Assembly (NCBI RefSeq): GCF_002848005.1
Contig: NZ_PKHX01000005.1
Span: 62,001-126,000 of the forward strand
DNA: 64,000 nucleotides
Reading direction: 5' to 3'
DNA from: Varibaculum cambriense
GTDB taxonomy: Bacteria; Actinomycetota; Actinomycetes; Actinomycetales; Actinomycetaceae
Below the pieces are notes generated by a model, which did not search any database, was not told the origin of the DNA, and saw only the letters and a list, made by a program, of their open reading frames with translations. The position numbers and the translations under genes were made by a program. Positions 1 to 64,000 of this stretch are shown in pieces. Position 1 is the first letter of the stretch. The number at the start of each line of letters is the position of its first letter.

Positions 1-1
1 G

Positions 2-223
2 GATGCGGTAGCGGTAAAACCACCTGCGATGAGGGAGGTGTTAGCTGCTAATAAGAAACCTCTCGAGGTGGTTCCGGTATCAGACCTAAACATTGTCTCA
101 GTTGAGCAAGAAATCGTCGGCTCGAGCAAACCTGAATCTAGGATGCGTAAACAGAAAATCTTCTCTGGCGAGAATGCAGCTTCCGAGTTGATCGCCGCAC
201 TACACTCCGAGAACGTTCTTTAG
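2..223 (+). CDS. fixA: Electron transfer flavoprotein beta subunit FixA, C-terminal fragment
   Basis: Only the last 73 or so codons are in the window; the frame is open to the left edge. FixA is the beta subunit of the FixAB electron-transfer flavoprotein, which carries electrons to FixC and FixX. What is visible is a short C-terminal tail ending in a helix-like run (NAASELIAALHSENVL). That alone would not identify the gene. The call rests mainly on position: fixB begins 15 nt after the stop and fixC and fixX follow, the usual fixABCX order. A GGAAAGGA-like ribosome site for fixB lies directly after the stop. Confidence 0.75.
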   Translation, partial: DAVAVKPPAMREVLAANKKPLEVVPVSDLNIVSVEQEIVGSSKPESRMRKQKIFSGENAASELIAALHSENVL

Positions 224-238
224 GAAAGGAAAAAGAAA

Positions 239-1108
239 ATGTCTGATACCTGGATTATCGCTGTAGACGGCGCGATTTCGGCGCTGGTAGAAATAGGAAA
301 GAACTACGGCGGGAAAATACATGTGGTACTGGTAGGAGATGCCGAAATTAAGGGGGTAGATCGGGTAATTCGTATTCCTAAAGCGCCCGATCAGCCGGTA
401 GAAACTTTAGCTCCGGCAGTGGCGGCTAGCGTGCAACCTGAGTCGGAAGACATTATCCTGGCCGCTAATACTGCGGGCTCGCGGGTGTTAGCGGGAGCAG
501 TTGCGGCAAAACTTGGAGTCCCAATATTTTTCGGGCTGCAAACAATTAGCCCGGGTGAAATAACTGTTGCCCGCTACGGGGGAATAACTTTGCAAACTTT
601 CCGAATCAATGGATCGGTTGTGGCGGTAGTGGATGGAGGAACTGAAACCGAAGGAGATACCCCAAGCATCGAGGAGGGATCTACAGCTGCTTACGAAGTT
701 AAAGTTGTTTCGGTAGACAAAGCTGAGAGTGTAAAAACTCCTTTGGGTGCGGCGCGTAGGGTTGTTTCTGCTGGTAGAGGTTTTAAGAATGCTGAAGACT
801 TAAAGATACTGGAGCAGTTCGCAGACTCTATCGGTGCTGAGGTTGCCTGTTCACGGCCGCTTGCCGAAGGTGCTGGTTGGTTGGAACGTGACCGGTACGT
901 AGGAATCTCTGGGCAGCATATTAGCCCCGATTTGTATGTCGCTGTGGGAATCTCAGGGCAACTCCAACACACTGCCGGGATGTCTAATGCTGCTACCGTG
1001 GTAGTTATTAACAATGACGAGCGGGCTCCGTTCTTCAAACAGGCAGACTACGGTATTGTGGGGGATCTGTACGAGGTACTACCCGCCCTGACGGAGGCAG
1101 CGAGATAA
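239..1108 (+). CDS. fixB: Electron transfer flavoprotein alpha subunit FixB
   Basis: This 289-residue protein has the normal length for FixB/EtfA. The N-terminal half (about 1-165) is the nucleotide-binding-like alpha/beta domain. The C-terminal third (about 175-280) is the FAD-binding ETF alpha domain, with the recognisable segments VVSAGRGFKNAEDL, VACSRPLAEGAGWLERDRYVG, VGISGQLQHTAGM and VVINNDERAPFFKQADYGIVGD. With FixA it forms a flavoprotein that moves electrons, in bifurcating versions coupling NADH oxidation to quinone and ferredoxin reduction. It lies between fixA and fixC in one operon, with 3 nt before fixC. The ATG is preceded by a purine-rich AGGAAAGGAAAAAG stretch, which supports the start. 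Confidence 0.93.
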   Translation: MSDTWIIAVDGAISALVEIGKNYGGKIHVVLVGDAEIKGVDRVIRIPKAPDQPVETLAPAVAASVQPESEDIILAANTAGSRVLAGAVAAKLGVPIFFGLQTISPGEITVARYGGITLQTFRINGSVVAVVDGGTETEGDTPSIEEGSTAAYEVKVVSVDKAESVKTPLGAARRVVSAGRGFKNAEDLKILEQFADSIGAEVACSRPLAEGAGWLERDRYVGISGQHISPDLYVAVGISGQLQHTAGMSNAATVVVINNDERAPFFKQADYGIVGDLYEVLPALTEAAR

Positions 1109-1111
1109 AAC

Positions 1112-2407
1112 ATGAGCGTGGAATACGATTTTGATGTCATCATCGTAGGTGGCGGTGTCGCCGGAACGGTATGTGCCTACCTACTCGCAAAAGAGGGTCA
1201 CCAGGTCTTATTGATTGAGCGCGGCTCGGAAGTGGGGGCTAAGAACCTTTCCGGCGGGGTGTTTTACTGCCAGGTAATGAACCAGATTTTCCCGGACTTT
1301 ATTGAAAAAGCGCCCCTGGAACGGAAAATTACCAAGAACATTTTGTCGTTCCTCAACCCGACCTCCGCGATCAACCTGGAGTATTGGGATCAGCGCCTAG
1401 CAGAACCAGTTAACGCCGTGAGCGTTTTGCGCGCCAAACTGGATCCTTGGCTGGCGGAACAGGCCGAAGAGGCCGGAGCCGCCATTATGCCGGGCATGAA
1501 AGTCGATGAACTGGTGCGTGAGGACGGGAAGTTCTGCGGGGTGCGCGCCGGAGAGGACACCGTATACGGCAAAATAATCGTGGCCGCTGACGGGGTGAAC
1601 TCCTTCCTGGCGCAATACGCCGGGATTCGCCCCCAAGAACCCCTTAGTCACCTGGGGGTGGGGGTAAAATCCGTTATCCAGTTAGGAGAAGAAACCGTTA
1701 AAGAACGCTTCAACCTGCAAGCAGGGGAGGGCGTGGCCTACCAAATGGTGGGGGACTGCACTCAGGGGGTAGCTGGCGGCGGTTTCCTGTACACCAACCA
1801 CGACTCGGTTTCTATCGGGATCGTGGCGATGCTAGATGACCTGAAGAAAAAACAGTTATCCTCTTCTGAACTGCATGATCATTTCTTGCAGCACCCCTTC
1901 ATCGAGCCGCTCCTGCGCGGGGGAAAGCTGCTGGAATATGGCTGTCATCTGGTAGCCGAGGGCGGAAAGACCATGCAGCACGGGCTGGTTCACGACGGAC
2001 TGGTGCTAATCGGGGACGCCGCCGGGTTTACCCTCAACACCGGGTTCACGATTCGGGGAATGGATTTGGCGGCCGGATCTGCCCAAGCCGCCGCCAGCGC
2101 CATTGACATGGCGCTTAAAGCGGAAAACTACAGCGCGTCCTCCTTAAATAAATATCTAGAAAACTACCAGGCGACTTTCGTAGGCAAAGATATGGAAACT
2201 TTCGCGCGAGCTCCGCAGTTCCTACACAATCAGGAACTGTATGGCCAGGTAGGCCAGCTGGCGGCGGACGCCCTGCACGGGGTCTATAACCTGGACACTA
2301 CGCCGCGACAGCGCCTATTACCGGTGGCGCGGGCAGCGTTGAAGAAATCGCCACTGAGTATGCGCCGCCTGGTGAAGCTCGGTTTACAAGCAGTGAGGTC
2401 GATTTAA
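1112..2407 (+). CDS. fixC: FAD-dependent oxidoreductase FixC (ETF-quinone oxidoreductase-like)
   Basis: FixC is the flavoprotein dehydrogenase that accepts electrons from FixAB and, with the iron-sulfur partner FixX, resembles ETF:quinone oxidoreductase. The 431 residues open with a Rossmann dinucleotide motif (VIIVGGGVAGTVCAYLLAKE, about residues 8-27) followed by LLIERG. A second FAD contact, LVLIGDAAGFTLNTG, lies near residue 300. Length and domain order fit the family. The gene sits 3 nt after fixB and 1 nt before fixX, so the three are almost certainly co-translated. The membrane partner is not evident from the sequence itself. Confidence 0.93.
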   Translation: MSVEYDFDVIIVGGGVAGTVCAYLLAKEGHQVLLIERGSEVGAKNLSGGVFYCQVMNQIFPDFIEKAPLERKITKNILSFLNPTSAINLEYWDQRLAEPVNAVSVLRAKLDPWLAEQAEEAGAAIMPGMKVDELVREDGKFCGVRAGEDTVYGKIIVAADGVNSFLAQYAGIRPQEPLSHLGVGVKSVIQLGEETVKERFNLQAGEGVAYQMVGDCTQGVAGGGFLYTNHDSVSIGIVAMLDDLKKKQLSSSELHDHFLQHPFIEPLLRGGKLLEYGCHLVAEGGKTMQHGLVHDGLVLIGDAAGFTLNTGFTIRGMDLAAGSAQAAASAIDMALKAENYSASSLNKYLENYQATFVGKDMETFARAPQFLHNQELYGQVGQLAADALHGVYNLDTTPRQRLLPVARAALKKSPLSMRRLVKLGLQAVRSI

Positions 2408-2408
2408 A

Positions 2409-2705
2409 ATGACTGATTACCTTCCCGAATCCGTATCTGAGAGGCTTACTGCCAATATTTATGAGGTAGACGAAGAAGAGTCCCATATATCGATCGATCA
2501 AGAACTGGCGAAAGCCACCGGCGCCGGCAAACTATTAGAACGCGTTTGTCCCGCTCACGTTTATACCGCTCGCGAGGACGGTTCGGTCGATATCGAATAT
2601 GCGGCCTGCCTGGAATGCGGCACCTGCCTGGCAGTAGCTCCTCCCGGGGTGCTCAAATGGCATTATCCGCGTTCTATGATGGGCATTATGTACCGGGAGG
2701 GGTAA
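2409..2705 (+). CDS. fixX: Ferredoxin-like protein FixX
   Basis: This 98-residue protein is the iron-sulfur partner of FixC. Four cysteines are placed as in FixX: Cys47 in RVCPAHVY, and Cys67, Cys70 and Cys73 in AACLECGTCLAVAPPG. These are enough for one [4Fe-4S] cluster. The closing segment LKWHYPRSMMGIMYREG matches the WxYPRGxxGvxxrxG tail of the family. The start codon is 1 nt past the fixC stop. Nothing about electron direction can be read from the sequence. Confidence 0.92.
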   Translation: MTDYLPESVSERLTANIYEVDEEESHISIDQELAKATGAGKLLERVCPAHVYTAREDGSVDIEYAACLECGTCLAVAPPGVLKWHYPRSMMGIMYREG

Positions 2706-2774
2706 GTGATACTTATCCGGAAGTAACCCCCGGGAAGCCGTCCCGAGCCGCGAAAAATAGTTATCCTTAAATGC

Positions 2775-3338
2775 ATGAGTACCCCTATGCAGATTCGTCA
2801 AGCCGAGACCGCAGGCGACATGTTAGATATTTTTGCAACCCGCCTCGCGGTTTTCCACCTGGAACAAGGAATCTCCCTTGACCTAGAAATAGACGATATC
2901 GACTTCGCTAAGGGAACCATCCACCTTTTAGGTGAAGATGCCTCCGGCACTATCGCGGCCGGACGGATTACCCCACCGAAAATCGGGATTCCCGCCGACC
3001 TGGCAGAAATGTTTCCCCAGTTGCCGCGGGACACTATAACCGGAAATTTAGGACGTTTCGCCGTACTTCCCGCAGCCCGCGGGTGCGGTAACGGTAAAGA
3101 ACTGGTACTCGGCGCCGAACGTTTAGCGCTTAGTTGCTGGGCGAATTCCGAGGGTGGCGGGACGCTGCTACTACAAATAGCAGCCCAAGTGCCAGTTATC
3201 GGGTTCTATCAAAAGCTTGGTTACCGGCTAGTTACTTCCCGCGACCCCTACCTGGATGCTGGAATAGAACATCGTGACCTGGTGAAGCTGGTGGAGCCGC
3301 AGGCCAGTGTGGTGCAGTTCCCCGGCCGCTGGCTATAG
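2775..3338 (+). CDS. GNAT-family N-acetyltransferase
   Basis: A 187-residue protein with GNAT features: a beta strand ending in GRFAVLPAARGCGNGKELVL (acetyl-CoA pyrophosphate loop, about residues 93-112) and a late VIGFYQKLGYRLV strand-helix typical of motif B (about 140-152). Family members transfer an acetyl group from acetyl-CoA to an amine. The substrate cannot be inferred. It follows fixX by 69 nt on the same strand and may be the last gene of the fix transcript, which ends before the structured element at 3395-3502. No clear Shine-Dalgarno precedes the ATG, so the exact start is uncertain. Confidence 0.75.
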   Translation: MSTPMQIRQAETAGDMLDIFATRLAVFHLEQGISLDLEIDDIDFAKGTIHLLGEDASGTIAAGRITPPKIGIPADLAEMFPQLPRDTITGNLGRFAVLPAARGCGNGKELVLGAERLALSCWANSEGGGTLLLQIAAQVPVIGFYQKLGYRLVTSRDPYLDAGIEHRDLVKLVEPQASVVQFPGRWL

Positions 3339-3394
3339 ACGCCCATATTCTCCCCAAAATACAAAGTTCCCTTAGAGAGCGGGGATCTGTTTAC

Positions 3395-3502
3395 GCGCGG
3401 AAAATCGGTTTTTCCTCCCGCCCAAGAATTTGGAAAACGTAGCGACGTTTTCCAAATTCTTATGCCCACCGCGCCTGCTCGGATAAAACCGATTCCCCGC
3501 GC
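3395..3502. repeat. Structured intergenic repeat element, copy 1
   Basis: A nested double hairpin. The inner stem pairs 3424-3440 with 3445-3461 (17 bp, perfect) around the loop AGCG. The outer stem pairs 3395-3411 with 3486-3502 (15 of 17 positions). Conserved linkers TTCCTCCCGCCC and ATGCCCACCGCGCC lie between the stems. The second copy at 8031-8132 has the same linkers but different, compensating stem bases. It lies between the GNAT gene and the convergent OPT gene end. It could be a structured RNA, a terminator-like element or a small REP/MITE-like repeat; the function is unknown. Confidence 0.75.
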
Positions 3503-3595
3503 TTTTCTCGCAATCTTCCGCGCAGCAACGTCAGTCAGTTGCGTGCGGGTAAAGAGGGGTTTGATTCTCCTCTAGCGTCATCAATCTGATTGATT

Positions 3596-5539
3596 TTACG
3601 CTTCGGCCTGCTGCTTTGAGTAGCGGTAATTGAAGACTGCGAAGGCAACGAAGATAACTAGCCCCACTAATGAGGACATTCCCGACCAGGAATCAGGCAC
3701 GATAGCCAGGGGTTCCTCGCTGCCAGTCGTGCCCACAATCGCGGCATAAACTACGCCCCATAGGCTTTCGCCAACAATCAAACCAGTGGCGAGCAAGGTT
3801 CCCATCCGCGAGGCGGCCTCGGGATTCTTGCGAGTTTTTGCCCAACGGTTATAGAGAACTCCGCAAGTAGCGCCGACAGGAATCAGGATGGTGAGGGTAA
3901 TGGGCAGATACATTCCCATCCCCACCGCGATCGGGGGCAGCGAGTAACGGGAAGTGGTGTGCTTTAGAATCTCATCGATCAAGATGATGGCCACCCCGAT
4001 CAGTGCTCCCAGACCCAGGCGACTCCAGTCAATATCGCCTCCGAATACCCCCTTGGTTAGCTCTGCGATTAGGGAGGCTTGTGGAGCGGCCAGCGCGTTC
4101 TTACCGGCACCGGGTGCTCCTTGGAAACCAAACGCATTATTCATCAAATGCAGTACCGGAGGAATAATCAGGGAACCAAAAATCACCCCGATCATCAGCG
4201 CTACCTGCTGTTTCCAGGGGGTAGAGTTGACCAATTGTCCGGTCTTTAGATCTTGGAGGTTGTCATTAGAAATAGTGGCAATCCCGAAAACAATAGCTGC
4301 AGTAAATAAGGTGTAGGCAACTAAGGTCTTAGGGTCACTTCCAGCGGGTACTGCCGCCTTAATCACCAGGGCAGTCAAAATCGCGACTAGAATCCCCACT
4401 CCCGAAACCGGACTGTTGGAGGAACCGATTAGTCCCGCCATATACCCGCAAACACTGGCAACTGCTAAGCCGAGAGCCAAAATGAACAGGATAGATAGGA
4501 AAATCAATCCACCGGTGTGATGTTCCAAGGGGGTGCCCTTTAGGAACAACCATAAGAGCAGACCGATCGGGATCATGAGTGCCAAAGTAATCCCTACTAC
4601 CCACCCCAGAGACAGGTCGCGTTCTTGCGCGGGAACATTCACCCCCTCTTTGCGCCTACGCGAAGCTGCCAAGGATTCGCGCATTCCCCGGATAATCGGA
4701 CCAATGATTTTTAGGAACGTCCAGATAGCGGCAATGGCGATAGTCCCGGCGCCTACGAAACGCACGTCGGAAGCAAATATTCCTTGCACGCCCTCGGCAA
4801 GGTCTCCACCGCCGAGCTGACCGGAAGAAAAGTAGGGGAGCAGCACTCCGTAACTGATGACCATGCCACAAACCATGGCGATGCCCACGCCCAGGCCAAC
4901 CAGGTGGCCGATACCGATGAGCGCCAAGGAAAGGCTGGTACCTACCATGGTTCCCCCAGCGCCAACTTTGAAAGCGGTGCTCACGCTGGAGAGCGCGATT
5001 TTCAGGTTGGTGAGCAGAGAAAAGAACGCGGAGGAAATCGCTCCCCAAATAATCACATGCAGACCGCGGCGATTATCGGCGGCACCTTCGCTGGTGTCCC
5101 CAACTTTTAGTACTTCTGCGGCTGCTACTCCCTCGGGAAAAGTAAGGTCAGAGCCGGTTACGAGGGCGCGCCGCAAGGGAATAGAGTAGGTAACCCCCAA
5201 GATGCCGCCTAGCGCACACAGCGCAGCGGTCGTCCAATAGGGGAAGCCGGTCCACCAGCCCACCATGATTAGGCCAGGCAGCACGAAAATGATGGCCGAT
5301 AAAGTGCCGGCCGCCGAAGCAATAGTCTGTACGATGTTATTTTCTTGCACGGTATGATCTTTGAAATACCGCAGAATCGCCATGGAAATAACTGCCGCCG
5401 GAATCGAAGTCGCGAAAGTTAGCCCCACTTTTAGCCCTAAATAAACATTCGCGGCCGTGAAAATCAGGGTGATGATTCCTCCGATAATCACGCTGCGAAT
5501 AGTTAGTTCTTTTACTGCTGTTTTCGATTCAGTTGTCAT
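3596..5539 (-). CDS. OPT-family oligopeptide/metal-chelate transporter
   Basis: A 647-residue integral membrane protein with at least 14 hydrophobic segments. It opens with KELTIRSVIIGGIITLIFTAANVYLGLKVGLTF, split here as KELTIRSVIIGGIITLI then FTAANVYLGLKVGLTF, the hallmark start of bacterial OPT proteins. The segment NNIVQTIASAAGTLSAIIFV follows near residue 67. OPT proteins import oligopeptides or peptide-like metal chelates by proton symport; the substrate here is unknown. The gene stands alone and is transcribed leftward from the 322-bp gap it shares with the symporter gene at 5862. Confidence 0.85.
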   Translation of the reverse strand: MTTESKTAVKELTIRSVIIGGIITLIFTAANVYLGLKVGLTFATSIPAAVISMAILRYFKDHTVQENNIVQTIASAAGTLSAIIFVLPGLIMVGWWTGFPYWTTAALCALGGILGVTYSIPLRRALVTGSDLTFPEGVAAAEVLKVGDTSEGAADNRRGLHVIIWGAISSAFFSLLTNLKIALSSVSTAFKVGAGGTMVGTSLSLALIGIGHLVGLGVGIAMVCGMVISYGVLLPYFSSGQLGGGDLAEGVQGIFASDVRFVGAGTIAIAAIWTFLKIIGPIIRGMRESLAASRRRKEGVNVPAQERDLSLGWVVGITLALMIPIGLLLWLFLKGTPLEHHTGGLIFLSILFILALGLAVASVCGYMAGLIGSSNSPVSGVGILVAILTALVIKAAVPAGSDPKTLVAYTLFTAAIVFGIATISNDNLQDLKTGQLVNSTPWKQQVALMIGVIFGSLIIPPVLHLMNNAFGFQGAPGAGKNALAAPQASLIAELTKGVFGGDIDWSRLGLGALIGVAIILIDEILKHTTSRYSLPPIAVGMGMYLPITLTILIPVGATCGVLYNRWAKTRKNPEAASRMGTLLATGLIVGESLWGVVYAAIVGTTGSEEPLAIVPDSWSGMSSLVGLVIFVAFAVFNYRYSKQQAEA

Positions 5540-5861
5540 TACTGGGCAATCTCCTTGGTTAAATACATAAAAAGAATACGACCAGCTCTGGGGGGAATGA
5601 AAATCAGAGGGTAGTTATAGGGGAGGGTGAAAAGTAAAGAACTAAAGCGAGTTTAGAGAGTTTAGAGCTTGCGAATTTGAGTTAAAAGTTAACGTTAACA
5701 GCTAAAAGCATTGGAAAAGATTAGGTAAAATCTATTTTCTAGGACATTCTGTCACATTATAGTGTCTGTTAACCGCCAAAGCCCCGGGCGGCTTCCCTCT
5801 CTCGGAAACCACCTTAAACTGGGCGGAGATAATGGAGTCCTAAAATTAAAAGGGGGAGGGA
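5540..5861. other. Divergent intergenic region, OPT transporter / sodium:solute symporter
   Basis: No gene is seen in these 322 bp. The stretch is A+T-rich in the middle and must carry the promoters of both flanking genes, which point away from each other. It contains a perfect 12-bp palindrome (GTTAACGTTAAC, 5688-5699), near-direct repeats of TTTAGAG at about 5651-5668, and the ribosome site GGGGGAGGG just before 5862. Confidence 0.6.
5688..5699. promoter_or_regulatory. Candidate operator palindrome
   Basis: The perfect inverted repeat GTTAACGTTAAC lies in the shared promoter region of the OPT and SSS transporter genes. Perfect short palindromes in such gaps often bind dimeric repressors. 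No regulator gene is adjacent, so the factor is unknown and the call is tentative. Confidence 0.35.
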
Positions 5862-7640
5862 ATGATCCACCCGATATTACTGATGCCCAATGAGGTAACC
5901 ACCCTGATTGAGCCCAAGTTTTACGACTATTTCCCAATCATTGTGTACTTTGCATTCGTAGTGGCCGTAGGGTTCATGATGAAACGGAAAGCCAGTTCAT
6001 CTGACGAATTCTTGACTGGCGGGCGTTCTTTGCCAGCCTGGGTGACCGGGCTAGCGTTCGTGTCCGCCAACCTAGGTGCAGTTGAGATTATGGGAATGAG
6101 CGCCAACGGTGCCCAATACGGGCTACCTACTTTCCACTATTTCTGGGTAGGCGCAATTCCGGCCATGCTGTTCCTGGGCGTAGTAATGATGCCGTTCTAT
6201 TACGGATCAAAGGTACGTTCAGTACCAGAGTTCATGCTCAAGCGCTACGGGACTGCCGCGCACTTGATTAACGGGATTTCTTTCGCCCTCGCCCAGCTGC
6301 TAATCGCCGGGGTAAACCTGTACCTACTCGGTAAAATCGTCAACGGTATGTTGGGAATCCCGCTATGGATTTCGTTGATTATTGCCGCGTTAATCGTGCT
6401 CACCTACATCAGTATCGGCGGCCTAGCAGCCGCTATTTATAACGAGGTGCTGCAGTTCTTCGTAATCGTCGCGGCGCTGTTGCCGGTAACTTTGATTGGT
6501 CTATACCGCGTAGGCGGATATCAGGGGCTAACTGAAAAGATCACCAAGTGGGCAGGCGAGGCTACTAACCCTGTCTACCAGGATCCCAACAACCAGCTGC
6601 ATTCTTGGCCGGGTACTTTGCTTTCCGGGTTTAACTCCCCCGCAATGTCGGTGTTTGGTCTGGTTATGGGACTTGGTTTCGTGCTGGCTTTCGGTTATTG
6701 GACTACCAACTTCGTGGAAGTACAGCGGGCGATGGCCTCCGACTCCATCGCTGCCGCCCAGAAAACCCCGATTATCGGCACCTTCGTGAAAATGTTTATT
6801 CCCTTCCTGGTGATCATCCCAGGTATGGTAGCAGGGGTTTTGATTCCCGAAATCGTGCGGCTTAAAGCCGGACCGAAATATATGGGGGTGGGCGAGGAAG
6901 CGCTCGCGAACCTATCTTCGCACGTGCCGGCTGGCTATCAGGTTAGCTATAACGATGCGATGCTGCTGATGATGCGGGATTTGTTGCCTAATGGTTTGCT
7001 AGGTTTGGCGATTGCCGGATTGCTGGCTTCCTTCATGGCCGGTATGGCCGCTAATGTTTCTGCTTTTAACACCGTGTTTACTGTCGATATTTATGAGGCC
7101 TATTTCAAGCCGAATGAATCCGATGAGCACTATCTGAAGGTAGGACGCAACGCTACCATCGTGGCCTGTACAGTTGCCGTATTTACGGCGTTGATTGCTT
7201 CGCTGTACCCCAACATTATGGATCTGCTGCAGCAGTTGTTCTCGATGTTTAACGCCCCGCTGTTTGCCTCGTTCATTATCGGTATGTTGTGGAAGCGGGC
7301 AACGCCCTCCGGCGGCTGGACGGGTCTGTTGTTTGGTACGTTGGCGGCACTGTTTGTCAACGTTTTGTGCTGGAACAAGATTTTAGAGCTGCCCGGACAG
7401 GGCCAAGCTTTCATTGCTGCGGGCGCGGCCTTTGTAGTAGGCGTGCTGGTAAATGTGGTGGTTTCCATGTTCACCAAGCCCAAGGATTACCGCGAGCTGG
7501 AAGGATTCGTCTGGTCGCTCACGCCGAAAGAGCGCCGCGTGGATCCGAAGTTGCACGAGTTGCCACTGCTGCGTCGCCCGATTCCGCTGGCGATTGTGTC
7601 AGGTGTCTTGGTGCTGATTCTAAACTCTTTGTTCCACTAG
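5862..7640 (+). CDS. Sodium:solute symporter family (SSS) transporter
   Basis: A 592-residue membrane protein of the SSS family (LeuT fold, about 14 helices). It has the family segment SSDEFLTGGRSLPAWVTGLA near residues 46-65, followed by ANLGAVEIMGMSANG. A later block, GLAIAGLLASFMAGMAANVS, matches the helix 8/9 region that holds the sodium site. These proteins drive uptake of sugars, amino acids, nucleosides or carboxylates with sodium. The substrate is not readable here. The ATG has a strong GGGGGAGGG ribosome site. The 99-residue partner gene begins 15 nt downstream. Confidence 0.88.
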   Translation: MIHPILLMPNEVTTLIEPKFYDYFPIIVYFAFVVAVGFMMKRKASSSDEFLTGGRSLPAWVTGLAFVSANLGAVEIMGMSANGAQYGLPTFHYFWVGAIPAMLFLGVVMMPFYYGSKVRSVPEFMLKRYGTAAHLINGISFALAQLLIAGVNLYLLGKIVNGMLGIPLWISLIIAALIVLTYISIGGLAAAIYNEVLQFFVIVAALLPVTLIGLYRVGGYQGLTEKITKWAGEATNPVYQDPNNQLHSWPGTLLSGFNSPAMSVFGLVMGLGFVLAFGYWTTNFVEVQRAMASDSIAAAQKTPIIGTFVKMFIPFLVIIPGMVAGVLIPEIVRLKAGPKYMGVGEEALANLSSHVPAGYQVSYNDAMLLMMRDLLPNGLLGLAIAGLLASFMAGMAANVSAFNTVFTVDIYEAYFKPNESDEHYLKVGRNATIVACTVAVFTALIASLYPNIMDLLQQLFSMFNAPLFASFIIGMLWKRATPSGGWTGLLFGTLAALFVNVLCWNKILELPGQGQAFIAAGAAFVVGVLVNVVVSMFTKPKDYRELEGFVWSLTPKERRVDPKLHELPLLRRPIPLAIVSGVLVLILNSLFH

Positions 7641-7655
7641 GGGAGGTTAAGACAA

Positions 7656-7955
7656 ATGAAACGAAAGATTCACATTTACGATATTCGCGTTATCTGCGGC
7701 CTGGTGTTGGGCATTATCGGATTATTCCTGATTATTTGTGGTTTGGTGATTGAGCCCGCCACGGTTCCCGACTACGTGGCAAATAACTTGGAGGACATTA
7801 ATAACACCCCGATCAATGCCAATATGTATTCCGGAGTGGCGCTGTTCGTTACTGCTCTGGTGTTCCTAGCCTGGACTTGGTTTAACCCCAGTGCAGGTAT
7901 GGGGCACCCGGACGAGGAAAATAAGCGTAGCGGCAAAGAGAAACAAGAGGCCTAA
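7656..7955 (+). CDS. Small two-helix membrane protein, symporter-associated
   Basis: A 99-residue protein with two clear membrane spans (about residues 8-30 in VICGLVLGIIGLFLIICGLV, and 57-75 in MYSGVALFVTALVFLAWTWF) and a charged C-terminal tail (HPDEENKRSGKEKQ). It follows the SSS symporter by 15 nt with a GGGGAGG ribosome site and is surely in the same transcript. I do not recognise a named family. The context suggests an accessory subunit of the symporter, which is inference. Confidence 0.7.
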   Translation: MKRKIHIYDIRVICGLVLGIIGLFLIICGLVIEPATVPDYVANNLEDINNTPINANMYSGVALFVTALVFLAWTWFNPSAGMGHPDEENKRSGKEKQEA

Positions 7956-7980
7956 TCGGGGGATTCGCCAATAGAATTTG

Positions 7981-8045
7981 CTGCCCGTACGGGGTCGTAA
8001 GGTGTCGCTGATAGCTTCCACGACCTTGTTCGGGCAGCGATTTTT
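7981..8045 (+). terminator. Probable rho-independent terminator of the symporter operon
   Basis: Outer arms CTGCCCG (7981-7987) and CGGGCAG (8031-8037) pair, as do inner arms GGTCGT and ACGACC; TTTTT follows at 8041-8045. The 3' arm is also needed for the outer stem of the structured repeat at 8031-8132, so the two folds exclude each other. Confidence 0.55.
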
Positions 8046-8132
8046 CCTCCCGCCCAAGAAATCCGGAAAACGTCGCTACGTTTTCCGGATTTCTTATGCC
8101 CACCGCGCCCACTCGGATAAAATTGCCGCCCG
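8031..8132. repeat. Structured intergenic repeat element, copy 2
   Basis: This has the same layout as 3395-3502. The inner stem pairs 8056-8073 with 8078-8095 (18 bp, perfect) around the loop CGCT, the reverse complement of the other copy's loop. The outer stem pairs 8031-8044 with 8119-8132 (12 Watson-Crick pairs, one G-T, one mismatch). The linkers TCCTCCCGCCC and ATGCCCACCGCGCC are retained, and CTCGGATA also recurs. Stem bases differ from copy 1 on both sides so that pairing is kept. Confidence 0.75.
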
Positions 8133-8226
8133 CGCCGACCTAACCGCTGAGCCAAACTTTTACCGGCCGCGACCCTAATGGAGGGAAGTGTCATGTTTTT
8201 CTGTGCGAGATAATCTATGTGGCATG

Positions 8227-8236
8227 TTTACGTAAA
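8227..8236. promoter_or_regulatory. Candidate operator upstream of the nucleoside hydrolase
   Basis: The perfect palindrome TTTACGTAAA sits about 117 bp before the nucleoside hydrolase start in an A+T-rich stretch. It could be a repressor site for the nucleoside hydrolase-ribokinase operon; no regulator gene is next to it. Confidence 0.3.
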
Positions 8237-8352
8237 TATTTTCAAAATTGTAAAATTCTTCTGATAACCCGGTTTTTCCTGCGGTTTTGTGCTACTTTCA
8301 GCATGCGCAAACGGTCGCTTAACGATGTAAGAATCGCTCAAAGGAGACAAAG

Positions 8353-9297
8353 ATGTCGCGAAAAATTATCCTGGACTGCGATCCCGGTCATGACGATGCC
8401 ATCGCTATGCTGCTTGCCCACGCCAACCCCGAGATTGAGTTACTGGCCGTTACCACTGTTGGCGGTAATCAAACGCTGGCAAAAGTTAGCAATAATGCCC
8501 GCCGCATTGCAACGGTCTACGGTATGCAGAGCGTGCCTATCGCCGCCGGTTGCGATCGTCCTCTGGTTCGCAAGGCCGAGGTCGCGTCCGCGCAACACGG
8601 AGAATCCGGCTTAGATGGGGTAGTACTCCCCGAACCGCAACCGCTCGTTGACCAACACGCGGTTGACCTGATTATTGACATCATAATGAGGCACGAACCA
8701 GGCGAAATCACCCTAGTTCCCACCGGTCCGCTCACCAATATCGCTATGGCAGTGCGCAAGGAGCCGCGCGTTGTAGAACGGGTACGCGAAGTCGTCCTCA
8801 TGGGCGGGGGATACCACGAAGGAAACTGGTCGGCGGTTGCCGAATTTAATATCAAGGTCGATCCTGAGGCCGCTCATATCGTATTCAATGAACCTTGGGA
8901 AGTAGTGATGGTGGGCTTAGATCTGACCCACCAGGCACTGGCTACCGCTGAAGTCACCGCGAAGATACGAACCCTGGGCGGCCCGGTTGCGCAGTTCGTG
9001 CTGGATCTATTCGTATTCCTCCGCCGAGCCTATCAAGATTCACGAGGTTTCGGCTTTCCTCCGGTGCATGATCCGTGCACCATTGCTTATCTAATTGACC
9101 CGACCATTGTAGAAACCGTGCGGGTACCGATTGACATTGAGTTGCGGGGGGATCTTACCGCTGGTATGACGGTTGCCGACTTTAGGGAGCCAGCGGGAGA
9201 AGATTGCCATACCCAGGCGGCTACCCACCTTGATTTTGAGCGTTTCTGGGATCTGGTGATCGATGCTATCGACCGAGTTCAGAAGGGCAACTGTTGA
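8353..9297 (+). CDS. Inosine/uridine-preferring nucleoside hydrolase
   Basis: A 314-residue enzyme that hydrolyses the N-glycosidic bond of nucleosides to give base and ribose. The calcium-binding signature DCDPGHDDA occupies residues 8-16, matching the DxDxxxDD pattern. The segment TLVPTGPLTNIAMAV (about 117-131) and the late HDPCTIAYLID block (about 238-248, with the His-Asp pair of the active site) are also in place. Length is normal. The start has an AAAGGAGA ribosome site. Ribokinase follows about 100 nt downstream, so ribose released here can be phosphorylated at once, which fits a salvage operon. Confidence 0.92.
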   Translation: MSRKIILDCDPGHDDAIAMLLAHANPEIELLAVTTVGGNQTLAKVSNNARRIATVYGMQSVPIAAGCDRPLVRKAEVASAQHGESGLDGVVLPEPQPLVDQHAVDLIIDIIMRHEPGEITLVPTGPLTNIAMAVRKEPRVVERVREVVLMGGGYHEGNWSAVAEFNIKVDPEAAHIVFNEPWEVVMVGLDLTHQALATAEVTAKIRTLGGPVAQFVLDLFVFLRRAYQDSRGFGFPPVHDPCTIAYLIDPTIVETVRVPIDIELRGDLTAGMTVADFREPAGEDCHTQAATHLDFERFWDLVIDAIDRVQKGNC

Positions 9298-9397
9298 TGA
9301 GTAAGGTACGTTTCGTGAGCGAGGTAATGACCGCGCTGCTAGTGCGGGAGTCTGCCCCCAGGCTAGCGAAATAAAATTTTAGTATTTGTGAGGAAAC

Positions 9398-10369
9398 ATG
9401 AACCAGATGAAAGAAATAGTGACAACCGCGCAGCGAGTGCTGGATGCTTTAGGGGCGCCAGTTACGGTGGTGGGGTCGATCAATGCCGATTTGACTGTAG
9501 AAACCGAGCGACTCCCAGGTCCTGGTGAAACGGTTATCGGTGGTCCGTTGGTGACTTTGCCGGGCGGGAAATCCGCTAATCAGGCGGTTACTTGCGCCCT
9601 TTTGGGGGCGAAAACTAAGATTATCGGAGCGGTCGGCAATGACGGCCATGGCGATCTCTTAATGGCCTCCCTTAACAGTGCCGGCGTAGACACTACCGGG
9701 GTAAAACGCCGCGAGGGTGCATCGGGATCAACTTTGATTACCGTGGACGCGGCGGGTGAAAACACTATCGTTTATTCCGCGGGGACAAATGCTCTGGTAA
9801 ACGCAGAATTAGTTCGGGAAGAGAGTGAAGTTATTACCTCGGCGAAAACCCTGGGGCTGTGCCTGGAGGCTCCGCTGGACGCAGTTGAGGAAGCAGCTCG
9901 AATCGCGCACGAGGCGGGCGTTAAGGTGGTGCTGAACTTTTCGCCTATAACCCAGGCACCTGATTCTCTTCTAAAACTAGTTGATGTGTTGATTGTTAAC
10001 CAACACGAGCTGGCGGTATTAAATGGTCGGGAAATAGATGTTGAAGACCTTGACCAGTTGCGGGAAGCGGTTGATTCACTAGGAATGACACAGGTAGTGC
10101 TGACTTTGGGTGGTGACGGCTCGCTGGTGCTAGATAATGGTGAGTCCACCCGGATCCCAATTTTTCCAGTGGATACGGTAGATACCACCGGAGCAGGGGA
10201 TTCCTTCATGGGCACTTTGTTATCGGCACTGGCTGCCGGCTGTTCTTTAGCAGATGGCGCTTGTCTGGCGGCCGCAGTTTCTTCCCTGGCTACCACCAAA
10301 GTAGGGGCGCAAGCCTCTTATCGCGGTGCCGCCGCGGTTCGCAGTTTTCTCGAGAGTCAGGAACTGTAA
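9398..10369 (+). CDS. rbsK: Ribokinase (PfkB family)
   Basis: A 323-residue PfkB-family sugar kinase. The N-terminal block (SINADLTVETERLPGPGETV, then GGKSANQAV at about 55-63) is the ribose-binding start of ribokinases. The C-terminal signature DTTGAGDSFMGTLLSAL near residue 262 contains the catalytic Asp and the anion hole. It phosphorylates ribose to ribose 5-phosphate. It sits downstream of a nucleoside hydrolase on the same strand, so ribose from nucleosides is the likely substrate. GAGGAAAC precedes the ATG. The first 20 residues are longer than in many ribokinases. Confidence 0.88.
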   Translation: MNQMKEIVTTAQRVLDALGAPVTVVGSINADLTVETERLPGPGETVIGGPLVTLPGGKSANQAVTCALLGAKTKIIGAVGNDGHGDLLMASLNSAGVDTTGVKRREGASGSTLITVDAAGENTIVYSAGTNALVNAELVREESEVITSAKTLGLCLEAPLDAVEEAARIAHEAGVKVVLNFSPITQAPDSLLKLVDVLIVNQHELAVLNGREIDVEDLDQLREAVDSLGMTQVVLTLGGDGSLVLDNGESTRIPIFPVDTVDTTGAGDSFMGTLLSALAAGCSLADGACLAAAVSSLATTKVGAQASYRGAAAVRSFLESQEL

Positions 10370-10882
10370 GTCAGCGCCTGCGCGGTAGTTTTAGTTTTTT
10401 GCTTTCGGTGGCATTGCTCTGTATGAGACCTCAGCTGTCTTGAAAGGAGAAGTATTTACGCAAGATAGCCCTTTTGATAATTTTGCAATTTTGAGGGTAA
10501 GTCGACGCTATTTATGCCGGTTAGCCCGGGTTTTCTCTGATTAGCTGACGCAAATTTTAACTAAGGTTAGCCCTACTTTGTCTCATGAAGATAGGCAGGG
10601 AAGCCGATCGCGGATGCGCGAGGGGGACTAAACGGTTTGAAGTAGGGGATTGATTCCGCCGCGCAATTTGCGGGTCTATTTTTCGAGGGCGCGGGGTACG
10701 AATCTCGGATTTTTTCTTTGGCTCGCCTTCCCTTAAAGATGAGGTCTCTTTCGCTTGGGTTTATCTGTTTCCAGTCGCGGTATCTCGTTTTTTAACGAGC
10801 AAAAATTTTTGTCTTGCTAATCTGACTTTGGAGTCAGAAAAATATCGAACGACTTGAACGTGCTGGTAAATGGAGGTGCCAA
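10370..10882. other. Long leader/intergenic region before the VIT transporter gene
   Basis: There is no convincing gene in these 513 bp. A DtxR/IdeR-like box lies at 10562-10580. Downstream of it are several hairpins: CTCGTT/AACGAG (10784-10799), the palindrome CAAAAATTTTTG (10800-10811), and CTGACT/AGTCAG with loop TTGG (10822-10837), the last followed by A's. If transcription starts near the box, the gene at 10883 has a leader of about 300 nt. I could not fit a known riboswitch class to it. Confidence 0.55.
10562..10580. promoter_or_regulatory. DtxR/IdeR-like iron box
   Basis: The 19-bp sequence from 10562 matches the degenerate DtxR/IdeR consensus TWAGGTWAGSCTWACCTWA at 16 of 19 positions, with mismatches at positions 12, 16 and 19. 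Its left half TAAGGTTAG is perfect. The next gene is a VIT/CCC1 iron-manganese transporter, a sensible target of a metal-dependent repressor. The distance to the start codon, about 300 bp, is large. Confidence 0.55.
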
Positions 10883-11635
10883 ATGACTTTGGTGGGAGAA
10901 AGAATACTAGGTACTTCTTCCGGTACGCGAGAGCACAACGAGCATACCGATGAAAGCGTGAAGACGGCCTCCAAGCTGAATTGGTTGCGTGCCGGGGTGC
11001 TGGGAGCTAATGACGGCATCGTATCTACCGCCGGCGTAGTAGTCGGGGTGGCCGCCGCTGACCCCCAAAATAATATTGCGATCTTTACCGCGGGGATGGC
11101 GGCAGTGGTCGCGGGGGCGATTTCCATGGCGGCAGGCGAATATGTATCCGTATCTACCCAAAAGGATACGGAGCAAGCGCTGGTTCATAAAGAAAAGACG
11201 CGGCTGATGAAAGATCCCGAGGGCGAGTTTGCGGGTCTGATTAAGCTCTACGAGGGCAAAGGGCTCTCGGCGGAAACCGCCAGGTTAGTGGCAAAAGAAT
11301 ACTCTGCGATTGATCCGGTGGCGGCGCAGGTAGAGGCACGTTACTCGCTTGATTCGGAAGAATTTGTTAGCCCCTGGAATGCTGCTTTTTCGTCTGCGAT
11401 TTCCTTTGTCTTAGGTGCAATCTTGCCGATGCTGGCTATCCTGCTGTTCCCGCCGGCCTCCAAGTTTGTCGCCACCTTCATTTTGACTCTGGTGGCGCTA
11501 GGTTTGGCGGGTTACACCTCTGCATGGCTTTCCGAAGCTCCCCGAGGACGTGCGGTGATTAGGGTGATCATCGGCGGCGCCCTCGCCATGCTGATTACTG
11601 GTGCCGTCGGCCACCTGGTGGGGCTGACGCTGTAA
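10883..11635 (+). CDS. VIT1/CCC1-family iron/manganese transporter
   Basis: A 250-residue membrane protein of the vacuolar iron transporter family, which moves Fe2+ or Mn2+ out of the cytosol. It has the family signatures WLRAGVLGANDGIVSTAGVV (about 34-53) and AGAISMAAGEYVSVSTQKDTE (about 78-98, written here as AGAISMAAGEY then VSVSTQKDTE). A charged cytoplasmic metal-binding region follows, then three more helices (SAISFVLGAILPMLAIL onward). The ATG follows TGGAGGTGCC. The gene stands alone between a DtxR/IdeR-like box and the CRISPR locus. The direction of transport is inferred from the family. Confidence 0.88.
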   Translation: MTLVGERILGTSSGTREHNEHTDESVKTASKLNWLRAGVLGANDGIVSTAGVVVGVAAADPQNNIAIFTAGMAAVVAGAISMAAGEYVSVSTQKDTEQALVHKEKTRLMKDPEGEFAGLIKLYEGKGLSAETARLVAKEYSAIDPVAAQVEARYSLDSEEFVSPWNAAFSSAISFVLGAILPMLAILLFPPASKFVATFILTLVALGLAGYTSAWLSEAPRGRAVIRVIIGGALAMLITGAVGHLVGLTL

Positions 11636-11653
11636 GAGGAATGCGGTTGGAAT

Positions 11654-11678
11654 AACCCGGTGCAGGTAATTCCGGGTT
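11654..11678 (+). terminator. Weak terminator-like hairpin after the VIT gene
   Basis: Arms AACCCGG (11654-11660) and CCGGGTT (11672-11678) enclose an 11-nt loop and are followed by GCCTTT rather than a full T run. It lies between the VIT transporter stop and cas3. Confidence 0.35.
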
Positions 11679-11738
11679 GCCTTTGCGATTATTACGTGCA
11701 TAGGAAATTGCCTCAGAACTGGCCTCTTGGCGCTCCTA

Positions 11739-14700
11739 ATGAGGTTTACTAAGAGAGTGGAGTCAGAATTTCCGCTTTCTAAAGCAGCATTATCAATTTG
11801 GGCAAAAACTAATTTCTGGCATTCGGCTCCTCCGGATGGCGTAAACAAGCAATGGTTGCCGCTTGCTGTACATATGGCTGATTCGGGGGAAGTCGCTGAG
11901 CTGATTTGGAAAAAGTATCTCTCACCACGGCAGCGGCGATTATTGGCAGATCCGTTGCTGCAGGTAAAGACCATTGAAGAGCCTTCGCGGAAAGCCTTAA
12001 CTTTACTAAAGCTAATCGTGGGCGCACATGACATTGGAAAATGTTCGCCCATGTTCCTTACCCAGAACACCGAACTCTATGAACGAGTTTTGAAACACTC
12101 GCTAACCAGGTGCGAGCGGGCAGAGGAAATGCGGGGATCAAGTCCGCACTCATGGATAGGGGAAATAGCGTTTGAAAAATGGCTAGAGGCACGCTGGAAT
12201 CATGGTGATCCGGACAGGAAATATGTTTCTGCGACTGCTAAACAGTTGGGGTCTATTATCGGTGCTCATCATGGCCGCCCGGTGTCTTTGCGGCGACATG
12301 ATGATATGACTAATCCCAATCTCCCTCTGGCTGTTAATGGTGATAAAACCTGGAAAAAGATCCGCAGGGAATTATTGGATTGGTGGATGAACTGGACTGA
12401 TAGCCAAGAGATTATTCGCCAATGTAAAGGGTTAGTTTTCCCAACTACCTGGCAAAGCCTGGTGGCGGGCATTACCGTGATGGCCGACTGGATCGCCTCG
12501 AATCAAGAACTTTTCCCGCTAGTCGACTGGAATGAGCTATATCCGGAAAGGTTGCTATCTCCTGATCATCATCGCCAGCGCACTAAAGCTGCTTGGGAAA
12601 AGCTGCACTTGCCGCCCTCCTGGCAGCCGGAAATACTTTCTCAAGACCCCGATCAGCTGTTGCAAACCCTATTCGCTTTAGGCGCTGATGCTCATGCGCG
12701 TCCCGCGCAGGTGGCAGCGGTAGAATCCGCTCAAAAAATGACGTTACCCGGCATGATGATAATTGAGGAGGTTATGGGCGCGGGGAAGACCGAGGCGGCG
12801 TTAATGGCGGCCACCATTTTGGCGAAGCGGGCAGGAACTTCCGGGGTGTTGGTAGCTCTACCGACAAAAGCCACTACCGATGCCATGTTTAATCGAGTAG
12901 TTGAATGGGCGCAGACCTCGGCGAAGAATGGTTTTAGCCTAAAGCTGCAGCACGGAAATGCCGCTTTAAACAGTGCATATAAGAAAATTCAATACGGAAG
13001 AATCGCCAGTGCCGGAAATGCGGTTTCCCAAGGACAGAGCTCTTCCATGGGCATCGATGAAGAGTCTGCTCACAGCCGGCAGCCGGCAGTAGTGCATCGC
13101 TGGTTTAGCAAGAAGGCTGCGCTGCTAGCCTCCGTAGTGGTTTGTACGGTGGATCACCTGCTGTTTTCGGCATTGCAAACCAAGCATGTGAGTTTGCGAC
13201 ATCTGGGCATTAGCGACAAAGTCGTCATCATTGACGAAGTGCATAGCTATGACGTCTACACCAGCGAATTCCTGAAGAGAACTGTGCAGTGGTTGGGGGC
13301 ATTCGGGGTGCCGGTAATTGCTTTATCGGCCACTCTCACTCGGAGGGCGCGCGAAGAGCTGTTTGCAGCCTATAAAAAAGGGAAAGGGCTGAAACGGCCT
13401 GCTCAGGAGAACAAAGGTTCGACACCGTTTGATACTTCGGTATTTGCGGCGATGCGGAAACCTCAGTCCACAGGAGGCGGGAAGGTTTCAGTCCCAGCCC
13501 CAGAATCTAACGCGGACTCGCCTTCACAAAAAACCGTCTATCCAGCACTTTCTTACTCGGATGCGCAGGGGGTTAAAGTTCGTCCTTTGCCCGTCTTGGC
13601 TACCAAGAAGATCGAAGTTGAGCATTGGGAGGGCGATGCGAGGCTGCTAACGGATCTTGAAAAACGCCTCCAAAATGGGGGATGTGCCCTGGTGGTACGC
13701 AATACGGTCGCTAATGCGCAACGTACCTATGAAACTTTGCGGGGTGTATTTCGGGATGAAGTCAGTTTGGTGCATTCTCGTTTTACCCAGCAAGATCGTC
13801 AAGATAATGATGAGTGGCTGGTGCGTACCTTTGGGAAGCCCGGAAAATCTTGCCGTCCTAAGCGGGCAATCGTGGTGGGTACCCAGGTGGTTGAGCAGAG
13901 CCTCGATATTGACTTCGACGTGCTTTACAGTGATCTAGCACCTATTGATTTGCTGTTTCAGCGCATGGGGCGGGTTCATCGTCATAAAAGGGAAGCTCGC
14001 CCTCCTGCGGTTAGACAGCCCCGCTGCATCCTAATGGGGATCCCCAGAAAAGATAGTTCAAAGCCGCAGGTTGATAGGGGTTCAATCTTTGTTTATGGCG
14101 AGGACGTGTTGTTGCGGACTGCGGCTTATGTTCTTGACAGGGAGGTCGCGGGGGAGTCTTGGGAGATTCCCACGGATATCGGGACAGCGGTGGCTGCTGT
14201 CTATGAGGAAACCGTTGCTACCCCCGATTCTTGGGGTAAAACTTTGCAGCGCACTAAGAAAAGCAAAGTAGATAAGGCGCATTCTAAGACCGAGGGTGCG
14301 GCTATGGGGCTGTTGGCGCCGCCTCGCAACACTGATACCGCCTCCTTGATTGACTGGCTAGGGGGCAACAATCCGGATAGTGATCCCGATGAGATGGGAA
14401 TCATTGGCGTTCGTGATGGTGATTCCGGAGTGGAAGTGCTGCTGGTCGCACAACAGGGAGAGGGCATTGCGACGATTCCTACTGATCGTCACCCAGAATC
14501 TCGGGAAATCGATTTACAAGAATTGCCGAGCGGCACGCTGCGGGAGAGACTAGTGCGTTCCTTGGTGTCTATTCCTTCAACCCGGCTTCGGGTGAAAGGT
14601 CGGGCACTTGAGGAGGTAATCGATGAATTCATCCACGAGCTAGAAAAGGAAACTCGTGACCTGGGGGTGAATTGGGAAAAAGATTTTATGCTGCGGGGGC

Positions 14701-14810
14701 AATTAGTTGTCCCGCTACGAGGCGGGGAGTACCGAACCGGGTTTGGGAAAACTATTTCCTATCGCCGCGATGTGGGTTTACAAATTTTTGATACTGATTC
14801 GGATGTATAA
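11739..14810 (+). CDS. cas3: CRISPR-associated helicase/nuclease Cas3 (type I-E)
   Basis: Cas3 is recruited by target-bound Cascade and unwinds and shreds DNA. From the ATG at 11739 it has about 1023 residues. The HD nuclease domain comes first: WLPLAVHMAD near 40, VGAHDIGK near 95 and IIGAHHGRP near 175. The SF2 helicase follows, with the Walker A loop VMGAGKTEA (about 345), the IIDEVHSY box (about 496), ALSATLTRRA (about 528) and the final LLFQRMGRVHRH (about 738). A frame-compatible TTG at 11727 would add four residues. Neither start has a good ribosome site. A 318-bp gap with its own regulatory RNA candidate separates cas3 from the Cascade operon. Confidence 0.93.
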   Translation: MRFTKRVESEFPLSKAALSIWAKTNFWHSAPPDGVNKQWLPLAVHMADSGEVAELIWKKYLSPRQRRLLADPLLQVKTIEEPSRKALTLLKLIVGAHDIGKCSPMFLTQNTELYERVLKHSLTRCERAEEMRGSSPHSWIGEIAFEKWLEARWNHGDPDRKYVSATAKQLGSIIGAHHGRPVSLRRHDDMTNPNLPLAVNGDKTWKKIRRELLDWWMNWTDSQEIIRQCKGLVFPTTWQSLVAGITVMADWIASNQELFPLVDWNELYPERLLSPDHHRQRTKAAWEKLHLPPSWQPEILSQDPDQLLQTLFALGADAHARPAQVAAVESAQKMTLPGMMIIEEVMGAGKTEAALMAATILAKRAGTSGVLVALPTKATTDAMFNRVVEWAQTSAKNGFSLKLQHGNAALNSAYKKIQYGRIASAGNAVSQGQSSSMGIDEESAHSRQPAVVHRWFSKKAALLASVVVCTVDHLLFSALQTKHVSLRHLGISDKVVIIDEVHSYDVYTSEFLKRTVQWLGAFGVPVIALSATLTRRAREELFAAYKKGKGLKRPAQENKGSTPFDTSVFAAMRKPQSTGGGKVSVPAPESNADSPSQKTVYPALSYSDAQGVKVRPLPVLATKKIEVEHWEGDARLLTDLEKRLQNGGCALVVRNTVANAQRTYETLRGVFRDEVSLVHSRFTQQDRQDNDEWLVRTFGKPGKSCRPKRAIVVGTQVVEQSLDIDFDVLYSDLAPIDLLFQRMGRVHRHKREARPPAVRQPRCILMGIPRKDSSKPQVDRGSIFVYGEDVLLRTAAYVLDREVAGESWEIPTDIGTAVAAVYEETVATPDSWGKTLQRTKKSKVDKAHSKTEGAAMGLLAPPRNTDTASLIDWLGGNNPDSDPDEMGIIGVRDGDSGVEVLLVAQQGEGIATIPTDRHPESREIDLQELPSGTLRERLVRSLVSIPSTRLRVKGRALEEVIDEFIHELEKETRDLGVNWEKDFMLRGQLVVPLRGGEYRTGFGKTISYRRDVGLQIFDTDSDV

Positions 14811-14850
14811 ACCGGTATTTAGCTGTAGCTTTAATGGTGTGTAATCGGTG

Positions 14851-14929
14851 TGGAAAATCCCCGCAAAAGCGGGGCAGAGGTATTGCGTGGTTCCCACACA
14901 CGGATCATCTCAAGTTTTCTCGAGCTTCG
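14851..14929 (-). ncRNA. Candidate crRNA-like autoregulatory RNA (mini-CRISPR, CreR/CreA type)
   Basis: Read on the minus strand, this is pseudo-repeat 1 (14929-14901), a 21-nt pseudo-spacer (14900-14880) and pseudo-repeat 2 (14879-14851). The real repeat folds as stem CCCCGC, loop ACCT, stem GCGGGG, then the handle ATGATCCG. Pseudo-repeat 1 has stem CTCGAG, loop AAAA, stem CTTGAG (one G-U), then the handle ATGATCCG, identical 8 of 8. Pseudo-repeat 2 has stem CCCCGC, loop TTTT, stem GCGGGG, identical 12 of 12, then a drifted handle ATTTTCCA. So the segments kept in a mature type I-E crRNA are exactly those conserved. An extended -10-like TGATAACAT lies just upstream (14933-14941), predicting a start at about 14927. 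Expression is not shown. Confidence 0.72.
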
Positions 14930-14932
14930 TTT

Positions 14933-14941
14933 ATGTTATCA
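14933..14941 (-). promoter_or_regulatory. Possible extended -10 of the crRNA-like RNA
   Basis: On the minus strand TGATAACAT resembles an extended -10 (TGN then TAACAT, 4 of 6 to TATAAT). It is placed so that transcription would start within 1-3 nt of the 5' end of pseudo-repeat 1. No good -35 is visible. Confidence 0.35.
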
Positions 14942-14991
14942 GTGGTGATGACTAGCTTGAGCGAAAAGAACGACAATAAATCGAAAATAAG

Positions 14992-15019
14992 TTCAACAAA
15001 AATATTTAAATACTAGTAT
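14992..15019 (+). promoter_or_regulatory. Putative promoter of the cas8e-cas2 operon
   Basis: TTCAAC (14992-14997) and TAGTAT (15014-15019) are spaced by 16 bp in an A+T-rich stretch and could serve as -35 and -10. The predicted start at about 15026 would leave a leader of about 100 nt before cas8e. Both hexamers are imperfect, so the promoter call is tentative. Confidence 0.45.
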
Positions 15020-15032
15020 TTCCCACACAGTT
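15020..15032 (-). promoter_or_regulatory. Seed-match target of the crRNA-like RNA, with PAM-like AAC
   Basis: The plus strand carries TTCCCACACA at 15020-15029, the same 10 bp as 14891-14900 in the pseudo-spacer. On the minus strand this is a protospacer start TGTGTGGGAA preceded by AAC (15032-15030), the side and size of a type I-E PAM. Pairing stops after position 10, apart from positions 13 and 14. The site overlaps the expected transcription start of the Cascade operon, so bound Cascade would block it. Confidence 0.65.
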
Positions 15033-15128
15033 GCGATAAAGTTATCAATCAAGGGTGCTGTTTAAAAACAGTGCTGAATTTTTAGCAAATTCTTAGGGAC
15101 TAAAGATTGGTTCTAGAAGGGAGGTACG

Positions 15129-16832
15129 GTGACTGAGGAATCGAAGTTTAACCTACTTGATGAGTCCTGGGTTCCGGTTGCGTTCTGCAATGGTAAACAT
15201 CAGGTGCTTCCTCTGCGTGATTGCTTTTTGCTTTCGCCCGAGATTCGAAGATTATCTTTCGGTCAGGATGCCGTAAGTTTCGCGGTACTTCGAATCATGG
15301 TAGCGATAATGCAGCGAACGTTGTATGTTGCCAGCGCGGCAAGCAGGGGATGGAATGTGTCGACGTGGCAGCGGGCTCATGAAAATCCGAAAGAAACCTT
15401 GGGTTTGGTGGAGCAGTATCTTGAAACGTGGAAGGACCGATTCTTTTTATTCGATCCTGAACGGCCTTTCTTTCAGCATCCCACGGTTCATAAGGCGGAT
15501 AACACCTATTTTAAGATAGATAAATTTCTCTCCGATGTACCAGATAACAAGCAACTTTTCACTATGCGTATTGGTGCGGGAACAGAGAATCTGTCCTATC
15601 CAGATGCGGCTGCGCAGCTTATTCACTTGCAAGCATTCGCGCCATCAGGGACATTATCTGGTGCTGTGGGGGATGAAAGAGTTAAACAGGGCAAGGGGTA
15701 TCCAATCGGAACTGGTTGGGTAGGTGCCCAAGGTGGGGTTTACGTGGAGGGGGAAACTCTGTTTTCAACTCTGATGCTTAATACCCTTGCCATTGGGCAG
15801 CCCGGACAAGAAAGCGAAGAAGCCCAGGCCGCAGGAATCATTACTACCAATCCGGAAGTTGATTTACCTGTCTGGGAACGTGAGGAACAGCCGGTGGGGC
15901 AACGGGCAGAAATCTATCCCCAGGGGCTGGCCGATATGCTCACTTGGCAATCTCGACGAGTAAGGCTAATTGACGGCGGTAACTCAGTAATCGGTGTAGT
16001 ACTTTGCCAGGGCGATAGATTAGGAGAAAAGAAAACTTCTGCGTTTGCTAACGCACAGATCCGGGAACCTATGGGAGTATGGCGATTTTCTGAGCCTCAA
16101 ACCAAGAAAAACAAACTGATAACTTATATGCCGCGCAAGCATGATCCCAGTCGCGCAATTTGGCGGGGAATTACATCCCTATTGCCCGAGTTTCCTGGGA
16201 AAACCGCAACTTACAAAGAGGTGCAGGTAGAAGCAAGCCTGCCACCAGCGGTAGTGCGCTGGGTGGGCTGGTTGCTTTCAAACGGTTATCTGCCGGAAGC
16301 GACAACCTATAGGTTGCGATCTTGTGGGTATGAATATGGTGACCAAGAATCATATTTTGCGGAAGCAATCAGCGATTATCTGGCAGTCCCCCCTAGTCTA
16401 TTGACTGGCAAAGACCAAAAATCCTTGTACTTAGTGAAAACCGGGATGGAACTGCTTGATGAGCTAGCTAGTGCGATTGCTTCGTTAGCGGGGAATCTGC
16501 AGCGTGCCATTGGGGCTGAGGACACCAGCCTGGCTACTCGGACAGCGCGGGAGCGCTTTTACTCAGAAATTGACAGTCAGTTCCGAGCCTGGCTGCTAGG
16601 AGTGGGGTCTGCAGAATATGACTTAGATTTGCTTTGGAAATCCGGATACGGGATTGCTAAAAAACTGGAAACTGAACTGCTAGCAGCTGCTCCAGATGAA
16701 GCAATGAAGGGAAGAGTAAAAAACGGAACGATTTTTGATCTTCCTAACTGTGTTAAATGGTTTGCAATCAAACTTTCGAAGACGAAATCAAAGGTCTCAG
16801 TTTTCAATGAGTCGAAGGAGAATCATGAGTGA
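15129..16832 (+). CDS. cas8e: Cascade large subunit Cas8e (Cse1/CasA)
   Basis: A 567-residue large subunit of type I-E Cascade, which reads the PAM and recruits Cas3. The N-terminus FNLLDESWVPVAFCNGKHQ and the following LRDCFLLSPEIRRLSFGQD are typical of Cse1. The middle block FDPERPFFQHPTVH (about 112-125) is also characteristic. The start is GTG with the ribosome site GGGAGG 5 nt before it. It is the first gene of a tight seven-gene operon ending in cas2; its stop overlaps the start of cse2 by 8 nt. The preceding gap carries the candidate autoregulatory RNA. Confidence 0.95.
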   Translation: MTEESKFNLLDESWVPVAFCNGKHQVLPLRDCFLLSPEIRRLSFGQDAVSFAVLRIMVAIMQRTLYVASAASRGWNVSTWQRAHENPKETLGLVEQYLETWKDRFFLFDPERPFFQHPTVHKADNTYFKIDKFLSDVPDNKQLFTMRIGAGTENLSYPDAAAQLIHLQAFAPSGTLSGAVGDERVKQGKGYPIGTGWVGAQGGVYVEGETLFSTLMLNTLAIGQPGQESEEAQAAGIITTNPEVDLPVWEREEQPVGQRAEIYPQGLADMLTWQSRRVRLIDGGNSVIGVVLCQGDRLGEKKTSAFANAQIREPMGVWRFSEPQTKKNKLITYMPRKHDPSRAIWRGITSLLPEFPGKTATYKEVQVEASLPPAVVRWVGWLLSNGYLPEATTYRLRSCGYEYGDQESYFAEAISDYLAVPPSLLTGKDQKSLYLVKTGMELLDELASAIASLAGNLQRAIGAEDTSLATRTARERFYSEIDSQFRAWLLGVGSAEYDLDLLWKSGYGIAKKLETELLAAAPDEAMKGRVKNGTIFDLPNCVKWFAIKLSKTKSKVSVFNESKENHE

Positions 16833-17457
16833 TCAAACGCAAGCAGAGCAATCAAGTAAGCATTATTACAGTGAGCTTGGTTGGACAGTGATACGGCGAA
16901 TTGAATCCTTGCAGCAGGGGTATTTAAACGATTCCCCGCAAGCTCGTGCTGATTTGGCTGAGCTGCGCAAGGCATCCCAAGATCTCTATGTTTTTCCTCC
17001 CTCGGTGTGGCATTTAGTTGATTCCCCAGAAACGGAAAGGAATACCTCTTCGGATCTGTTGACTGCCAAGGAGCAGGCAATTCGCGGTGCCTTGTGGCTA
17101 TATGCTCGTCATCAACGGGGCAGGACGACCCCCATGCATCAACGGGGAGTAAACCTGGGAGAAGCTGTCTCTAGGCTGGCATGGCTGGAAGGCATGGATA
17201 ACGAAAAAGCAGTGCGACGTCATTTTGACGCGGCGGTTATGTCCACTACTTTTTCCGGTTTTTTCAACCATTTGAAAGGACTAATCGGTCAGCTGGGATC
17301 AACGCGTGCCGCGATTGCTATTGACTACGGGCTGCTGGCGCAAGACCTTTATCTCTTCGCCATCCCCGGGGGTAGACAAAAAGTTACCCTCTCCTGGGCG
17401 AGGGGCTACGCCCGACAAAAAAACGAAAAATCAGAAACCAACTCACAGACCAAATAA
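16825..17457 (+). CDS. cse2: Cascade small subunit Cse2 (CasB/Cas11e)
   Basis: From the ATG at 16825, preceded by GAAGGAGAATC, the protein has 210 residues, normal for Cse2. It is helical and basic, ending in a charged tail (RGYARQKNEKSETNSQTK). Typical segments are AIRGALWLYARHQRGRTTPM (about 81-100) and ARLAWLEGMD-like LAWLEGMDNEKAVRRHFDAA (about 115-134). Two copies sit along the Cascade backbone and stabilise the R-loop. The longer in-frame extension into cas8e was not used because the ribosome site and the ATGAGTGA overlap favour 16825. Confidence 0.92.
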   Translation: MSDQTQAEQSSKHYYSELGWTVIRRIESLQQGYLNDSPQARADLAELRKASQDLYVFPPSVWHLVDSPETERNTSSDLLTAKEQAIRGALWLYARHQRGRTTPMHQRGVNLGEAVSRLAWLEGMDNEKAVRRHFDAAVMSTTFSGFFNHLKGLIGQLGSTRAAIAIDYGLLAQDLYLFAIPGGRQKVTLSWARGYARQKNEKSETNSQTK

Positions 17458-17468
17458 AGGAGATTATC

Positions 17469-18611
17469 ATGACTAGCTTTATCGATTTTCATATTTTGCA
17501 AAACGTTCCCCCCTCTTGCGTAAACCGAGATGATTCCGGAAGCCCCAAGACTGCAACTTTTGGAGGACAACGCCGGGCACGAGTTTCCTCGCAGTGTTGG
17601 AAACGGGAGACCAGGCAAGTATTTGGAGACTTCCTCAATCAAGAGGATCTAGGCTATCGGACCAATCGAATTGTGGATTTGCTGGCTGAACAGATAGTGG
17701 CACAAAACCAAGATCTGGAACCGGAATCTGCGAAACTGGCGGTAGATGTATTTAAAGCGCTGGGAATCAAGTTAAAAGCCCCGCGTGCAAAGAAAGATGC
17801 CGAGGAAGAAGTCGGCAATGATGTTTCTACCTATTTAGTTTTCCTGTCATCCTTGCAGCTGCGGCAACTGGCGGAATACGCGGTCGAAAAAGCAGCTAAC
17901 GAAGAAAAGCCAAAGAAACGCGAAATTGAAAAACTGTTGAATCGGAATCACTCAGTAGATTTGGCTCTTTTCGGCCGCATGGTAGCTGACGACGCATCAG
18001 TAAATGTCGATGCCTCTTGCCAGGTAGCACACGCAATTTCTACCCACAGCGTAGAAAACGAATTCGATTTCTTCACCGCAGTTGATGACGTAAAGTCCCA
18101 AGATCAGGAAGAAACCGATGCGGGAGCGGGGATGATGGGAACGGTTGAGTTCAACTCGTCCACCCTATATCGCTACGCCACTATTAACCTGGATATGCTG
18201 CGGGAAAACCTGGGAAGCGACGATGCTACTGTACGGGCAGTTGATGCGTTCGCTCAGGCATTTGTCAAGGCTATGCCCACCGGCAAGCAAAACACTTTTG
18301 CCAATCGGACGCTTCCGGAAGCAATCTACGTTTCCGTGCGTGATGATCAGCCAGTTTCGCTGGTAGGAGCGTTCGAGAACGCGGTTACCTCCCGGGAAGA
18401 TACGGGATTCTTAGCTCCCTCAGTATCTCGGCTGGTCAAAGAAGCCGGTGACATCGAAGACGCCTATGGGGTCAAGCCTCTTGCCCAGTTTACCTGCGGG
18501 GTCGGAGACTCACGGGAACAGCTCCGGCAAATCCAGGAACCAGTGGCGTTCCCTCAGTTAGTTTCAGAGTTAGACAACCTGGTGACTGAACTGCTTACCA
18601 AGGGTGAATAA
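17469..18611 (+). CDS. cas7e: Cascade backbone subunit Cas7e (Cse4/CasC)
   Basis: A 380-residue RAMP protein; several copies polymerise along the crRNA, each covering a 6-nt step. The N-terminus FIDFHILQNVPPSCVNRDDS and the following GGQRRARVSSQCWKR are hallmark sequences of Cas7e. The C-terminal third includes VDAFAQAFVKAMPTGKQNTF and LVGAFENAV. The ATG has a strong AAAGGAG ribosome site. It lies 11 nt after cse2 and 2 nt before cas5e. Confidence 0.95.
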   Translation: MTSFIDFHILQNVPPSCVNRDDSGSPKTATFGGQRRARVSSQCWKRETRQVFGDFLNQEDLGYRTNRIVDLLAEQIVAQNQDLEPESAKLAVDVFKALGIKLKAPRAKKDAEEEVGNDVSTYLVFLSSLQLRQLAEYAVEKAANEEKPKKREIEKLLNRNHSVDLALFGRMVADDASVNVDASCQVAHAISTHSVENEFDFFTAVDDVKSQDQEETDAGAGMMGTVEFNSSTLYRYATINLDMLRENLGSDDATVRAVDAFAQAFVKAMPTGKQNTFANRTLPEAIYVSVRDDQPVSLVGAFENAVTSREDTGFLAPSVSRLVKEAGDIEDAYGVKPLAQFTCGVGDSREQLRQIQEPVAFPQLVSELDNLVTELLTKGE

Positions 18612-18613
18612 CC

Positions 18614-19384
18614 ATGAAGAATATGCTTTTGACCCTCAAGGGTCCGATGCAGTCATGGGGAACCTCCTCTCGATTTACTAAGCGAAGGACGTCCTCGGAG
18701 CCCTCCAAAAGTGGGATCATCGGTCTGCTAGCGGCAGCACAAGGACGCCGCCGGGTTGATCCGGTTGAGGATTTAGTTGACCTGAAAATGGCGGTTCGGA
18801 TTGATCAGCCGGGAACTCGGGAACGAGATTTTCATACCACGCTTTCCTTTGATGGCAAGACCGCGTATCCTCTTTCTGACCGATATTACCTGGCAGACGC
18901 GGTATTTGTTGTCGGGCTCAGCGGGGAAACCGCCTTGATTGAAGCCCTTAATGAGGCTTTGGCTAAACCAAAGTTTCCGCTGTATTTAGGGCGAAGGGCA
19001 TTTCCACCTATGACGCCTATCCGGCCGAAGCTCTCAGAGGGGAATCTGGTAGATGACCTTGACGTTTACCCCTGGCAGGCGGCCTCGTGGTATCAAAAGA
19101 AAGTATCGCGAAAAACTACCTGGACATCCTCTTCACCCCTCGACCTCGAAAACGAAAAAGTGAGTTTAGAGGTGGTTGCGGATCTAGATTTACTGCCGGA
19201 GGACAGACGTGACGACTGCATTTTCGATCAAGTCCACGATGTTCCGCTCAGTTTTGATTCCCATCATCGCCAATATGAGTGGCGCGACGTAGTCAGGTGG
19301 AAATGCGAGGTGCCGACCGATATTGCAGCTACCGAAACCGAGCCATTGTTCTTAACCACCCACAATCCGGGAGGTATGTGGTGA
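18614..19384 (+). CDS. cas5e: Cascade subunit Cas5e (CasD)
   Basis: A 256-residue RAMP protein that caps the 5' handle of the crRNA, here expected to be ATGATCCG. Signature segments are LTLKGPMQSWGTSSRFTKRR (about 6-25), KSGIIGLLAAAQGRRR (about 32-47) and LYLGRRAFPPMTPIRP (about 123-138). The start is 2 nt after the cas7e stop and its own stop overlaps the cas6e GTG by 4 nt, showing translational coupling. Confidence 0.94.
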   Translation: MKNMLLTLKGPMQSWGTSSRFTKRRTSSEPSKSGIIGLLAAAQGRRRVDPVEDLVDLKMAVRIDQPGTRERDFHTTLSFDGKTAYPLSDRYYLADAVFVVGLSGETALIEALNEALAKPKFPLYLGRRAFPPMTPIRPKLSEGNLVDDLDVYPWQAASWYQKKVSRKTTWTSSSPLDLENEKVSLEVVADLDLLPEDRRDDCIFDQVHDVPLSFDSHHRQYEWRDVVRWKCEVPTDIAATETEPLFLTTHNPGGMW

Positions 19385-20088
19385 GCGAAATTTATCTTTC
19401 ACGCTGTGCTTTAAACCCGTGGAGGCGGGGAGCTGCCAGGCTGCTCGCCTCTATGGAGCGGATGCACGCGGCTATCTTGCAGAACTGTTTCCATGATTCT
19501 CAATGGGAGGGAGGGGAACCTCCGCGGATTCTTTGGCGTCTGGATCGCCATCAAAAGGGTTATTACCTATATATTCAGTCGCCGATACGTCCGGATTTAA
19601 CCCAACTTGTTGAAGAGGCTGGCTGGCCAGAAATAGAGTCCACGTACGGAGTGAAAAGCTATCAGCATTTCTTGGAGCAACTCACGGAGGGAACCAGCTG
19701 GAACTTTAGGCTAGTGGCAACTCCCACTCGGGCAGTGAAAGGCGAAGGTGATAAACGCTCTAAGCGGATTCCCATCGTTAAGGATGAAGACCGCGTTAAT
19801 TGGTTGGCGTCTAGAGCAGAGGGTTGGGGGTTTGAGATTCCCCAGGTGTCTGTTAATCCATCCGAGGGTGAAGAAAATGATTTGGCAGTAGCAATCGTGG
19901 AAAAAGAACGCATTCGCTTCCAGCGAGGAAAATCGGGGAAACCGGGATCTTTAGTTACCCTAAACCGGGTTGCATTCGAAGGAATTTTGACTGTTAAGGA
20001 TCCTGTGGTGCTTCGCAGCGCCATGCAAAATGGTTTAGGAGCGGCCAAGGCTTACGGGTGTGGTCTGCTAACTCTGGCTCCTAGGTAG
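19381..20088 (+). CDS. cas6e: crRNA-processing endoribonuclease Cas6e (Cse3/CasE)
   Basis: From the GTG at 19381, overlapping the cas5e stop as GTGA, the protein has 235 residues. It begins SEIYLSRCALNPWRRGAARL, the usual Cas6e start, and ends with the glycine-rich RNA-binding loop GLGAAKAYGCGLLTLAP. His in ASMERMHAAIL (about residue 29) is a plausible catalytic residue. Cas6e cuts pre-crRNA below the CCCCGC/GCGGGG stem and remains bound to it. That stem is kept exactly in pseudo-repeat 2 at 14851-14879. Confidence 0.94.
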   Translation: MSEIYLSRCALNPWRRGAARLLASMERMHAAILQNCFHDSQWEGGEPPRILWRLDRHQKGYYLYIQSPIRPDLTQLVEEAGWPEIESTYGVKSYQHFLEQLTEGTSWNFRLVATPTRAVKGEGDKRSKRIPIVKDEDRVNWLASRAEGWGFEIPQVSVNPSEGEENDLAVAIVEKERIRFQRGKSGKPGSLVTLNRVAFEGILTVKDPVVLRSAMQNGLGAAKAYGCGLLTLAPR

Positions 20089-20091
20089 TTA

Positions 20092-21051
20092 GTGATGGGA
20101 GACGGCCTCGCAAATAAGCCGGTTCCCCGGCAAGCATTGCCGCGCGTTGAAGACCGCTGGTCATTCCTCTATGCGGAACGCTGCATAGTTCACCGCGCAG
20201 AAAATGCTTTGACCCTGCGGGATGAACAGGGTACGGTGCATGTCCCGGCCGCAACGATATCATCGCTGCTGCTGGGGCCAGGATCAACGATTTCTCACCA
20301 GGCGATGAGCCTGTTAGGTGAATGTGGGGTGAGTGTGGTGTGGGTCGGAGAAAACGGGGTGCGCTTCTATGCCAGTGGTCGCAGCTTGGCTGATTCCAAT
20401 GCCTTGCTGCAGCTGCAAGCGCGTTGCTCGTCCTCGCAAAATGAAAGAATCAAAGTAGCCCGGGCAATGTACCAAATGCGTTTTGGTAATGAGGACGTGG
20501 AAGGGCTCTCCATGCGGCAGTTGCGGGGTCGGGAAGGTTACCGCATGAAGAAAACGTATCGGCGCTGGGCGGATGAATATGGGGTTCCTTGGGCAGGTAG
20601 AGTTTTTGATTCCCAAAATTCCCAGGTTAGCGATCCGGTGAACGAGGCGCTTTCTGCTGGTAACGCCTCCCTATATGGAATTGCTCATGCGGTCATCTGT
20701 GCTCTGGGTTGTTCGCCAGGGTTAGGAATTGTGCATACAGGGCGTTCGCGTTCGTTTGTGTTTGATATCGCGGATCTTTATAAAGCGGAATTCGTAATCC
20801 CGTTAGCATTCCAGATTGTTTCCGAGGGTGCGCAAGACGTTGCTACTAGAATGCGGATTAAGCTGCGCGACCGGGTGTTTCAAGAGGGACTGCTGAAACG
20901 GTGTGCCCAAGATATTATCTTCTTGCTTACCGGAGAGCGGGACGCGTCCGTCGACGTTAAAGAGAACCGGATTCGCCTGTGGGATTACTATCAAGGAAAT
21001 GTTGAGGGCGGCTCTAATTATGCAGCTGAGACGGGGGACGCTCCGTTTTGA
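20092..21051 (+). CDS. cas1: CRISPR adaptation integrase Cas1 (type I-E)
   Basis: Cas1e, 319 residues, integrates prespacers together with Cas2. The first codon is GTG at 20092; an ATG follows at 20095. Family sequences include RVEDRWSFLYAERCIVHRAE (about 17-36), LLGPGSTISHQAM and the active-site region SLYGIAHAVICALGCSPGLG (about 196-215), then IVHTGRSRSFVFDIADLYKA with conserved His and Asp. The gene starts 3 nt after cas6e and overlaps cas2 at TGATG. Confidence 0.95.
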   Translation: MMGDGLANKPVPRQALPRVEDRWSFLYAERCIVHRAENALTLRDEQGTVHVPAATISSLLLGPGSTISHQAMSLLGECGVSVVWVGENGVRFYASGRSLADSNALLQLQARCSSSQNERIKVARAMYQMRFGNEDVEGLSMRQLRGREGYRMKKTYRRWADEYGVPWAGRVFDSQNSQVSDPVNEALSAGNASLYGIAHAVICALGCSPGLGIVHTGRSRSFVFDIADLYKAEFVIPLAFQIVSEGAQDVATRMRIKLRDRVFQEGLLKRCAQDIIFLLTGERDASVDVKENRIRLWDYYQGNVEGGSNYAAETGDAPF

Positions 21052-21455
21052 TGGTTTTAATCTTGACGGCCTGCCCGCCGGGACTGCGCGGATATATAAC
21101 GCGTTGGCTTCTAGAGGCATCCCCGGGAGTTTTCGTGGGAAGATTGTCTGCCCGGGTAAGGGAGAATCTATGGGATTTGGTGGTCGCTGAGCGGAAACAG
21201 GGTAAGGCGCTGCTGATATACAGCACTAATAATGAGCAAGGCTATGCCGTGCGCTCGGCTGGGCATAAATGGAATCCAGTGGAACTAGAAGGGATGACTT
21301 TGCTGCAGCATCCCGAGCGGAGAAAATCTGATAACCCGGCAGGGGAGGGGAATGCGCGAGAGCCGGGAGCGTGGCAAGGGAAATCTAATGGTAATGAAGG
21401 GTATGGCTGGTCAATAGCTGCTAGGCGCCGGAAAATGCGTAGGCGTAAACCCTAA
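21051..21455 (+). CDS. cas2: CRISPR adaptation protein Cas2e
   Basis: From the ATG at 21051, sharing one base with the cas1 stop, the protein has 134 residues. The first 85 are typical Cas2e: VLILTACPPGLRGYITRWLL, SPGVFVGRLSARVRENLW, and KALLIYSTNNEQGYAVRSAG with GHKWNPVELEG. The last 45 or so residues form a Gly/Asn/Arg-rich tail not seen in the short Cas2e proteins, probably disordered and basic (RRRKMRRRKP). The CRISPR leader begins directly after the stop. Confidence 0.93.
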   Translation: MVLILTACPPGLRGYITRWLLEASPGVFVGRLSARVRENLWDLVVAERKQGKALLIYSTNNEQGYAVRSAGHKWNPVELEGMTLLQHPERRKSDNPAGEGNAREPGAWQGKSNGNEGYGWSIAARRRKMRRRKP

Positions 21456-21526
21456 TATTCTCGGTAAGTACCTATAGGATGGCTATAGCGGCGGATATTT
21501 TGGATCGATATCCCAGCTCATCGAGT
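21456..21526 (+). promoter_or_regulatory. CRISPR leader
   Basis: The 71 bp between the cas2 stop and the first repeat. The opposite end of the array carries the decayed repeat, so this is the leader side where new spacers enter. No clear promoter or IHF-like site can be named by eye. Confidence 0.6.
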
Positions 21527-22653
21527 AAGTGCCCCGCACCTGCGGGGATGATCCGCCATGATCAAAAACTCATGCCCACCCCAAGGAAAGTGCCCCGCAC
21601 CTGCGGGGATGATCCGCTGCCACCCCTGAATTCCTAACGAAATTCCCGAAGTGCCCCGCACCTGCGGGGATGATCCGTATCCGGTGACGCCAAAGCACCA
21701 GGGCATCATAAGTGCCCCGCACCTGCGGGGATGATCCGCACTCGACCGAGCGGATCACCTGGTTAACCCCAAGTGCCCCGCACCTGCGGGGATGATCCGC
21801 ACTGACGGGCAGACATTTACGCGGCCTCCAAAAGTGCCCCGCACCTGCGGGGATGATCCGTTTTAACCCGGCATCCTGAGGTAGGCGGCGTCAAGTGCCC
21901 CGCACCTGCGGGGATGATCCGTCTTTAAAGAACCCCAGTCAGTAGGAGTGACGAAGTGCCCCGCACCTGCGGGGATGATCCGCTATTCCAAACCGGAGAA
22001 GATATTCATCTATAAAGTGCCCCGCACCTGCGGGGATGATCCGCTCATCCTCAGTACATAGAATAACCTCCCTAAAAGTGCCCCGCACCTGCGGGGATGA
22101 TCCGCAACCGCCGATGCCGCGCTAATCCCCTGGACTAAGTGCCCCGCACCTGCGGGGATGATCCGTTCATTGCCCGGCTCGCGGATATTCTTACCCGAAG
22201 TGCCCCGCACCTGCGGGGATGATCCGCATCTTTTAGCATTTGGTCAGGTACCGGCCTAAAGTGCCCCGCACCTGCGGGGATGATCCGTGTCCCAACATCC
22301 CCGGGTGGTGAGGCGCCCGAAGTGCCCCGCACCTGCGGGGATGATCCGTAATCCTCTATCGCCCTACTAGCGGCTGAAAGAAGTGCCCCGCACCTGCGGG
22401 GATGATCCGTAGAGGAGGCAGTGGAATGTTGAGAAATAAAGAAGTGCCCCGCACCTGCGGGGATGATCCGTTGATGAGCGCGATTAGTGAATCTAGGGAC
22501 AGAAGTGCCCCGCACCTGCGGGGATGATCCGTTGAAGAACGTTCCGGATGGAATACTCGTCAGAAGTGCCCCGCACCTGCGGGGATGATCCGCCGGCAGG
22601 CTAATCGCAACCGTGCGAATCGAAAAGTGCCCCGCACCTGCGGGGATGCCATA
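21527..22653 (+). CRISPR. Type I-E CRISPR array, 19 repeats and 18 spacers
   Basis: Repeats of 29 bp recur with an exact 61-bp period from 21527 to 22625, and every spacer is 32 bp. Each repeat is AAGTG, stem CCCCGC, loop ACCT, stem GCGGGG, handle ATGATCCG. Repeats 1-18 look identical; the last (22625-22653) keeps the stem-loop but its handle has decayed to ATGCCATA, marking the leader-distal end. The array reads on the plus strand from the cas2 side. No two spacers are alike. All 18 begin with C or T (nine each). Confidence 0.99.
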
Positions 22654-22709
22654 AATTTATTTCTATTCCCGGAGCGGCGAGATTGTTACTCACAAGCGAA
22701 TTATGGTGT

Positions 22710-22715
22710 TATAAT
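22710..22715 (+). promoter_or_regulatory. Possible -10 element downstream of the array
   Basis: A perfect TATAAT sits in the A+T-rich stretch between the array and the 145-residue gene. TTGTTA at 22684-22689 is a possible -35, but its 20-bp spacing is wide. Confidence 0.35.
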
Positions 22716-22848
22716 ATAATCTTCGTTTGGGAAGGTTGTGTCCTATGACAGCAGGTACCAAGCTTTCCCCGATTACGCGCCTATAAACTAAAGCGAGCCA
22801 GGAACGCGTAAGCCATCTCGAGCAAGCGATAAATGACAGGAGTATCCA

Positions 22849-23286
22849 ATGAGCAACGAAATCGGTCTGATAAAGATCTTAAAGTGGCCGTTCTTGGGGA
22901 ACTGGCGGACGATTTCCGACATCAATCCTAAAACTGGTAGTCGGGACGAACTATATTTTCGCGTTCCACTTCCGGGCCTCTATCCCTCTGGCGAAAGAGT
23001 ACACTTTGGTAATAGAGCTCGGGAAATAATATGGGTACCAATTTGGCAGTTTTTACTGCTTATTTTTTGTCAAACTACTGAAAAAATGGCTTCGGCGGGT
23101 TCCATCTTAGGAGTCTTTATCTGTGGAGCGATAACCCTCTACCTCACTTTAGGGTTTAGAAAATGTGGACTCACTTTTTCGACCTCGTTGATTATCGAAA
23201 TTCTTGTTAAGGGGTTTCTGCTTTTAGAACGTTTCTTTGTTTTATACACGTTTATCCGTGCTTGGCGCCTACTGAGCTTGAGCTGA
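22849..23286 (+). CDS. Hypothetical membrane protein next to the CRISPR array
   Basis: A 145-residue protein of no family I recognise. The first 60 residues are soluble and polar. Two to three hydrophobic segments follow: about 64-75 (PIWQFLLLIFCQ), about 83-100 (GSILGVFICGAITLYLTL) and about 112-135 (IIEILVKGFLLLERFFVLYT). The start has a good ribosome site (ACAGGAGTATCC). The coding region is A+T-richer than the cas genes. It lies between the intact array and a decayed repeat-spacer-repeat at 23677-23766, so it may occupy former array territory. Function unknown. Confidence 0.6.
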   Translation: MSNEIGLIKILKWPFLGNWRTISDINPKTGSRDELYFRVPLPGLYPSGERVHFGNRAREIIWVPIWQFLLLIFCQTTEKMASAGSILGVFICGAITLYLTLGFRKCGLTFSTSLIIEILVKGFLLLERFFVLYTFIRAWRLLSLS

Positions 23287-23377
23287 CGTCGCCTCTGCAA
23301 GAAAAGCCGTCAAGGCAGGATTTACGCGGTTTATCGGAAACAATACAAAGCTATGCGTACCTTAGAAAGATTAATTC

Positions 23378-23641
23378 ATGCTGACCTACTTAGATCTATA
23401 TAGAAGGGTGCGTGTTCACCTCGAAAAAACCGCTAGCCCCGCAGTCCAACAATTGATAGAAGATTATGAATACGGCGAGGGCGAAGACCTGGATTTTATT
23501 GTTTCACTCGCGTTTGAAGTACAAATTGAACTACCGGAAATACTTTGCGTACAGCTAGTCGCCTTACAGGACGATTATACAAAAACCGGTGATTATCCCT
23601 TGCCGTTGTCGGAAGCAACCCGACAGTATTTACGGGAATAA
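23378..23641 (+). CDS. Hypothetical small acidic protein next to the CRISPR array
   Basis: An 87-residue, strongly acidic, probably all-helical soluble protein (LIEDYEYGEGEDLDFIVSLA in the middle), with no membrane segment and no recognised domain. It follows the 145-residue membrane protein by 91 nt and precedes the decayed CRISPR repeats. No strong ribosome site is visible before the ATG at 23378. Acidic size and location are shared with many unrelated small proteins, including some anti-CRISPR proteins, but nothing in the sequence identifies a role. Confidence 0.5.
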   Translation: MLTYLDLYRRVRVHLEKTASPAVQQLIEDYEYGEGEDLDFIVSLAFEVQIELPEILCVQLVALQDDYTKTGDYPLPLSEATRQYLRE

Positions 23642-23676
23642 TCTCACCGGATTATTGGATTGGAGACCAGAGCTAT

Positions 23677-23766
23677 AAAAGGTTCCATCCCCGTGGGGAT
23701 ACACTGTTTACCGAGAAATTACGCAAATAATCCTCCTAAGTACCTCGCACCCGTGAAGATAATTGG
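23677..23766 (+). repeat. Decayed CRISPR repeat-spacer-repeat
   Basis: A repeat-like unit at 23738-23766 matches the array repeat at 20 of 29 positions, including AAGT, CGCACC and GAT. Another at about 23677-23706 keeps the pattern CCATCCCCG then TGGGGATA. Their starts are 61 bp apart, exactly the array period. They lie 1.0 kb past the last good repeat with the same orientation, so they look like fossils of the old, leader-distal end of the array. Confidence 0.6.
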
Positions 23767-23807
23767 ACTTAGGACTTGAGGGATTCTAAAAATAACTGTT
23801 ACCAGCT

Positions 23808-25205
23808 TTAACAGCCTAATGTTCCTAGCGGTATTACGTAAACCCCGTCCGCGCGCTGGTAGGCAAATTCTCCGACTCCGGTAAGAACTGCCAAGAAAGA
23901 GGGGGCGCGCATTTTGCTGGTGTCAATGAGCCCGGCGAGCTTTTTTAACGTGGCAGCAGCAGTTTCAATCGCGTCTTCGCCGCCTAGCTTGATTTCAATC
24001 AACGAGTATCTTCCATCATCCAGATGTGCGATGGTGTCGCACTCCAAGCCGCTCTTGTCCCGGTAATGGTACAGGGCTCCACCCAGTGCTTCAGTGTAAG
24101 CTCGCAAATCGCGTACGGCTAGGGTCTCGAATAGGAATCCCAGCGTCTGCGGGTCGCCCGCCAGGTCTTTGCCGGTGGCTTCTAAAGCGGCTGCAGCTAT
24201 CGAGGGGTCGGTAAAATACCTGGTATCCGAGGTTCGAATCGCGGTTTTTGAACGCAACTTAGGGCTCCAAGCGGGAAGATCCTCAATAACGAAAATCCGG
24301 CGCAGCGCCTCCAGATAGTTGTTTATCGTATCCGGGCTCATTGTCTGCGCCTCGTGAGCGCGCATATCTGCCTGAATCGTGGCTATTGCCGCTTGTGATC
24401 CTTGTAAACGGGCGTAAGAGCGTATCAGACGACGTGTGCGGGCTTCGTCCCGGTTCACTTCATCGACTCTGCTGATATCTTGGGTCACCACGGCCTGAAA
24501 ATAATCCCTAGCGGTGGCTGTGGCATCAGCGGGTGATAAAAAAGTAGCTTGAGGCCAACCACCACGAATTATCGCCTGGCATAAGTCCTCGATTGTCAGG
24601 GCGGAACTGGCAAGAAACCTTGGCTCTCGGGAGTTTGCCGAGGACTTCGAGCGAAGTAGGTCTGACAATACCTTCGACCCGCTCGTACTGTTGCGTACAC
24701 TCGGAGCGGTTTCGGCATTTGGTGGGGCTTCAACATCCTCGCGTGCCGAGTTTTGGAACAACTTGGCCAAGCTTACCGCACCGCTTGATTCTCCCGACTC
24801 GTACAGACTCATAGGGCGCATCCGAATCCGTGCGAAACGTCCTGTCCCGGTATGGTGCAGTTTCTCTAAGTTCGCTGGCACCGCCGAACCGGTCAAAATG
24901 AACTGGCCGGGTGTGGCTCTGCGGTCAACCGTAAACCTGATGGCATCCCACAGTTCGGGAGCAAGCTGCCACTCATCTAGTAGCAGGGGAGCTGATCCAG
25001 CGAGTAGCTCTGCGGGATTGATTTTTGCCAACAGCTGATTGCTTTCCAGCTTTCCCGGTTCGTCGAGATAGCGTATTGACGCCGCAGCCTGTTCCGCAGT
25101 AGTCGTCTTTCCGCACCATTTTGGACCCTCGACTAAAACGGCTCCGCTGCGTCGCAACGCCTGTTGTAAGGTTTTATCCACCAACCGCTGACGATATTCA
25201 CGCAT
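23808..25205 (-). CDS. AAA ATPase with DUF4143 domain
   Basis: A 465-residue protein with an N-terminal P-loop (VLVEGPKWCGKTTTAEQAA, about 23-41) and Walker B (APLLLDEWQLAPELWD, about 72-87) in the AAA_14 style, then a sensor-like LTGSAVP. The C-terminal DUF4143 part ends in a nuclease-fold-like strand set, GLECDTIAHLDDGRYSLIEI followed by KLGG, with the Asp, Glu and Lys of a PD-(D/E)xK pattern. Such proteins are common, often solitary, and of unsettled role. Transcription is leftward. Just outside its 5' end lie four 23-bp iterons (25251-25340). Confidence 0.85.
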   Translation of the reverse strand: MREYRQRLVDKTLQQALRRSGAVLVEGPKWCGKTTTAEQAAASIRYLDEPGKLESNQLLAKINPAELLAGSAPLLLDEWQLAPELWDAIRFTVDRRATPGQFILTGSAVPANLEKLHHTGTGRFARIRMRPMSLYESGESSGAVSLAKLFQNSAREDVEAPPNAETAPSVRNSTSGSKVLSDLLRSKSSANSREPRFLASSALTIEDLCQAIIRGGWPQATFLSPADATATARDYFQAVVTQDISRVDEVNRDEARTRRLIRSYARLQGSQAAIATIQADMRAHEAQTMSPDTINNYLEALRRIFVIEDLPAWSPKLRSKTAIRTSDTRYFTDPSIAAAALEATGKDLAGDPQTLGFLFETLAVRDLRAYTEALGGALYHYRDKSGLECDTIAHLDDGRYSLIEIKLGGEDAIETAAATLKKLAGLIDTSKMRAPSFLAVLTGVGEFAYQRADGVYVIPLGTLGC

Positions 25206-25250
25206 AACCTGTTCGAACCTTTCGTAGGTGACAAGGTAAGTATAAGCTAT

Positions 25251-25340
25251 TAGGTAAATTGGCGTGATTTTGTTAGGTAATTTGGCGCGATTAGATTAGG
25301 TAAAATGGCGCGATTTTGTTAGGTAAAATGGTGAAACTGC
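25251..25340. repeat. Four tandem 23-bp iterons
   Basis: Units start at 25251, 25274, 25297 and 25320. Each begins TAGGTAA and continues with WWTGGCGYGATT in the first three; the fourth diverges after TAGGTAAAATGG. The block lies in the 161-bp gap between the start of the DUF4143 ATPase gene and the end of mnhG. Iterons spaced by about two helical turns usually bind a protein cooperatively. Autoregulation of the ATPase gene is a reasonable guess. Confidence 0.75.
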
Positions 25341-25366
25341 GAACAAGGTGATGATTTCGGTTGCGG

Positions 25367-25759
25367 TTAACGCGGCCGTACACCGTCCTCGCCTTCAGAC
25401 ACATCTTTACCGGGGACTGGCAAATGTAAGTGGCGATAAACTGTTGCACCTGCGTCTTTGATCTCGCCGCGTTGATTAGCGGTTCTACCAATCAAGTGCG
25501 CACCAATCGGTGCAGTTAGAGTTTGCAGCACAATAGCGAGCAGCACTACCGTCAACCACGACCAAGTTTGGCGAATCGCCACCAAGCCCAGACACGTCAA
25601 AATAAACCCAGTTAACTGCGGTTTTGTGGCAGCGTGTTGCCGTTGCAACAAAGTCGGCAATTTAACTACCCCGATAGCAGCAATCAGCGTCATGGCAGAA
25701 CCCAGAGTTAAAATCGCTATCCCCAGGTAGGTGAGGGCGGTAGACCAGCTTTCACTCAT
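25367..25759 (-). CDS. mnhG: Mrp/Mnh cation:proton antiporter subunit G
   Basis: From the ATG at 25759, which overlaps the mnhF stop as ATGAGTGA and follows GAAGGAGGACGTG, the protein has 130 residues. Three membrane helices and the segment GVVKLPTLLQRQHAATKPQL (about 30-49) are typical of MrpG. It is the last gene of a complete mnhABCDEFG operon, which assembles into a membrane antiporter exchanging sodium or other monovalent cations for protons. The C-terminal tail (about 100-130) is charged and soluble. Confidence 0.9.
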   Translation of the reverse strand: MSESWSTALTYLGIAILTLGSAMTLIAAIGVVKLPTLLQRQHAATKPQLTGFILTCLGLVAIRQTWSWLTVVLLAIVLQTLTAPIGAHLIGRTANQRGEIKDAGATVYRHLHLPVPGKDVSEGEDGVRPR

Positions 25760-26102
25760 CACGTCCTCCTTCTGAGATAACCGCGTCCTCTTTAGGCTCC
25801 GGTTTCTTAGCGACGTTGGGTCCAGCATCTTGTGCCAGTTCTGCCGCGGAGCGTTGCCCAATAATCCGCGCCACCGCGGTGGCGGTCAAGAAACTCACCA
25901 AAGTTAGCACCAATAGAATCTGCATAGTGTCATCACGCTCCCCGGTAACAGACACTAAACAAATAATTCCGATAGTGATCGCCGTCAACAGATCCAAGGC
26001 AACGGTACGATTCAAAATCCCTGGTCCCCGCCACAACACGTATAAAGCCAGTAGTTCAGCGACACTAAGCATCGCCCAGTTTAAAGCGAAAATAAAAGTC
26101 AT
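25752..26102 (-). CDS. mnhF: Mrp/Mnh cation:proton antiporter subunit F
   Basis: A 116-residue membrane protein with three helices and the MrpF hallmark GPGILNRTVALDLLTAITIG (about 26-45). The last 35 residues are a charged cytoplasmic tail. The gene sits between mnhE (5 nt gap) and mnhG (8 nt overlap) within the Mrp operon. Confidence 0.9.
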   Translation of the reverse strand: MTFIFALNWAMLSVAELLALYVLWRGPGILNRTVALDLLTAITIGIICLVSVTGERDDTMQILLVLTLVSFLTATAVARIIGQRSAAELAQDAGPNVAKKPEPKEDAVISEGGRDE

Positions 26103-26107
26103 AGTGC

Positions 26108-26836
26108 CTAGTGCCTTTCACTCTCAGGTCGTGGCTGGGCGCCCTCGTCAATGACATACGGGCTCTGGGCTGAATAGGGGATTTTACCCTCCGCTACCAG
26201 CTGCTCGTAGCGTTGCAAACGCTCCTGAGCTTCTTGAATCTCTGCCTTACTGCCCAGGGCTTTCACAATTCTCATTTCGAGGGCGTGCAAAGATTGCTCT
26301 ACCCCCCGCGCCCCTTTAGATAGCTCCCGATCTAACACGTGCAAAGTTACTCGCGAGGGATTTATCCGAGCCCGTACTACTAAAGAACCTGGTACCAGGC
26401 AGGTCATAGCGGAAGCCATAGTTAAATAAAACTCTGAGCGAGTAATCATTTCCACTTCAATTATCTGCGGACGAGCGGGTTTCTGCCGCAGCACCACATA
26501 CGCTACTTGTAATGCAGAAGCCAAAAGATCCCAACCAAAGCGTAGTGCCAGCCAAGCAACATGGAAGGGACGGAATCTTTTTACCGGATTAACATGCGGC
26601 ATCGGGAAAAATATTTGCAACCCCACCGCGATCAGCACGCCACCGCCGATAGAAACAGCAGACAGGTCACGAATCAGCAGCATCCAGACCGCAAACAACC
26701 AGGCACTCATCCCCAAAGAGCAGCGCCGAGGGAGAGTACGGAAACGCTGTTTCAGGCTACGACGCGGTGGCGGGGCACTGGCAGGAGTCGCAGCTATGGT
26801 CTGCTGAGCCACGCTATCACTGTTTTCGCTAGTCAT
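26108..26836 (-). CDS. mnhE: Mrp/Mnh cation:proton antiporter subunit E
   Basis: The start is taken at the ATG at 26836, preceded by the ribosome site GGAGGG and overlapping the end of mnhD by 8 nt, which gives 242 residues. A longer frame reaching 26944 lies inside mnhD and is not credible. Membrane segments at about 42-75 are followed by the MrpE core: PVKRFRPFHVAWLALRFGWD, then AYVVLRQKPARPQIIEVEM and LVPGSLVVRARINPSRVTLH. The Ser/Pro-rich N-terminal 35 residues and the 60-residue C-terminal tail make it longer than most MrpE proteins. Confidence 0.88.
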   Translation of the reverse strand: MTSENSDSVAQQTIAATPASAPPPRRSLKQRFRTLPRRCSLGMSAWLFAVWMLLIRDLSAVSIGGGVLIAVGLQIFFPMPHVNPVKRFRPFHVAWLALRFGWDLLASALQVAYVVLRQKPARPQIIEVEMITRSEFYLTMASAMTCLVPGSLVVRARINPSRVTLHVLDRELSKGARGVEQSLHALEMRIVKALGSKAEIQEAQERLQRYEQLVAEGKIPYSAQSPYVIDEGAQPRPESERH

Positions 26837-28541
26837 GGTTACCGCCCTCCAGTAATAGAGGATTATTCGACTCCCGCGGGGACACCGACCAAGCATCAAA
26901 AATAAAGCTCTTGGTACTGGTTTTAGCTGCGGCGATCCCCGCATGGTTCCTGTTCTCGTTTAAAGAATCTCCCCAGTTTTCCGAGGCAAGCTTAGAGATC
27001 CCGTGTCCGCGTCCGTCCTCTCCCAAAACCGCGCGTTGATATTCAGCGCGGGACATAGAGATAGTGGCACGTTCGGTGAAAGTGTAGACCGGACCGGCAA
27101 ATACTGATAGTCCAATCGTTACCGCAGTTAGAAAACCGGTTGCCGCCCAGACTCCCCGGGGAATGCGGGAGGCCGGATTCAAGGTATCGACGGCTTCCTC
27201 TTCTTCACCGCCACTTTCTTGCGCGGATTCACGTCCCTGCCAGAAAGTTTGTAGCCAGATTTTGACCACCACATACAGTGTGAGCAGGGAGGCAACTAGC
27301 CCCGCAGCCAGCAGCGCCCAAGCCAGGGGAGTGTTCCGGGCCGCCGTCGCCTCGGCGAGCCCTAGTTTGCCCAAAAAACCCGTCAAAGGTGGGAAACCCA
27401 CCAGGTTGAAAGCCGGAATCAAATACCAGACCGCTAGCAGCGGGGAAATCTTGGCCAAAGAGTGCAGACGACGCAGCGAGGTAGAACCGCCGATTTTCTC
27501 CATCATGCCTGCCACTAAGAACAAGGTGGTTTGCACCAGAATATGGTGGACAGCGTAAAACACTGCCGAGGCGATCCCCAAGGTGTTAGCTAGAGAAATC
27601 CCCCAAATCATGAAACCGATATGGGAAACCAGGGTAAAAGACAGCAACCGCTTAATATCGTCCTGGGCAACTGCCCCCAAGATTCCCACGATCATCGTGA
27701 AAATCCCGACAACCGCCAACACCACATCTACTGGTGAGGTCGGGAAAATCAACACTTGCATCCGGATAATCGCATACACCCCAACTTTGGTCAGCAAACC
27801 CGCAAATACCGCAGTAATCGGGGCAGGAGCGGTGGGGTAAGAGTCCGGCAGCCAAGCGGACAGTGGGAAAACCGCCGCCTTTAGACCAAACGCTACCAGG
27901 AATAACGTTTGGATAAGCATGGCGACTGCCGGATCGATTTCAGTTAGCCGCATAGACAGCTGTGCCATATTCATGGTGCCGCAAGCGCCGTACAGGCAGG
28001 CAAGTGCTACCAGGAAAATCGCTGACCCCACCATCGAGACCGCCACATAAACCGTGCCCGAGCGGATGCGATCCCGGGTACCTCCCAAAGTAATCAACAC
28101 AAACGAGGAGGTAAGCAGGATTTCTACCCCCACGTACAGGTTAAACATGTCTCCGGTGAGGAATGCGTTATTTACTCCGGCGCATAACACTAGGTAGGTG
28201 GGGTGGAAAATCGGAGTTGGAATATCTTCCGATTCGTGGACGGTGCCTTCTGAAAGAGAATAAGCCAGTACCGCCACCATTACCACTAAAGACGTGCAAA
28301 GCATTATTGCAGCGAGACGGTCACCGACCAGGGAAATTCCAATCGGCGCTGCCCAAGAACCCACATCTAAAACCAGGGTTGCCTGGTCGGTTAACACTAA
28401 AATCGCGAGGGCGAAGATCAAAGAAAGCGATAACGTCACAAAGGCAACCGCCGATTGAGTGCGGTAATGCCTCCCTAATCCCAAAGTTAAAGCCGCCGCT
28501 AGCAGCGGAAGGAGAACCGGTAACGCCAAAATAAAGTTCAC
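26829..28541 (-). CDS. mnhD: Mrp/Mnh cation:proton antiporter subunit D (complex I NuoN-like)
   Basis: A 570-residue polytopic protein related to the antiporter-like subunits of respiratory complex I. Characteristic segments are LYVGVEILLTSSFVLITLGG (with the conserved Glu of helix 5, about 137), LKAAVFPLSAWLPDSYPTAP (with the conserved Lys, about 220), and AVFYAVHHILVQTTLFLVAG. It would carry one proton or cation path of the Mrp complex. It overlaps mnhC by 4 nt and mnhE by 8 nt. The final 70 residues are a soluble tail. Confidence 0.92.
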   Translation of the reverse strand: MNFILALPVLLPLLAAALTLGLGRHYRTQSAVAFVTLSLSLIFALAILVLTDQATLVLDVGSWAAPIGISLVGDRLAAIMLCTSLVVMVAVLAYSLSEGTVHESEDIPTPIFHPTYLVLCAGVNNAFLTGDMFNLYVGVEILLTSSFVLITLGGTRDRIRSGTVYVAVSMVGSAIFLVALACLYGACGTMNMAQLSMRLTEIDPAVAMLIQTLFLVAFGLKAAVFPLSAWLPDSYPTAPAPITAVFAGLLTKVGVYAIIRMQVLIFPTSPVDVVLAVVGIFTMIVGILGAVAQDDIKRLLSFTLVSHIGFMIWGISLANTLGIASAVFYAVHHILVQTTLFLVAGMMEKIGGSTSLRRLHSLAKISPLLAVWYLIPAFNLVGFPPLTGFLGKLGLAEATAARNTPLAWALLAAGLVASLLTLYVVVKIWLQTFWQGRESAQESGGEEEEAVDTLNPASRIPRGVWAATGFLTAVTIGLSVFAGPVYTFTERATISMSRAEYQRAVLGEDGRGHGISKLASENWGDSLNENRNHAGIAAAKTSTKSFIFDAWSVSPRESNNPLLLEGGNHD

Positions 28542-28966
28542 AGTTCCCTCCTTTTACGGCCATGGCTCTTATCTAGCTCATCCAGATCCAGGCGCAAGAA
28601 GCGTTCCGTATCGCCCACGGTCTTCGCTAGACGCCGATCTTCCAGGTCATCGGTAACCTCATCATGACCCGATAGTCGCCAGGAACGGTAGGCAAGTGCC
28701 AAGCCGAACGCCGTGGTAGCCATCGACAGTACGATGGCAGTGAGGATCATTCCCTGCGGCAAAGGATCAGACATTTTTGACAGGGCAGTACCCAAAATTG
28801 GGGCCGTACCAGCGCGTCCTCCCTGGGAAAGCAGGAATAGATTAATCCCATTACCCAGTAGCCCTAACCCGATAACTATCCGGGTTAAAGTACGTTCGGT
28901 GACCAGGTAAACCCCGCAGGCAACTAGGAATCCGGCAGCTAATAACAGGCATAAAGAAACGCTCAT
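28538..28966 (-). CDS. mnhC: Mrp/Mnh cation:proton antiporter subunit C (NuoK-like)
   Basis: A 142-residue protein with three membrane helices and the NuoK-like segment IVIGLGLLGNGINLFLLSQG (about 31-50), then DPLPQGMILTAIVLSMATTA (about 67-86, with the MrpC PQALxLTAIVI pattern). A charged C-terminal tail of about 45 residues is added. It overlaps both mnhA and mnhD by 4 nt, showing tight translational coupling. Confidence 0.92.
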   Translation of the reverse strand: MSVSLCLLLAAGFLVACGVYLVTERTLTRIVIGLGLLGNGINLFLLSQGGRAGTAPILGTALSKMSDPLPQGMILTAIVLSMATTAFGLALAYRSWRLSGHDEVTDDLEDRRLAKTVGDTERFLRLDLDELDKSHGRKRREL

Positions 28967-31900
28967 CGCTTTGCCTCCTGAGGCTTAGACGCGGAAAGGC
29001 TAGTTTGCACCAGATCCTTTTCTTTGTTGGCAGAGGAGGAGTCTAAAGTTTCCTCGTCATTATCCGGTAAGCTTGCCGCTTGATCCTTCGGGTCTTGCCG
29101 ACCGGTAATATCCGCTTCCGGCAGCTGGTGGCCAGCGGATTCACCCTGGCGGTCAATCTCTGACCCTAGCGATTGCAATAAATCGAGCACTACCCCGATA
29201 ACCAGCAAATACACGCCGATATCTAGACCCATTGCCGAAGTGAAGTGCAGTTCCCCTAATATCCCTAAATCAAGATGCGCTTCCACGCTTTGCAAAATGG
29301 TGTAGCCAAACGCTAAAGGAATCAAGGCACTAACTACGGCAGTAGTCATTCCGACCGCAATGATCCCGCCCGGTCTGGCCGGAACTGCCTCTAGCAGTTC
29401 AAAGCGTCCGCCCGCGAAATAACGGATCGTAATCCCAATCCCGGCAACCATGCCTCCAATAAAGCCTCCACCCGGGTTGTTATGGCCGATAAATAAGAGC
29501 CATAGCGACACCAGTAACAAAGTGTGGTACAAGATCCGGGTAGAAACTTCCAGCAAAATCGAGCGGCGGCGCGGGCTGATTAACGTAGTAACTGCCAGCC
29601 AAGTTTGTTGGGGACCAGCGGAAATCTCCCGCAAATGCCCCCGACGTCGCTGCGCCCTCATTAGTAGTCGGTGCCGGCGTTCCCGATGAGACCTAGCCAG
29701 GGCGGTAGACAATCCTCGCAGGTAGATCAGGGCGGTAACTCCGGTAGCGGCAACCAGCAGTACCGAAAGTTCCCCGACAGTATCCCAGGCTCTTACGTCT
29801 ACCAGCAAGATATTGACCAGGTTCTGACCCCCGGCAAAAATGCTTCCCTCCGTAGTGACCAAGTTCGAAACCGGTTCATGAATTCGGGCAGAGGACGTGG
29901 ACAGCCCCAATAACACGATGCCTACTCCGCAGGCAGCGGCGATTAATATCCGGTATCCGGGAGCCCAGCGGCTGACCCGGCGGGAAAACCTAGCCGGCAG
30001 GCGTCGTAGTACCAGCAAAAACAAAGTAAGGGTAACCGCCTCTACCACTAATTGGGTTAGTGCTAAGTCCGGAGCCCCCTGCAGTACGTAAACGGCGGCC
30101 ACAGCCGCTCCACAGGCTGAGAGTGCCAGTACTGCATTCAGGCGGCGTTGGGAAGCAACACAAATAGCGGCCATTCCGATCAGGGCAAAACAAATGAATG
30201 CTTGCCCGAAAGAATCCGCGAAATGCCAGCTATGCATATCGTTAATTCCCAGCAGGCATACCCCAGTTGCCACTACCGAAACCGTAAATATCACTGACAG
30301 GTCAGCAGGAAGAGAACCGGTTTGTACCTTCCCGGTAATCCAAGCAGCGCCGTGCTCCAAAGAACGGATAGTCCGCGAATACAGACCCTGGGCGCTCCAT
30401 CGCGGCGAAAACGCCAACCGCCGCTGCACTCGCGCCAGCCGTGCCCGCTTCCAAAACAGGACAAAACCTGCTGCCAAGATAACGACAGTCACTAAGGCAG
30501 GTAAGATCCCCGACCAAAGATGGAGATTCCCCGGATCTTGCTCATAGCTTTGAATTGCGGTTTGCCGCAAAAAATGGTCAAGGACACCGGGTAGGAAACC
30601 CAAGAACAACGAAAGTCCGGTAAGTACCCCGGGAATGATGGTCAGAGTTTTACCGGTTGCCCGCAGTTTTTGGCGATGGGGACAAGTACCTTCGCGGTCA
30701 TGCTTATGACTGAAAGCGCCCCAAAAATAGCGCAGCGAATAGGCAAAGGTTAAAGCCGAGCCCACAATCAGCACTGCGAGAACTACTGCCGACTGCCGGT
30801 TGTCCGCCGAGCCCACCAGGGCGGTGATCGCGTGCTCTTTCCCCAAATATCCACTGGTTATTGGGATTCCGGACATAGATAGAATCCCCGCTAAGGCGCA
30901 AACAGCCAACGTGCGCGAGCGTTCCCCCAGGCCGCAGAGACTGGGGAACTCGCGGGTGCCGGTTTGCTTTTCGATAGTCCCGGTAGTCAGGAATAGACCG
31001 GATTTAAAGGTGGAATGAGCAGCCAGAACACACAAACCAGCCAGGTATAGCTGAGGGCTGCCCGAACCGATAAGCATAGTCAGGAATCCCAGCTGGGAAA
31101 CCGTGCCGAAAGCCAACACTAGTTTTAAGTCGGTTTGCCGCAGCGCCGCGTAGCCTCCGAGCAACATAGTCACTGCCCCTAAAATGACAATAGCCCAGAT
31201 AAGAACGGGAAAACGAGCAAATGCGGGCGCAAAACGAGCGATTAGGTAGATCCCTGCTTTCACCATGGCCGCCGCGTGTAGGAACGCAGAAACCGGAGTG
31301 GGAGCGGCCATCGCGGAAGGGAGCCAAAAGTGGGTTGGGAAAATCGCCGACTTGGTAACTGCCGCAAATAAAATCAAAGCCAATCCGCTGCCTGCCGCTA
31401 TCGGTTCGATCGGTGTTCCCAGGGCAGTCGGGGAGGACAATACGGTTAACAGCTCGCTGATCCTAAAGGAGCCTCCCGGCATGATCCCCAGGATCACAAA
31501 CCCCGCGAACATACTTAAAGACCCGGTAGTGGTCACCAAAATCGCCTGGCGAGCGGCAGCGCGAGAGGCACGTTCCTCAGCTTCGTGACCAATCAAAATA
31601 AAGGAACTGAAAGTAGTGATTTCCCAAAAGAAATAGAGGGTCATGGTGTGATCCGCTAAGACCAGACCGGACATAGAGGCCGCAAACCCGAGGAAAGCGG
31701 CAATGAATTGGCGTAGTCGCGGAGAATCTTCGGAGAAATATTGCGCACAGTAAACCAGGATTAGCGAGCCGACCAGGTTAATCACTATCAGCATTAGCCA
31801 AGACAGGCCAGTAAGTCGAAACCCTATCTCTAAATCCAGCGCGCTTGACCATTGATAAAACTCAGCTAACCCTTGCGATCCCGTGCCGAAAGCCTGACGA

Positions 31901-32064
31901 GTGTGCGATAGCGTCCAGACGAGGGCGCTAAAGGGCATAAGAGCAGCAAAGTAAAATGTGCGTTGCCTAAAATATTTAACTAGGAAGGGGATGAGCAACG
32001 CCGCCAAGAAGTAGCACACAATCAGCGGGGCGGCGCGATCCCACAAGAGCATAGCTATTTCCAA
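28963..32064 (-). CDS. mnhA: Mrp/Mnh cation:proton antiporter subunit A fused to subunit B
   Basis: A 1033-residue protein. The first 780 or so residues are MrpA, a NuoL-like antiporter module with YFFWEITTFSSFILIGHEAE (conserved Glu, about 145), the lysine helix in KSAIFPTHFWLPSAMAAPTP (about 238-257), and the MrpA-specific C-terminal helices. The MnhB domain is fused after it, with TRILYHTLLLVSLWLLFIGH and NNPGGGFIGGMVAGIGITIR (about 855-895). The A-B fusion is the usual actinobacterial form, which explains the absence of a separate mnhB. It is the first gene of the operon, transcribed from the 298-bp gap it shares with sucC. Confidence 0.93.
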   Translation of the reverse strand: MEIAMLLWDRAAPLIVCYFLAALLIPFLVKYFRQRTFYFAALMPFSALVWTLSHTRQAFGTGSQGLAEFYQWSSALDLEIGFRLTGLSWLMLIVINLVGSLILVYCAQYFSEDSPRLRQFIAAFLGFAASMSGLVLADHTMTLYFFWEITTFSSFILIGHEAEERASRAAARQAILVTTTGSLSMFAGFVILGIMPGGSFRISELLTVLSSPTALGTPIEPIAAGSGLALILFAAVTKSAIFPTHFWLPSAMAAPTPVSAFLHAAAMVKAGIYLIARFAPAFARFPVLIWAIVILGAVTMLLGGYAALRQTDLKLVLAFGTVSQLGFLTMLIGSGSPQLYLAGLCVLAAHSTFKSGLFLTTGTIEKQTGTREFPSLCGLGERSRTLAVCALAGILSMSGIPITSGYLGKEHAITALVGSADNRQSAVVLAVLIVGSALTFAYSLRYFWGAFSHKHDREGTCPHRQKLRATGKTLTIIPGVLTGLSLFLGFLPGVLDHFLRQTAIQSYEQDPGNLHLWSGILPALVTVVILAAGFVLFWKRARLARVQRRLAFSPRWSAQGLYSRTIRSLEHGAAWITGKVQTGSLPADLSVIFTVSVVATGVCLLGINDMHSWHFADSFGQAFICFALIGMAAICVASQRRLNAVLALSACGAAVAAVYVLQGAPDLALTQLVVEAVTLTLFLLVLRRLPARFSRRVSRWAPGYRILIAAACGVGIVLLGLSTSSARIHEPVSNLVTTEGSIFAGGQNLVNILLVDVRAWDTVGELSVLLVAATGVTALIYLRGLSTALARSHRERRHRLLMRAQRRRGHLREISAGPQQTWLAVTTLISPRRRSILLEVSTRILYHTLLLVSLWLLFIGHNNPGGGFIGGMVAGIGITIRYFAGGRFELLEAVPARPGGIIAVGMTTAVVSALIPLAFGYTILQSVEAHLDLGILGELHFTSAMGLDIGVYLLVIGVVLDLLQSLGSEIDRQGESAGHQLPEADITGRQDPKDQAASLPDNDEETLDSSSANKEKDLVQTSLSASKPQEAKR

Positions 32065-32362
32065 TCTACTTTCTTGATTTTTCGTCCAAGAGATTTCAAC
32101 TGAGTATTAATCGTATCGTGAACCAAAATTATTGGGGAGTTTCGCCCGAAAAAGAGGCAGAAGCTTGCGTGGAAGGAAGAAAACTTCCTCTTTACGCCCT
32201 CGTGGCTAGGTCTGTTTTATGTGAATAATTGTGCCCCGTTTGCGTAAAATCAATCCCGGCCAATAAGTGATTGAGAACACTTTTAGTGACGAAATAAGCG
32301 CAAATGTGCGGTACTATAGTCCTATATCTTGATGTCAAGGTACTTAATGAGAGGACGTGCAA

Positions 32363-33529
32363 GTGGACCTTTACGAATACCAGGCTCGCGACCTTTTTGC
32401 GGCTCACGGAGTACCCGTGCTAGCCGGGATCGTGGCCGAAACTCCCGAAGAAGCTCAAAAAGCTGCCGAGAAACTCGCCCAGCCCCTAGTGGTAGTAAAA
32501 GCGCAGGTGAAGACGGGTGGACGGGGAAAAGCTGGCGGGGTTAAACTGGCTCGCAGCCCCCAGGAAGCCCGCGAAAAAGCCGAAGAAATCTTAGGCATGG
32601 ATATTAAGGGACATACCGTGCACCGGGTGTTAGTTGCCGCTGGTGCCGATATCGCTTCCGAATACTATTTCTCCATTCTTCTTGACCGCTCAAACCGCCG
32701 CCACCTGGCTATGTGCTCTAAAGGAGGCGGCATGGAGATCGAGCAACTAGCCAAAGAACGCCCGGAAGCCTTGGCGAAGGTACCGCTGCCGGTTACTGGT
32801 ATTGACGAAGATGTCGCCCGCAAGATTCTTGCACAGGCTGGTTTTGAGGACGAAGAGCTGATCGCTAAAGCCGTACCGGTGCTGGAAGGGCTCTGGGATG
32901 TTTACCAGGGCGAGGACGCCACCCTAGTAGAGGTAAACCCCCTGGTATCCAGCGAAGAGGGCGAGATTATTGCCTTGGACGGGAAAGTTACCCTAGACGA
33001 TAATGCCCGTTTCCGTCACCCCGGTCACGAGGAACTGGTAGATAAACGCACTGAAGATCCTTTGGAAGCTAAAGCTAAAGAAAAAGGTCTCAACTACGTA
33101 CACCTGGAAGGTCAGGTGGGAATTATTGGTAACGGCGCCGGTTTGGTGATGTCGACTCTGGACGTGGTTGCCTACGCCGGGGAAGAATACGGAGTTAAAC
33201 CAGCCAACTTCCTTGATATTGGGGGCGGTGCCTCCGCACAGGTAATGGCCGATGGACTGGACGTTATTCTGGGTGATCCCCAGGTCAAGTCAGTATTCGT
33301 AAACGTATTCGGGGGAATCACCGCCTGCGACCAGGTAGCTTCCGGAATCGTGAAAGCAATCGAAATGTTGGGCGATAAGGCCACGAAGCCACTGGTGGTG
33401 CGCCTAGATGGCAACGCGGTGGCGGCCGGCCGCCAGATTTTGGAAGAAGCGAACCTAGAGCAAGTGACCATGGTAGAAACTATGGACGCTGGCGCCGCCC
33501 AGGCAGCTAAACTCGCTGCTGGCTGTTAA
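32363..33529 (+). CDS. sucC: Succinate-CoA ligase (ADP-forming) beta subunit
   Basis: SucC, here 388 residues, joins SucD in converting succinyl-CoA to succinate with formation of ATP. It has the ATP-grasp start [20 protein letters not shown], the loop [19 protein letters not shown] (about 45-63), the magnesium site VEVNPLV and the CoA-side block [14 protein letters not shown] chose the GTG at 32363 because the ribosome site GAGAGGA then lies 7 nt upstream and the protein begins like other SucC proteins; a GTG at 32357 is only 1 nt from that site. Promoter signals should lie in the gap upstream, where CTTGATGTCAAG (32328-32339) is a perfect inverted repeat. Confidence 0.93.
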
Positions 33530-33558
33530 GAATCGGTAAAAGAATAAGGAGAAACCAA

Positions 33559-34491
33559 ATGTCAGTATTCCTTGATTCCTCAGCCCGGATTGTCGTACAG
33601 GGCATGACCGGTTCGGAGGGGCGCAAACACACCCGATTAATGCTGGGGGCCGGTACCAATGTGGTAGGGGGTACCAACCCCAAGAAAGCCGGGCAAACGG
33701 TCGATTTCGATATCGTCCCCCTGGGAGAGGCCGCAGAAAAGAAAGGCGTTAAAGCTGGAACGGTTTCGGTGCCGGTTTTTGGCACCGTAAAAGAAGCCAT
33801 GGAAAAAGAGGGCGCGAATGTTTCGGTGGTATTCGTCCCTCCGCGTTTTGCTAAGGGCGCGGTGTTAGAGGCGGTCGAGGCGGGAATGCCGCTGATCGTG
33901 GTGATTACCGAGGGGATTCCGGTACAGGATTCCACCGAGTTCGTAAATGCTGCTCTGGAAAAGGGTTGCCGGATTATCGGTCCGAACTGTCCGGGGATCA
34001 TTACACCGGGACAGTCTAATGTGGGGATCACGCCCGCCGATATTACTGGTTCTGGTCCTATCGGTTTGGTATCCAAGTCTGGTACTTTGACCTATCAAAT
34101 GATGTTTGAACTGCGCGATATTGGCTTTACTACCTGTATGGGGATCGGCGGTGACCCGGTGGTGGGCACCACTCATATCGATGCGCTCGAGGCCTTTGAA
34201 AAAGATCCCGACACCAAGGTAATCGTGATGATCGGTGAGATCGGGGGAGACGCGGAAGAACGTGCCGCCGACTATATCGCCGCTAATGTCACCAAGCCGG
34301 TGATCGCCTATGTAGCAGGCTTTACTGCTCCTAAAGGTAAAACTATGGGACACGCAGGTGCTATCGTCTCCGGTTCCGCCGGGACTGCCCAAGCCAAGAA
34401 AGAAGCCTTGGAAGCCCATGGCGTAAAAGTGGGGAAGACTCCTTCCCAAACTGCAGAGCTGGCGCGGGAGGCTTTTAAGGCTCTTAGCTAA
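33559..34491 (+). CDS. sucD: Succinate-CoA ligase alpha subunit
   Basis: SucD, 310 residues, binds CoA and carries the phospho-histidine. The N-terminal CoA site reads [20 protein letters not shown] (about 15-34). The active-site histidine is in [20 protein letters not shown] (about 257-276). [12 protein letters not shown] is also conserved. It follows sucC by 29 nt with the ribosome site AAGGAGAAA and ends before a strong terminator at 34568. Confidence 0.95.
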
Positions 34492-34567
34492 CTGACAGTC
34501 AGCGTCAGATAGCTAGGTTACCTGCTGTTGGCAGAGGTCTAGCTAAAATCTGGATACCTATAAATGT

Positions 34568-34600
34568 CGCTGGGGGCGGTGCTAAGCACCGCCCCCAGCG
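34568..34600 (+). terminator. Rho-independent terminator of sucCD
   Basis: A perfect 15-bp G+C-rich stem (34568-34582 with 34586-34600) with loop TAA, followed by ATTATTT. Confidence 0.85.
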
Positions 34601-34675
34601 ATTATTTGGTGTCGGGCCTACCGCACCGCGGTGCGCCTAAGCGGTAAGGAGGCGAAAAAGTGGACAATAGTAGGG

Positions 34676-37027
34676 ATGTTGCGCCGGCCTAATCTTCCCA
34701 GAAATCCTCGGCAATCTGCAGGAGCCAGGAAACAGGTTGCGCATACCCAAACGGGGAAAACCGATAAACCGGCCAGAAATATTCCCCGGGAAAGCTCAAA
34801 GCAACGCCCTGGGGTAGCTAAACAAGCAGCTTTTAAAGGAAAGAAACGGCCTGACACTAGTGTGAAGAAAGCTGCGGGTCGCGGATTATTGGGGAAGCTA
34901 CGGTTACCGCGCAAGAAAACCCTAACTCGCGGCAAAACCACCGCTAATGCGGGTGGCTCTAAGTCTAAAACTAGCTCCCAAAAAGGGCGGCGCACCCTCA
35001 CGGTGAGAGTTCCTCGCGGAATCACCCGGATGGTGGCCGCCGCCCTCCTTAACTGCATAATTCCCTGGTTTATTTTCTTGGGCATCAGTGCCGGAGTATA
35101 TTTTTCTACCTCGGCCAACCCCTGGATGGCTGACACTGTATGGACGGATTCCTTAGCCGTAGGCGCCAGTATCTGGGCTCTCGGATTCGCGGTTCCTCTC
35201 CACGCTGGTCTCGGGCAAGCCGCCACCTTATCGGTGATCCCCTTGGGATTGTGGATAGCTTATCTCTGGCTAGGAGGGCACCTAGCGCGCACTTTCGTCT
35301 TCGAAAGTAGAGCTGTACTGTGGGTTTACCCCTTTGCGCAAGCAATAGTCGCCTCCCTGGTGGGGCTAGTTGTGCGCGGATCCTACAGCCTGGGAGCACT
35401 ATTCTTTTGGGCGTTACTCCACGGTTTCGCCACGGTTATCTACGCTTTTTATCTCTTTGATCGCGATCAGCGTCCCGATACGGAGAAACCTTCCCTACGG
35501 CATCCCAAAGCGCGCTTAAAAGTTGACTTCGAACGTGTTACCAGCTGGAACCAGCAGTTTATTCTCCGCGTGCGTAAACCGGATAATGCCTACAACCGGG
35601 ATCTAGAAAACCGACGCCTCGGTATTGACCGTGATGAACGCAGCTGGGACGGTACTAATAGCACTTGGACCGTACCCGGCTGGGTTATTTCCGGGGTGCG
35701 CGCGGGCTGGCAAATGTTCAAGCTATTCGGGATCGCAACCTTGATCCTGGTAATAGCCCAAGTGTGCACCCAATTCCCGGCAGTAAAGAATATCTATGAC
35801 CTGTACGGTCTTTCCCTAGGGGCAGGGATTTTAATTTGGCTGGGACAACTGCTCTACCTGCCTTCTGTGCAAACCTGGGCGCTAGCCTGGATTTTAGGGC
35901 CGGGATTTCACCAAGGAACCGGCACTATCCGTTCGCTGACTGAGGTGAAAACCGGCCCCATTCCGGCAGTCCCCATTTTGGGGGCATTACCTACCCAAAC
36001 TCCCGGGTACTGGATACCAGCAGTGATCGTAGGGCTCAGTTTACTGTGCGGATACCTGTTTTACACTTCCATGGCGCGGGTAGATTTCTTTTCCCACGTG
36101 GCTTCTTTCCTGGTCGCTACCCTTTCGTTTACGGTTTTAACTACTTGGTTCTGCTTCTTAGCTTCTGGCTCCATTGGCACGGGACGCATGTCCTCCTGGG
36201 GGGTAGACCCGCTGACCACCGCGGCGATGGGGTTCATATTGGTGTGGATGCCGATCCTGCTGGTAGCAACGGTTGCCCATCCGCGCGCTCGCGCTTACCT
36301 GGCAGATAATTTCTTTAAACTCAAGAGGGCGAGCGAGCAGGCTGGACGTCAGGGCTTTGTAGCCGCAAAAGAAAAAGCCAAAGAATTCCAATCCCGAAAT
36401 CGCGTTAGCGCCGACTCTACTGCGCAGGACGAGGATGTGGAAGCTGGCTCCCCGGAAGCAACCGGAAGGGACGAAAAACAGGCAGAAGCAGCCGGGGAAG
36501 GTAATTCACTGGAGGCGTCCCCAGCTGCGAAAGAAGCTACGGAAACAAACCAAGTAGCGCAACCCTCAGAACTTCCGGTAACAGATTCGCAACCTGTCCC
36601 CGCTGGTGAAGACAGCGGCATTGAGGACGAGACGGAAACAAATCCTGAAAATGCTCCCGAAGATACCGAAGACGGCCGCGAAACCACCGAAAAATCGCAA
36701 GCTGAGCAGGGGAGTAAGTCGGTTGACCCTCCGCAGACTCCGGAAGAAAAGTTTGCGCGTTCGCGGGGAGCTCTCCCGGTTGACACTGAGGAAATAAAAG
36801 ATCTGGCCACTGATTGGGCAGAACGCAAAACCGATGAAGTTATCGCCAAAGAACGCCAGGAACTGGAAAAAATAAAATCTTCTGCTAAGCGGCTCCCGAC
36901 AGCAGAGCTCAGGCGGCCAGCAATCAAACGCTCACTTTTTAAACGAGGACGGCTAAAAGCTGGCAAACCGCACCACGATGCGGACGACACCTCCACCCAA
37001 GCCATTGAAATCCCCGACCAAGACTAA
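34676..37027 (+). CDS. DUF6350-family multi-span membrane protein
   Basis: A protein of about 783 residues in three parts. The first 110 residues are highly basic (Lys/Arg-rich, disordered). Residues of about 115-540 hold roughly ten membrane helices. The last 240 residues are acidic, Glu/Ala/Thr-rich and disordered, with a basic end (LFKRGRLKAGKPHHD). Its place between sucCD and purH is that of the actinobacterial DUF6350 proteins, sometimes annotated as cell-division membrane proteins; the role is unknown. The start is uncertain: the in-frame GTG at 34631 lacks a ribosome site, and the AAGGAGG at 34646 fits neither start. I chose the ATG at 34676. Confidence 0.75.
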   Translation: MLRRPNLPRNPRQSAGARKQVAHTQTGKTDKPARNIPRESSKQRPGVAKQAAFKGKKRPDTSVKKAAGRGLLGKLRLPRKKTLTRGKTTANAGGSKSKTSSQKGRRTLTVRVPRGITRMVAAALLNCIIPWFIFLGISAGVYFSTSANPWMADTVWTDSLAVGASIWALGFAVPLHAGLGQAATLSVIPLGLWIAYLWLGGHLARTFVFESRAVLWVYPFAQAIVASLVGLVVRGSYSLGALFFWALLHGFATVIYAFYLFDRDQRPDTEKPSLRHPKARLKVDFERVTSWNQQFILRVRKPDNAYNRDLENRRLGIDRDERSWDGTNSTWTVPGWVISGVRAGWQMFKLFGIATLILVIAQVCTQFPAVKNIYDLYGLSLGAGILIWLGQLLYLPSVQTWALAWILGPGFHQGTGTIRSLTEVKTGPIPAVPILGALPTQTPGYWIPAVIVGLSLLCGYLFYTSMARVDFFSHVASFLVATLSFTVLTTWFCFLASGSIGTGRMSSWGVDPLTTAAMGFILVWMPILLVATVAHPRARAYLADNFFKLKRASEQAGRQGFVAAKEKAKEFQSRNRVSADSTAQDEDVEAGSPEATGRDEKQAEAAGEGNSLEASPAAKEATETNQVAQPSELPVTDSQPVPAGEDSGIEDETETNPENAPEDTEDGRETTEKSQAEQGSKSVDPPQTPEEKFARSRGALPVDTEEIKDLATDWAERKTDEVIAKERQELEKIKSSAKRLPTAELRRPAIKRSLFKRGRLKAGKPHHDADDTSTQAIEIPDQD

Positions 37028-37161
37028 CTTTCGCCGTCGAGGCCAGCGGGGTAGACTGGCACTAACGTGACTGGCGAAAAAAGTGGATCACCACTGGGGA
37101 ACGCAAAAGGACAGTCGCTCGCCTGGGCTGGACAAAGAATGCAACAAAAGGATCCCGCGTC

Positions 37162-38769
37162 ATGAGCGAAATTAAACCCATTAAACGTGCCCTGGTCAGC
37201 GTGTACGATAAGACCGGCCTGGATAAACTGGCAAAAAGCCTGCAGGCAGCTGGGGTAGAGATTATTTCCACCGGCTCCACCGCCCACCAGATTGCCGCTG
37301 CCGGGGTAGCGGTCACTGAAGTTTCCCAGGTAACCGGGTTTCCCGAATGCCTCGACGGGAGGGTAAAAACCCTGCACCCCCTGATTCACGCCGGGATTTT
37401 GGCTAACCGGGAGCTGCCAACTCACGTTGCGCAACTCAAGGAACTAAAAGTAACCCCGATCGACCTGGTGGTTTGTAATCTTTATCCTTTCGCAGACACC
37501 GTAGCTTCCGGTGCCGGGTTTGCGGATTGCATCGAAAAAATCGATATCGGGGGACCGTCGATGATTCGGGCGGCCGCCAAGAATCACGCCGATGTGGCAG
37601 TGATTGTTGATCCCAGTTCCTATGATGATCTAGCGGCTGCTTTGCAGCGCGGGGGCTTCACTGCCGCGGAGCGCCGGGAACTTGCAGCTAAGGCTTTTAA
37701 CCACACCGCTATTTACGACACCCAGATTTCTTCCTGGTTCGCCAAGCAACTCCAAGGCGAGGACGAGGCTAGCAGCAGCGCTCTACCAAACCTGGAGCAG
37801 TGGAAACCGCAGCTAAAGGAACTTCACAGCTTGCGTTATGGGGAAAATCCCCATCAGGAGGCCGCGGTTTACCGCTTCACCGATGAAGAGGGTGGCCTGG
37901 CGCAGGCGGAACAACTGGGCGGCAAACCCATGAGTTACAACAACTACACTGACGCCGATGCGGCTTGGCGCGCAGCTACCGACCATAGCGAGCCTTGCGT
38001 GGCGGTAATCAAACACGCCAACCCCTGCGGGATTGCAATTGCCGAGGACGTCGCAAAGGCACACTTGTTGGCGCACGGCTGCGATCCGCTGTCGGCCTAT
38101 GGCGGGGTGATTGCCTGTAACCGTGAGGTGACCTTAAAGATGGCGCAGCAGGTGAAACCGATTTTCACCGAAGTGATTATTGCCCCCGAATATGAAGCAG
38201 AAGCCTTAGAGCTGCTGCAAACCAAGAAGAATCTGCGGATTTTGCAGATTGATGCGGACGCTCCGGTGGAATGGGAGTTCCGCCAGATCAGCGGGGGAGT
38301 GCTGGCGCAAACTCGTGACCGGTTGCAGGCCGAGGGTGATAATCCGGAAAACTGGACTTTGGCCGCCGGACAGGCAGCAGATGAACAAACCCTAGCTGAC
38401 CTAGCCTTTGCCTGGAAGACCGTGCGGGCAGTGAAATCGAATGCTATTTTGCTGGCAAAGAATCAGGCCACGGTCGGCATCGGCATGGGGCAAGTCAACC
38501 GCGTTGATTCTTGCGCCCTGGCGGTTCAGCGCGCCAATACCTTGGGGCAGGCGCCGGAAGGCGAGGCCGCTCCCGAGCGGGCACGCGGCTCGGTGGCCGC
38601 CTCCGATGCTTTCTTCCCCTTCGCTGATGGTCCGCAAACTCTAATCGATGCGGGCGTAAAAGCCATTGTGCAGCCAGGTGGTTCCATTCGCGATGAAGAA
38701 ACCATCAAAGCCTGCCAGGACGCAGGCGTAACCCTCTACCTGACCGGTACCCGCCATTTCTGGCACTAG
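37162..38769 (+). CDS. purH: Bifunctional AICAR transformylase/IMP cyclohydrolase
   Basis: PurH, 535 residues, catalyses the last two steps of IMP synthesis. The N-terminal MGS-like cyclohydrolase domain (about 1-195) includes [20 protein letters not shown] and [20 protein letters not shown]. The transformylase domain follows, with [29 protein letters not shown] (catalytic Lys and His) and the C-terminal [20 protein letters not shown]. Length is normal. purN, which often sits just before purH, is absent; the DUF6350 gene directly precedes it. A strong terminator follows at 38876. Confidence 0.95.
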
Positions 38770-38875
38770 GCGGTTAATCACGGCTGGCAGCAAGTTAGTC
38801 ACTGATTTTAAAGCCGCCAGCTAATCGCCAGGCTAGACGCACAAATCTATTGCCTGAGCGACAGGTCTGATACTG

Positions 38876-38911
38876 ATAACCTGGGGACGCCGGCCGGCGT
38901 CCCCAGGTTAT
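38876..38911 (+). terminator. Rho-independent terminator of purH
   Basis: A perfect 18-bp inverted repeat (38876-38893 with 38894-38911) including CCTGGGGACGCCGG, followed by TTTGATT. The stem has no unpaired loop bases as drawn, so a few central pairs must open. Confidence 0.8.
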
Positions 38912-38946
38912 TTTGATTCGCCAGGTGTGCAGTAAGGAGAGCATAG

Positions 38947-41076
38947 ATGATTATCGCAGCAACAGATGGTTCCTCCCTCGGCAATCCCGGTGCCGGCGGC
39001 TGGTGTTGGTATCTGTCACCTGATTGTTGGCGAGCCGGCGGTTTTACTTTGGGAACTAATAACCAGGCAGAACTGATGGCAGTAGCTGATTTACTTACCG
39101 AAACTGCCGGAATAGACGATGATTTATTGATTCAGGCGGACTCCCAATACGTGATCAATATACTGACCAAATGGCGGTTCGGCTGGAAGAAAAAAGGCTG
39201 GAAAACTGGGGGCGGAAAACCGGTAGCCAACCTGGAACTGGTGAAACGCCTCGACCAGCTGCTATCTGACCCCGCTAGGAGAGGGAAAGTCAGTTTCGAA
39301 TGGGTAAAGGGACATGCCGGGCATCCCCTCAATGAACAGGCAGACTCCCATGCGCAGGCGATCGCTCGGGCATACCAGTCGGGGTCTCCCCGGGAAGCGG
39401 ATTTCGGACCGGGCTGGAAATCTGGGAAGGAAGGGATCAGTGAGCGAACTTCCGATGCACCAGCTGATGACGCTCCTAAATCCGCAAAATACCGGCAGTC
39501 AGAAGACCCCCGCGAAACTAGCGGCCAGCAAAAACCGACCGCTCCGGCAGCCCCTCCAGCGCGCCCTCTGTACCCGCATTTAGAACAAAACCCTAGCCCC
39601 AACGAGTATCGGCAGGGACGTTACCTAATCCGCGAACACGTTCTGACTGTGCCCCTCTACCACCCAGAAGTGGCACTAAACCTGTATCCGGACTCGGCAA
39701 AAAATCCGGTAGTAAACCTGGCGCGCGGGGCAGATAACCAGGAGAGCGGGGTACAAAGTGAACTTTTTGCGGTTCCTCCCAGCGAAGAAGCCTCTGTATC
39801 GGCGCAGAAAAAAACCGATTCTCCGGCACCGGGAAACCAGTTTCTACCATCCTGGGCAGACGCCGAAATCCAGAAAACCAATATCCAGATCTATGCCCGC
39901 GAAATTGCCCGCGACGATGATGAAATCCGCCCTTACCTGATCTTTTTCCAAGGCGGCCCGGGATGTAAGGGGTCGCGCCCGGCCGATTGGTCTTCCCCCT
40001 GGTTTGGAGCTGCGCTGGAAAAATACCGAATTATCATGCTTGACCAGCGGGGAACCGGACGCTCCACCCCGCTCGATAACGTCACTATCCCCGCTTTGGG
40101 TAACCGTGCTGGAGCCTGGCTGCGGCTAATGCGCGCCGACCAGATCGTAGGGGACGCCGAAGCATTGCGCCGCGCCCTAGGCATAAAAAAGTGGACAGTC
40201 ATGGGGCAAAGTTTTGGCGGCTTCATTATCACCGCCTATCTCTCCCGTTTCCCGGAGGCCATCGAAAAAGCCTATATCACTGGAGGCCTGCCGGGACTAA
40301 CCAAGGTAAACCGCATCTATGAGCGCACGTTTGCGGCCACCGCCCGGCGCTGCCAAGAGTTCTATGCCCTGCCCGGTATGGAGAGAGCAGTCCGGCAAAC
40401 CTGCGCGCACGTGCTAGAACATGATGAATATCTGCCTAATGGCGAAAAACTTACTCCCAATCGGATTCGGCAGGTAGGCCTGGAGCTGGGACGCAGCTAT
40501 GGCCTGGAAAATCTGCGCTACCTGTTCGAAGCACCGTTTGTGCAGACCGGAGGCAAGCGCCACCTCACCCAAGAATTTTTAGGACAGGTAGGAAGCCGGG
40601 TAAGTTTCGCCCTAGATCCCCTCTACGCCCTCTTGCATGAAACTATTTACGGCAACGCGGTGCCGCAAAGCGAAGTAGAGCCGACCGCCTGGGCGGCAGA
40701 TCGGATTCGCGAAAAAGCTCCCGGGTTCGCGCAAAACGCCGATCCCCTGGACAAGAGCCAACCCTATTACCTGACCGGGGAACACTTCGGGAGCTGGGCA
40801 TTCGCGAACGATCCCGCGCTGCAGCCCCTGGCGGAACTAGCGGACGAGCTGGCGGCGGAAACCGACTGGCCGGTACTCTATGATCCCCAGAAATTGGCGG
40901 AAAATCAGGTTCCGGTGCATGCGGTGGTCTACCGGGATGATATTTTCGTTCCTCGTGCGCTATCGCTAAACACTGGCCGGGTTATGGGAGCCAATATCCG
41001 AGAAAAACCAGACTGGCATCACGATGGGCTGCGTGCCTCCGGTGACCTGATTATTTCCTGGCTGCTATCGCATTAG
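38947..41076 (+). CDS. Fusion of RNase HI-like domain and proline iminopeptidase-like alpha/beta hydrolase
   Basis: One uninterrupted 709-residue frame. Residues 1-140 are RNase HI: AATDGSSLGNPGAGGW (catalytic Asp7), TLGTNNQAELMAV (Glu), LIQADSQYVI (Asp), and WVKGHAGHPLNEQADSHAQA (His and final Asp). A Pro/Ser-rich linker spans about 145-215. The rest is an S33 peptidase: IFFQGGPGC for the oxyanion hole (about 335), VMGQSFGGF with the nucleophile Ser (about 422), YRDDIF (candidate Asp) and DWHHDGLR (candidate His) near the end. The ribosome site AAGGAGAGC precedes the ATG. No internal in-frame start or stop was found in the linker. RNase HI would remove RNA from hybrids and the hydrolase would cleave N-terminal proline. 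Why they are joined is unknown. Confidence 0.85.
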   Translation: MIIAATDGSSLGNPGAGGWCWYLSPDCWRAGGFTLGTNNQAELMAVADLLTETAGIDDDLLIQADSQYVINILTKWRFGWKKKGWKTGGGKPVANLELVKRLDQLLSDPARRGKVSFEWVKGHAGHPLNEQADSHAQAIARAYQSGSPREADFGPGWKSGKEGISERTSDAPADDAPKSAKYRQSEDPRETSGQQKPTAPAAPPARPLYPHLEQNPSPNEYRQGRYLIREHVLTVPLYHPEVALNLYPDSAKNPVVNLARGADNQESGVQSELFAVPPSEEASVSAQKKTDSPAPGNQFLPSWADAEIQKTNIQIYAREIARDDDEIRPYLIFFQGGPGCKGSRPADWSSPWFGAALEKYRIIMLDQRGTGRSTPLDNVTIPALGNRAGAWLRLMRADQIVGDAEALRRALGIKKWTVMGQSFGGFIITAYLSRFPEAIEKAYITGGLPGLTKVNRIYERTFAATARRCQEFYALPGMERAVRQTCAHVLEHDEYLPNGEKLTPNRIRQVGLELGRSYGLENLRYLFEAPFVQTGGKRHLTQEFLGQVGSRVSFALDPLYALLHETIYGNAVPQSEVEPTAWAADRIREKAPGFAQNADPLDKSQPYYLTGEHFGSWAFANDPALQPLAELADELAAETDWPVLYDPQKLAENQVPVHAVVYRDDIFVPRALSLNTGRVMGANIREKPDWHHDGLRASGDLIISWLLSH

Positions 41077-41147
41077 GAAAACCCGGGGCTACTGGCAGAC
41101 ACAGGGGCGGCGGCAGGGAGGCTCCTAGATGCCAGGGTAGATGCCCG

Positions 41148-42581
41148 CTAGCGGTGCACGATTACCGGGGTACCAATAGGCGCCCACGCATAGAGAGATT
41201 TCGCGTCCTCAGGAAGCATATTTACACAGCCGTGCGAAATTCGTTTTCCGGGTACTCCAAAGAACCATTGTCCGTGGTTCGTGCTGTAAGCCCCATGCAG
41301 GGCGTATCCGCCGTGAAAATACATCGCATAAGGGATGCCGTACTCAACATAGTCGGCGCCGCGCATGGTCTTAGATTCGTACTTGCGTTCAATAGCAAAT
41401 TTGCCTTGAATCGTGGGTGTAGAGGGCTTCCCGATGCCTACTGTGAACTTGCCCTTTGCAGGGGTGGCTCCCTCATAGCCAATGACGGAGTAATTAGACA
41501 GGTTTACATCAATCCATTTTTCGCCGGGAGCCGCCATATACACCAGATTCTCAGCCCCTTCGGCGAGAGTTTTGTCCTCAGTAGAGGCCTTGTCTACCTG
41601 GGTTTCATAGGCAAGGGAAGAATCTTTTCCGGCGTCCAGGTTAGCGGTAATCTCCTTGGTGAGTTCCTCACTATTAGTGACCTTGACTCCGTCTTTCGGC
41701 TCCACCTCTGTTTTTAGAACCTTTCCGGCGCTAGTAACATAGCGTTTCCCGTCAACTTTCTGTACTTCTACCGCGTCTTTATTCTCGTTGACCCAATCGG
41801 CAATAACTTTATTATCAGCGGTGGGTTTGGCGGTTTTAGTAACCGCGGGAATAGCTACGAAACCGACTTTTGTCGCCTGATCGGCGACAATTTCCTTATC
41901 TCCAGCTTTTATCTTCACCTGGGGCTGAGTAAACTTCTGGGCTGCATCTGCCAAGTTTTGTGCCAACTTGATATCTACCAGGGGCTTTACCGGCCCCACA
42001 GCCAATTTGAGGTTCTGATTCTTCTGTGTGGATACCACCTTATCGGCAGCTTTAATTAGCGCCTCGGTGTCTGCCCCGAACCCGTCCTTGCCAGGAACTA
42101 CTTCAAATCCGTTACCTTGAGTATTGGGCTTGACTGTAGGCTCGGTTGCCGGCTTAGCGCTGGAAATTCCCTGGGAGATTTCCTGCGACAGTTTATTGGT
42201 AACTGTCGGATCAAACTCATGTGAAACCGGAACTTTGCGGGAAACAAACAGGCTGGTCAGATAGTTAAAAGCCCCGGTGCGAGCAGTTGCTTGCTGCGCA
42301 GTTTCCTGTGAATTAACCCGGTAGCCGATTTCTTGGGGAGTAAAAGATACCTGTTTGATTCCCTGGCCTGAGAAAGTTGCTTTATAGCCGGTTTGGGCAG
42401 CTTCCAGTTGCTTTTGAATCTGGGAGCTGGTCATCCCGGATACTTTGACTTCCCCGACTGTGGTTCCCGGCAGTGCCTTTTTGCCCATCGCATAGTAGGT
42501 CACATAAATAGCGAATGCCGCTACCAGCGCCACCAGCACGCCAATAATCACGGTAACGGTAATTTTTGTTTTCTTTGACAT
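41148..42581 (-). CDS. L,D-transpeptidase (YkuD domain) with PG-binding domains, paralogue 1
   Basis: A 477-residue cell-wall enzyme. An N-terminal membrane anchor (ITVTVIIGVLVALVAAFAIY, about 7-26) leads to an extracytoplasmic region of two repeated modules of the VanW-linked peptidoglycan-binding type (about 40-330). A C-terminal YkuD catalytic domain follows, with the active-site motif KRISHGCVNMLPEDAKSLY (Cys about 453). L,D-transpeptidases make 3-3 cross-links in peptidoglycan. It is a tandem duplicate of the next gene, highly similar along its length. ATG at 42581; no strong ribosome site is visible. Confidence 0.9.
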   Translation of the reverse strand: MSKKTKITVTVIIGVLVALVAAFAIYVTYYAMGKKALPGTTVGEVKVSGMTSSQIQKQLEAAQTGYKATFSGQGIKQVSFTPQEIGYRVNSQETAQQATARTGAFNYLTSLFVSRKVPVSHEFDPTVTNKLSQEISQGISSAKPATEPTVKPNTQGNGFEVVPGKDGFGADTEALIKAADKVVSTQKNQNLKLAVGPVKPLVDIKLAQNLADAAQKFTQPQVKIKAGDKEIVADQATKVGFVAIPAVTKTAKPTADNKVIADWVNENKDAVEVQKVDGKRYVTSAGKVLKTEVEPKDGVKVTNSEELTKEITANLDAGKDSSLAYETQVDKASTEDKTLAEGAENLVYMAAPGEKWIDVNLSNYSVIGYEGATPAKGKFTVGIGKPSTPTIQGKFAIERKYESKTMRGADYVEYGIPYAMYFHGGYALHGAYSTNHGQWFFGVPGKRISHGCVNMLPEDAKSLYAWAPIGTPVIVHR

Positions 42582-42633
42582 TGCTATCGGTGCGTTCGAA
42601 ATCGGTGGACGGGGTAGTTACTTAATGCTATGC

Positions 42634-44070
42634 CTAACTGTGGGATACAACCGGGGTTCCGATTGGTGCCCAATCGTAGAAATCGCGCGCTCCGCCCACG
42701 GGCATATTCACGCAACCATGCGAACCTCCGGGGCCGCCCCAGCCGAAGGATCCCCGCCAGGGTGCTCCGTGTAGCGCGTAACCTCCGGAAAAGAACATTG
42801 CGTAGGGGACGTTCGGAGATACATAGCGGCTGCCGTCAGCGTTGGATCCCCGCATGGTTTTAGAGCGATATTTTCGCTCGATAGCGAAGTTGCCCTTAAT
42901 GGTCGGGGTAGCAGGGGCACCCGGCACCATAGCGACCGGACCTTTGACGACGGTGGCGCCCTCATACCCGGTTACGGAGTAGTTAGACAGGTTGATATCA
43001 ATCCATTTTTCTCCCGGCGCAGCCATATAGGCTAGATTTTCCGCACCATCCGCAATGGTTTTGTCTTTGATACTCGCTTTTTCCACCTGGGTTTCGTAGC
43101 TGACGGCGCTATCTTTCCCAGCTGCAAAGTTCTTACTGATCTCTTGAGTAAGTTCTTTGCCGTTGCTGACCGTTACGCCATCTTTAGGTTCGGTCTCGGT
43201 TTTTAGAACTTTGCCGGCACTATTGACATAGCGTTTCCCGTCAACCTTCTTAACTTCAACTGCCTCTTTATTCTTATTCACCCAGTCTCCGACAGCCTGC
43301 TGATTTGCTTCAGGTTTAGCGGTTTTGCTGATGGTAGGGATCTTTACAAAACTAACCTTTGCTTTTTGGTCAGCGGTAAAGGTTTTTTCTCCCGCAGTGA
43401 TGGTGACTTTGTTTTCAGTTAGTTTAGCGGCTGCATTTGCCATTTGTTGTGCTATATCTTGGCTGGCCAGCGGTTTAACTGGGCTCACCTTTATCGAGGA
43501 ATTTTGATCCTGCTGAGTTTCCATAACTTTGTTGGCTGCCGCGATCAGAGTCTGAGTATCAGCCCCGAATCCATCTTTGCCGGGAACTACTTCAAATCCG
43601 GTTCCTTCGGCATTAGCTTTGACTACCGGCTCGGTAGCAGGCTTGGAGCCGGGAATATCTTTAGAAAGATCCTGCGATAGTTTGTTGGTTACTGCCGGAT
43701 CGATGTCGTGAACGATATCTACTTGGCGGGAACTAAATAGGCTGCTGACATAGCTGAAAGCGCTGTTGCGTTCCGTCGCGTTCTTCGCAGTAGCTTTCGC
43801 GTCTAACCGGTAGCCGATTTCTTGCGGGGTAAATGATTTCTCTGCGATTCCCTGGCCTGAGAAAGTTGCCTTGTAGTCGGTTTGGGCGGCTTCCAGTTGT
43901 TTCTGGATCTGGGAGCTGGTCATTCCCGATACTTTGACTTCCCCTACCGTGGTGCCCGGCAGTGCCTTTTTCCCTATCGCATAGTAGGTCACATAAATAG
44001 CGAATGCCGCTACCAGCGCCACCAGCGCGGTAACTATCACGGCAATGGTAATTTTTGCTTTCTTCGACAT
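42634..44070 (-). CDS. L,D-transpeptidase (YkuD domain) with PG-binding domains, paralogue 2
   Basis: A 478-residue paralogue of the downstream gene, with the same anchor, two PG-binding modules and a YkuD domain ending in GGSHGCVNMPVGGARDFYDW (catalytic Cys about 456). I start it at the ATG at 44070 (MSKKAKIT), which aligns with the start of paralogue 1. A longer frame to 44115 adds 15 residues without homology. The two copies differ most in the catalytic loop (GRGSFGWGGPGGSHGC here against NHGQWFFGVPGKRISHGC), so substrate or regulation may have diverged. The 52-nt gap suggests one transcript, with this gene first. Confidence 0.9.
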   Translation of the reverse strand: MSKKAKITIAVIVTALVALVAAFAIYVTYYAIGKKALPGTTVGEVKVSGMTSSQIQKQLEAAQTDYKATFSGQGIAEKSFTPQEIGYRLDAKATAKNATERNSAFSYVSSLFSSRQVDIVHDIDPAVTNKLSQDLSKDIPGSKPATEPVVKANAEGTGFEVVPGKDGFGADTQTLIAAANKVMETQQDQNSSIKVSPVKPLASQDIAQQMANAAAKLTENKVTITAGEKTFTADQKAKVSFVKIPTISKTAKPEANQQAVGDWVNKNKEAVEVKKVDGKRYVNSAGKVLKTETEPKDGVTVSNGKELTQEISKNFAAGKDSAVSYETQVEKASIKDKTIADGAENLAYMAAPGEKWIDINLSNYSVTGYEGATVVKGPVAMVPGAPATPTIKGNFAIERKYRSKTMRGSNADGSRYVSPNVPYAMFFSGGYALHGAPWRGSFGWGGPGGSHGCVNMPVGGARDFYDWAPIGTPVVSHS

Positions 44071-44431
44071 TGGTATCTGTGCTTCCAAAATGGCTCGATT
44101 AAACAACATCTTCATCCTAACGGCCTTTAATGACTTCCAACATGGCCAGGTTAGGTAAGTCTGCTCACAGTGCAGGTGGAGCCGGTTTTTATCCCTCTTG
44201 ACCAGCAGGAATAATCTGACAAGACTCCTGCTGTTATTAGATTGTTATCAGAATTGTTATTCGGATGGTGAACATGGGGGCCGGGTAGAAGAAATAAAAG
44301 GTCACCCCCACCACATTTTGCCTGAGAACTGGCGTTAGTAACGTGCAAAGTGGCATAATCAAATCCGGTTCCGGTTCACCTTATGTAACCTGCATTTGGA
44401 CCCGGCGCCCTGAGAACCTCAAGGAGAAACC
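44071..44431. other. Divergent intergenic region, L,D-transpeptidases / rpmE
   Basis: No gene is supported in these 361 bp. A hairpin with arms CAGCAGGA (44203-44210) and TCCTGCTG (44226-44233) is flanked by A+T-rich sequence on the right. GGCATAAT at about 44351-44358 could be part of the rpmE promoter. The end carries the rpmE ribosome site CAAGGAGAAACC. Confidence 0.5.
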
Positions 44432-44650
44432 ATGAAGCAGGGAATTCATCCCGAATACGTCCCCACCACGGTTACTTGCACCTGTGGGAACACTTTTGAA
44501 ACCCGTTCTACCATTACCTCCGGCACTATGCGGGTAGATGTGTGCTCCGCCTGCCACCCCTTCTACACCGGTAAGCAGAAGATTATGGATACCGGAGGGC
44601 GGGTTGCTCGCTTCGAAGCCCGTTACGGCAAGCGCAAGCGCGAAAAGTAA
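44432..44650 (+). CDS. rpmE: 50S ribosomal protein L31, zinc-binding type
   Basis: A 72-residue L31 of the C+ type. Four zinc-ligand cysteines are present: Cys16 and Cys18 in VTCTCGNTF, Cys38 and Cys41 in [14 protein letters not shown]. The N-terminus [16 protein letters not shown] is canonical. It leads the actinobacterial rpmE-prfA-prmC order and has its own strong terminator. Confidence 0.97.
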
Positions 44651-44660
44651 GCTTTGTATT

Positions 44661-44700
44661 AAGTGTGGCCGGCCAACGGGTCGGCCACACTTTTTATTTT
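44661..44700 (+). terminator. Rho-independent terminator of rpmE
   Basis: Stem AAGTGTGGCCG (44661-44671) with CGGCCACACTT (44682-44692), then TTTATTTTT. Confidence 0.9.
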
Positions 44701-44822
44701 TATCTAGATTTACTCGCACCCGGAAAGACATAAACCGGTACCAATCGCGGGTTTTGGTTTTCTAGCCCTGGGCGGACAACGTAGAGTAGAAGTCAGTTCG
44801 CGAAGATTAATAAGGAGCAACT

Positions 44823-45926
44823 GTGGGATCGCCGATTGACGAGGAAGCCGTAAAGGCTCTAATCGCAGAAAAAACTGAACTGGAAATGAAGATGGGCGAT
44901 CCGCAAGTGCAAAAGGATCAGCAAAAGGCACGTAAGATCGGTCGCCGGCACACCCAACTAGCACAGATAGCGAAAGCCTATGAGGCCTGGAAGAGTGCCG
45001 AGGGAGATTTGCAGGCCGGAAAAGAGCTAGCTAAAGAAGACCCGGACTTTGCCGCCGAGATTCCCCAGATGGAGCAGGCAGAAAGTCAGGCGCTAGATAA
45101 GTTGCGTAAAGTGTTGGCTCCCCGTGATCCCGATGATGCTCGTGACGTCATTATGGAGATTAAAGCAGGTGCGGGTGGGGACGAGTCCGCCCTCTTCGCT
45201 GGGGATTTGCTGCGCATGTATGAACGTTACGCCGAAGCCAAAGGCTGGAGCCTGCAGGTTCTGGACTCTACCGTCAATGACCTCGGGGGAATAAAAGATG
45301 CTCAGATCGCGATTAAAGCCAAAGGAAACGTGGCCCCTGAGGACGGGGTTTGGGCGCACCTCAAATATGAGGGGGGAGTGCACCGGGTGCAGCGAGTACC
45401 GGTAACCGAGTCGCAGGGGCGTATTCACACTTCTGCTGCCGGGGTGCTCGTGATGCCGGAGGTAGAAGACGCAGGGGAGATAGAGATCGACCCCAACGAG
45501 GTGCGGGTAGATGTATTCCGCTCCTCCGGACCGGGTGGACAGTCGGTTAATACCACCGATTCCGCGGTGCGGCTCACCCATATTCCCACCGGAATCGTGG
45601 TGAGTATGCAAAACGAGAAGTCACAGATCCAAAACCGCGAAGCCGCGTTCCGGGTATTACGAGCACGCTTAAAAGCAGAACAAGATGCCAAACGGGAAGC
45701 AGAGGCGGCAGAGCAGCGTCATTCCCAGGTACGTACGGTGGATCGCTCCGAACGTATCCGTACCTATAACTTCCCGGAGAATCGGATTGCTGATCACCGC
45801 ACCGGTTACAAGGCTTACAACCTCGACCAAGTTCTTGATGGGCAATTGGAACCGGTGATCGACTCGGCCATCAAACTTGACGAGGAACATCGGCTAGAGC
45901 AGCTTTCCGGAAAGTCGGATAAATAG
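44823..45926 (+). CDS. prfA: Peptide chain release factor 1
   Basis: RF1, 367 residues, reads UAA and UAG and triggers peptide release. The decoding tripeptide is PVT in [17 protein letters not shown], the RF1 form (RF2 has SPF). The catalytic GGQ is in [20 protein letters not shown]. The start is GTG with the ribosome site AAGGAGCAAC. prmC, whose product methylates the GGQ glutamine, begins 19 nt after the stop. Confidence 0.96.
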
Positions 45927-45945
45927 GCGCTGCGCGGATTAGCTG

Positions 45946-46800
45946 ATGAGCGCAGCCGGTTTCTCCCGCCAACAGGCATTTAGCTGGGCGCGCCAGCACT
46001 ATGCGGCAGCTGACATGGAGCCGGCGCGAGAAATTATGGCTCTATATTGTGCCGCCTGTGGAGCCAACGAATTTTTGTTTGCCCCCCAGGTTTTGACTCC
46101 CGCTCAAACGCAGGTTTTCCGGGAACTTGTAGAACGGCGCTGTGCCCATGAGCCATTGCAGCACCTATTAAAAGAGATGTTTTTTGGTTCCTTCCGCTTG
46201 TTTTCTAGTCCGGATGCCTTCATTGTGCGTCCGGAAACCGAGTATCTAGTAGAACTAGCCCTGCGCCCGCAGGGGGCGCGGAAAGCCAGGTTAGCAGCGG
46301 ATTTATGTGGCGGATCGGGTGCCATTGCTCTTACTCTTGCCCGCGAATTGCCTTCGGCTGAGGTTTTTATGGTGGAGATCAGCGAAAAAGCCTTGGGGGT
46401 CGCGCGGAAAAATCTGGAACGTTATCCAGATCTAGCGCAGCGCATTACCGTGAGTTGCGCAGATGTTGCCGAACCTGACCTTTGGGAAGAGCAGGTGGGC
46501 AGTTTCGATCTGATAGTGAGTAACCCGCCCTATGTGCCGCCCGGTACAATTACGCAACCAGAAGCACTAAAGGATCCCCCGCTCGCACTTTGGGGCGGGG
46601 GAGAAGACGGTCTCCATATCCCGAAGCAAACCGTGAAACAAGCATTTCGGTTGCTGAGTAAAGACGGAATTTTGGCGATGGAACATGACCCTACGCAAGG
46701 GGAAAAGCTCCGTGAATATGCTGGTGAAATCGGATTTTATCAGATGAGGACGCAAGAAGATCTCAATGGACGTCCTCGTTATTTATTGGCACGGAAGTAA
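45946..46800 (+). CDS. prmC: Release factor glutamine methyltransferase
   Basis: PrmC, 284 residues, transfers methyl from S-adenosylmethionine to the GGQ glutamine of release factors. The SAM-binding loop reads AADLCGGSGAIALTLARELP (about 122-141). The substrate motif NPPYVPP is in FDLIVSNPPYVPPGTI (about 186-201). It directly follows prfA, its substrate gene. The N-terminal helical domain is present, so the length is complete. Confidence 0.93.
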   Translation: MSAAGFSRQQAFSWARQHYAAADMEPAREIMALYCAACGANEFLFAPQVLTPAQTQVFRELVERRCAHEPLQHLLKEMFFGSFRLFSSPDAFIVRPETEYLVELALRPQGARKARLAADLCGGSGAIALTLARELPSAEVFMVEISEKALGVARKNLERYPDLAQRITVSCADVAEPDLWEEQVGSFDLIVSNPPYVPPGTITQPEALKDPPLALWGGGEDGLHIPKQTVKQAFRLLSKDGILAMEHDPTQGEKLREYAGEIGFYQMRTQEDLNGRPRYLLARK

Positions 46801-46876
46801 AAATCGGGTCAACCTGACTCTTAAACGATGCTAACGTTAAGGTAAAATGGCTGGAAGATAGCAGGAAGGGGCGGAA

Positions 46877-47281
46877 ATGGCGGCTTGGTTTCGCGCGGTC
46901 GTGGCAGTAACCGCCGTAGCGTTACTGCCCATATTTTTCACCGCTACCGCCTTCGCTGAGGATCCGTCCCCCCAACCAACTCTGCACTATGTGGAAGCCC
47001 CTCTTGATCGTCCCCCTAACGCTGCCTCTAAAGAAGTAACTCCTGCAGCCGGGGCGCAGCCAACCACACCGGCGCCCTCCCCGAACTCTAGTGAGCCTAC
47101 CGCTACCCCTTCCGAGCAGACGGATACTCCTTCCCCGCAAATAAGTGACCCGGCCTCCCCCGGGCAGTTAGCCCAAACCGGAGGTCAGCGCGATATTTGG
47201 TTGACTGGATTTTCACTGCTCTGCATTGGGGTGGGAAGTGCAGTGGTGACCTATGGGCGTAAACAGAGCCGAAAACGCTAG
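46877..47281 (+). CDS. Small secreted cell-wall-anchored protein with LAQTG sorting signal
   Basis: A 134-residue surface protein. Residues 1-27 form a signal peptide (VVAVTAVALLPIFFTATAFA, cleavage probably after AFA). A Pro/Ser/Thr-rich stalk of about 65 residues follows. The end is a sorting signal: LAQTGG (about 99-104), a hydrophobic span (IWLTGFSLLCIGVGSAVVTY) and the basic tail GRKQSRKR. LAxTG is the form recognised by class E sortases of Actinobacteria. No folded domain is visible, so it could be a spacer or pilus-like wall protein. It is inserted between prmC and tsaC. Confidence 0.8.
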   Translation: MAAWFRAVVAVTAVALLPIFFTATAFAEDPSPQPTLHYVEAPLDRPPNAASKEVTPAAGAQPTTPAPSPNSSEPTATPSEQTDTPSPQISDPASPGQLAQTGGQRDIWLTGFSLLCIGVGSAVVTYGRKQSRKR

Positions 47282-47290
47282 TATGCAAGT

Positions 47291-47914
47291 ATGCGAACTC
47301 CGCTAAGTAAACAAGATATCGTCACTCTAAAAAGCTTGATCGCGGCCGGAAAACTACTGGTAGTTCCGACCGATACCGTCTATGGGATCGCGGCAGATCC
47401 TTTCTCAGCTTCTGCAGTAGATCGGCTGCTAACCGCCAAAGGTAGAGGTCGGGATTTCCCCTCCCCGGTGCTAGTAAGCAGTATTTCGCAAGCAGCTGCA
47501 TTGGTACCCGAGATTCCTCCTCTAGCTAGAGCGTTTATGGAGAAGTTTTGGCCGGGTGCTCTGACTGTGGTGCTTCCGGCGCGAAAAGATTTACCGCTTG
47601 ACCTGGGGGTAACGGGAGGAACCGTGGCGGTACGACAGCCTGATCAAAGGGATCTTTTGCAATTACTGCAGGAAAACGGACCACTGGCAGTAACCTCAGC
47701 TAATCTACATGGGTTACCGCCTGCGCAAACGGTGCCGCAAGCGCAAGAATATTTCGGAAAGAAGGTTGCCGAATACCTCGACGCGGGACGTAGCCGGATT
47801 GGGGAACCCTCCACCATAGTTAAGGTAGAGGAAGCAGAATACTCGGTGCTACGTAGCGGGGCAATCCCGCCCCGGCAGCTACAGCTGGTGGCCGGGAAAG
47901 CGGCGAAACAATAG
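47291..47914 (+). CDS. tsaC: L-threonylcarbamoyladenylate synthase (Sua5/YrdC/TsaC)
   Basis: A 207-residue YrdC-domain protein that makes threonylcarbamoyl-AMP for the t6A modification of ANN-decoding tRNAs. Signature parts are LLVVPTDTVYGIAADPFSAS (about 19-38), the KGRGRDFPSPVLV loop (about 47-59), FWPGALTVVLPA and LAVTSANLHGLPP. The length corresponds to the YrdC domain alone, without the C-terminal Sua5 domain. It lies 9 nt after the LAQTG gene and 9 nt before the glycosyltransferase gene. Confidence 0.92.
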   Translation: MRTPLSKQDIVTLKSLIAAGKLLVVPTDTVYGIAADPFSASAVDRLLTAKGRGRDFPSPVLVSSISQAAALVPEIPPLARAFMEKFWPGALTVVLPARKDLPLDLGVTGGTVAVRQPDQRDLLQLLQENGPLAVTSANLHGLPPAQTVPQAQEYFGKKVAEYLDAGRSRIGEPSTIVKVEEAEYSVLRSGAIPPRQLQLVAGKAAKQ

Positions 47915-47923
47915 GGAGAGACC

Positions 47924-49069
47924 GTGAAAGCCTATCTGTTACTTGGGGTAATCGCCTGCGCGATTACTTTCTTGGTGACCCCGATAGTGCGCCGGATATC
48001 CCTGGCACTTCACGTTTTGACCCCCGTAAGAGAGCGTGATGTTCACCAGGTTCCCACTCCGCGACTAGGCGGAGTAGCCATGCTTTGCGGACTAATCGGG
48101 GCATTTTTGATTTCCCGGGAAATGCCTTATTTTTCCCAGTTTTATGCCGATCCCCAAGTATGGGCACTAATCTTTGGTTCGATCGCGATCACGTTACTAG
48201 GGGTAGTAGATGATATCTACGACTTGAACTGGTGGACAAAGCTCTCTGGCCAGGTCTTAATCGCAGCTGCGGTTGCTTGGCAGGGCATTCAAGTGGTTTC
48301 ATTCCCCATCTTTGGCATGACCATACCTTCGACTAAGATGTCGATTCTGATAACCGTGCTGATCATAGTGTTTTCTACTAATGCAGTTAACTTTGTGGAT
48401 GGGCTCGATGGCTTAGCCGCCGGGATCACTTTGATCGGAGCCGGAGCGTTCTTTATCTATTCGTATCTATTGATTCGCCTCACCAATGCCCAAAGTTACG
48501 CCTCTTTTGCTGCCATGATCGGAATCGTAATCGTGGGGGTTTGCCTCGGTTTCTTGGCTTCTAACTTTCATCCCGCCACTATTTTCATGGGTGACTCGGG
48601 ATCGATGTTGCTGGGACTCACCATTTCCTGCATGTTTATCGTGGTCACTGGGCAAATAGACCCAGTTTCCCTGGGTACCTCGCAATTCCTCCCGGCAGCG
48701 ATTCCGCTGCTTTTACCGCTGGCGGTGATGGCTCTGCCCTTTGTTGACATGATCATGGCGGTGATTCGTCGCTTGGCCAATGGCCAAAGTCCCTTCAAAC
48801 CAGATCGTCTGCATCTGCATCATCGCTTACTGAAAATGGGGCATTCACATCGCCGGGCGGTGTTGGTGATGTACCTATGGGCGTTTTACTTCTCGGTACT
48901 GGCAGTTTGTCTGCTAAAGCTCGACTGGGTTGCGGAGTTAATGTTGGCGCTGCTAGGGGGGATAACCTGCCTGATTGTTACCATTTCCTACTTGCCGGGA
49001 TTGCGTAGCTATTATGCGAGGGGCTTCAATTCTTATCCCCGGCACGCGCGTGAAAAGGAGGATCAATGA
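47924..49069 (+). CDS. Undecaprenyl-phosphate GlcNAc-1-phosphate transferase family (WecA/TagO/MraY-like)
   Basis: A 381-residue GT4-family membrane enzyme with about ten helices. Conserved cytoplasmic motifs are RERDVHQVPTPRLGGVAML (about 37-55), LGVVDDIYDLNWWTKLSGQ (the DD pair, about 91-109), NAVNFVDGLDGLAAGITLIG (about 152-171), IFMGDSGSMLLG and the HLHHRLLKMGHSHRR histidine block. It links a sugar 1-phosphate to undecaprenyl phosphate, the first step of a wall polymer. GTG start; its stop overlaps the next gene as ATGA. Confidence 0.9.
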   Translation: MKAYLLLGVIACAITFLVTPIVRRISLALHVLTPVRERDVHQVPTPRLGGVAMLCGLIGAFLISREMPYFSQFYADPQVWALIFGSIAITLLGVVDDIYDLNWWTKLSGQVLIAAAVAWQGIQVVSFPIFGMTIPSTKMSILITVLIIVFSTNAVNFVDGLDGLAAGITLIGAGAFFIYSYLLIRLTNAQSYASFAAMIGIVIVGVCLGFLASNFHPATIFMGDSGSMLLGLTISCMFIVVTGQIDPVSLGTSQFLPAAIPLLLPLAVMALPFVDMIMAVIRRLANGQSPFKPDRLHLHHRLLKMGHSHRRAVLVMYLWAFYFSVLAVCLLKLDWVAELMLALLGGITCLIVTISYLPGLRSYYARGFNSYPRHAREKEDQ

Positions 49070-49584
49070 CCGAGGACGCCGAGAGGTTCTCCGCAGAAAC
49101 GCCAGGAAGTGATGATAGCGCCGCGCGCAGTGGCGCTAGCAGGCGGGAATCGCAGGGGTCGGAAGTCTGTGCAGTTTCCGATCGCTACGGGGCACGTATG
49201 GCTATTCGAAAAGGAAACCGCGTTGTCGTGGTGATATTGGCGATTATGACCCTGGTTGCCGTACCGGTGGCAGGAATATTTCGTTCTTGGCCAGGAGCAT
49301 TAGGGGCACTAGCTGCCATGGTAATCATGTGGGTGGTGGCGGCAGTGGGGATCGGGGCTAACCGGCTGGTATTGCGTGATCCTCTACGCACCGGCGGCTA
49401 TGTTTTTGGAGCCTATTTAGTGAAACTGGTCATAGTTATTGTGGCGGTAGCGCTACTGCGTCCTTTGCCGCAGGTGGATAGCAAAGTTATTTTTCTGGTG
49501 TTAGTAATCGCGATTTTACTAACCACCCTCGGAGAGGCGCGAGTGGTAGCAAAAACCAATAAAATTACTATCGGAAAAGTCTAG
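49066..49584 (+). CDS. AtpI-like membrane protein before the ATP synthase operon
   Basis: A 172-residue protein. The first 45 residues are polar and Ser/Glu-rich. Four membrane helices follow from about residue 52 (VVVVILAIMTLVAVPVAGIF onward). Position directly before atpB and topology match the ATP synthase protein I place in Actinobacteria. AtpI proteins help assemble the c-ring, but this one is called mainly by context. It overlaps the GT4 gene by 4 nt. Confidence 0.65.
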   Translation: MTEDAERFSAETPGSDDSAARSGASRRESQGSEVCAVSDRYGARMAIRKGNRVVVVILAIMTLVAVPVAGIFRSWPGALGALAAMVIMWVVAAVGIGANRLVLRDPLRTGGYVFGAYLVKLVIVIVAVALLRPLPQVDSKVIFLVLVIAILLTTLGEARVVAKTNKITIGKV

Positions 49585-49752
49585 ACCAGGTATATATATA
49601 GTAAAGTCCCGTCTAGTTACCGGGGACGCAGGTCCTATGCTAAGTTATTTTAGAGATATTTGGGAGTCCGTTCCAGAGACCGAAATTAAGCGTTAAGATG
49701 GAGTCCAGATCACAGTTTTCGGCCAGATTGGCAGAAATGAAGGGAACAGATA

Positions 49753-50559
49753 GTGTCACTGATGCTTAGTGGGCTAACCACCCTGATACCGCAAGGCGGT
49801 TTCGAGGCACCTACCATTGACGAATTTTTTCCAGACGTAATAGCTTTCGCCGGTACTCCCTTCGAGATGAACCGCATTACCTTAGTGCGGATAGTGCTGC
49901 TAGTGGCTTTCCTAATTTGCGCAATCCTATACACGCGCCGAGCGAAAATGGTTCCCGGGGCGGCACAATCTACTATGGAATACCTGCTGGATTTTTGCCG
50001 CACCAACATTTCTGAACAAGTGATGGGTAAAGAATACGCCAAGAAATACAACGGTTTTGTGACCGCAATTTTCTTTACCGTCCTCTTTATGAATATTGGG
50101 GGAGTGATCCCCGGGCTAAATATTGCGGGTAGCGCCGTGGCCGGTATCCCGCTCCTACTGGCAATATTTGTCTGGTTTCTGTTCATCATTGCGGGGATCC
50201 GGGCACAGGGATTTGGGGGCTACTTTAAATCCTCGTTATTTATCCCGAACGTTCCTAAAGTGCTCTATATTTTGCTGACTCCCATCGAGTTTTTCTCGAC
50301 CTTCATCGTTCGTCCCTTCACTTTGTTTGTCCGGCTTTTAGCTAATATGATCGCCGGACACATGCTGTTAGCGCTGACCATTTTGGCCTCCAACTATTTC
50401 CTACTTACGGCCGCCGGAGGTTTGAAGGTGATATCGCTAGTCACCTTCCTGGCGGCAATCGCGGTAACCGCTTTCGAGATTTTTGTTGCGTTCCTACAGG
50501 CCTATGTGTTTGCCGTGCTGACCGCGGTCTACGTCGAGCAGTCGGTACACGCCCATTAA
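49753..50559 (+). CDS. atpB: F1Fo ATP synthase subunit a
   Basis: Subunit a, 268 residues, forms the two proton half-channels against the c-ring. The essential arginine lies in FVRLLANMIAGHMLLALTIL (Arg about 195), and the last helix AFEIFVAFLQAYVFAVLTAV carries the conserved Glu and Gln. The first codon is GTG at 49753; an ATG follows three codons later. It heads the complete operon atpB-E-F-H-A-G-D-C. Confidence 0.94.
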   Translation: MSLMLSGLTTLIPQGGFEAPTIDEFFPDVIAFAGTPFEMNRITLVRIVLLVAFLICAILYTRRAKMVPGAAQSTMEYLLDFCRTNISEQVMGKEYAKKYNGFVTAIFFTVLFMNIGGVIPGLNIAGSAVAGIPLLLAIFVWFLFIIAGIRAQGFGGYFKSSLFIPNVPKVLYILLTPIEFFSTFIVRPFTLFVRLLANMIAGHMLLALTILASNYFLLTAAGGLKVISLVTFLAAIAVTAFEIFVAFLQAYVFAVLTAVYVEQSVHAH

Positions 50560-50820
<261 letters not shown>

Positions 50821-50843
50821 TCTAATCGCAAAAGGGAAACTTG

Positions 50844-51398
50844 ATGTTAAACATGATTCAGCAGGCCGAGGCAGGTGAACACAATATTCTGCTACCTGCG
50901 ATTCCCGAGTTGGTTTGGTCTGCGATTATTATCGCGATCTTCTTCTTCGTGATTTTGAAGTACGTTTATCCCAAGTACAAAGAAATTACCGATCAGCGTG
51001 CCACCACTATTAAGGAAGGTTTGGAAAAGGCGGAGCAGGCGAAACAGGAAATCGCTGATGCTAACGCCCAATCTGAACTGGCGTTGCGACAGGCTCACGA
51101 GGAAGCAGCCCAAATCCGTTCTGACGCGCAAGAGAGCGCAAAGCGGATTGTGACGGAAGCGAAAGCCCAAGCTACCCAGGAAGCTGAACGCATTAGCGCT
51201 CAGGCGCAGCGGCAGGTAGAAGCGAACCGACAGGCGGCAGAGATTTCTCTAAAGACTGAAGTCGGGATGCTGGCTGCAGAACTAGCAGAGAATATTGTGG
51301 GCGAACAGTTGGCGGATCGGGATCTGTCTGCACGGGTAATTGACCGTTTTCTGGATCAACTGGAAACCTCCTGCGAAAAGGAAAGTGTTAGGAAATAA
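50844..51398 (+). CDS. atpF: F1Fo ATP synthase subunit b
   Basis: A 184-residue stator protein: one N-terminal membrane helix (LVWSAIIIAIFFFVILKYVY, about 23-42), then a long charged coiled coil rich in Gln, Glu and Ala to about residue 150. The ATG at 50844 is preferred over the TTG at 50841. Its stop overlaps the atpH ATG as TAATG. Confidence 0.93.
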   Translation: MLNMIQQAEAGEHNILLPAIPELVWSAIIIAIFFFVILKYVYPKYKEITDQRATTIKEGLEKAEQAKQEIADANAQSELALRQAHEEAAQIRSDAQESAKRIVTEAKAQATQEAERISAQAQRQVEANRQAAEISLKTEVGMLAAELAENIVGEQLADRDLSARVIDRFLDQLETSCEKESVRK

Positions 51399-52228
51399 TG
51401 CGAGCATCCAGTAGGCAAGCCCTAGAGCAGGGCAAAGCGGTTTTAGCCCAGCAAACGGGCGTAGCTGCTCACAGTTTTTACGACTGGGCAGATGACCTCT
51501 TTGTACTCTCTGACCTGGTGCAAGGCTCAACTAGGATTGCATTGGCGCTCACCGATCCGGCTCGTAACCACCAAGATCGGGCAGGATTGCTCGCCGCTTT
51601 GGCGGATAACCTGTCAGAAGTAGCGGTGACTACAGTACAGACTGCTCTTAGCGCGGCTCCCAGCTCCCAAGAACTGCCCACCGTGATTGAAAGTCTCGGT
51701 GAATACGCAGTGCAATGCGGTGCTCAAATCGAGGGTAAAGCCATCGAGATTGCGGACGAAATATTTGCTTTGGAACGATTCGTGCGCGCTAATCAGCAGG
51801 TACGTTCCGCGCTTTCGGATCGTAATCGAGACTCCAAATATCGAGTGCGCTTGCTAAAAGAACTGTTCGGCTCCAGTCTGTCACGGCCGGCAACAACTTT
51901 GGCAGTCCGCGCCGTTAGTGCAGTTAGTCGGGATGGCAAACTTGAGAATTCGGTTTCCCTAACCGGAAACTTGCGTCATATGCGTCGTGACCTGGCAGCT
52001 GCCGGAGATGCTCTGGTGGCAACGGTGCAGGTGGCGACGCCGCTTGCCGATGCTCAAGCAGAACGACTCCGGGACATCTTGTCGCGGCGCTATCAAAAAA
52101 ACATTCACCTACAGGTGAGCGTAGAACCTTCGGTGCTAGGGGGCATGAAAGTTCGGGTGGGTTCCCAAATTTTCGATGGCTCTTTGGCTACCATCATTCA
52201 AGAAACAAAGCAGAAACTGGCCGGGTAG
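51398..52228 (+). CDS. atpH: F1Fo ATP synthase subunit delta
   Basis: A 276-residue OSCP/delta subunit that ties the b stalk to the top of F1. The C-terminal block ([20 protein letters not shown], then [20 protein letters not shown]) is the recognisable delta signature. It is about 100 residues longer than E. coli delta, as usual in Actinobacteria, the extension being N-terminal and helical. Confidence 0.92.
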
Positions 52229-52256
52229 TACCGGAACGTTAGGAAAAGGCAATTTC

Positions 52257-53912
52257 ATGGCTGAACTTCAAATCCAACCGGAGAAGATTCGTGACTCCCT
52301 CGCGGACTTCGTAAGCTCCTATGAGCCCACTCGCTCTACCGAGGACGAAATCGGGCATGTAGTGATGGCGGCTGATGGTATCGCGCAGATTGAGGGCTTG
52401 CCGGGGGCAATGGCGAATGAACTTCTCAAGTTCGCTGACGGCACCACCGGATTGGCAATGAACTTGGAAGATCGCATGATCGGCGCGATTGTACTAGGGG
52501 ACTTTTCTGGTATTGAAGAGGGCCAACCGGTGCGCCGTACCGGAGAGGTGTTATCCGTTCCTGTGGGTGACGGATATCTAGGGCGCGTGGTTGATCCCAT
52601 GGGGCAGCCCCTAGACGGCCTGGGCGAGATTGGGGATATCGAAGGACGCCGGGTCTTGGAGCTGCAGGCTCCCGGGGTGATGATGCGTAAATCCGTGCAC
52701 GAGCCCCTGCAGACCGGTCTAAAAGCCATCGACTCTATGATTCCGATTGGGCGGGGTCAGCGGCAGCTGATCATTGGGGATCGCCAGACCGGTAAGACTG
52801 CGATTGCGATTGACGCCGTACTTAACCAGCGCGAGAACTGGGAAAGTGGTGATCCCAACAAGCAGGTGCGCTGCATTTACGTGGCGGTTGGTCAAAAAGG
52901 TTCTACCATCGCCAGCGTACGTGGCCAGTTAGAGGCCGCCGGAGCCATGGAATACACCACCATCGTGGCAGCTCCCGCTTCCGATTCTGCCGGCTTCAAA
53001 TATCTGGCACCCTACACCGGTTCGGCTATCGGTCAGCACTGGATGTACCAGGGTAAGCACGTCCTCATCATTTTTGACGATCTGTCCAAGCAGGCAGAAG
53101 CCTACCGTAGCGTTTCTCTATTGCTGCGTCGCCCGCCGGGGCGCGAAGCCTACCCCGGTGATGTTTTCTACCTGCACTCGCGGCTGCTAGAGCGCTGCGC
53201 CAAGCTGTCGGATGAGCTGGGCGGAGGCTCGATGACCGGCTTGCCTTTGATTGAAACCAAAGACAATGACGTGTCGGCCTATATTCCCACCAACGTCATT
53301 TCGATTACTGATGGCCAGATTTTCTTGCAGTCGGATCTGTTCAACTCGAACCAGCGTCCGGCGGTGGACGTGGGGATTTCAGTTTCTCGTGTAGGCGGCG
53401 ATGCGCAGGTCAAAGCGATGAAGAAAGTCTCTGGTACTTTGAAGATTACTTTGGCACAGTACCGCGATATGCAGGCTTTCGCGATGTTCGCTTCCGATTT
53501 GGATGCCACCACCAAGCGGCAGCTAACTCGGGGTGCGCGGCTGATGGAATTGCTGCGTCAGCCGCAGGCAACTCCCTATGAGGTCGAGGATCAGGTTTGC
53601 TCGATTTGGGCAGGAACCAGCGGATATCTGGACGATATTGAGGTTTCTGATGTGCACCGCTTCGAGTCGGAGATGCTGGCTTATCTGCATGCGAACTCGG
53701 ATGTACCCGCCAAGATCAAAGAAACTGGGCAGTTCGATTCCGATACGGAGCAAGCCTTAAAAGCGGCGGTCGAAAAATTCCGTAGCGGTTTCGTTTCTTC
53801 CCAGGGAGTTCTCGAATCGGAAGTTAATATTCCAGAAGAAGTTTCCGAAGCTGAGCACGATAGCGAAAAACTGGTGGTAGATCGCCACAACAAGAAAGAT
53901 AAAAAGGATTAA
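52257..53912 (+). CDS. atpA: F1Fo ATP synthase subunit alpha
   Basis: From the ATG at 52257 ([11 protein letters not shown]), 551 residues. It has the non-catalytic P-loop [14 protein letters not shown] (about 177-190) and the family signature [14 protein letters not shown] (about 367-380). The longer frame starting at 52176 lies in atpH and was rejected. The C-terminal 45 residues form a charged tail ([19 protein letters not shown]). Confidence 0.96.
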
Positions 53913-53914
53913 CC

Positions 53915-54838
53915 TTGAGCGGAAAGCAGCGGATATATAAGCAGAAGATCAAGGCCACGCAGACGCTGGGCAAGGTCTTTCATGCTATGGAGCTGATCGC
54001 GGCCTCGCGGATCGGGAAGGCTCGCGAAGCTGCCACTCAGTCCACGCCCTTCGATACGGCAATCACGCAGGCTTTGGCGGCTTTAGCGATACACTCTTCC
54101 TTTGATCATCCGATCACCAGGGAGCGGCTGGATACCGATCGGGTAGCAGTCATGTGCGTTACCTCCGATCGCGGTTTAGCCGGAGCCTATTCGGCCTCTA
54201 TTTTGCGGGAAACCGAAAAACTGGTGGATCAGCTAAAAGAACAGGGTAAAGAGCCGGTGCTTTACGCCTATGGGCGCAAGGCCGAAAGTTACTTTCGCTT
54301 CCGCGGAGTTCCGGTGGAACAGTCCTGGAGTGGTAACTCGGATTCTCCCACCATCGAGCAATCTTACGAGATCGCCGATGTCCTTACCGACGCTTTCTTG
54401 GCAGATGTGATTCACCAGGGAGTCTGTGAGGTATACCTGGTATTCACCCGTTACGTGAACATGGTCAAACAGGTTCCGATAGTGCGCAAAATGTTGCCAC
54501 TGGAGGTCATCTCGGAAGAAGAAGCGGAAGAGATGGATATCAACCTGGATGAGCCGCAGGGCAAGGTACCTCCGCTATACGAGTTCGAGCCCAGCCCAGA
54601 GGCCGTTCTAGACCAGATCTTGCCCATGTATGTGCGTTCGCGGATTCGCTCGGCGCTGCTGCAAGCAGCTGCCAGTGAGCTCGCCAGTAGGCAAACCGCA
54701 ATGCACACTGCAAGCGATAACGCCCAGGACATGATTGAGCGTTACACTCGCCTGGCTAATAACGCACGTCAGGCAGAAATTACTACTGAAATAACGGAGA
54801 TCGTCGGCGGGGCAGAAGCTTTGGCCGCCGGTCGCTAG
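53915..54838 (+). CDS. atpG: F1Fo ATP synthase subunit gamma
   Basis: The rotor shaft, 307 residues. The N-terminal helix KQRIYKQKIKATQTLGKVFH and the C-terminal helix with ASDNAQDMIERYTRLANNAR form the coiled coil; MCVTSDRGLAGAYSASIL is the conserved core. The start codon is TTG at 53915, 2 nt after the atpA stop, with AAAAAGGA as the ribosome site. No better in-frame start exists nearby. Confidence 0.94.
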   Translation: MSGKQRIYKQKIKATQTLGKVFHAMELIAASRIGKAREAATQSTPFDTAITQALAALAIHSSFDHPITRERLDTDRVAVMCVTSDRGLAGAYSASILRETEKLVDQLKEQGKEPVLYAYGRKAESYFRFRGVPVEQSWSGNSDSPTIEQSYEIADVLTDAFLADVIHQGVCEVYLVFTRYVNMVKQVPIVRKMLPLEVISEEEAEEMDINLDEPQGKVPPLYEFEPSPEAVLDQILPMYVRSRIRSALLQAAASELASRQTAMHTASDNAQDMIERYTRLANNARQAEITTEITEIVGGAEALAAGR

Positions 54839-56310
<1,472 letters not shown>

Positions 56311-56311
<1 letters not shown>

Positions 56312-56568
56312 TGAGTTCGCTTTCGGTTAAAGTGGTTACCCGCTCTGGGGAGCTGTTTAGTGGGCAGGCGGGATTCGTCTCCCTGCCCACTACCGAAGGC
56401 TCGCTGGGGATTTTGCCTGGTCACCTTCCTTTTTTGGGTACTATTACCGCGGGAAAAGTTAAAGTCGGGATGAAAGAGAACGACCCGGATGCCCGGGTTT
56501 TTGAAGTAGTTCCGGGATTTGTTTCCGTTGACGAGGATAAGGTAACCATCGTCATTGATGGGTTGTAA
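56311..56568 (+). CDS. atpC: F1Fo ATP synthase subunit epsilon, short form
   Basis: An 85-residue epsilon containing only the N-terminal beta-sandwich (LSVKVVTRSGELFSGQAGFV, SLGILPGHLPFLGTITAGKV and VFEVVPGFVSVDEDKVTIVI). The C-terminal helical hairpin of the usual 130-residue subunit, which inhibits ATP hydrolysis by inserting into F1, is missing. The stop is clean and the next gene follows, so this looks natural. It closes the atp operon. Confidence 0.9.
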
Positions 56569-56606
56569 ACCGAAAAAGATTTGGTTTTAGGCGATATAGT
56601 TAGGCC

Positions 56607-57026
56607 ATGACGGCGCTCAAAGTTCTTCTGCTCATCATTTTGGTGATTGCCGCCCTATTGGCATTAATAGCGACATATTTTCTGTGGCGCATGAACCGGT
56701 TATATCGTCAGGGCGCTTTTTTGTGCTCCTATCGACCGGACGTAACCTCCGGATGGACCGAGGGGTGCGCAGTCTATGAGGCCGAGTCTTTGAACTGGTA
56801 TAAGGCAGCGGGTCTTTCTTTCCGTCCCGATAAAACCTGGCCACGCCGGCAGATAGAGTTAGGGAAAGTCCACAATTACCTGTCCAAAAAAGGGATACGG
56901 AACGTAGCGGTACCGGTCACGGTGAATACACATCGTTTTTGGCTGTTTCTTTCCGAGGACGACCACGCCGGCCTCGTATCCTGGGCAGAGGCGGCTCCTC
57001 CTCGCGAAATTCCCCAGTCCTGGTAA
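56607..57026 (+). CDS. DUF2550-family membrane-anchored protein
   Basis: A 139-residue protein with one N-terminal membrane helix (VLLLIILVIAALLALIATYF, about 5-24) and a small cytoplasmic domain with FLCSYRP and WYKAAGLSFRPDKTWPRRQI. Location directly after atpC is typical of DUF2550 proteins in Actinobacteria. Function unknown. Confidence 0.75.
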   Translation: MTALKVLLLIILVIAALLALIATYFLWRMNRLYRQGAFLCSYRPDVTSGWTEGCAVYEAESLNWYKAAGLSFRPDKTWPRRQIELGKVHNYLSKKGIRNVAVPVTVNTHRFWLFLSEDDHAGLVSWAEAAPPREIPQSW

Positions 57027-57092
57027 AGGGCTTTGTAAACCCCATAATCGATCGGGTGAACCATGTTTGCCTATAGCCTAGAATAGATTCCC

Positions 57093-57791
57093 ATGCGCGT
57101 ACTTTTCGCTAATTGTTCCGTTGAATACAACGGTCGTCTAACCTCATTCTTGCCAATGGCGCCTCGCATGATCATGGTGAAAGCCGATTCTTCGGTGCTG
57201 ATTCACTGCGATGGAGGCTCCTATAAACCCCTGAACTGGATGGCGGGGCCGGCTACTATCGAAGAATTACCGGTACCGCCCGAGGACGAGGCTGCCGGGA
57301 TAGAGCAAGTGTGGCTAGTAGAATCGGCGAAAACTGGGGATCAGCTGAAGCTGCGGATCGGGGAGGTTTTCTCGGAAACCAGTTGCGAGCTGGGGGTGGA
57401 TCCCGGACTGCAAAAAGATGGGGTGGAGGCGCACTTACAAGAGCTGCTAGCTGCCCAAGTCCCGGAAATCTTGGGATCTGGATGGGAATTAATCCGGCGG
57501 GAATATCCCACTCCGGTAGGTCCGGTGGATTTGCTGGTCTTTGACCCGGAGCTGAACCATGTTGCTATCGAAGTGAAGCGGCGCGGGGAAATCGACGGCG
57601 TCGAACAACTTACCCGCTATCTAGATTTGCTTTCTCGCGATCCGATTATGCCGGAAGTTCGGGGAATCTTTGCGGCACAAGTAATCAAACCGCAGGCCAG
57701 AACGCTTGCCGAGGATCGGGGGATTCGCTGTCTAACCTTGGATTACGATAGCATGCGAGGAGTAGACGACGCCGAATCGCGCCTGTTTTAA
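57093..57791 (+). CDS. nucS: Mismatch-specific endonuclease NucS/EndoMS
   Basis: A 232-residue NucS. The N-terminal DNA-binding domain begins [20 protein letters not shown]. The C-terminal RecB-like nuclease domain has PVDLLVFD and [20 protein letters not shown], supplying the Asp, Glu and Lys of the active site. In Actinobacteria lacking MutS and MutL this enzyme cuts mismatched DNA and lowers mutation rate. The position after atpC and the DUF2550 gene is conserved in the phylum. Confidence 0.94.
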
Positions 57792-57831
57792 GCAATGACA
57801 ATACAACTTATCGGGCAGGAGCATTGAAGCT

Positions 57832-59052
57832 ATGAATGAAGTATTCGCCATCCGCGGACGAGTAGTAACCGCGAATCGCATCATTACCGATGGGGCAGTG
57901 GTAGTTTCCGGAGATGCCATTGTGTGGATCGGGGAATCAACTGCCGCTAAGGAAGCTGGTTTTGGTGACGAAATTTTGGCAGCCACCGCTCCTAGCGACG
58001 ATCGCTACGTGCTGCCCGGGTTGATCGACGTGCACTGCCACGGAGGTGGCGGGGTTTCATTCCCCGATGCGCAAACTGAAGACCAGGCGTTGGCGGCAGT
58101 GGCTGAACATCTACGCTGGGGAACTACTTCTCTGGTAGCCTCCCTAGTTACCCAATCCCCGATGGTATTGCGCGAAAAAGCAGAATTATTGGCCGGAATG
58201 TGCGAGGCGGGTAAACTCGCGGGTATCCATTTTGAAGGCCCTTTCATCGCTCAAGGGCATTGCGGTGCCCAAAATCCCGCCCATATTCAAGCCCCGAATG
58301 CACCTTTAGCGCGCGAACTGTTGATTGCCTCGCGCGGTTATGCGGTGTCGATGACTTTCGCGCCTGAAAAACCCTATGCGATGGGGCCTTCCGGAGTGGC
58401 CGAAACGTTGATCGCGGGTGGGGCAGTTCCCTCCTTTGGTCATACCGATACCAGTTCCCAAAAAATGCGGGACGCCTTGGTAGAAGTACGACAAACCCTG
58501 CAACATGCGGCGCATGCCCGCTGCGCGCACGCCACGGTAACCCACCTATTTAACGGGATGGCACCGATACATCACCGCGAGCCCGGACCGGTTCCGGAGA
58601 TCCTGGCGGATGCAGCCGGCGGCGGAGTAATCGTAGAACTAATCGCCGATGGCACTCATGTAGCTCCCTCTTTAATACGTAATGTTTATGAACTGATCGG
58701 GCGCGAACAGATGGTATTTGTTACCGATGCTATGGCGGCGACCGGTATGGGCGACGGTGACTACGTCTTGGGCGGACAAGCGGTAACTGTCAAAGAAGGC
58801 GTAGCCACTTTAAGCCAGCGCGGGGGAGGCCTCGCGGGGGGAACTTCCCATCTGATCAATCAGGTTAAAATCGCCCATAAAGCAGGAATCCCGCTGGTAG
58901 ATGCGGTGTATTGTGCTTCTATGCAGGGGGCAAAAATCTTAGGCAACCCTCAGTTAGGGGAAGTGGCTCCCGGGAAATTCGCTGATTTGCTGGTCACCGA
59001 TGCAGATTTGAATCCTATGGAAGTTTATAAACGCGGATCCCGGGTATTTTAA
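57832..59052 (+). CDS. nagA: N-acetylglucosamine-6-phosphate deacetylase
   Basis: A 406-residue amidohydrolase that deacetylates GlcNAc-6-phosphate in amino-sugar recycling. Metal-binding and catalytic motifs are VLPGLIDVHCHGGGGVSFPD (about 60-79), GIHFEGPFIAQGHCGAQNPA (Glu ligand, about 134-153), ATVTHLFNGMAPIHHREPG and the catalytic Asp in VFVTDAMAATGMGDGDY. GCAGGAGC lies 12 nt before the ATG. No nagB or transporter gene is adjacent in the window. Confidence 0.93.
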   Translation: MNEVFAIRGRVVTANRIITDGAVVVSGDAIVWIGESTAAKEAGFGDEILAATAPSDDRYVLPGLIDVHCHGGGGVSFPDAQTEDQALAAVAEHLRWGTTSLVASLVTQSPMVLREKAELLAGMCEAGKLAGIHFEGPFIAQGHCGAQNPAHIQAPNAPLARELLIASRGYAVSMTFAPEKPYAMGPSGVAETLIAGGAVPSFGHTDTSSQKMRDALVEVRQTLQHAAHARCAHATVTHLFNGMAPIHHREPGPVPEILADAAGGGVIVELIADGTHVAPSLIRNVYELIGREQMVFVTDAMAATGMGDGDYVLGGQAVTVKEGVATLSQRGGGLAGGTSHLINQVKIAHKAGIPLVDAVYCASMQGAKILGNPQLGEVAPGKFADLLVTDADLNPMEVYKRGSRVF

Positions 59053-59334
59053 GTGGCTAGGCGCTCTCGTAAGCGTCCCTGGGGGGAGTATCGTCCGCTA
59101 CGGATGGAATCTTTAGCTTCCATGCCGCGGGCAGTTTCCCGTCCAGATGGCGAATTTAAGGTGCAATACCTATCCCAGGCGCGTAAGACCTATCTGTGTC
59201 CCGGGTGCAGCCAAGAGATCCAGGTCGGACAGGCACATGTGGTGGCTTGGCGAACCGACTCTCTTTTCGGTACCCAAGCTGGTCTAGACCAGCGTCGCCA
59301 CTGGCACCGCTCCTGTTGGGAACGCGGCCTCTAG
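59053..59334 (+). CDS. Small zinc-ribbon-like basic protein
   Basis: A 93-residue, Arg-rich protein starting with GTG immediately after the nagA stop. It has one CxxC (LCPGCSQEIQVGQAHVVAW, about 48-66) and a later RHWHRSCWE motif, so Cys, Cys, His and Cys could bind one zinc. Similar short proteins are found near nucS in Actinobacteria, without an assigned function. Confidence 0.6.
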   Translation: MARRSRKRPWGEYRPLRMESLASMPRAVSRPDGEFKVQYLSQARKTYLCPGCSQEIQVGQAHVVAWRTDSLFGTQAGLDQRRHWHRSCWERGL

Positions 59335-59438
59335 ATTTTTCCCGTTTGGAAATTCCTTAAAAACCGGAAAATGTAATTCCGTAACTATCACGCCAGTTTA
59401 TGTGCCCCTGTCCGCCGAGCTGTGCGAAGATGGGGAAT

Positions 59439-60218
59439 ATGAACGTGGCTATCTTTACGCGTGATGCGCATAGAATGGCGGGCACTCCCGCAGTAGTTTT
59501 ATTAGCAGCTTTCCCCTATGACCATCGGATGTGGGAAGGGGTGGCGCGTCGTTTCGAGGGCGTACCGGTGATCGCAATTGATCCTCCCGGGTTTGGCCAT
59601 TCCCCGATTCCGTTAGATCCGCCCTCTTTAGAAATCTATGCGGATTATGTAGCCCAGGCGGTTCGTGCAGAAGGGGCTGAAAAAATACTAGTGTGCGGTA
59701 ACTCTATGGGGGGATATACCGCACAGGCGATGATCGAACGGCACCCGCGCCTAGTGGGCGGAGTAGTGCTCGTGGGTACCAAAGCCGATATCGATACTCC
59801 GGCCGCCCGGGCTGCGCGCACAGAAATGGCAGTCGGCGCCTTGGTAGGCAGGGCACAGGAGCAACTGGTGAAGTCCATTCCCACTATGCTGGCCAAAGAG
59901 ACTCTCACGGATTTCCCTAAGATTCCGGAGCTGATGGAAAAATGGATTAACGAGGCACCCGGGGAGGCCATCTCTTGGGCGCAGCGCGCTTTGGCAGCTC
60001 GTCCCGGCCGTCTGGAGACCCTGGGACGGGCACAAATACCGGCAATGGTGGTTCGGGGGGAACAAGATCAAAACTCCACTGCTGCGCAAGCCGAGGCAAT
60101 GGCCAAGGCACTCGGCACCCGGGTGGTTTCGGTGCCCCGCGCGGGGCACCTGGTGCCTTTAGAAGCGCCCTCAGCGGTGGCACGGGCAGTGATGAGTGTT
60201 TATCGACGGATGTCCTGA
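59439..60218 (+). CDS. Alpha/beta-fold hydrolase
   Basis: About 259 residues from the ATG at 59439; in-frame ATGs at 59430 and 59400 are alternatives and the ribosome site does not decide. The hydrolase fold shows VVLLAAFPYDHRMWEGVARR near the N-terminus, the nucleophile elbow VCGNSMGGYTAQ (Ser about 90), a C-terminal VRGEQDQNST (Asp) and RAGHLVPLEAP (His). It resembles esterases of the 3-oxoadipate enol-lactonase type. The usual HGFP segment reads AAFP here. Substrate unknown. Confidence 0.82.
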   Translation: MNVAIFTRDAHRMAGTPAVVLLAAFPYDHRMWEGVARRFEGVPVIAIDPPGFGHSPIPLDPPSLEIYADYVAQAVRAEGAEKILVCGNSMGGYTAQAMIERHPRLVGGVVLVGTKADIDTPAARAARTEMAVGALVGRAQEQLVKSIPTMLAKETLTDFPKIPELMEKWINEAPGEAISWAQRALAARPGRLETLGRAQIPAMVVRGEQDQNSTAAQAEAMAKALGTRVVSVPRAGHLVPLEAPSAVARAVMSVYRRMS

Positions 60219-60246
60219 CTCTTATGCCGGGATTAATGTTAAAGGA

Positions 60247-60267
60247 GTCGGGCGGAAGCCGATTTTT
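60247..60267 (+). terminator. Rho-independent terminator after the hydrolase gene
   Basis: Stem TCGG then C with GCCGA around the loop GGAA (one bulged G), followed by TTTTTT at 60262-60267. Confidence 0.65.
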
Positions 60268-60415
60268 TCGTGGCCGGATTAATGAGCCAGTATTTTAAAA
60301 CAAGTTGCTGAATACCGCCTGAAAATTTTGGTATTTACCTGCTGAAACCGGAAAATATCGACCGCAGTGTGAGACTAGAAAGCACGGGCAGGCCTTAGCC
60401 CCCTACCTTAAAACT

Positions 60416-60829
60416 ATGAGTTCGTATTCTGACTTTGACCTAGCATTGTCTAAGCTGCATCCCCATATGTATGGCAAGTATGTGTTCTTGTCAGAGCGGG
60501 ATGGCTTGCCCGCGGGGTTAGAGCCGTTTGCGCAGATAAGAGAGGAAGAAGGACTCACCTCAATCGTGCCCTTAGAACAGGCAAAGGCTGCGGGTTTGGC
60601 CGCGGGGAAAAAGATCTATCGTCGAATTACTTTGGACTGCGACGTTTCCCTCGAAGAAACCGGGTTGACGTTTACTGTAGCTTCCCAGCTGGCCAGCCAA
60701 TCTATTCCGTGCAATGTTTTATCCGGCCTGCATCATGATCACTTGATGGTGCCGGCAGCGCGGGCGCAAGAGGCAATATCCCTGTTAGAGCAGCTCTCCC
60801 AGCAAGCTAAGGGCTGGCTCCAATACTAA
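60416..60829 (+). CDS. ACT-domain protein
   Basis: A 137-residue protein with two small alpha/beta halves. The second half, RRITLDCDVSLEETGLTFTV followed by ASQLASQSIPCNVLSGLHHD and DHLMVPAARAQEAISLL, has the strand-helix order of ACT domains of the aspartate-kinase type (ACT_3/DUF2241-like). ACT domains bind amino acids and regulate enzymes; here it is free-standing, and the ligand is unknown. Confidence 0.65.
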   Translation: MSSYSDFDLALSKLHPHMYGKYVFLSERDGLPAGLEPFAQIREEEGLTSIVPLEQAKAAGLAAGKKIYRRITLDCDVSLEETGLTFTVASQLASQSIPCNVLSGLHHDHLMVPAARAQEAISLLEQLSQQAKGWLQY

Positions 60830-60851
60830 AAACTGGTAACTACCGGACAGT

Positions 60852-61901
60852 TTAAGGGAGTAAAGCCGTGCTGATCTGAGAAACGGTCGCACTGCTGCCG
60901 CCTACAAACACATTTTCAGTATTACGATCCGCTCCCGGCTTCCCCACTTTTTTCCCTTGCGGATCATAGATCCCAATTTTTGCTCCCACATAGCGGCGCT
61001 GCGAAAATCCAAACTTTTTTACCTGGGGAAACCCGGCCTCCAAGATGGCGTTAACCATCTCGTCCTCGTCGATCCAAGCCTCGTCATTATAGGAAACCAC
61101 GATGGTTTTGGCTCGTACCCGGGTAAGCAGAGAAAAGAAACTTTGCGTCATAGTGCGCTTGGAGTTAAACGCTGAGCGGTGCTGATTGCCGCGGGCATCG
61201 ACCCGTTTGCGCGCCACTCCGTAGGCTTCCGGGGCGTCCCAACGCACCAGGGTCTCCCAAATATGGTAGTTCGTAAAGTAACGGTGCTGGTTGTAGGGGG
61301 GATCGAGGTAGGCGAGATCCACTGCCGGTACTTGGTCAACCAGTTTGAGGGCGTCTCCTTGCAGCGCCTGTCCCTTGCCGGACAACAGCTGCGGCAGCCG
61401 CAGTTCTAACTGGTTATAGGAACGCGGCGCCCACTTTTTCAGATAGGCCATTTGGACTCCGGTGGTGGAATCTACCCGGTCGGCGGCTTCCATCAAGGAA
61501 GTTAGTAATATCGGGAATAACGGATCATCTTGCAGGTCAACCAGGTAATCCCGGCAAGCGTCGATGCGTTTTCCATTGTGGGGCTGGAAGAAGCGCGCCT
61601 GGCGGCAAAAAGTCTCGGTGAAATAACCCTCTTTACCTTCCAGGGAGCTCATGGCGTCTAGATGGGTGCGCAAGGTAGCGACATCAACGGTGTCCGCATC
61701 GGTCTCAATATAGGTGCGCGCCAGTTGATAACTATAGGAGGCCAGGTCGCAGGCAGTGGTGAAGATCCCGCGACGCTTAAACTCTTGGGCAACCCGGGTG
61801 GTACCGGAAAAAAGATCGAGAGCGCTGCGCGCACCGGCAGCGCTAGCAATGTTTCCTAAAGCGGGTACTAGGTTACGTTTTGACCCCAGATATTTAATCA
61901 A
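60852..61901 (-). CDS. D12-class (Dam-like) DNA adenine N6-methyltransferase
   Basis: About 349 residues from a TTG at 61901, placed 4 nt after AAGGAGG; a longer frame to 61946 was not preferred. SAM-binding motif X is IKYLGSKRNLVPALG at the N-terminus, motif I is ALDLFSGTTRVAQEFKRRG, and catalytic motif IV is DPPY in VDLAYLDPPYNQHRYFTNYH. It methylates adenine N6 in a short DNA site. No restriction endonuclease gene is near, so it looks solitary and may act in regulation or repair. The recognition sequence is unknown. Confidence 0.85.
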   Translation of the reverse strand: MIKYLGSKRNLVPALGNIASAAGARSALDLFSGTTRVAQEFKRRGIFTTACDLASYSYQLARTYIETDADTVDVATLRTHLDAMSSLEGKEGYFTETFCRQARFFQPHNGKRIDACRDYLVDLQDDPLFPILLTSLMEAADRVDSTTGVQMAYLKKWAPRSYNQLELRLPQLLSGKGQALQGDALKLVDQVPAVDLAYLDPPYNQHRYFTNYHIWETLVRWDAPEAYGVARKRVDARGNQHRSAFNSKRTMTQSFFSLLTRVRAKTIVVSYNDEAWIDEDEMVNAILEAGFPQVKKFGFSQRRYVGAKIGIYDPQGKKVGKPGADRNTENVFVGGSSATVSQISTALLP

Positions 61902-62014
61902 CTGACCTCCTTCCCTTCCGCTCACTATAAACCAGACCCCCAGCATTTAACGCATCTGACTTACACGCGCTGGGAGTGGGCGAAAAATTGGCCGGAGGCA
62001 ACTAGGCTGGAAGT

Positions 62015-63361
62015 ATGGCAAAAGAGGAAGCAGCAGCCGCACGGGCGTTAGTTAAACTGGCAGATGGAACCGTTAAGCAACGAAATCAGTTAACTGGAAC
62101 CGAAGTGTGGACTGTCCCGGGCCGGGGGCATCGCCCGCTTTCTAAGCCACAGGTTAACCCCACTCCTATTAGCGCCCAAGACCATACTTCTACTTGTGCG
62201 TTTTGCTCTGACCGCTATTTAGAAACCCCTCCCGAAAAATCTCGGATTGTACTGGGGGATCAGGAGCTTCCGGAAGATAAGACTACTAGCTGTGGTAGTT
62301 TTCGGATGGTTGAGGGGCTATCCGCGGAGCAGCTCAGCAAATATCCGGCAGATTTTCGCCGGATTCCCAACCTATTTGAGATCGTTTCCTACCAGTACTG
62401 GCATCTTAATCATGGCCATGAACCTTCCGATAAGGAACGCCAACATTTGGCGGAATATCTTTCTACCCCTACCGGGTATGACCATGTGCTCCGGGTAATG
62501 CGCGCTAAACTGCACCAATACGGGATGAATGATGAGGAGATAAATAGCCTCAGTGAACCGGAAATGTTGGGGCAAGCGAATTCATTCTTCTCGGGTGGGC
62601 ATGATCTGATTGTGGCTAATCGGCATTTTGTTCCGGGAGCGACTGATTCCTCTCAGCTGGCTTCGGCCGGTACCCTCACTCCGGAGGAACATCATGCCTA
62701 TACTGCCTTCACCGCCAGCGCGCTGCGAGAGCTCTACGACCTGGATCCGGCAGTCAAGTATGTGGCGGCTTTCCAGAACTGGCTAAAACCGGCGGGTGCC
62801 AGTTTCGATCACCTCCATAAGCAACTGGTGGCGATTGACGAATTTCCGGTTCAGACTACGCAGGAACGCGAACGTCTACGCAAAGATCCCGATATTTACC
62901 ACACCATCTTGAAGATTCGGGCTACTCGCGGCCTTATCCTGGCGCAAAACGAGAACGCGATTGCGATGGCTGGGGTAGGACACCGTTATCCCACGATCGC
63001 AGTTTGGCCGCTCGGTAAACCCTGTAATCCTTGGGATGCCGGAGAAAAGAAGACGCGGGCGGTTTCTGATATTTTGCATGCGATCCATGCGGCTACCGGC
63101 GCCGATGTGCCTTGTAATGAAGAGTGGTACCACCGTCCCTTATCGGTTTCCACTCCCATGCGGTGGCGGATTTTGGTTAAATGGCGGATTTCTACCCTGG
63201 CAGGTTTCGAGGGCGGCACCCGGATTTATCTAAACACGATTGATCCTTGGGGGATTACGCGGCGAGTAGTTCCGCGCTTAAAAGAGCTACGCGCAGCCGG
63301 CAAGATTGCGAATATGCGCATTGGCGACGAAACTAAGGTTTCCCCTTCCCAACTAGATTAA
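62015..63361 (+). CDS. DUF4921-family, galactose-1-phosphate uridylyltransferase-like protein
   Basis: A 448-residue protein of the HIT superfamily resembling GalT. A zinc-site-like CAFCSDR follows the basic N-terminus (about 62-68). The C-terminal half carries VAAFQNWLKPAGASFDHLHK with the HxHxH-like NWLKPAGAS...HLH region (about 252-271) and NEEWYHRPL. Members of this group are found in Actinobacteria; their substrate is not established. The short CxxC and altered histidine motif set it apart from true GalT. Confidence 0.65.
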   Translation: MAKEEAAAARALVKLADGTVKQRNQLTGTEVWTVPGRGHRPLSKPQVNPTPISAQDHTSTCAFCSDRYLETPPEKSRIVLGDQELPEDKTTSCGSFRMVEGLSAEQLSKYPADFRRIPNLFEIVSYQYWHLNHGHEPSDKERQHLAEYLSTPTGYDHVLRVMRAKLHQYGMNDEEINSLSEPEMLGQANSFFSGGHDLIVANRHFVPGATDSSQLASAGTLTPEEHHAYTAFTASALRELYDLDPAVKYVAAFQNWLKPAGASFDHLHKQLVAIDEFPVQTTQERERLRKDPDIYHTILKIRATRGLILAQNENAIAMAGVGHRYPTIAVWPLGKPCNPWDAGEKKTRAVSDILHAIHAATGADVPCNEEWYHRPLSVSTPMRWRILVKWRISTLAGFEGGTRIYLNTIDPWGITRRVVPRLKELRAAGKIANMRIGDETKVSPSQLD

Positions 63362-63428
63362 TCGGGGCAGACCTAGAAATCTCTGCCTGCGGGGCTGCCG
63401 GAAGCGAGCGTTAGGCAAGTAGACCTAA

Positions 63429-63460
63429 AAGGATCGGGAGGCTAACGCCTCCCGATCCTT
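63429..63460. terminator. Bidirectional terminator
   Basis: A perfect 14-bp stem AAGGATCGGGAGGC (63429-63442) with its complement (63447-63460) around TAAC. It lies between the convergent DUF4921 and CsbD genes, with A's on the left and T-rich sequence on the right, so it can serve both. Confidence 0.8.
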
Positions 63461-63495
63461 GCATTAGTTATTCTATAGTTCAGTTTTCTCTGGAT

Positions 63496-63741
63496 TTACT
63501 TATCGCTAGAGAAGCCTTCCTTGATTTTTTCAGCAGCAGCCTTCAGGTTTGCGCCGGCTTCTTCGGCCATGTCCTTGGCCTTATCCGAGAATTCGGAAAC
63601 CTTATCTTTGATTTCCGCACCCACCTGGTCAGCTTTGCCTTCAGCTTCTACATTCTTGTCTCCGCTGACTTTGCCGGCAGCTTCTTTAGCTTTGCCACCC
63701 AAGTCTTCAGCGGTATTCTTAATCTTGTCGTCTAATCCCAT
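63496..63741 (-). CDS. CsbD-family stress protein
   Basis: An 81-residue, highly charged, Lys/Glu/Ala-rich protein of the CsbD family (GLDDKIKNTAEDLGGKAKEA, then AAGKVSGDKNVEAEGKADQV), continuing in LEA-like helical repeats. Family members are induced by general stress. The ribosome site AAAAGGAGAAC precedes the ATG. It follows the alkaline-shock-like fragment on the same strand by 12 nt, consistent with an envelope-stress operon. Confidence 0.88.
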   Translation of the reverse strand: MGLDDKIKNTAEDLGGKAKEAAGKVSGDKNVEAEGKADQVGAEIKDKVSEFSDKAKDMAEEAGANLKAAAEKIKEGFSSDK

Positions 63742-63753
63742 TTTGTTCTCCTT

Positions 63754-63999
63754 TTATTTCTCGGAATCTACGCGATCCGCAGATCCTAAGTTACTTCGCC
63801 AATTCGTGGTTAGTCGTACCAGAATCGGCATGTTTATTCCTAAAACTTGATCGAGCCTAGCGATTGCCTGGTCAAGCTCAGCCTTTACTTCTCGAGGATT
63901 TGCTCCCTTATAAACCGCGGCGCTCAGCAGCAGTCCGGGCTGCTTCTTCACGTCCCAAGAAGCCACCTTCAAGGACGAGATCCAGCGGCTGTCGCTGAT
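63754..63999 (-). CDS. C-terminal fragment of a putative alkaline-shock-associated envelope protein
   Basis: The frame is open to the right edge, so only the last 81 residues are seen. The visible part has a strand-helix-strand pattern (KVASWDVKKQPGLLLSAAVY, then NPREVKAELDQAIARLDQVL, then MPILVRLTTN) that resembles the C-terminal domain of AmaP-type proteins encoded with Asp23 and CsbD genes in Actinobacteria. This is a weak call by pattern and context. The TTG at 63972 is probably internal. Confidence 0.4.
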   Translation of the reverse strand: MSDSRWISSLKVASWDVKKQPGLLLSAAVYKGANPREVKAELDQAIARLDQVLGINMPILVRLTTNWRSNLGSADRVDSEK

Positions 64000-64000
64000 T

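What the first reader, a model, noticed from the sequence alone, without database searches (positions are those of the whole stretch)
14851..14929. Degenerate mini-CRISPR between cas3 and cas8e: a candidate crRNA-like autoregulator of a type I-E system
Seen: on the minus strand, two pseudo-repeats flank a 21-nt pseudo-spacer. Pseudo-repeat 1 keeps the 8-nt handle ATGATCCG exactly, while its stem has drifted to CTCGAG/CTTGAG but still pairs. Pseudo-repeat 2 keeps the stem CCCCGC/GCGGGG exactly, while its handle has drifted to ATTTTCCA. A mature type I-E crRNA consists of the handle from the upstream repeat, the spacer, and the stem from the downstream repeat, so exactly the retained parts are conserved. 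Known: CreA/CreR RNAs (types I and V) and tracr-L (type II) are crRNA-like RNAs that make effectors repress their own promoters. The spacer is 11 nt shorter than the 32-nt array spacers, about two 6-nt Cas7 steps, so a shortened Cascade is expected. Inference: this locus encodes such an RNA. I am not aware of this element being described here.
Basis: partly seen in the sequence, partly recalled or inferred. Interest (0 to 1): 0.93.

Follow-up and report, generated by a model that had tools for sequence, protein, structure and literature searches.

The report
CRISPR guide RNA repressing cas genes
A tiny decayed CRISPR unit beside a bacterial type I-E immune system most likely makes a shortened guide RNA that steers the CRISPR complex onto the promoter of its own genes and turns them down; this kind of self-regulation is already known, but here a shortened guide and its target site can be traced through many related species.

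Summary
On the minus strand at 14924-14851 lie a pseudo-repeat keeping the 8-nt handle, a 21-nt guide, and a pseudo-repeat keeping the stem. The finding names no target; one lies in the same gap. Guide positions 1-10 match 15029-15020 exactly, beside an AAC PAM, 100 nt before cas8e; none of 20,000 shuffles gave so long a match. Varibaculum vaginae has the same element with a changed guide and a correspondingly changed target. A strict scan found it, with target, in 30 of 69 Cas8e-bearing relatives examined. Over these 30 and the window, matching is near complete in the seed and raised to about position 17, but near chance at positions 6, 12 and 18, which Cascade leaves unpaired. Guides are 20-21 nt (22 of 31) or 31-32 nt (9 of 31); one near-identical pair differs by exactly 12 nt. 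Best reading: a type I-E CreR (cas-regulating RNA), a published kind, here with a guide about two Cas7 steps short. No RNA, binding or repression was measured. A hidden toxin (CreTA) is the main rival.

The parts
14933..14941 (-). Putative extended -10 (TGA-TAACAT) of the creR promoter, 8 nt before the first pseudo-repeat stem
   Evidence: Read by eye from sequence. Same layout in V. vaginae (TGA-TAGAAT, 8 nt) and in a third species, G002 (TGA-TAACAT, 8 nt). The simple promoter scan found no sigma-70 site in 14780-15140, so this is inferred.
14909..14924 (-). Stem-loop of pseudo-repeat 1 (CTCGAG-AAAA-CTTGAG), 6 bp with one G-U
   Evidence: identical in V. vaginae and G002. A 6-bp stem right before the handle is present in 18 of 31 elements; background 1.2%.
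14901..14908 (-). 5' handle ATGATCCG kept from pseudo-repeat 1
   Evidence: Identical to the handle of the array repeats.
14880..14900 (-). 21-nt guide (pseudo-spacer) of the predicted CreR RNA
   Evidence: Positions 1-10, 13 and 14 match the site upstream of cas8e.
14859..14879 (-). 3' part kept from pseudo-repeat 2: CTCTG + stem CCCCGC-TTTT-GCGGGG; predicted 3' end of the mature RNA at 14859
14851..14858 (-). Degenerate second handle ATTTTCCA, predicted to be removed by Cas6e
   Evidence: 5 of 8 positions as in handle 1; mean over 31 elements 2.7 of 8.
15020..15029 (-). Target protospacer TGTGTGGGAA (guide positions 1-10, all matched); positions 13-14 match too
   Evidence: Core TTCCNACACAGTT (+ strand) shared with both V. 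vaginae copies, N being guide position 6.
15030..15032 (-). PAM AAC of the target
   Evidence: In the V. vaginae array the nucleotide after ATGATCC is C 31, G 15, T 8, A 0 of 54. AAC is the commonest target PAM, 20 of 31; hits were chosen to have AA, so only the third base is informative.
15037..15042 (+). Putative -10 (TAAAGT) of the cas8e promoter, just downstream of the target
   Evidence: Inferred by eye and from the alignment with V. vaginae TAAAAT; not found by the simple scan.
15129..16832 (+). cas8e (Cse1), first gene downstream of the target
   Evidence: Pfam PF09481, E 5.1e-90.
16735..21455 (+). cas11, cas7, cas5, cas6e, cas1, cas2: rest of the presumed target operon
   Evidence: Pfam matches.
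11727..14810 (+). cas3, upstream of the creR element
   Evidence: Pfam Cas3_HD and Cas3 C-terminal domains.
21527..22654 (+). CRISPR array, 19 repeats, 61-nt period

Best explanation
The element is a creR gene of the type I-E system. A promoter on the minus strand makes a short precursor (inferred). Cas6e cuts it at the two pseudo-repeat stems (inferred), leaving an RNA of about 50 nt: 8-nt handle, 21-nt guide, 21-nt 3' part with the stem. It loads into a Cascade shortened by about two Cas7 subunits (inferred from guide length). That Cascade binds the AAC-flanked seed match upstream of cas8e; the complementarity is shown in sequence, the binding is inferred. Bound there it blocks the promoter of the cas8e-cas2 operon without a full R-loop, so Cas3 does not cut (inferred). 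Ordinary crRNAs and anti-CRISPRs would relieve the repression by taking Cascade away, as reviewed for CreR (passages in PMC12737573).
For: Seed match 10/10 with AAC PAM; 0 of 20,000 shuffles as long. V. vaginae carries the element with guide TGTGTAGGAATTA and a 13/13 AAC-flanked target before a cas8e start remnant; a second copy before the intact cas8e differs from the guide, over these 13, only at position 6. Scan: 34 hits from 105 handle+stem occurrences against 12 from 1953 with decoys. Match fraction over 31 pairs: positions 1-4 1.0, 5 .94, 6 .32, 7-11 .84-1.0, 12 .26, 13 .87, 14 .71, 15 .68, 18 .19; positions 6 and 12 onward were not used to choose hits. Position 12 against 13: Fisher p 1.9e-6, related elements not down-weighted. 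Cascade crRNA does not pair with every sixth nucleotide (passage in PMC13122317). In all 33 of 36 checked rows that had an identifiable first cas gene, the target is upstream of it (L031 copy 1 is 7.4 kb before the intact cas8e). Handle kept in repeat 1 and 3' part kept in repeat 2 is the pattern described for creA (passages in PMC8501985).
Against: No RNA, processing, binding or expression data. The simple scan found no sigma-70-type promoter at either site. A weak terminator-like hairpin lies between target and cas8e (15054-15075), leaving room for a short separate transcript. 11 of 31 elements have fewer than 5 of 6 paired bases in the first stem, so Cas6e cutting at repeat 1 may not be general. 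More than half of the relatives examined did not score: 30 of 69 genomes passed the strict scan, 32 counting two looser cases. L140 (G175) has the same guide as L137 but no target within 700 nt. 2 of 14 high-scoring non-cognate pairs are between unlike guides, so some chance matches of this strength occur.
Confidence: 0.86

Rival explanations
1. CreTA-like module: the crRNA-like RNA represses a small toxin RNA or peptide made from the short stretch between the target and cas8e, so the cell becomes addicted to Cascade.
For: 86 nt lie between the presumed -10 and the cas8e start, holding a 13-codon GTG reading frame seen by eye and a terminator-like hairpin (15054-15075). In 15 of the 33 mapped rows the target lies about 217-556 nt before cas3, room for a small gene.
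Against: By eye in the alignment, the short frame and hairpin are not kept in either V. vaginae copy, while the target core is. In V. vaginae a target copy sits directly before the intact cas8e, about 7 kb from creR. In 13 of the 33 mapped rows the target is within about 80 nt of the cas start (distances extrapolated from tblastn).
Confidence: 0.08
2. Decayed remnant of an ordinary CRISPR array or an isolated spacer, with no present function.
For: The repeats are degenerate, and in G002 the element remains although the stretch with the target and cas8e, cas11 and cas7 is gone.
Against: Guide and target co-vary between species, with 6-nt periodicity across 31 pairs. Guide lengths fall into two classes. 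Drift would not be expected to preserve these.
Confidence: 0.03
3. The stem 14859-14874 plus T-run is simply an intrinsic terminator of a minus-strand transcript and the handle is chance.
For: In the window the minus-strand hairpin CCCCGC-TTTT-GCGGGG is followed by ATTTT.
Against: The T-run is absent in V. vaginae (ATACCC) and G002 (ATCATCC), and the scan did not list this hairpin as a terminator. Handle, guide and target evidence is left unexplained.
Confidence: 0.02

Closest known systems
CreR, cas-regulating RNA (Liu et al. 2023, Cell Host Microbe 31:1481; types I-B, I-E, V-A)
   Same: Mini-CRISPR beside the cas genes; partial complementarity to a cas promoter; no toxin needed (seen through passages of PMC13131331, PMC12948488 and PMC12737573).
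   Different: Here the guide is 21 nt, and 22 of 31 elements found have 20-21 nt. The paper itself is not held, so I cannot say whether short type I-E guides are already in it.
CreA of CreTA (Haloarcula, Halobacterium, Acinetobacter)
   Same: Two degenerate repeats in most cases; handle kept from the first and 3' part kept from the second (passages in PMC8501985); partial match to a promoter.
   Different: CreA represses a toxin RNA; here the target sits before cas8e and no conserved toxin was seen.
tracr-L of type II-A (recalled)
   Same: A noncanonical guide makes the effector repress its own promoter.
   Different: Different class, effector and RNA architecture.
Racr, phage RNA anti-CRISPRs (PMC10651486; start of abstract in search listings)
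   Same: Solitary repeat-like units outside arrays.
   Different: Racrs are phage-encoded inhibitors; this element sits between the host's cas genes and has a target before cas8e.

Membership tests
CreR (type I-E) | Mini-CRISPR with retained 5' handle and 3' stem next to the cognate cas locus | tested here: met
CreR (type I-E) | PAM-flanked partial complementarity to a cas promoter region | tested here: met
   10/10 seed with AAC PAM, 100 nt upstream of cas8e. That this stretch is the promoter is inferred; the promoter scan found none.
CreR (type I-E) | Guide and target conserved or co-varying in relatives | tested here: met
   Non-cognate pairs scoring 9 or more: 14 of 930, of which 12 are between guides of the same similarity cluster.
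CreR (type I-E) | Mature crRNA-like RNA made by Cas6 | not testable with these tools
   No expression data.
CreR (type I-E) | Cascade-dependent repression of cas, relieved by crRNAs or anti-CRISPRs | not testable with these tools
   Needs experiment.
CreTA | Small toxin RNA or protein under the repressed promoter | tested here: inconclusive
   A short frame and hairpin in the window are, by eye, not kept in V. vaginae, but such modules are described as poorly conserved in sequence (passage in PMC8501985).
Ordinary CRISPR array | Near-identical repeats and full-length spacers | tested here: not met
   Two diverged repeats; guide 21 nt against 32 nt in the array.

The most novel reading that the evidence does not exclude
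Actinomycetaceae type I-E systems keep a dedicated repressor form of Cascade. CreR guides are held at two lengths, about 20-21 and 31-32 nt, so that most assemble a Cascade with two fewer Cas7 subunits that can repress but does not license Cas3. Evolution moves between the forms in whole two-subunit (12-nt) steps, and the guide-target pairs record Cascade's unpaired sixth positions in their mismatches.
Probability: 0.42. Interest if true: 0.75.

Novelty: new member of a known kind. Interest (0 to 1): 0.57.

Why it matters
If true, it places self-repression by a guide RNA in the type I-E systems of many Actinomycetaceae. It also gives a sequence-only signature (PAM, seed, mismatches at every sixth position, guide length in 12-nt steps) by which such RNAs can be sought in other genomes. 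The two length classes raise a directly testable question: whether nature uses a shortened Cascade as a cut-free repressor, as engineered type I-B Cascade does with spacers of 24 nt or less (abstract and passages in PMC10989794).

Tried and rejected
Rfam: no family matched 14700-15200 at E up to 1. The simple promoter scan found nothing in 14780-15140. Terminator, array-remnant and toxin readings were considered (see rivals).

A seed-masking hairpin between the guide seed and the stretch after repeat 2 is predicted in the window (9 bp, p about 0.034). V. vaginae has 7 bp with a compensating change at position 6 (p about 0.088) and G002 about 6 bp read by eye. Of 31 elements tested, 2 had p below 0.05, the window and L122, so I do not build on it.

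Pattern searches of 396 order-level and 394 class-level genomes (overlapping sets; 47 and 48 matches listed) for short mini-CRISPRs mostly hit, by eye, array-like or GC-rich sequence. Loci were capped, so not every match was examined: the fetched loci held 64 elements, of which 6 had a seed score of 9 or more: L137, L139, L141, L149, L160 (lengths 25-26) and L162 (length 22, GC-rich, judged chance). L137 and L139 repeat known family members. L149 and L160, from two other families, have the target about 72 and 105 nt before cas3. L141 shows no cas-like gene to the right of it in the 1.5 kb held (reading frames only) and is not counted. L140 carries the same guide as L137 but gave no target within 700 nt.

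Dropped before counts: L049, one hit judged chance. L064 and L070 have good seed matches but failed the strict scan and are not in the 31; other hits that failed the stem rule (for example L100, seed 10 of 10) are not counted either. L069 (gap 446 nt) showed none. Four of the 73 Cas8e genomes (G078, G132, G168, G207) were not fetched. The region around the cas3 start was fetched for 59 of the 69 genomes.

Papers asked for but not held: Liu et al. 2023 and Kuznedelov et al. 2016.

Full report
WHAT IS THERE. The window most likely lies in a Varibaculum (Actinomycetaceae). The one relative that the Cas8e protein found in named genomes is Varibaculum vaginae, 84% identical; the nearest genome held shares 35% of sampled words and is grouped in the same genus as the genome that matches that V. 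vaginae contig. The type I-E locus runs cas3, a 318-nt gap, cas8e, cas11, cas7, cas5, cas6e, cas1, cas2, then an array of 19 repeats. Repeat 1 keeps the handle ATGATCCG and has another stem that still pairs. Repeat 2 keeps the stem and has lost the handle. The guide between them is 21 nt against 32 in the array.

THE TARGET. The finding names no target. Guide positions 1-10 match minus-strand 15029-15020 without a mismatch, and the three bases before it are AAC. It lies 100 nt before the cas8e start and just upstream of a plausible -10 (15037-15042, inferred by eye; the promoter scan found none). Apart from the element itself it is the only site in the 64 kb with 8 or more contiguous guide bases. 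0 of 20,000 shuffles of 14910-15128 reached 10 beside an AAN PAM; the highest was 8. AAC is a sensible PAM: in the V. vaginae array the base that follows ATGATCC is C 31, G 15, T 8, A 0 of 54.

RELATIVES IN THE GENUS. Of 6 genus genomes held, 1 has Cas8e and 2 have the handle plus seed word. V. vaginae (L031) carries the element just after cas3 with guide TGTGTAGGAATTAACC... and the same 26-nt handle-to-stem distance. Its target before a truncated cas8e start matches 13 of 13 with PAM AAC. About 7 kb further on, after other reading frames, the intact cas8e has its own upstream copy, AAC-TGTGTTGGAATTA, which differs from the guide over these 13 bases only at position 6. In the three-way alignment the target core TTCCNACACAGTT is one of the best-conserved islands of the upstream region. 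The third species, G002, keeps creR, but window stretch 14987-18707, with the target, cas8e, cas11 and cas7, has no counterpart there. The stretch TGA-TANNAT followed by 8 nt and the first stem is kept in all three species, suggesting that the transcript starts at the stem (inferred).

RELATIVES IN THE FAMILY. 73 of 213 family genomes have Cas8e. I fetched the cas8e neighbourhood of 69 of these 73 and, for 59 of the 69, the region around the cas3 start (60 regions). The strict scan asked for a handle, a GC stem starting 14-45 nt on, and a seed match (9 of 10 or better over positions 1-5 and 7-11) beside AAN within 600 nt. It gave 34 hits in 32 loci from 105 handle+stem occurrences (L077 and L120 count twice); decoy handles in the same loci gave 12 from 1953. 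Without the stem rule it was 50 of 2185 against 422 of 76,063. After dropping one hit judged chance (L049), 31 elements remain: the window and 30 genomes. Two further good seed matches, L064 and L070, are not in the 31. Of 36 rows checked for position (the 31, these two, and three from other searches), 33 had an identifiable first cas gene and in all 33 the target is upstream of it, about 18-556 nt away apart from L031 copy 1. Guides tested against the other loci's regions scored 9 or more in 14 of 930 pairs, 12 of them between guides of one similarity cluster.

THE CASCADE SIGNATURE. Over the 31 pairs the match fraction is 1.0 at positions 1-4.94 at 5.32 at 6.97 at 7, 1.0 at 8.84 at 9, 1.0 at 10.87 at 11.26 at 12.87 at 13.71 at 14.68 at 15.42 at 16.52 at 17.19 at 18 and .10-.35 from 19 to 30. 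Positions 1-5 and 7-11 are high by selection; positions 6 and 12 onward were not used to choose the hits. Position 12 against 13 gives Fisher p 1.9e-6; positions 13-15 together against 25% give p 4e-24; these treat related elements as independent. Averaging over 20 clusters of similar guides leaves the profile the same (.41 at 6.25 at 12.85 at 13.15 at 18). A 2026 study states that Cascade crRNA does not pair with every sixth target nucleotide (passage in PMC13122317). So the pairing appears to have been shaped by use inside a type I Cascade, and it fades near position 17. The window's own pair matches at 1-10, 13 and 14.

GUIDE LENGTH. Handle-to-stem distance over the 31 is 25 (17), 26 (5), 36 (1) and 37 (8), with none from 27 to 35. 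Taking 5 nt before the stem, as in the array repeat, guides are 20-21 or 31-32 nt: about 12 nt apart, two 6-nt Cas7 steps (step size recalled). L118 and L119 are nearly identical across the element and its flanks but differ by a 12-nt insertion or deletion inside the guide. A pattern search that allowed any spacing of 20-34 nt after ATGANCC was followed up in the loci fetched, 64 elements. Of the 6 with a seed score of 9 or more, 5 have distance 25-26, including two in other families next to cas3 (L149, L160); the sixth, L162 at 22, is GC-rich and judged chance. Cas7 copy number is reported to vary with crRNA length, three to six in E. coli and T. fusca (passage in PMC6828817). In type I-B, spacers of 24 nt or less repress without interference or priming (abstract and passages in PMC10989794). 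Against a cut-free reading, the title of Kuznedelov et al. 2016 (seen only in reference lists) says E. coli Cascades with shortened spacers are capable of interference; the paper is not held.

PROPOSED MECHANISM. Shown from sequence: anatomy, target, PAM, co-change, periodicity, length classes. Inferred: transcription, Cas6e processing, a shortened Cascade, promoter block, no Cas3 cutting, relief by crRNAs and anti-CRISPRs. 11 of 31 elements have a poor first stem (fewer than 5 of 6 bp); in those the 5' end may come from the transcription start or another nuclease.

WHAT IS KNOWN. CreRs that autorepress type I-B, I-E and V-A Cas proteins through partial promoter complementarity are published (Liu et al. 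2023; seen only through passages of PMC13131331, PMC12948488 and PMC12737573; the paper itself is not held). Handle-1 and 3'-part-2 retention is described for creA (passages in PMC8501985), and repeat degeneration is said to protect such units from recombination (passages in PMC9458426). So this is a new member of a known kind. Searches for CreR, cas-regulating RNA, mini-CRISPR with type I-E, and Varibaculum with CRISPR listed no paper on this element by title or start of abstract; the lists were capped, the library holds only open papers, and I did not open the one Varibaculum genome announcement that mentions CRISPR (PMC12509646). This is weak evidence of absence. Whether short type I-E guides or their 12-nt classes are in print I cannot say.

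RIVALS. CreTA is the serious one, since a toxin RNA can be tiny and unconserved. The V. vaginae arrangement and the targets within about 80 nt of a cas start in 13 of 33 rows speak against it, but in 15 of 33 the target is 217-556 nt away, so the question stays open. Remnant and terminator readings fail on co-variation.

Noticed in passing
window 21527-22654: In all 18 complete repeats ATGATCC is followed by G and then C or T (9 each). In V. vaginae the base after ATGATCC varies (C 31, G 15, T 8, A 0), and it varies in G002 too. The window's array seems to have fixed one more repeat base, with a pyrimidine after it.
   Followed up: partly
L031 407-8001: V. vaginae has about 7 kb of other reading frames between creR and cas8e, with the cas8e upstream region and gene start present on both sides; a cas8e start remnant is left at about 742.
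   Followed up: partly
L194 5350-11736: Third Varibaculum species (G002): decaying type I-E locus with creR, cas3 in two pieces in different frames, cas8e, cas11, cas7 and cas6e not found, a cas5 piece running into a cas1 piece, and the array kept.
   Followed up: partly
L136 1160-1400 (G097 contig C69; more on C71): An array-like run of type I-E-like repeats every 49-51 nt (spacers about 20-22 nt), beside genes that look phage-like by eye; G097 is not among the Cas8e hits. Only short, weak similarity to Streptomyces phages was found. Could be a mobile short-spacer array.
   Followed up: partly
window 14846-14857 against 14891-14899: The stretch after pseudo-repeat 2 is complementary to the guide seed (9 bp). 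V. vaginae shows 7 bp with a compensating change; not general in the family (2 of 31 at p below 0.05).
   Followed up: yes
L077 1481-1503 and L120 1085-1112: Two tandem target sites for one CreR upstream of cas3.
   Followed up: no
window 3406-3488 and 8038-8122: Paired repeats about 4.63 kb apart (families D3 and D4).
   Followed up: no
window 25249-25331: Three copies, 23 nt apart, of a TTAGGTAA-type repeat (family D2).
   Followed up: no
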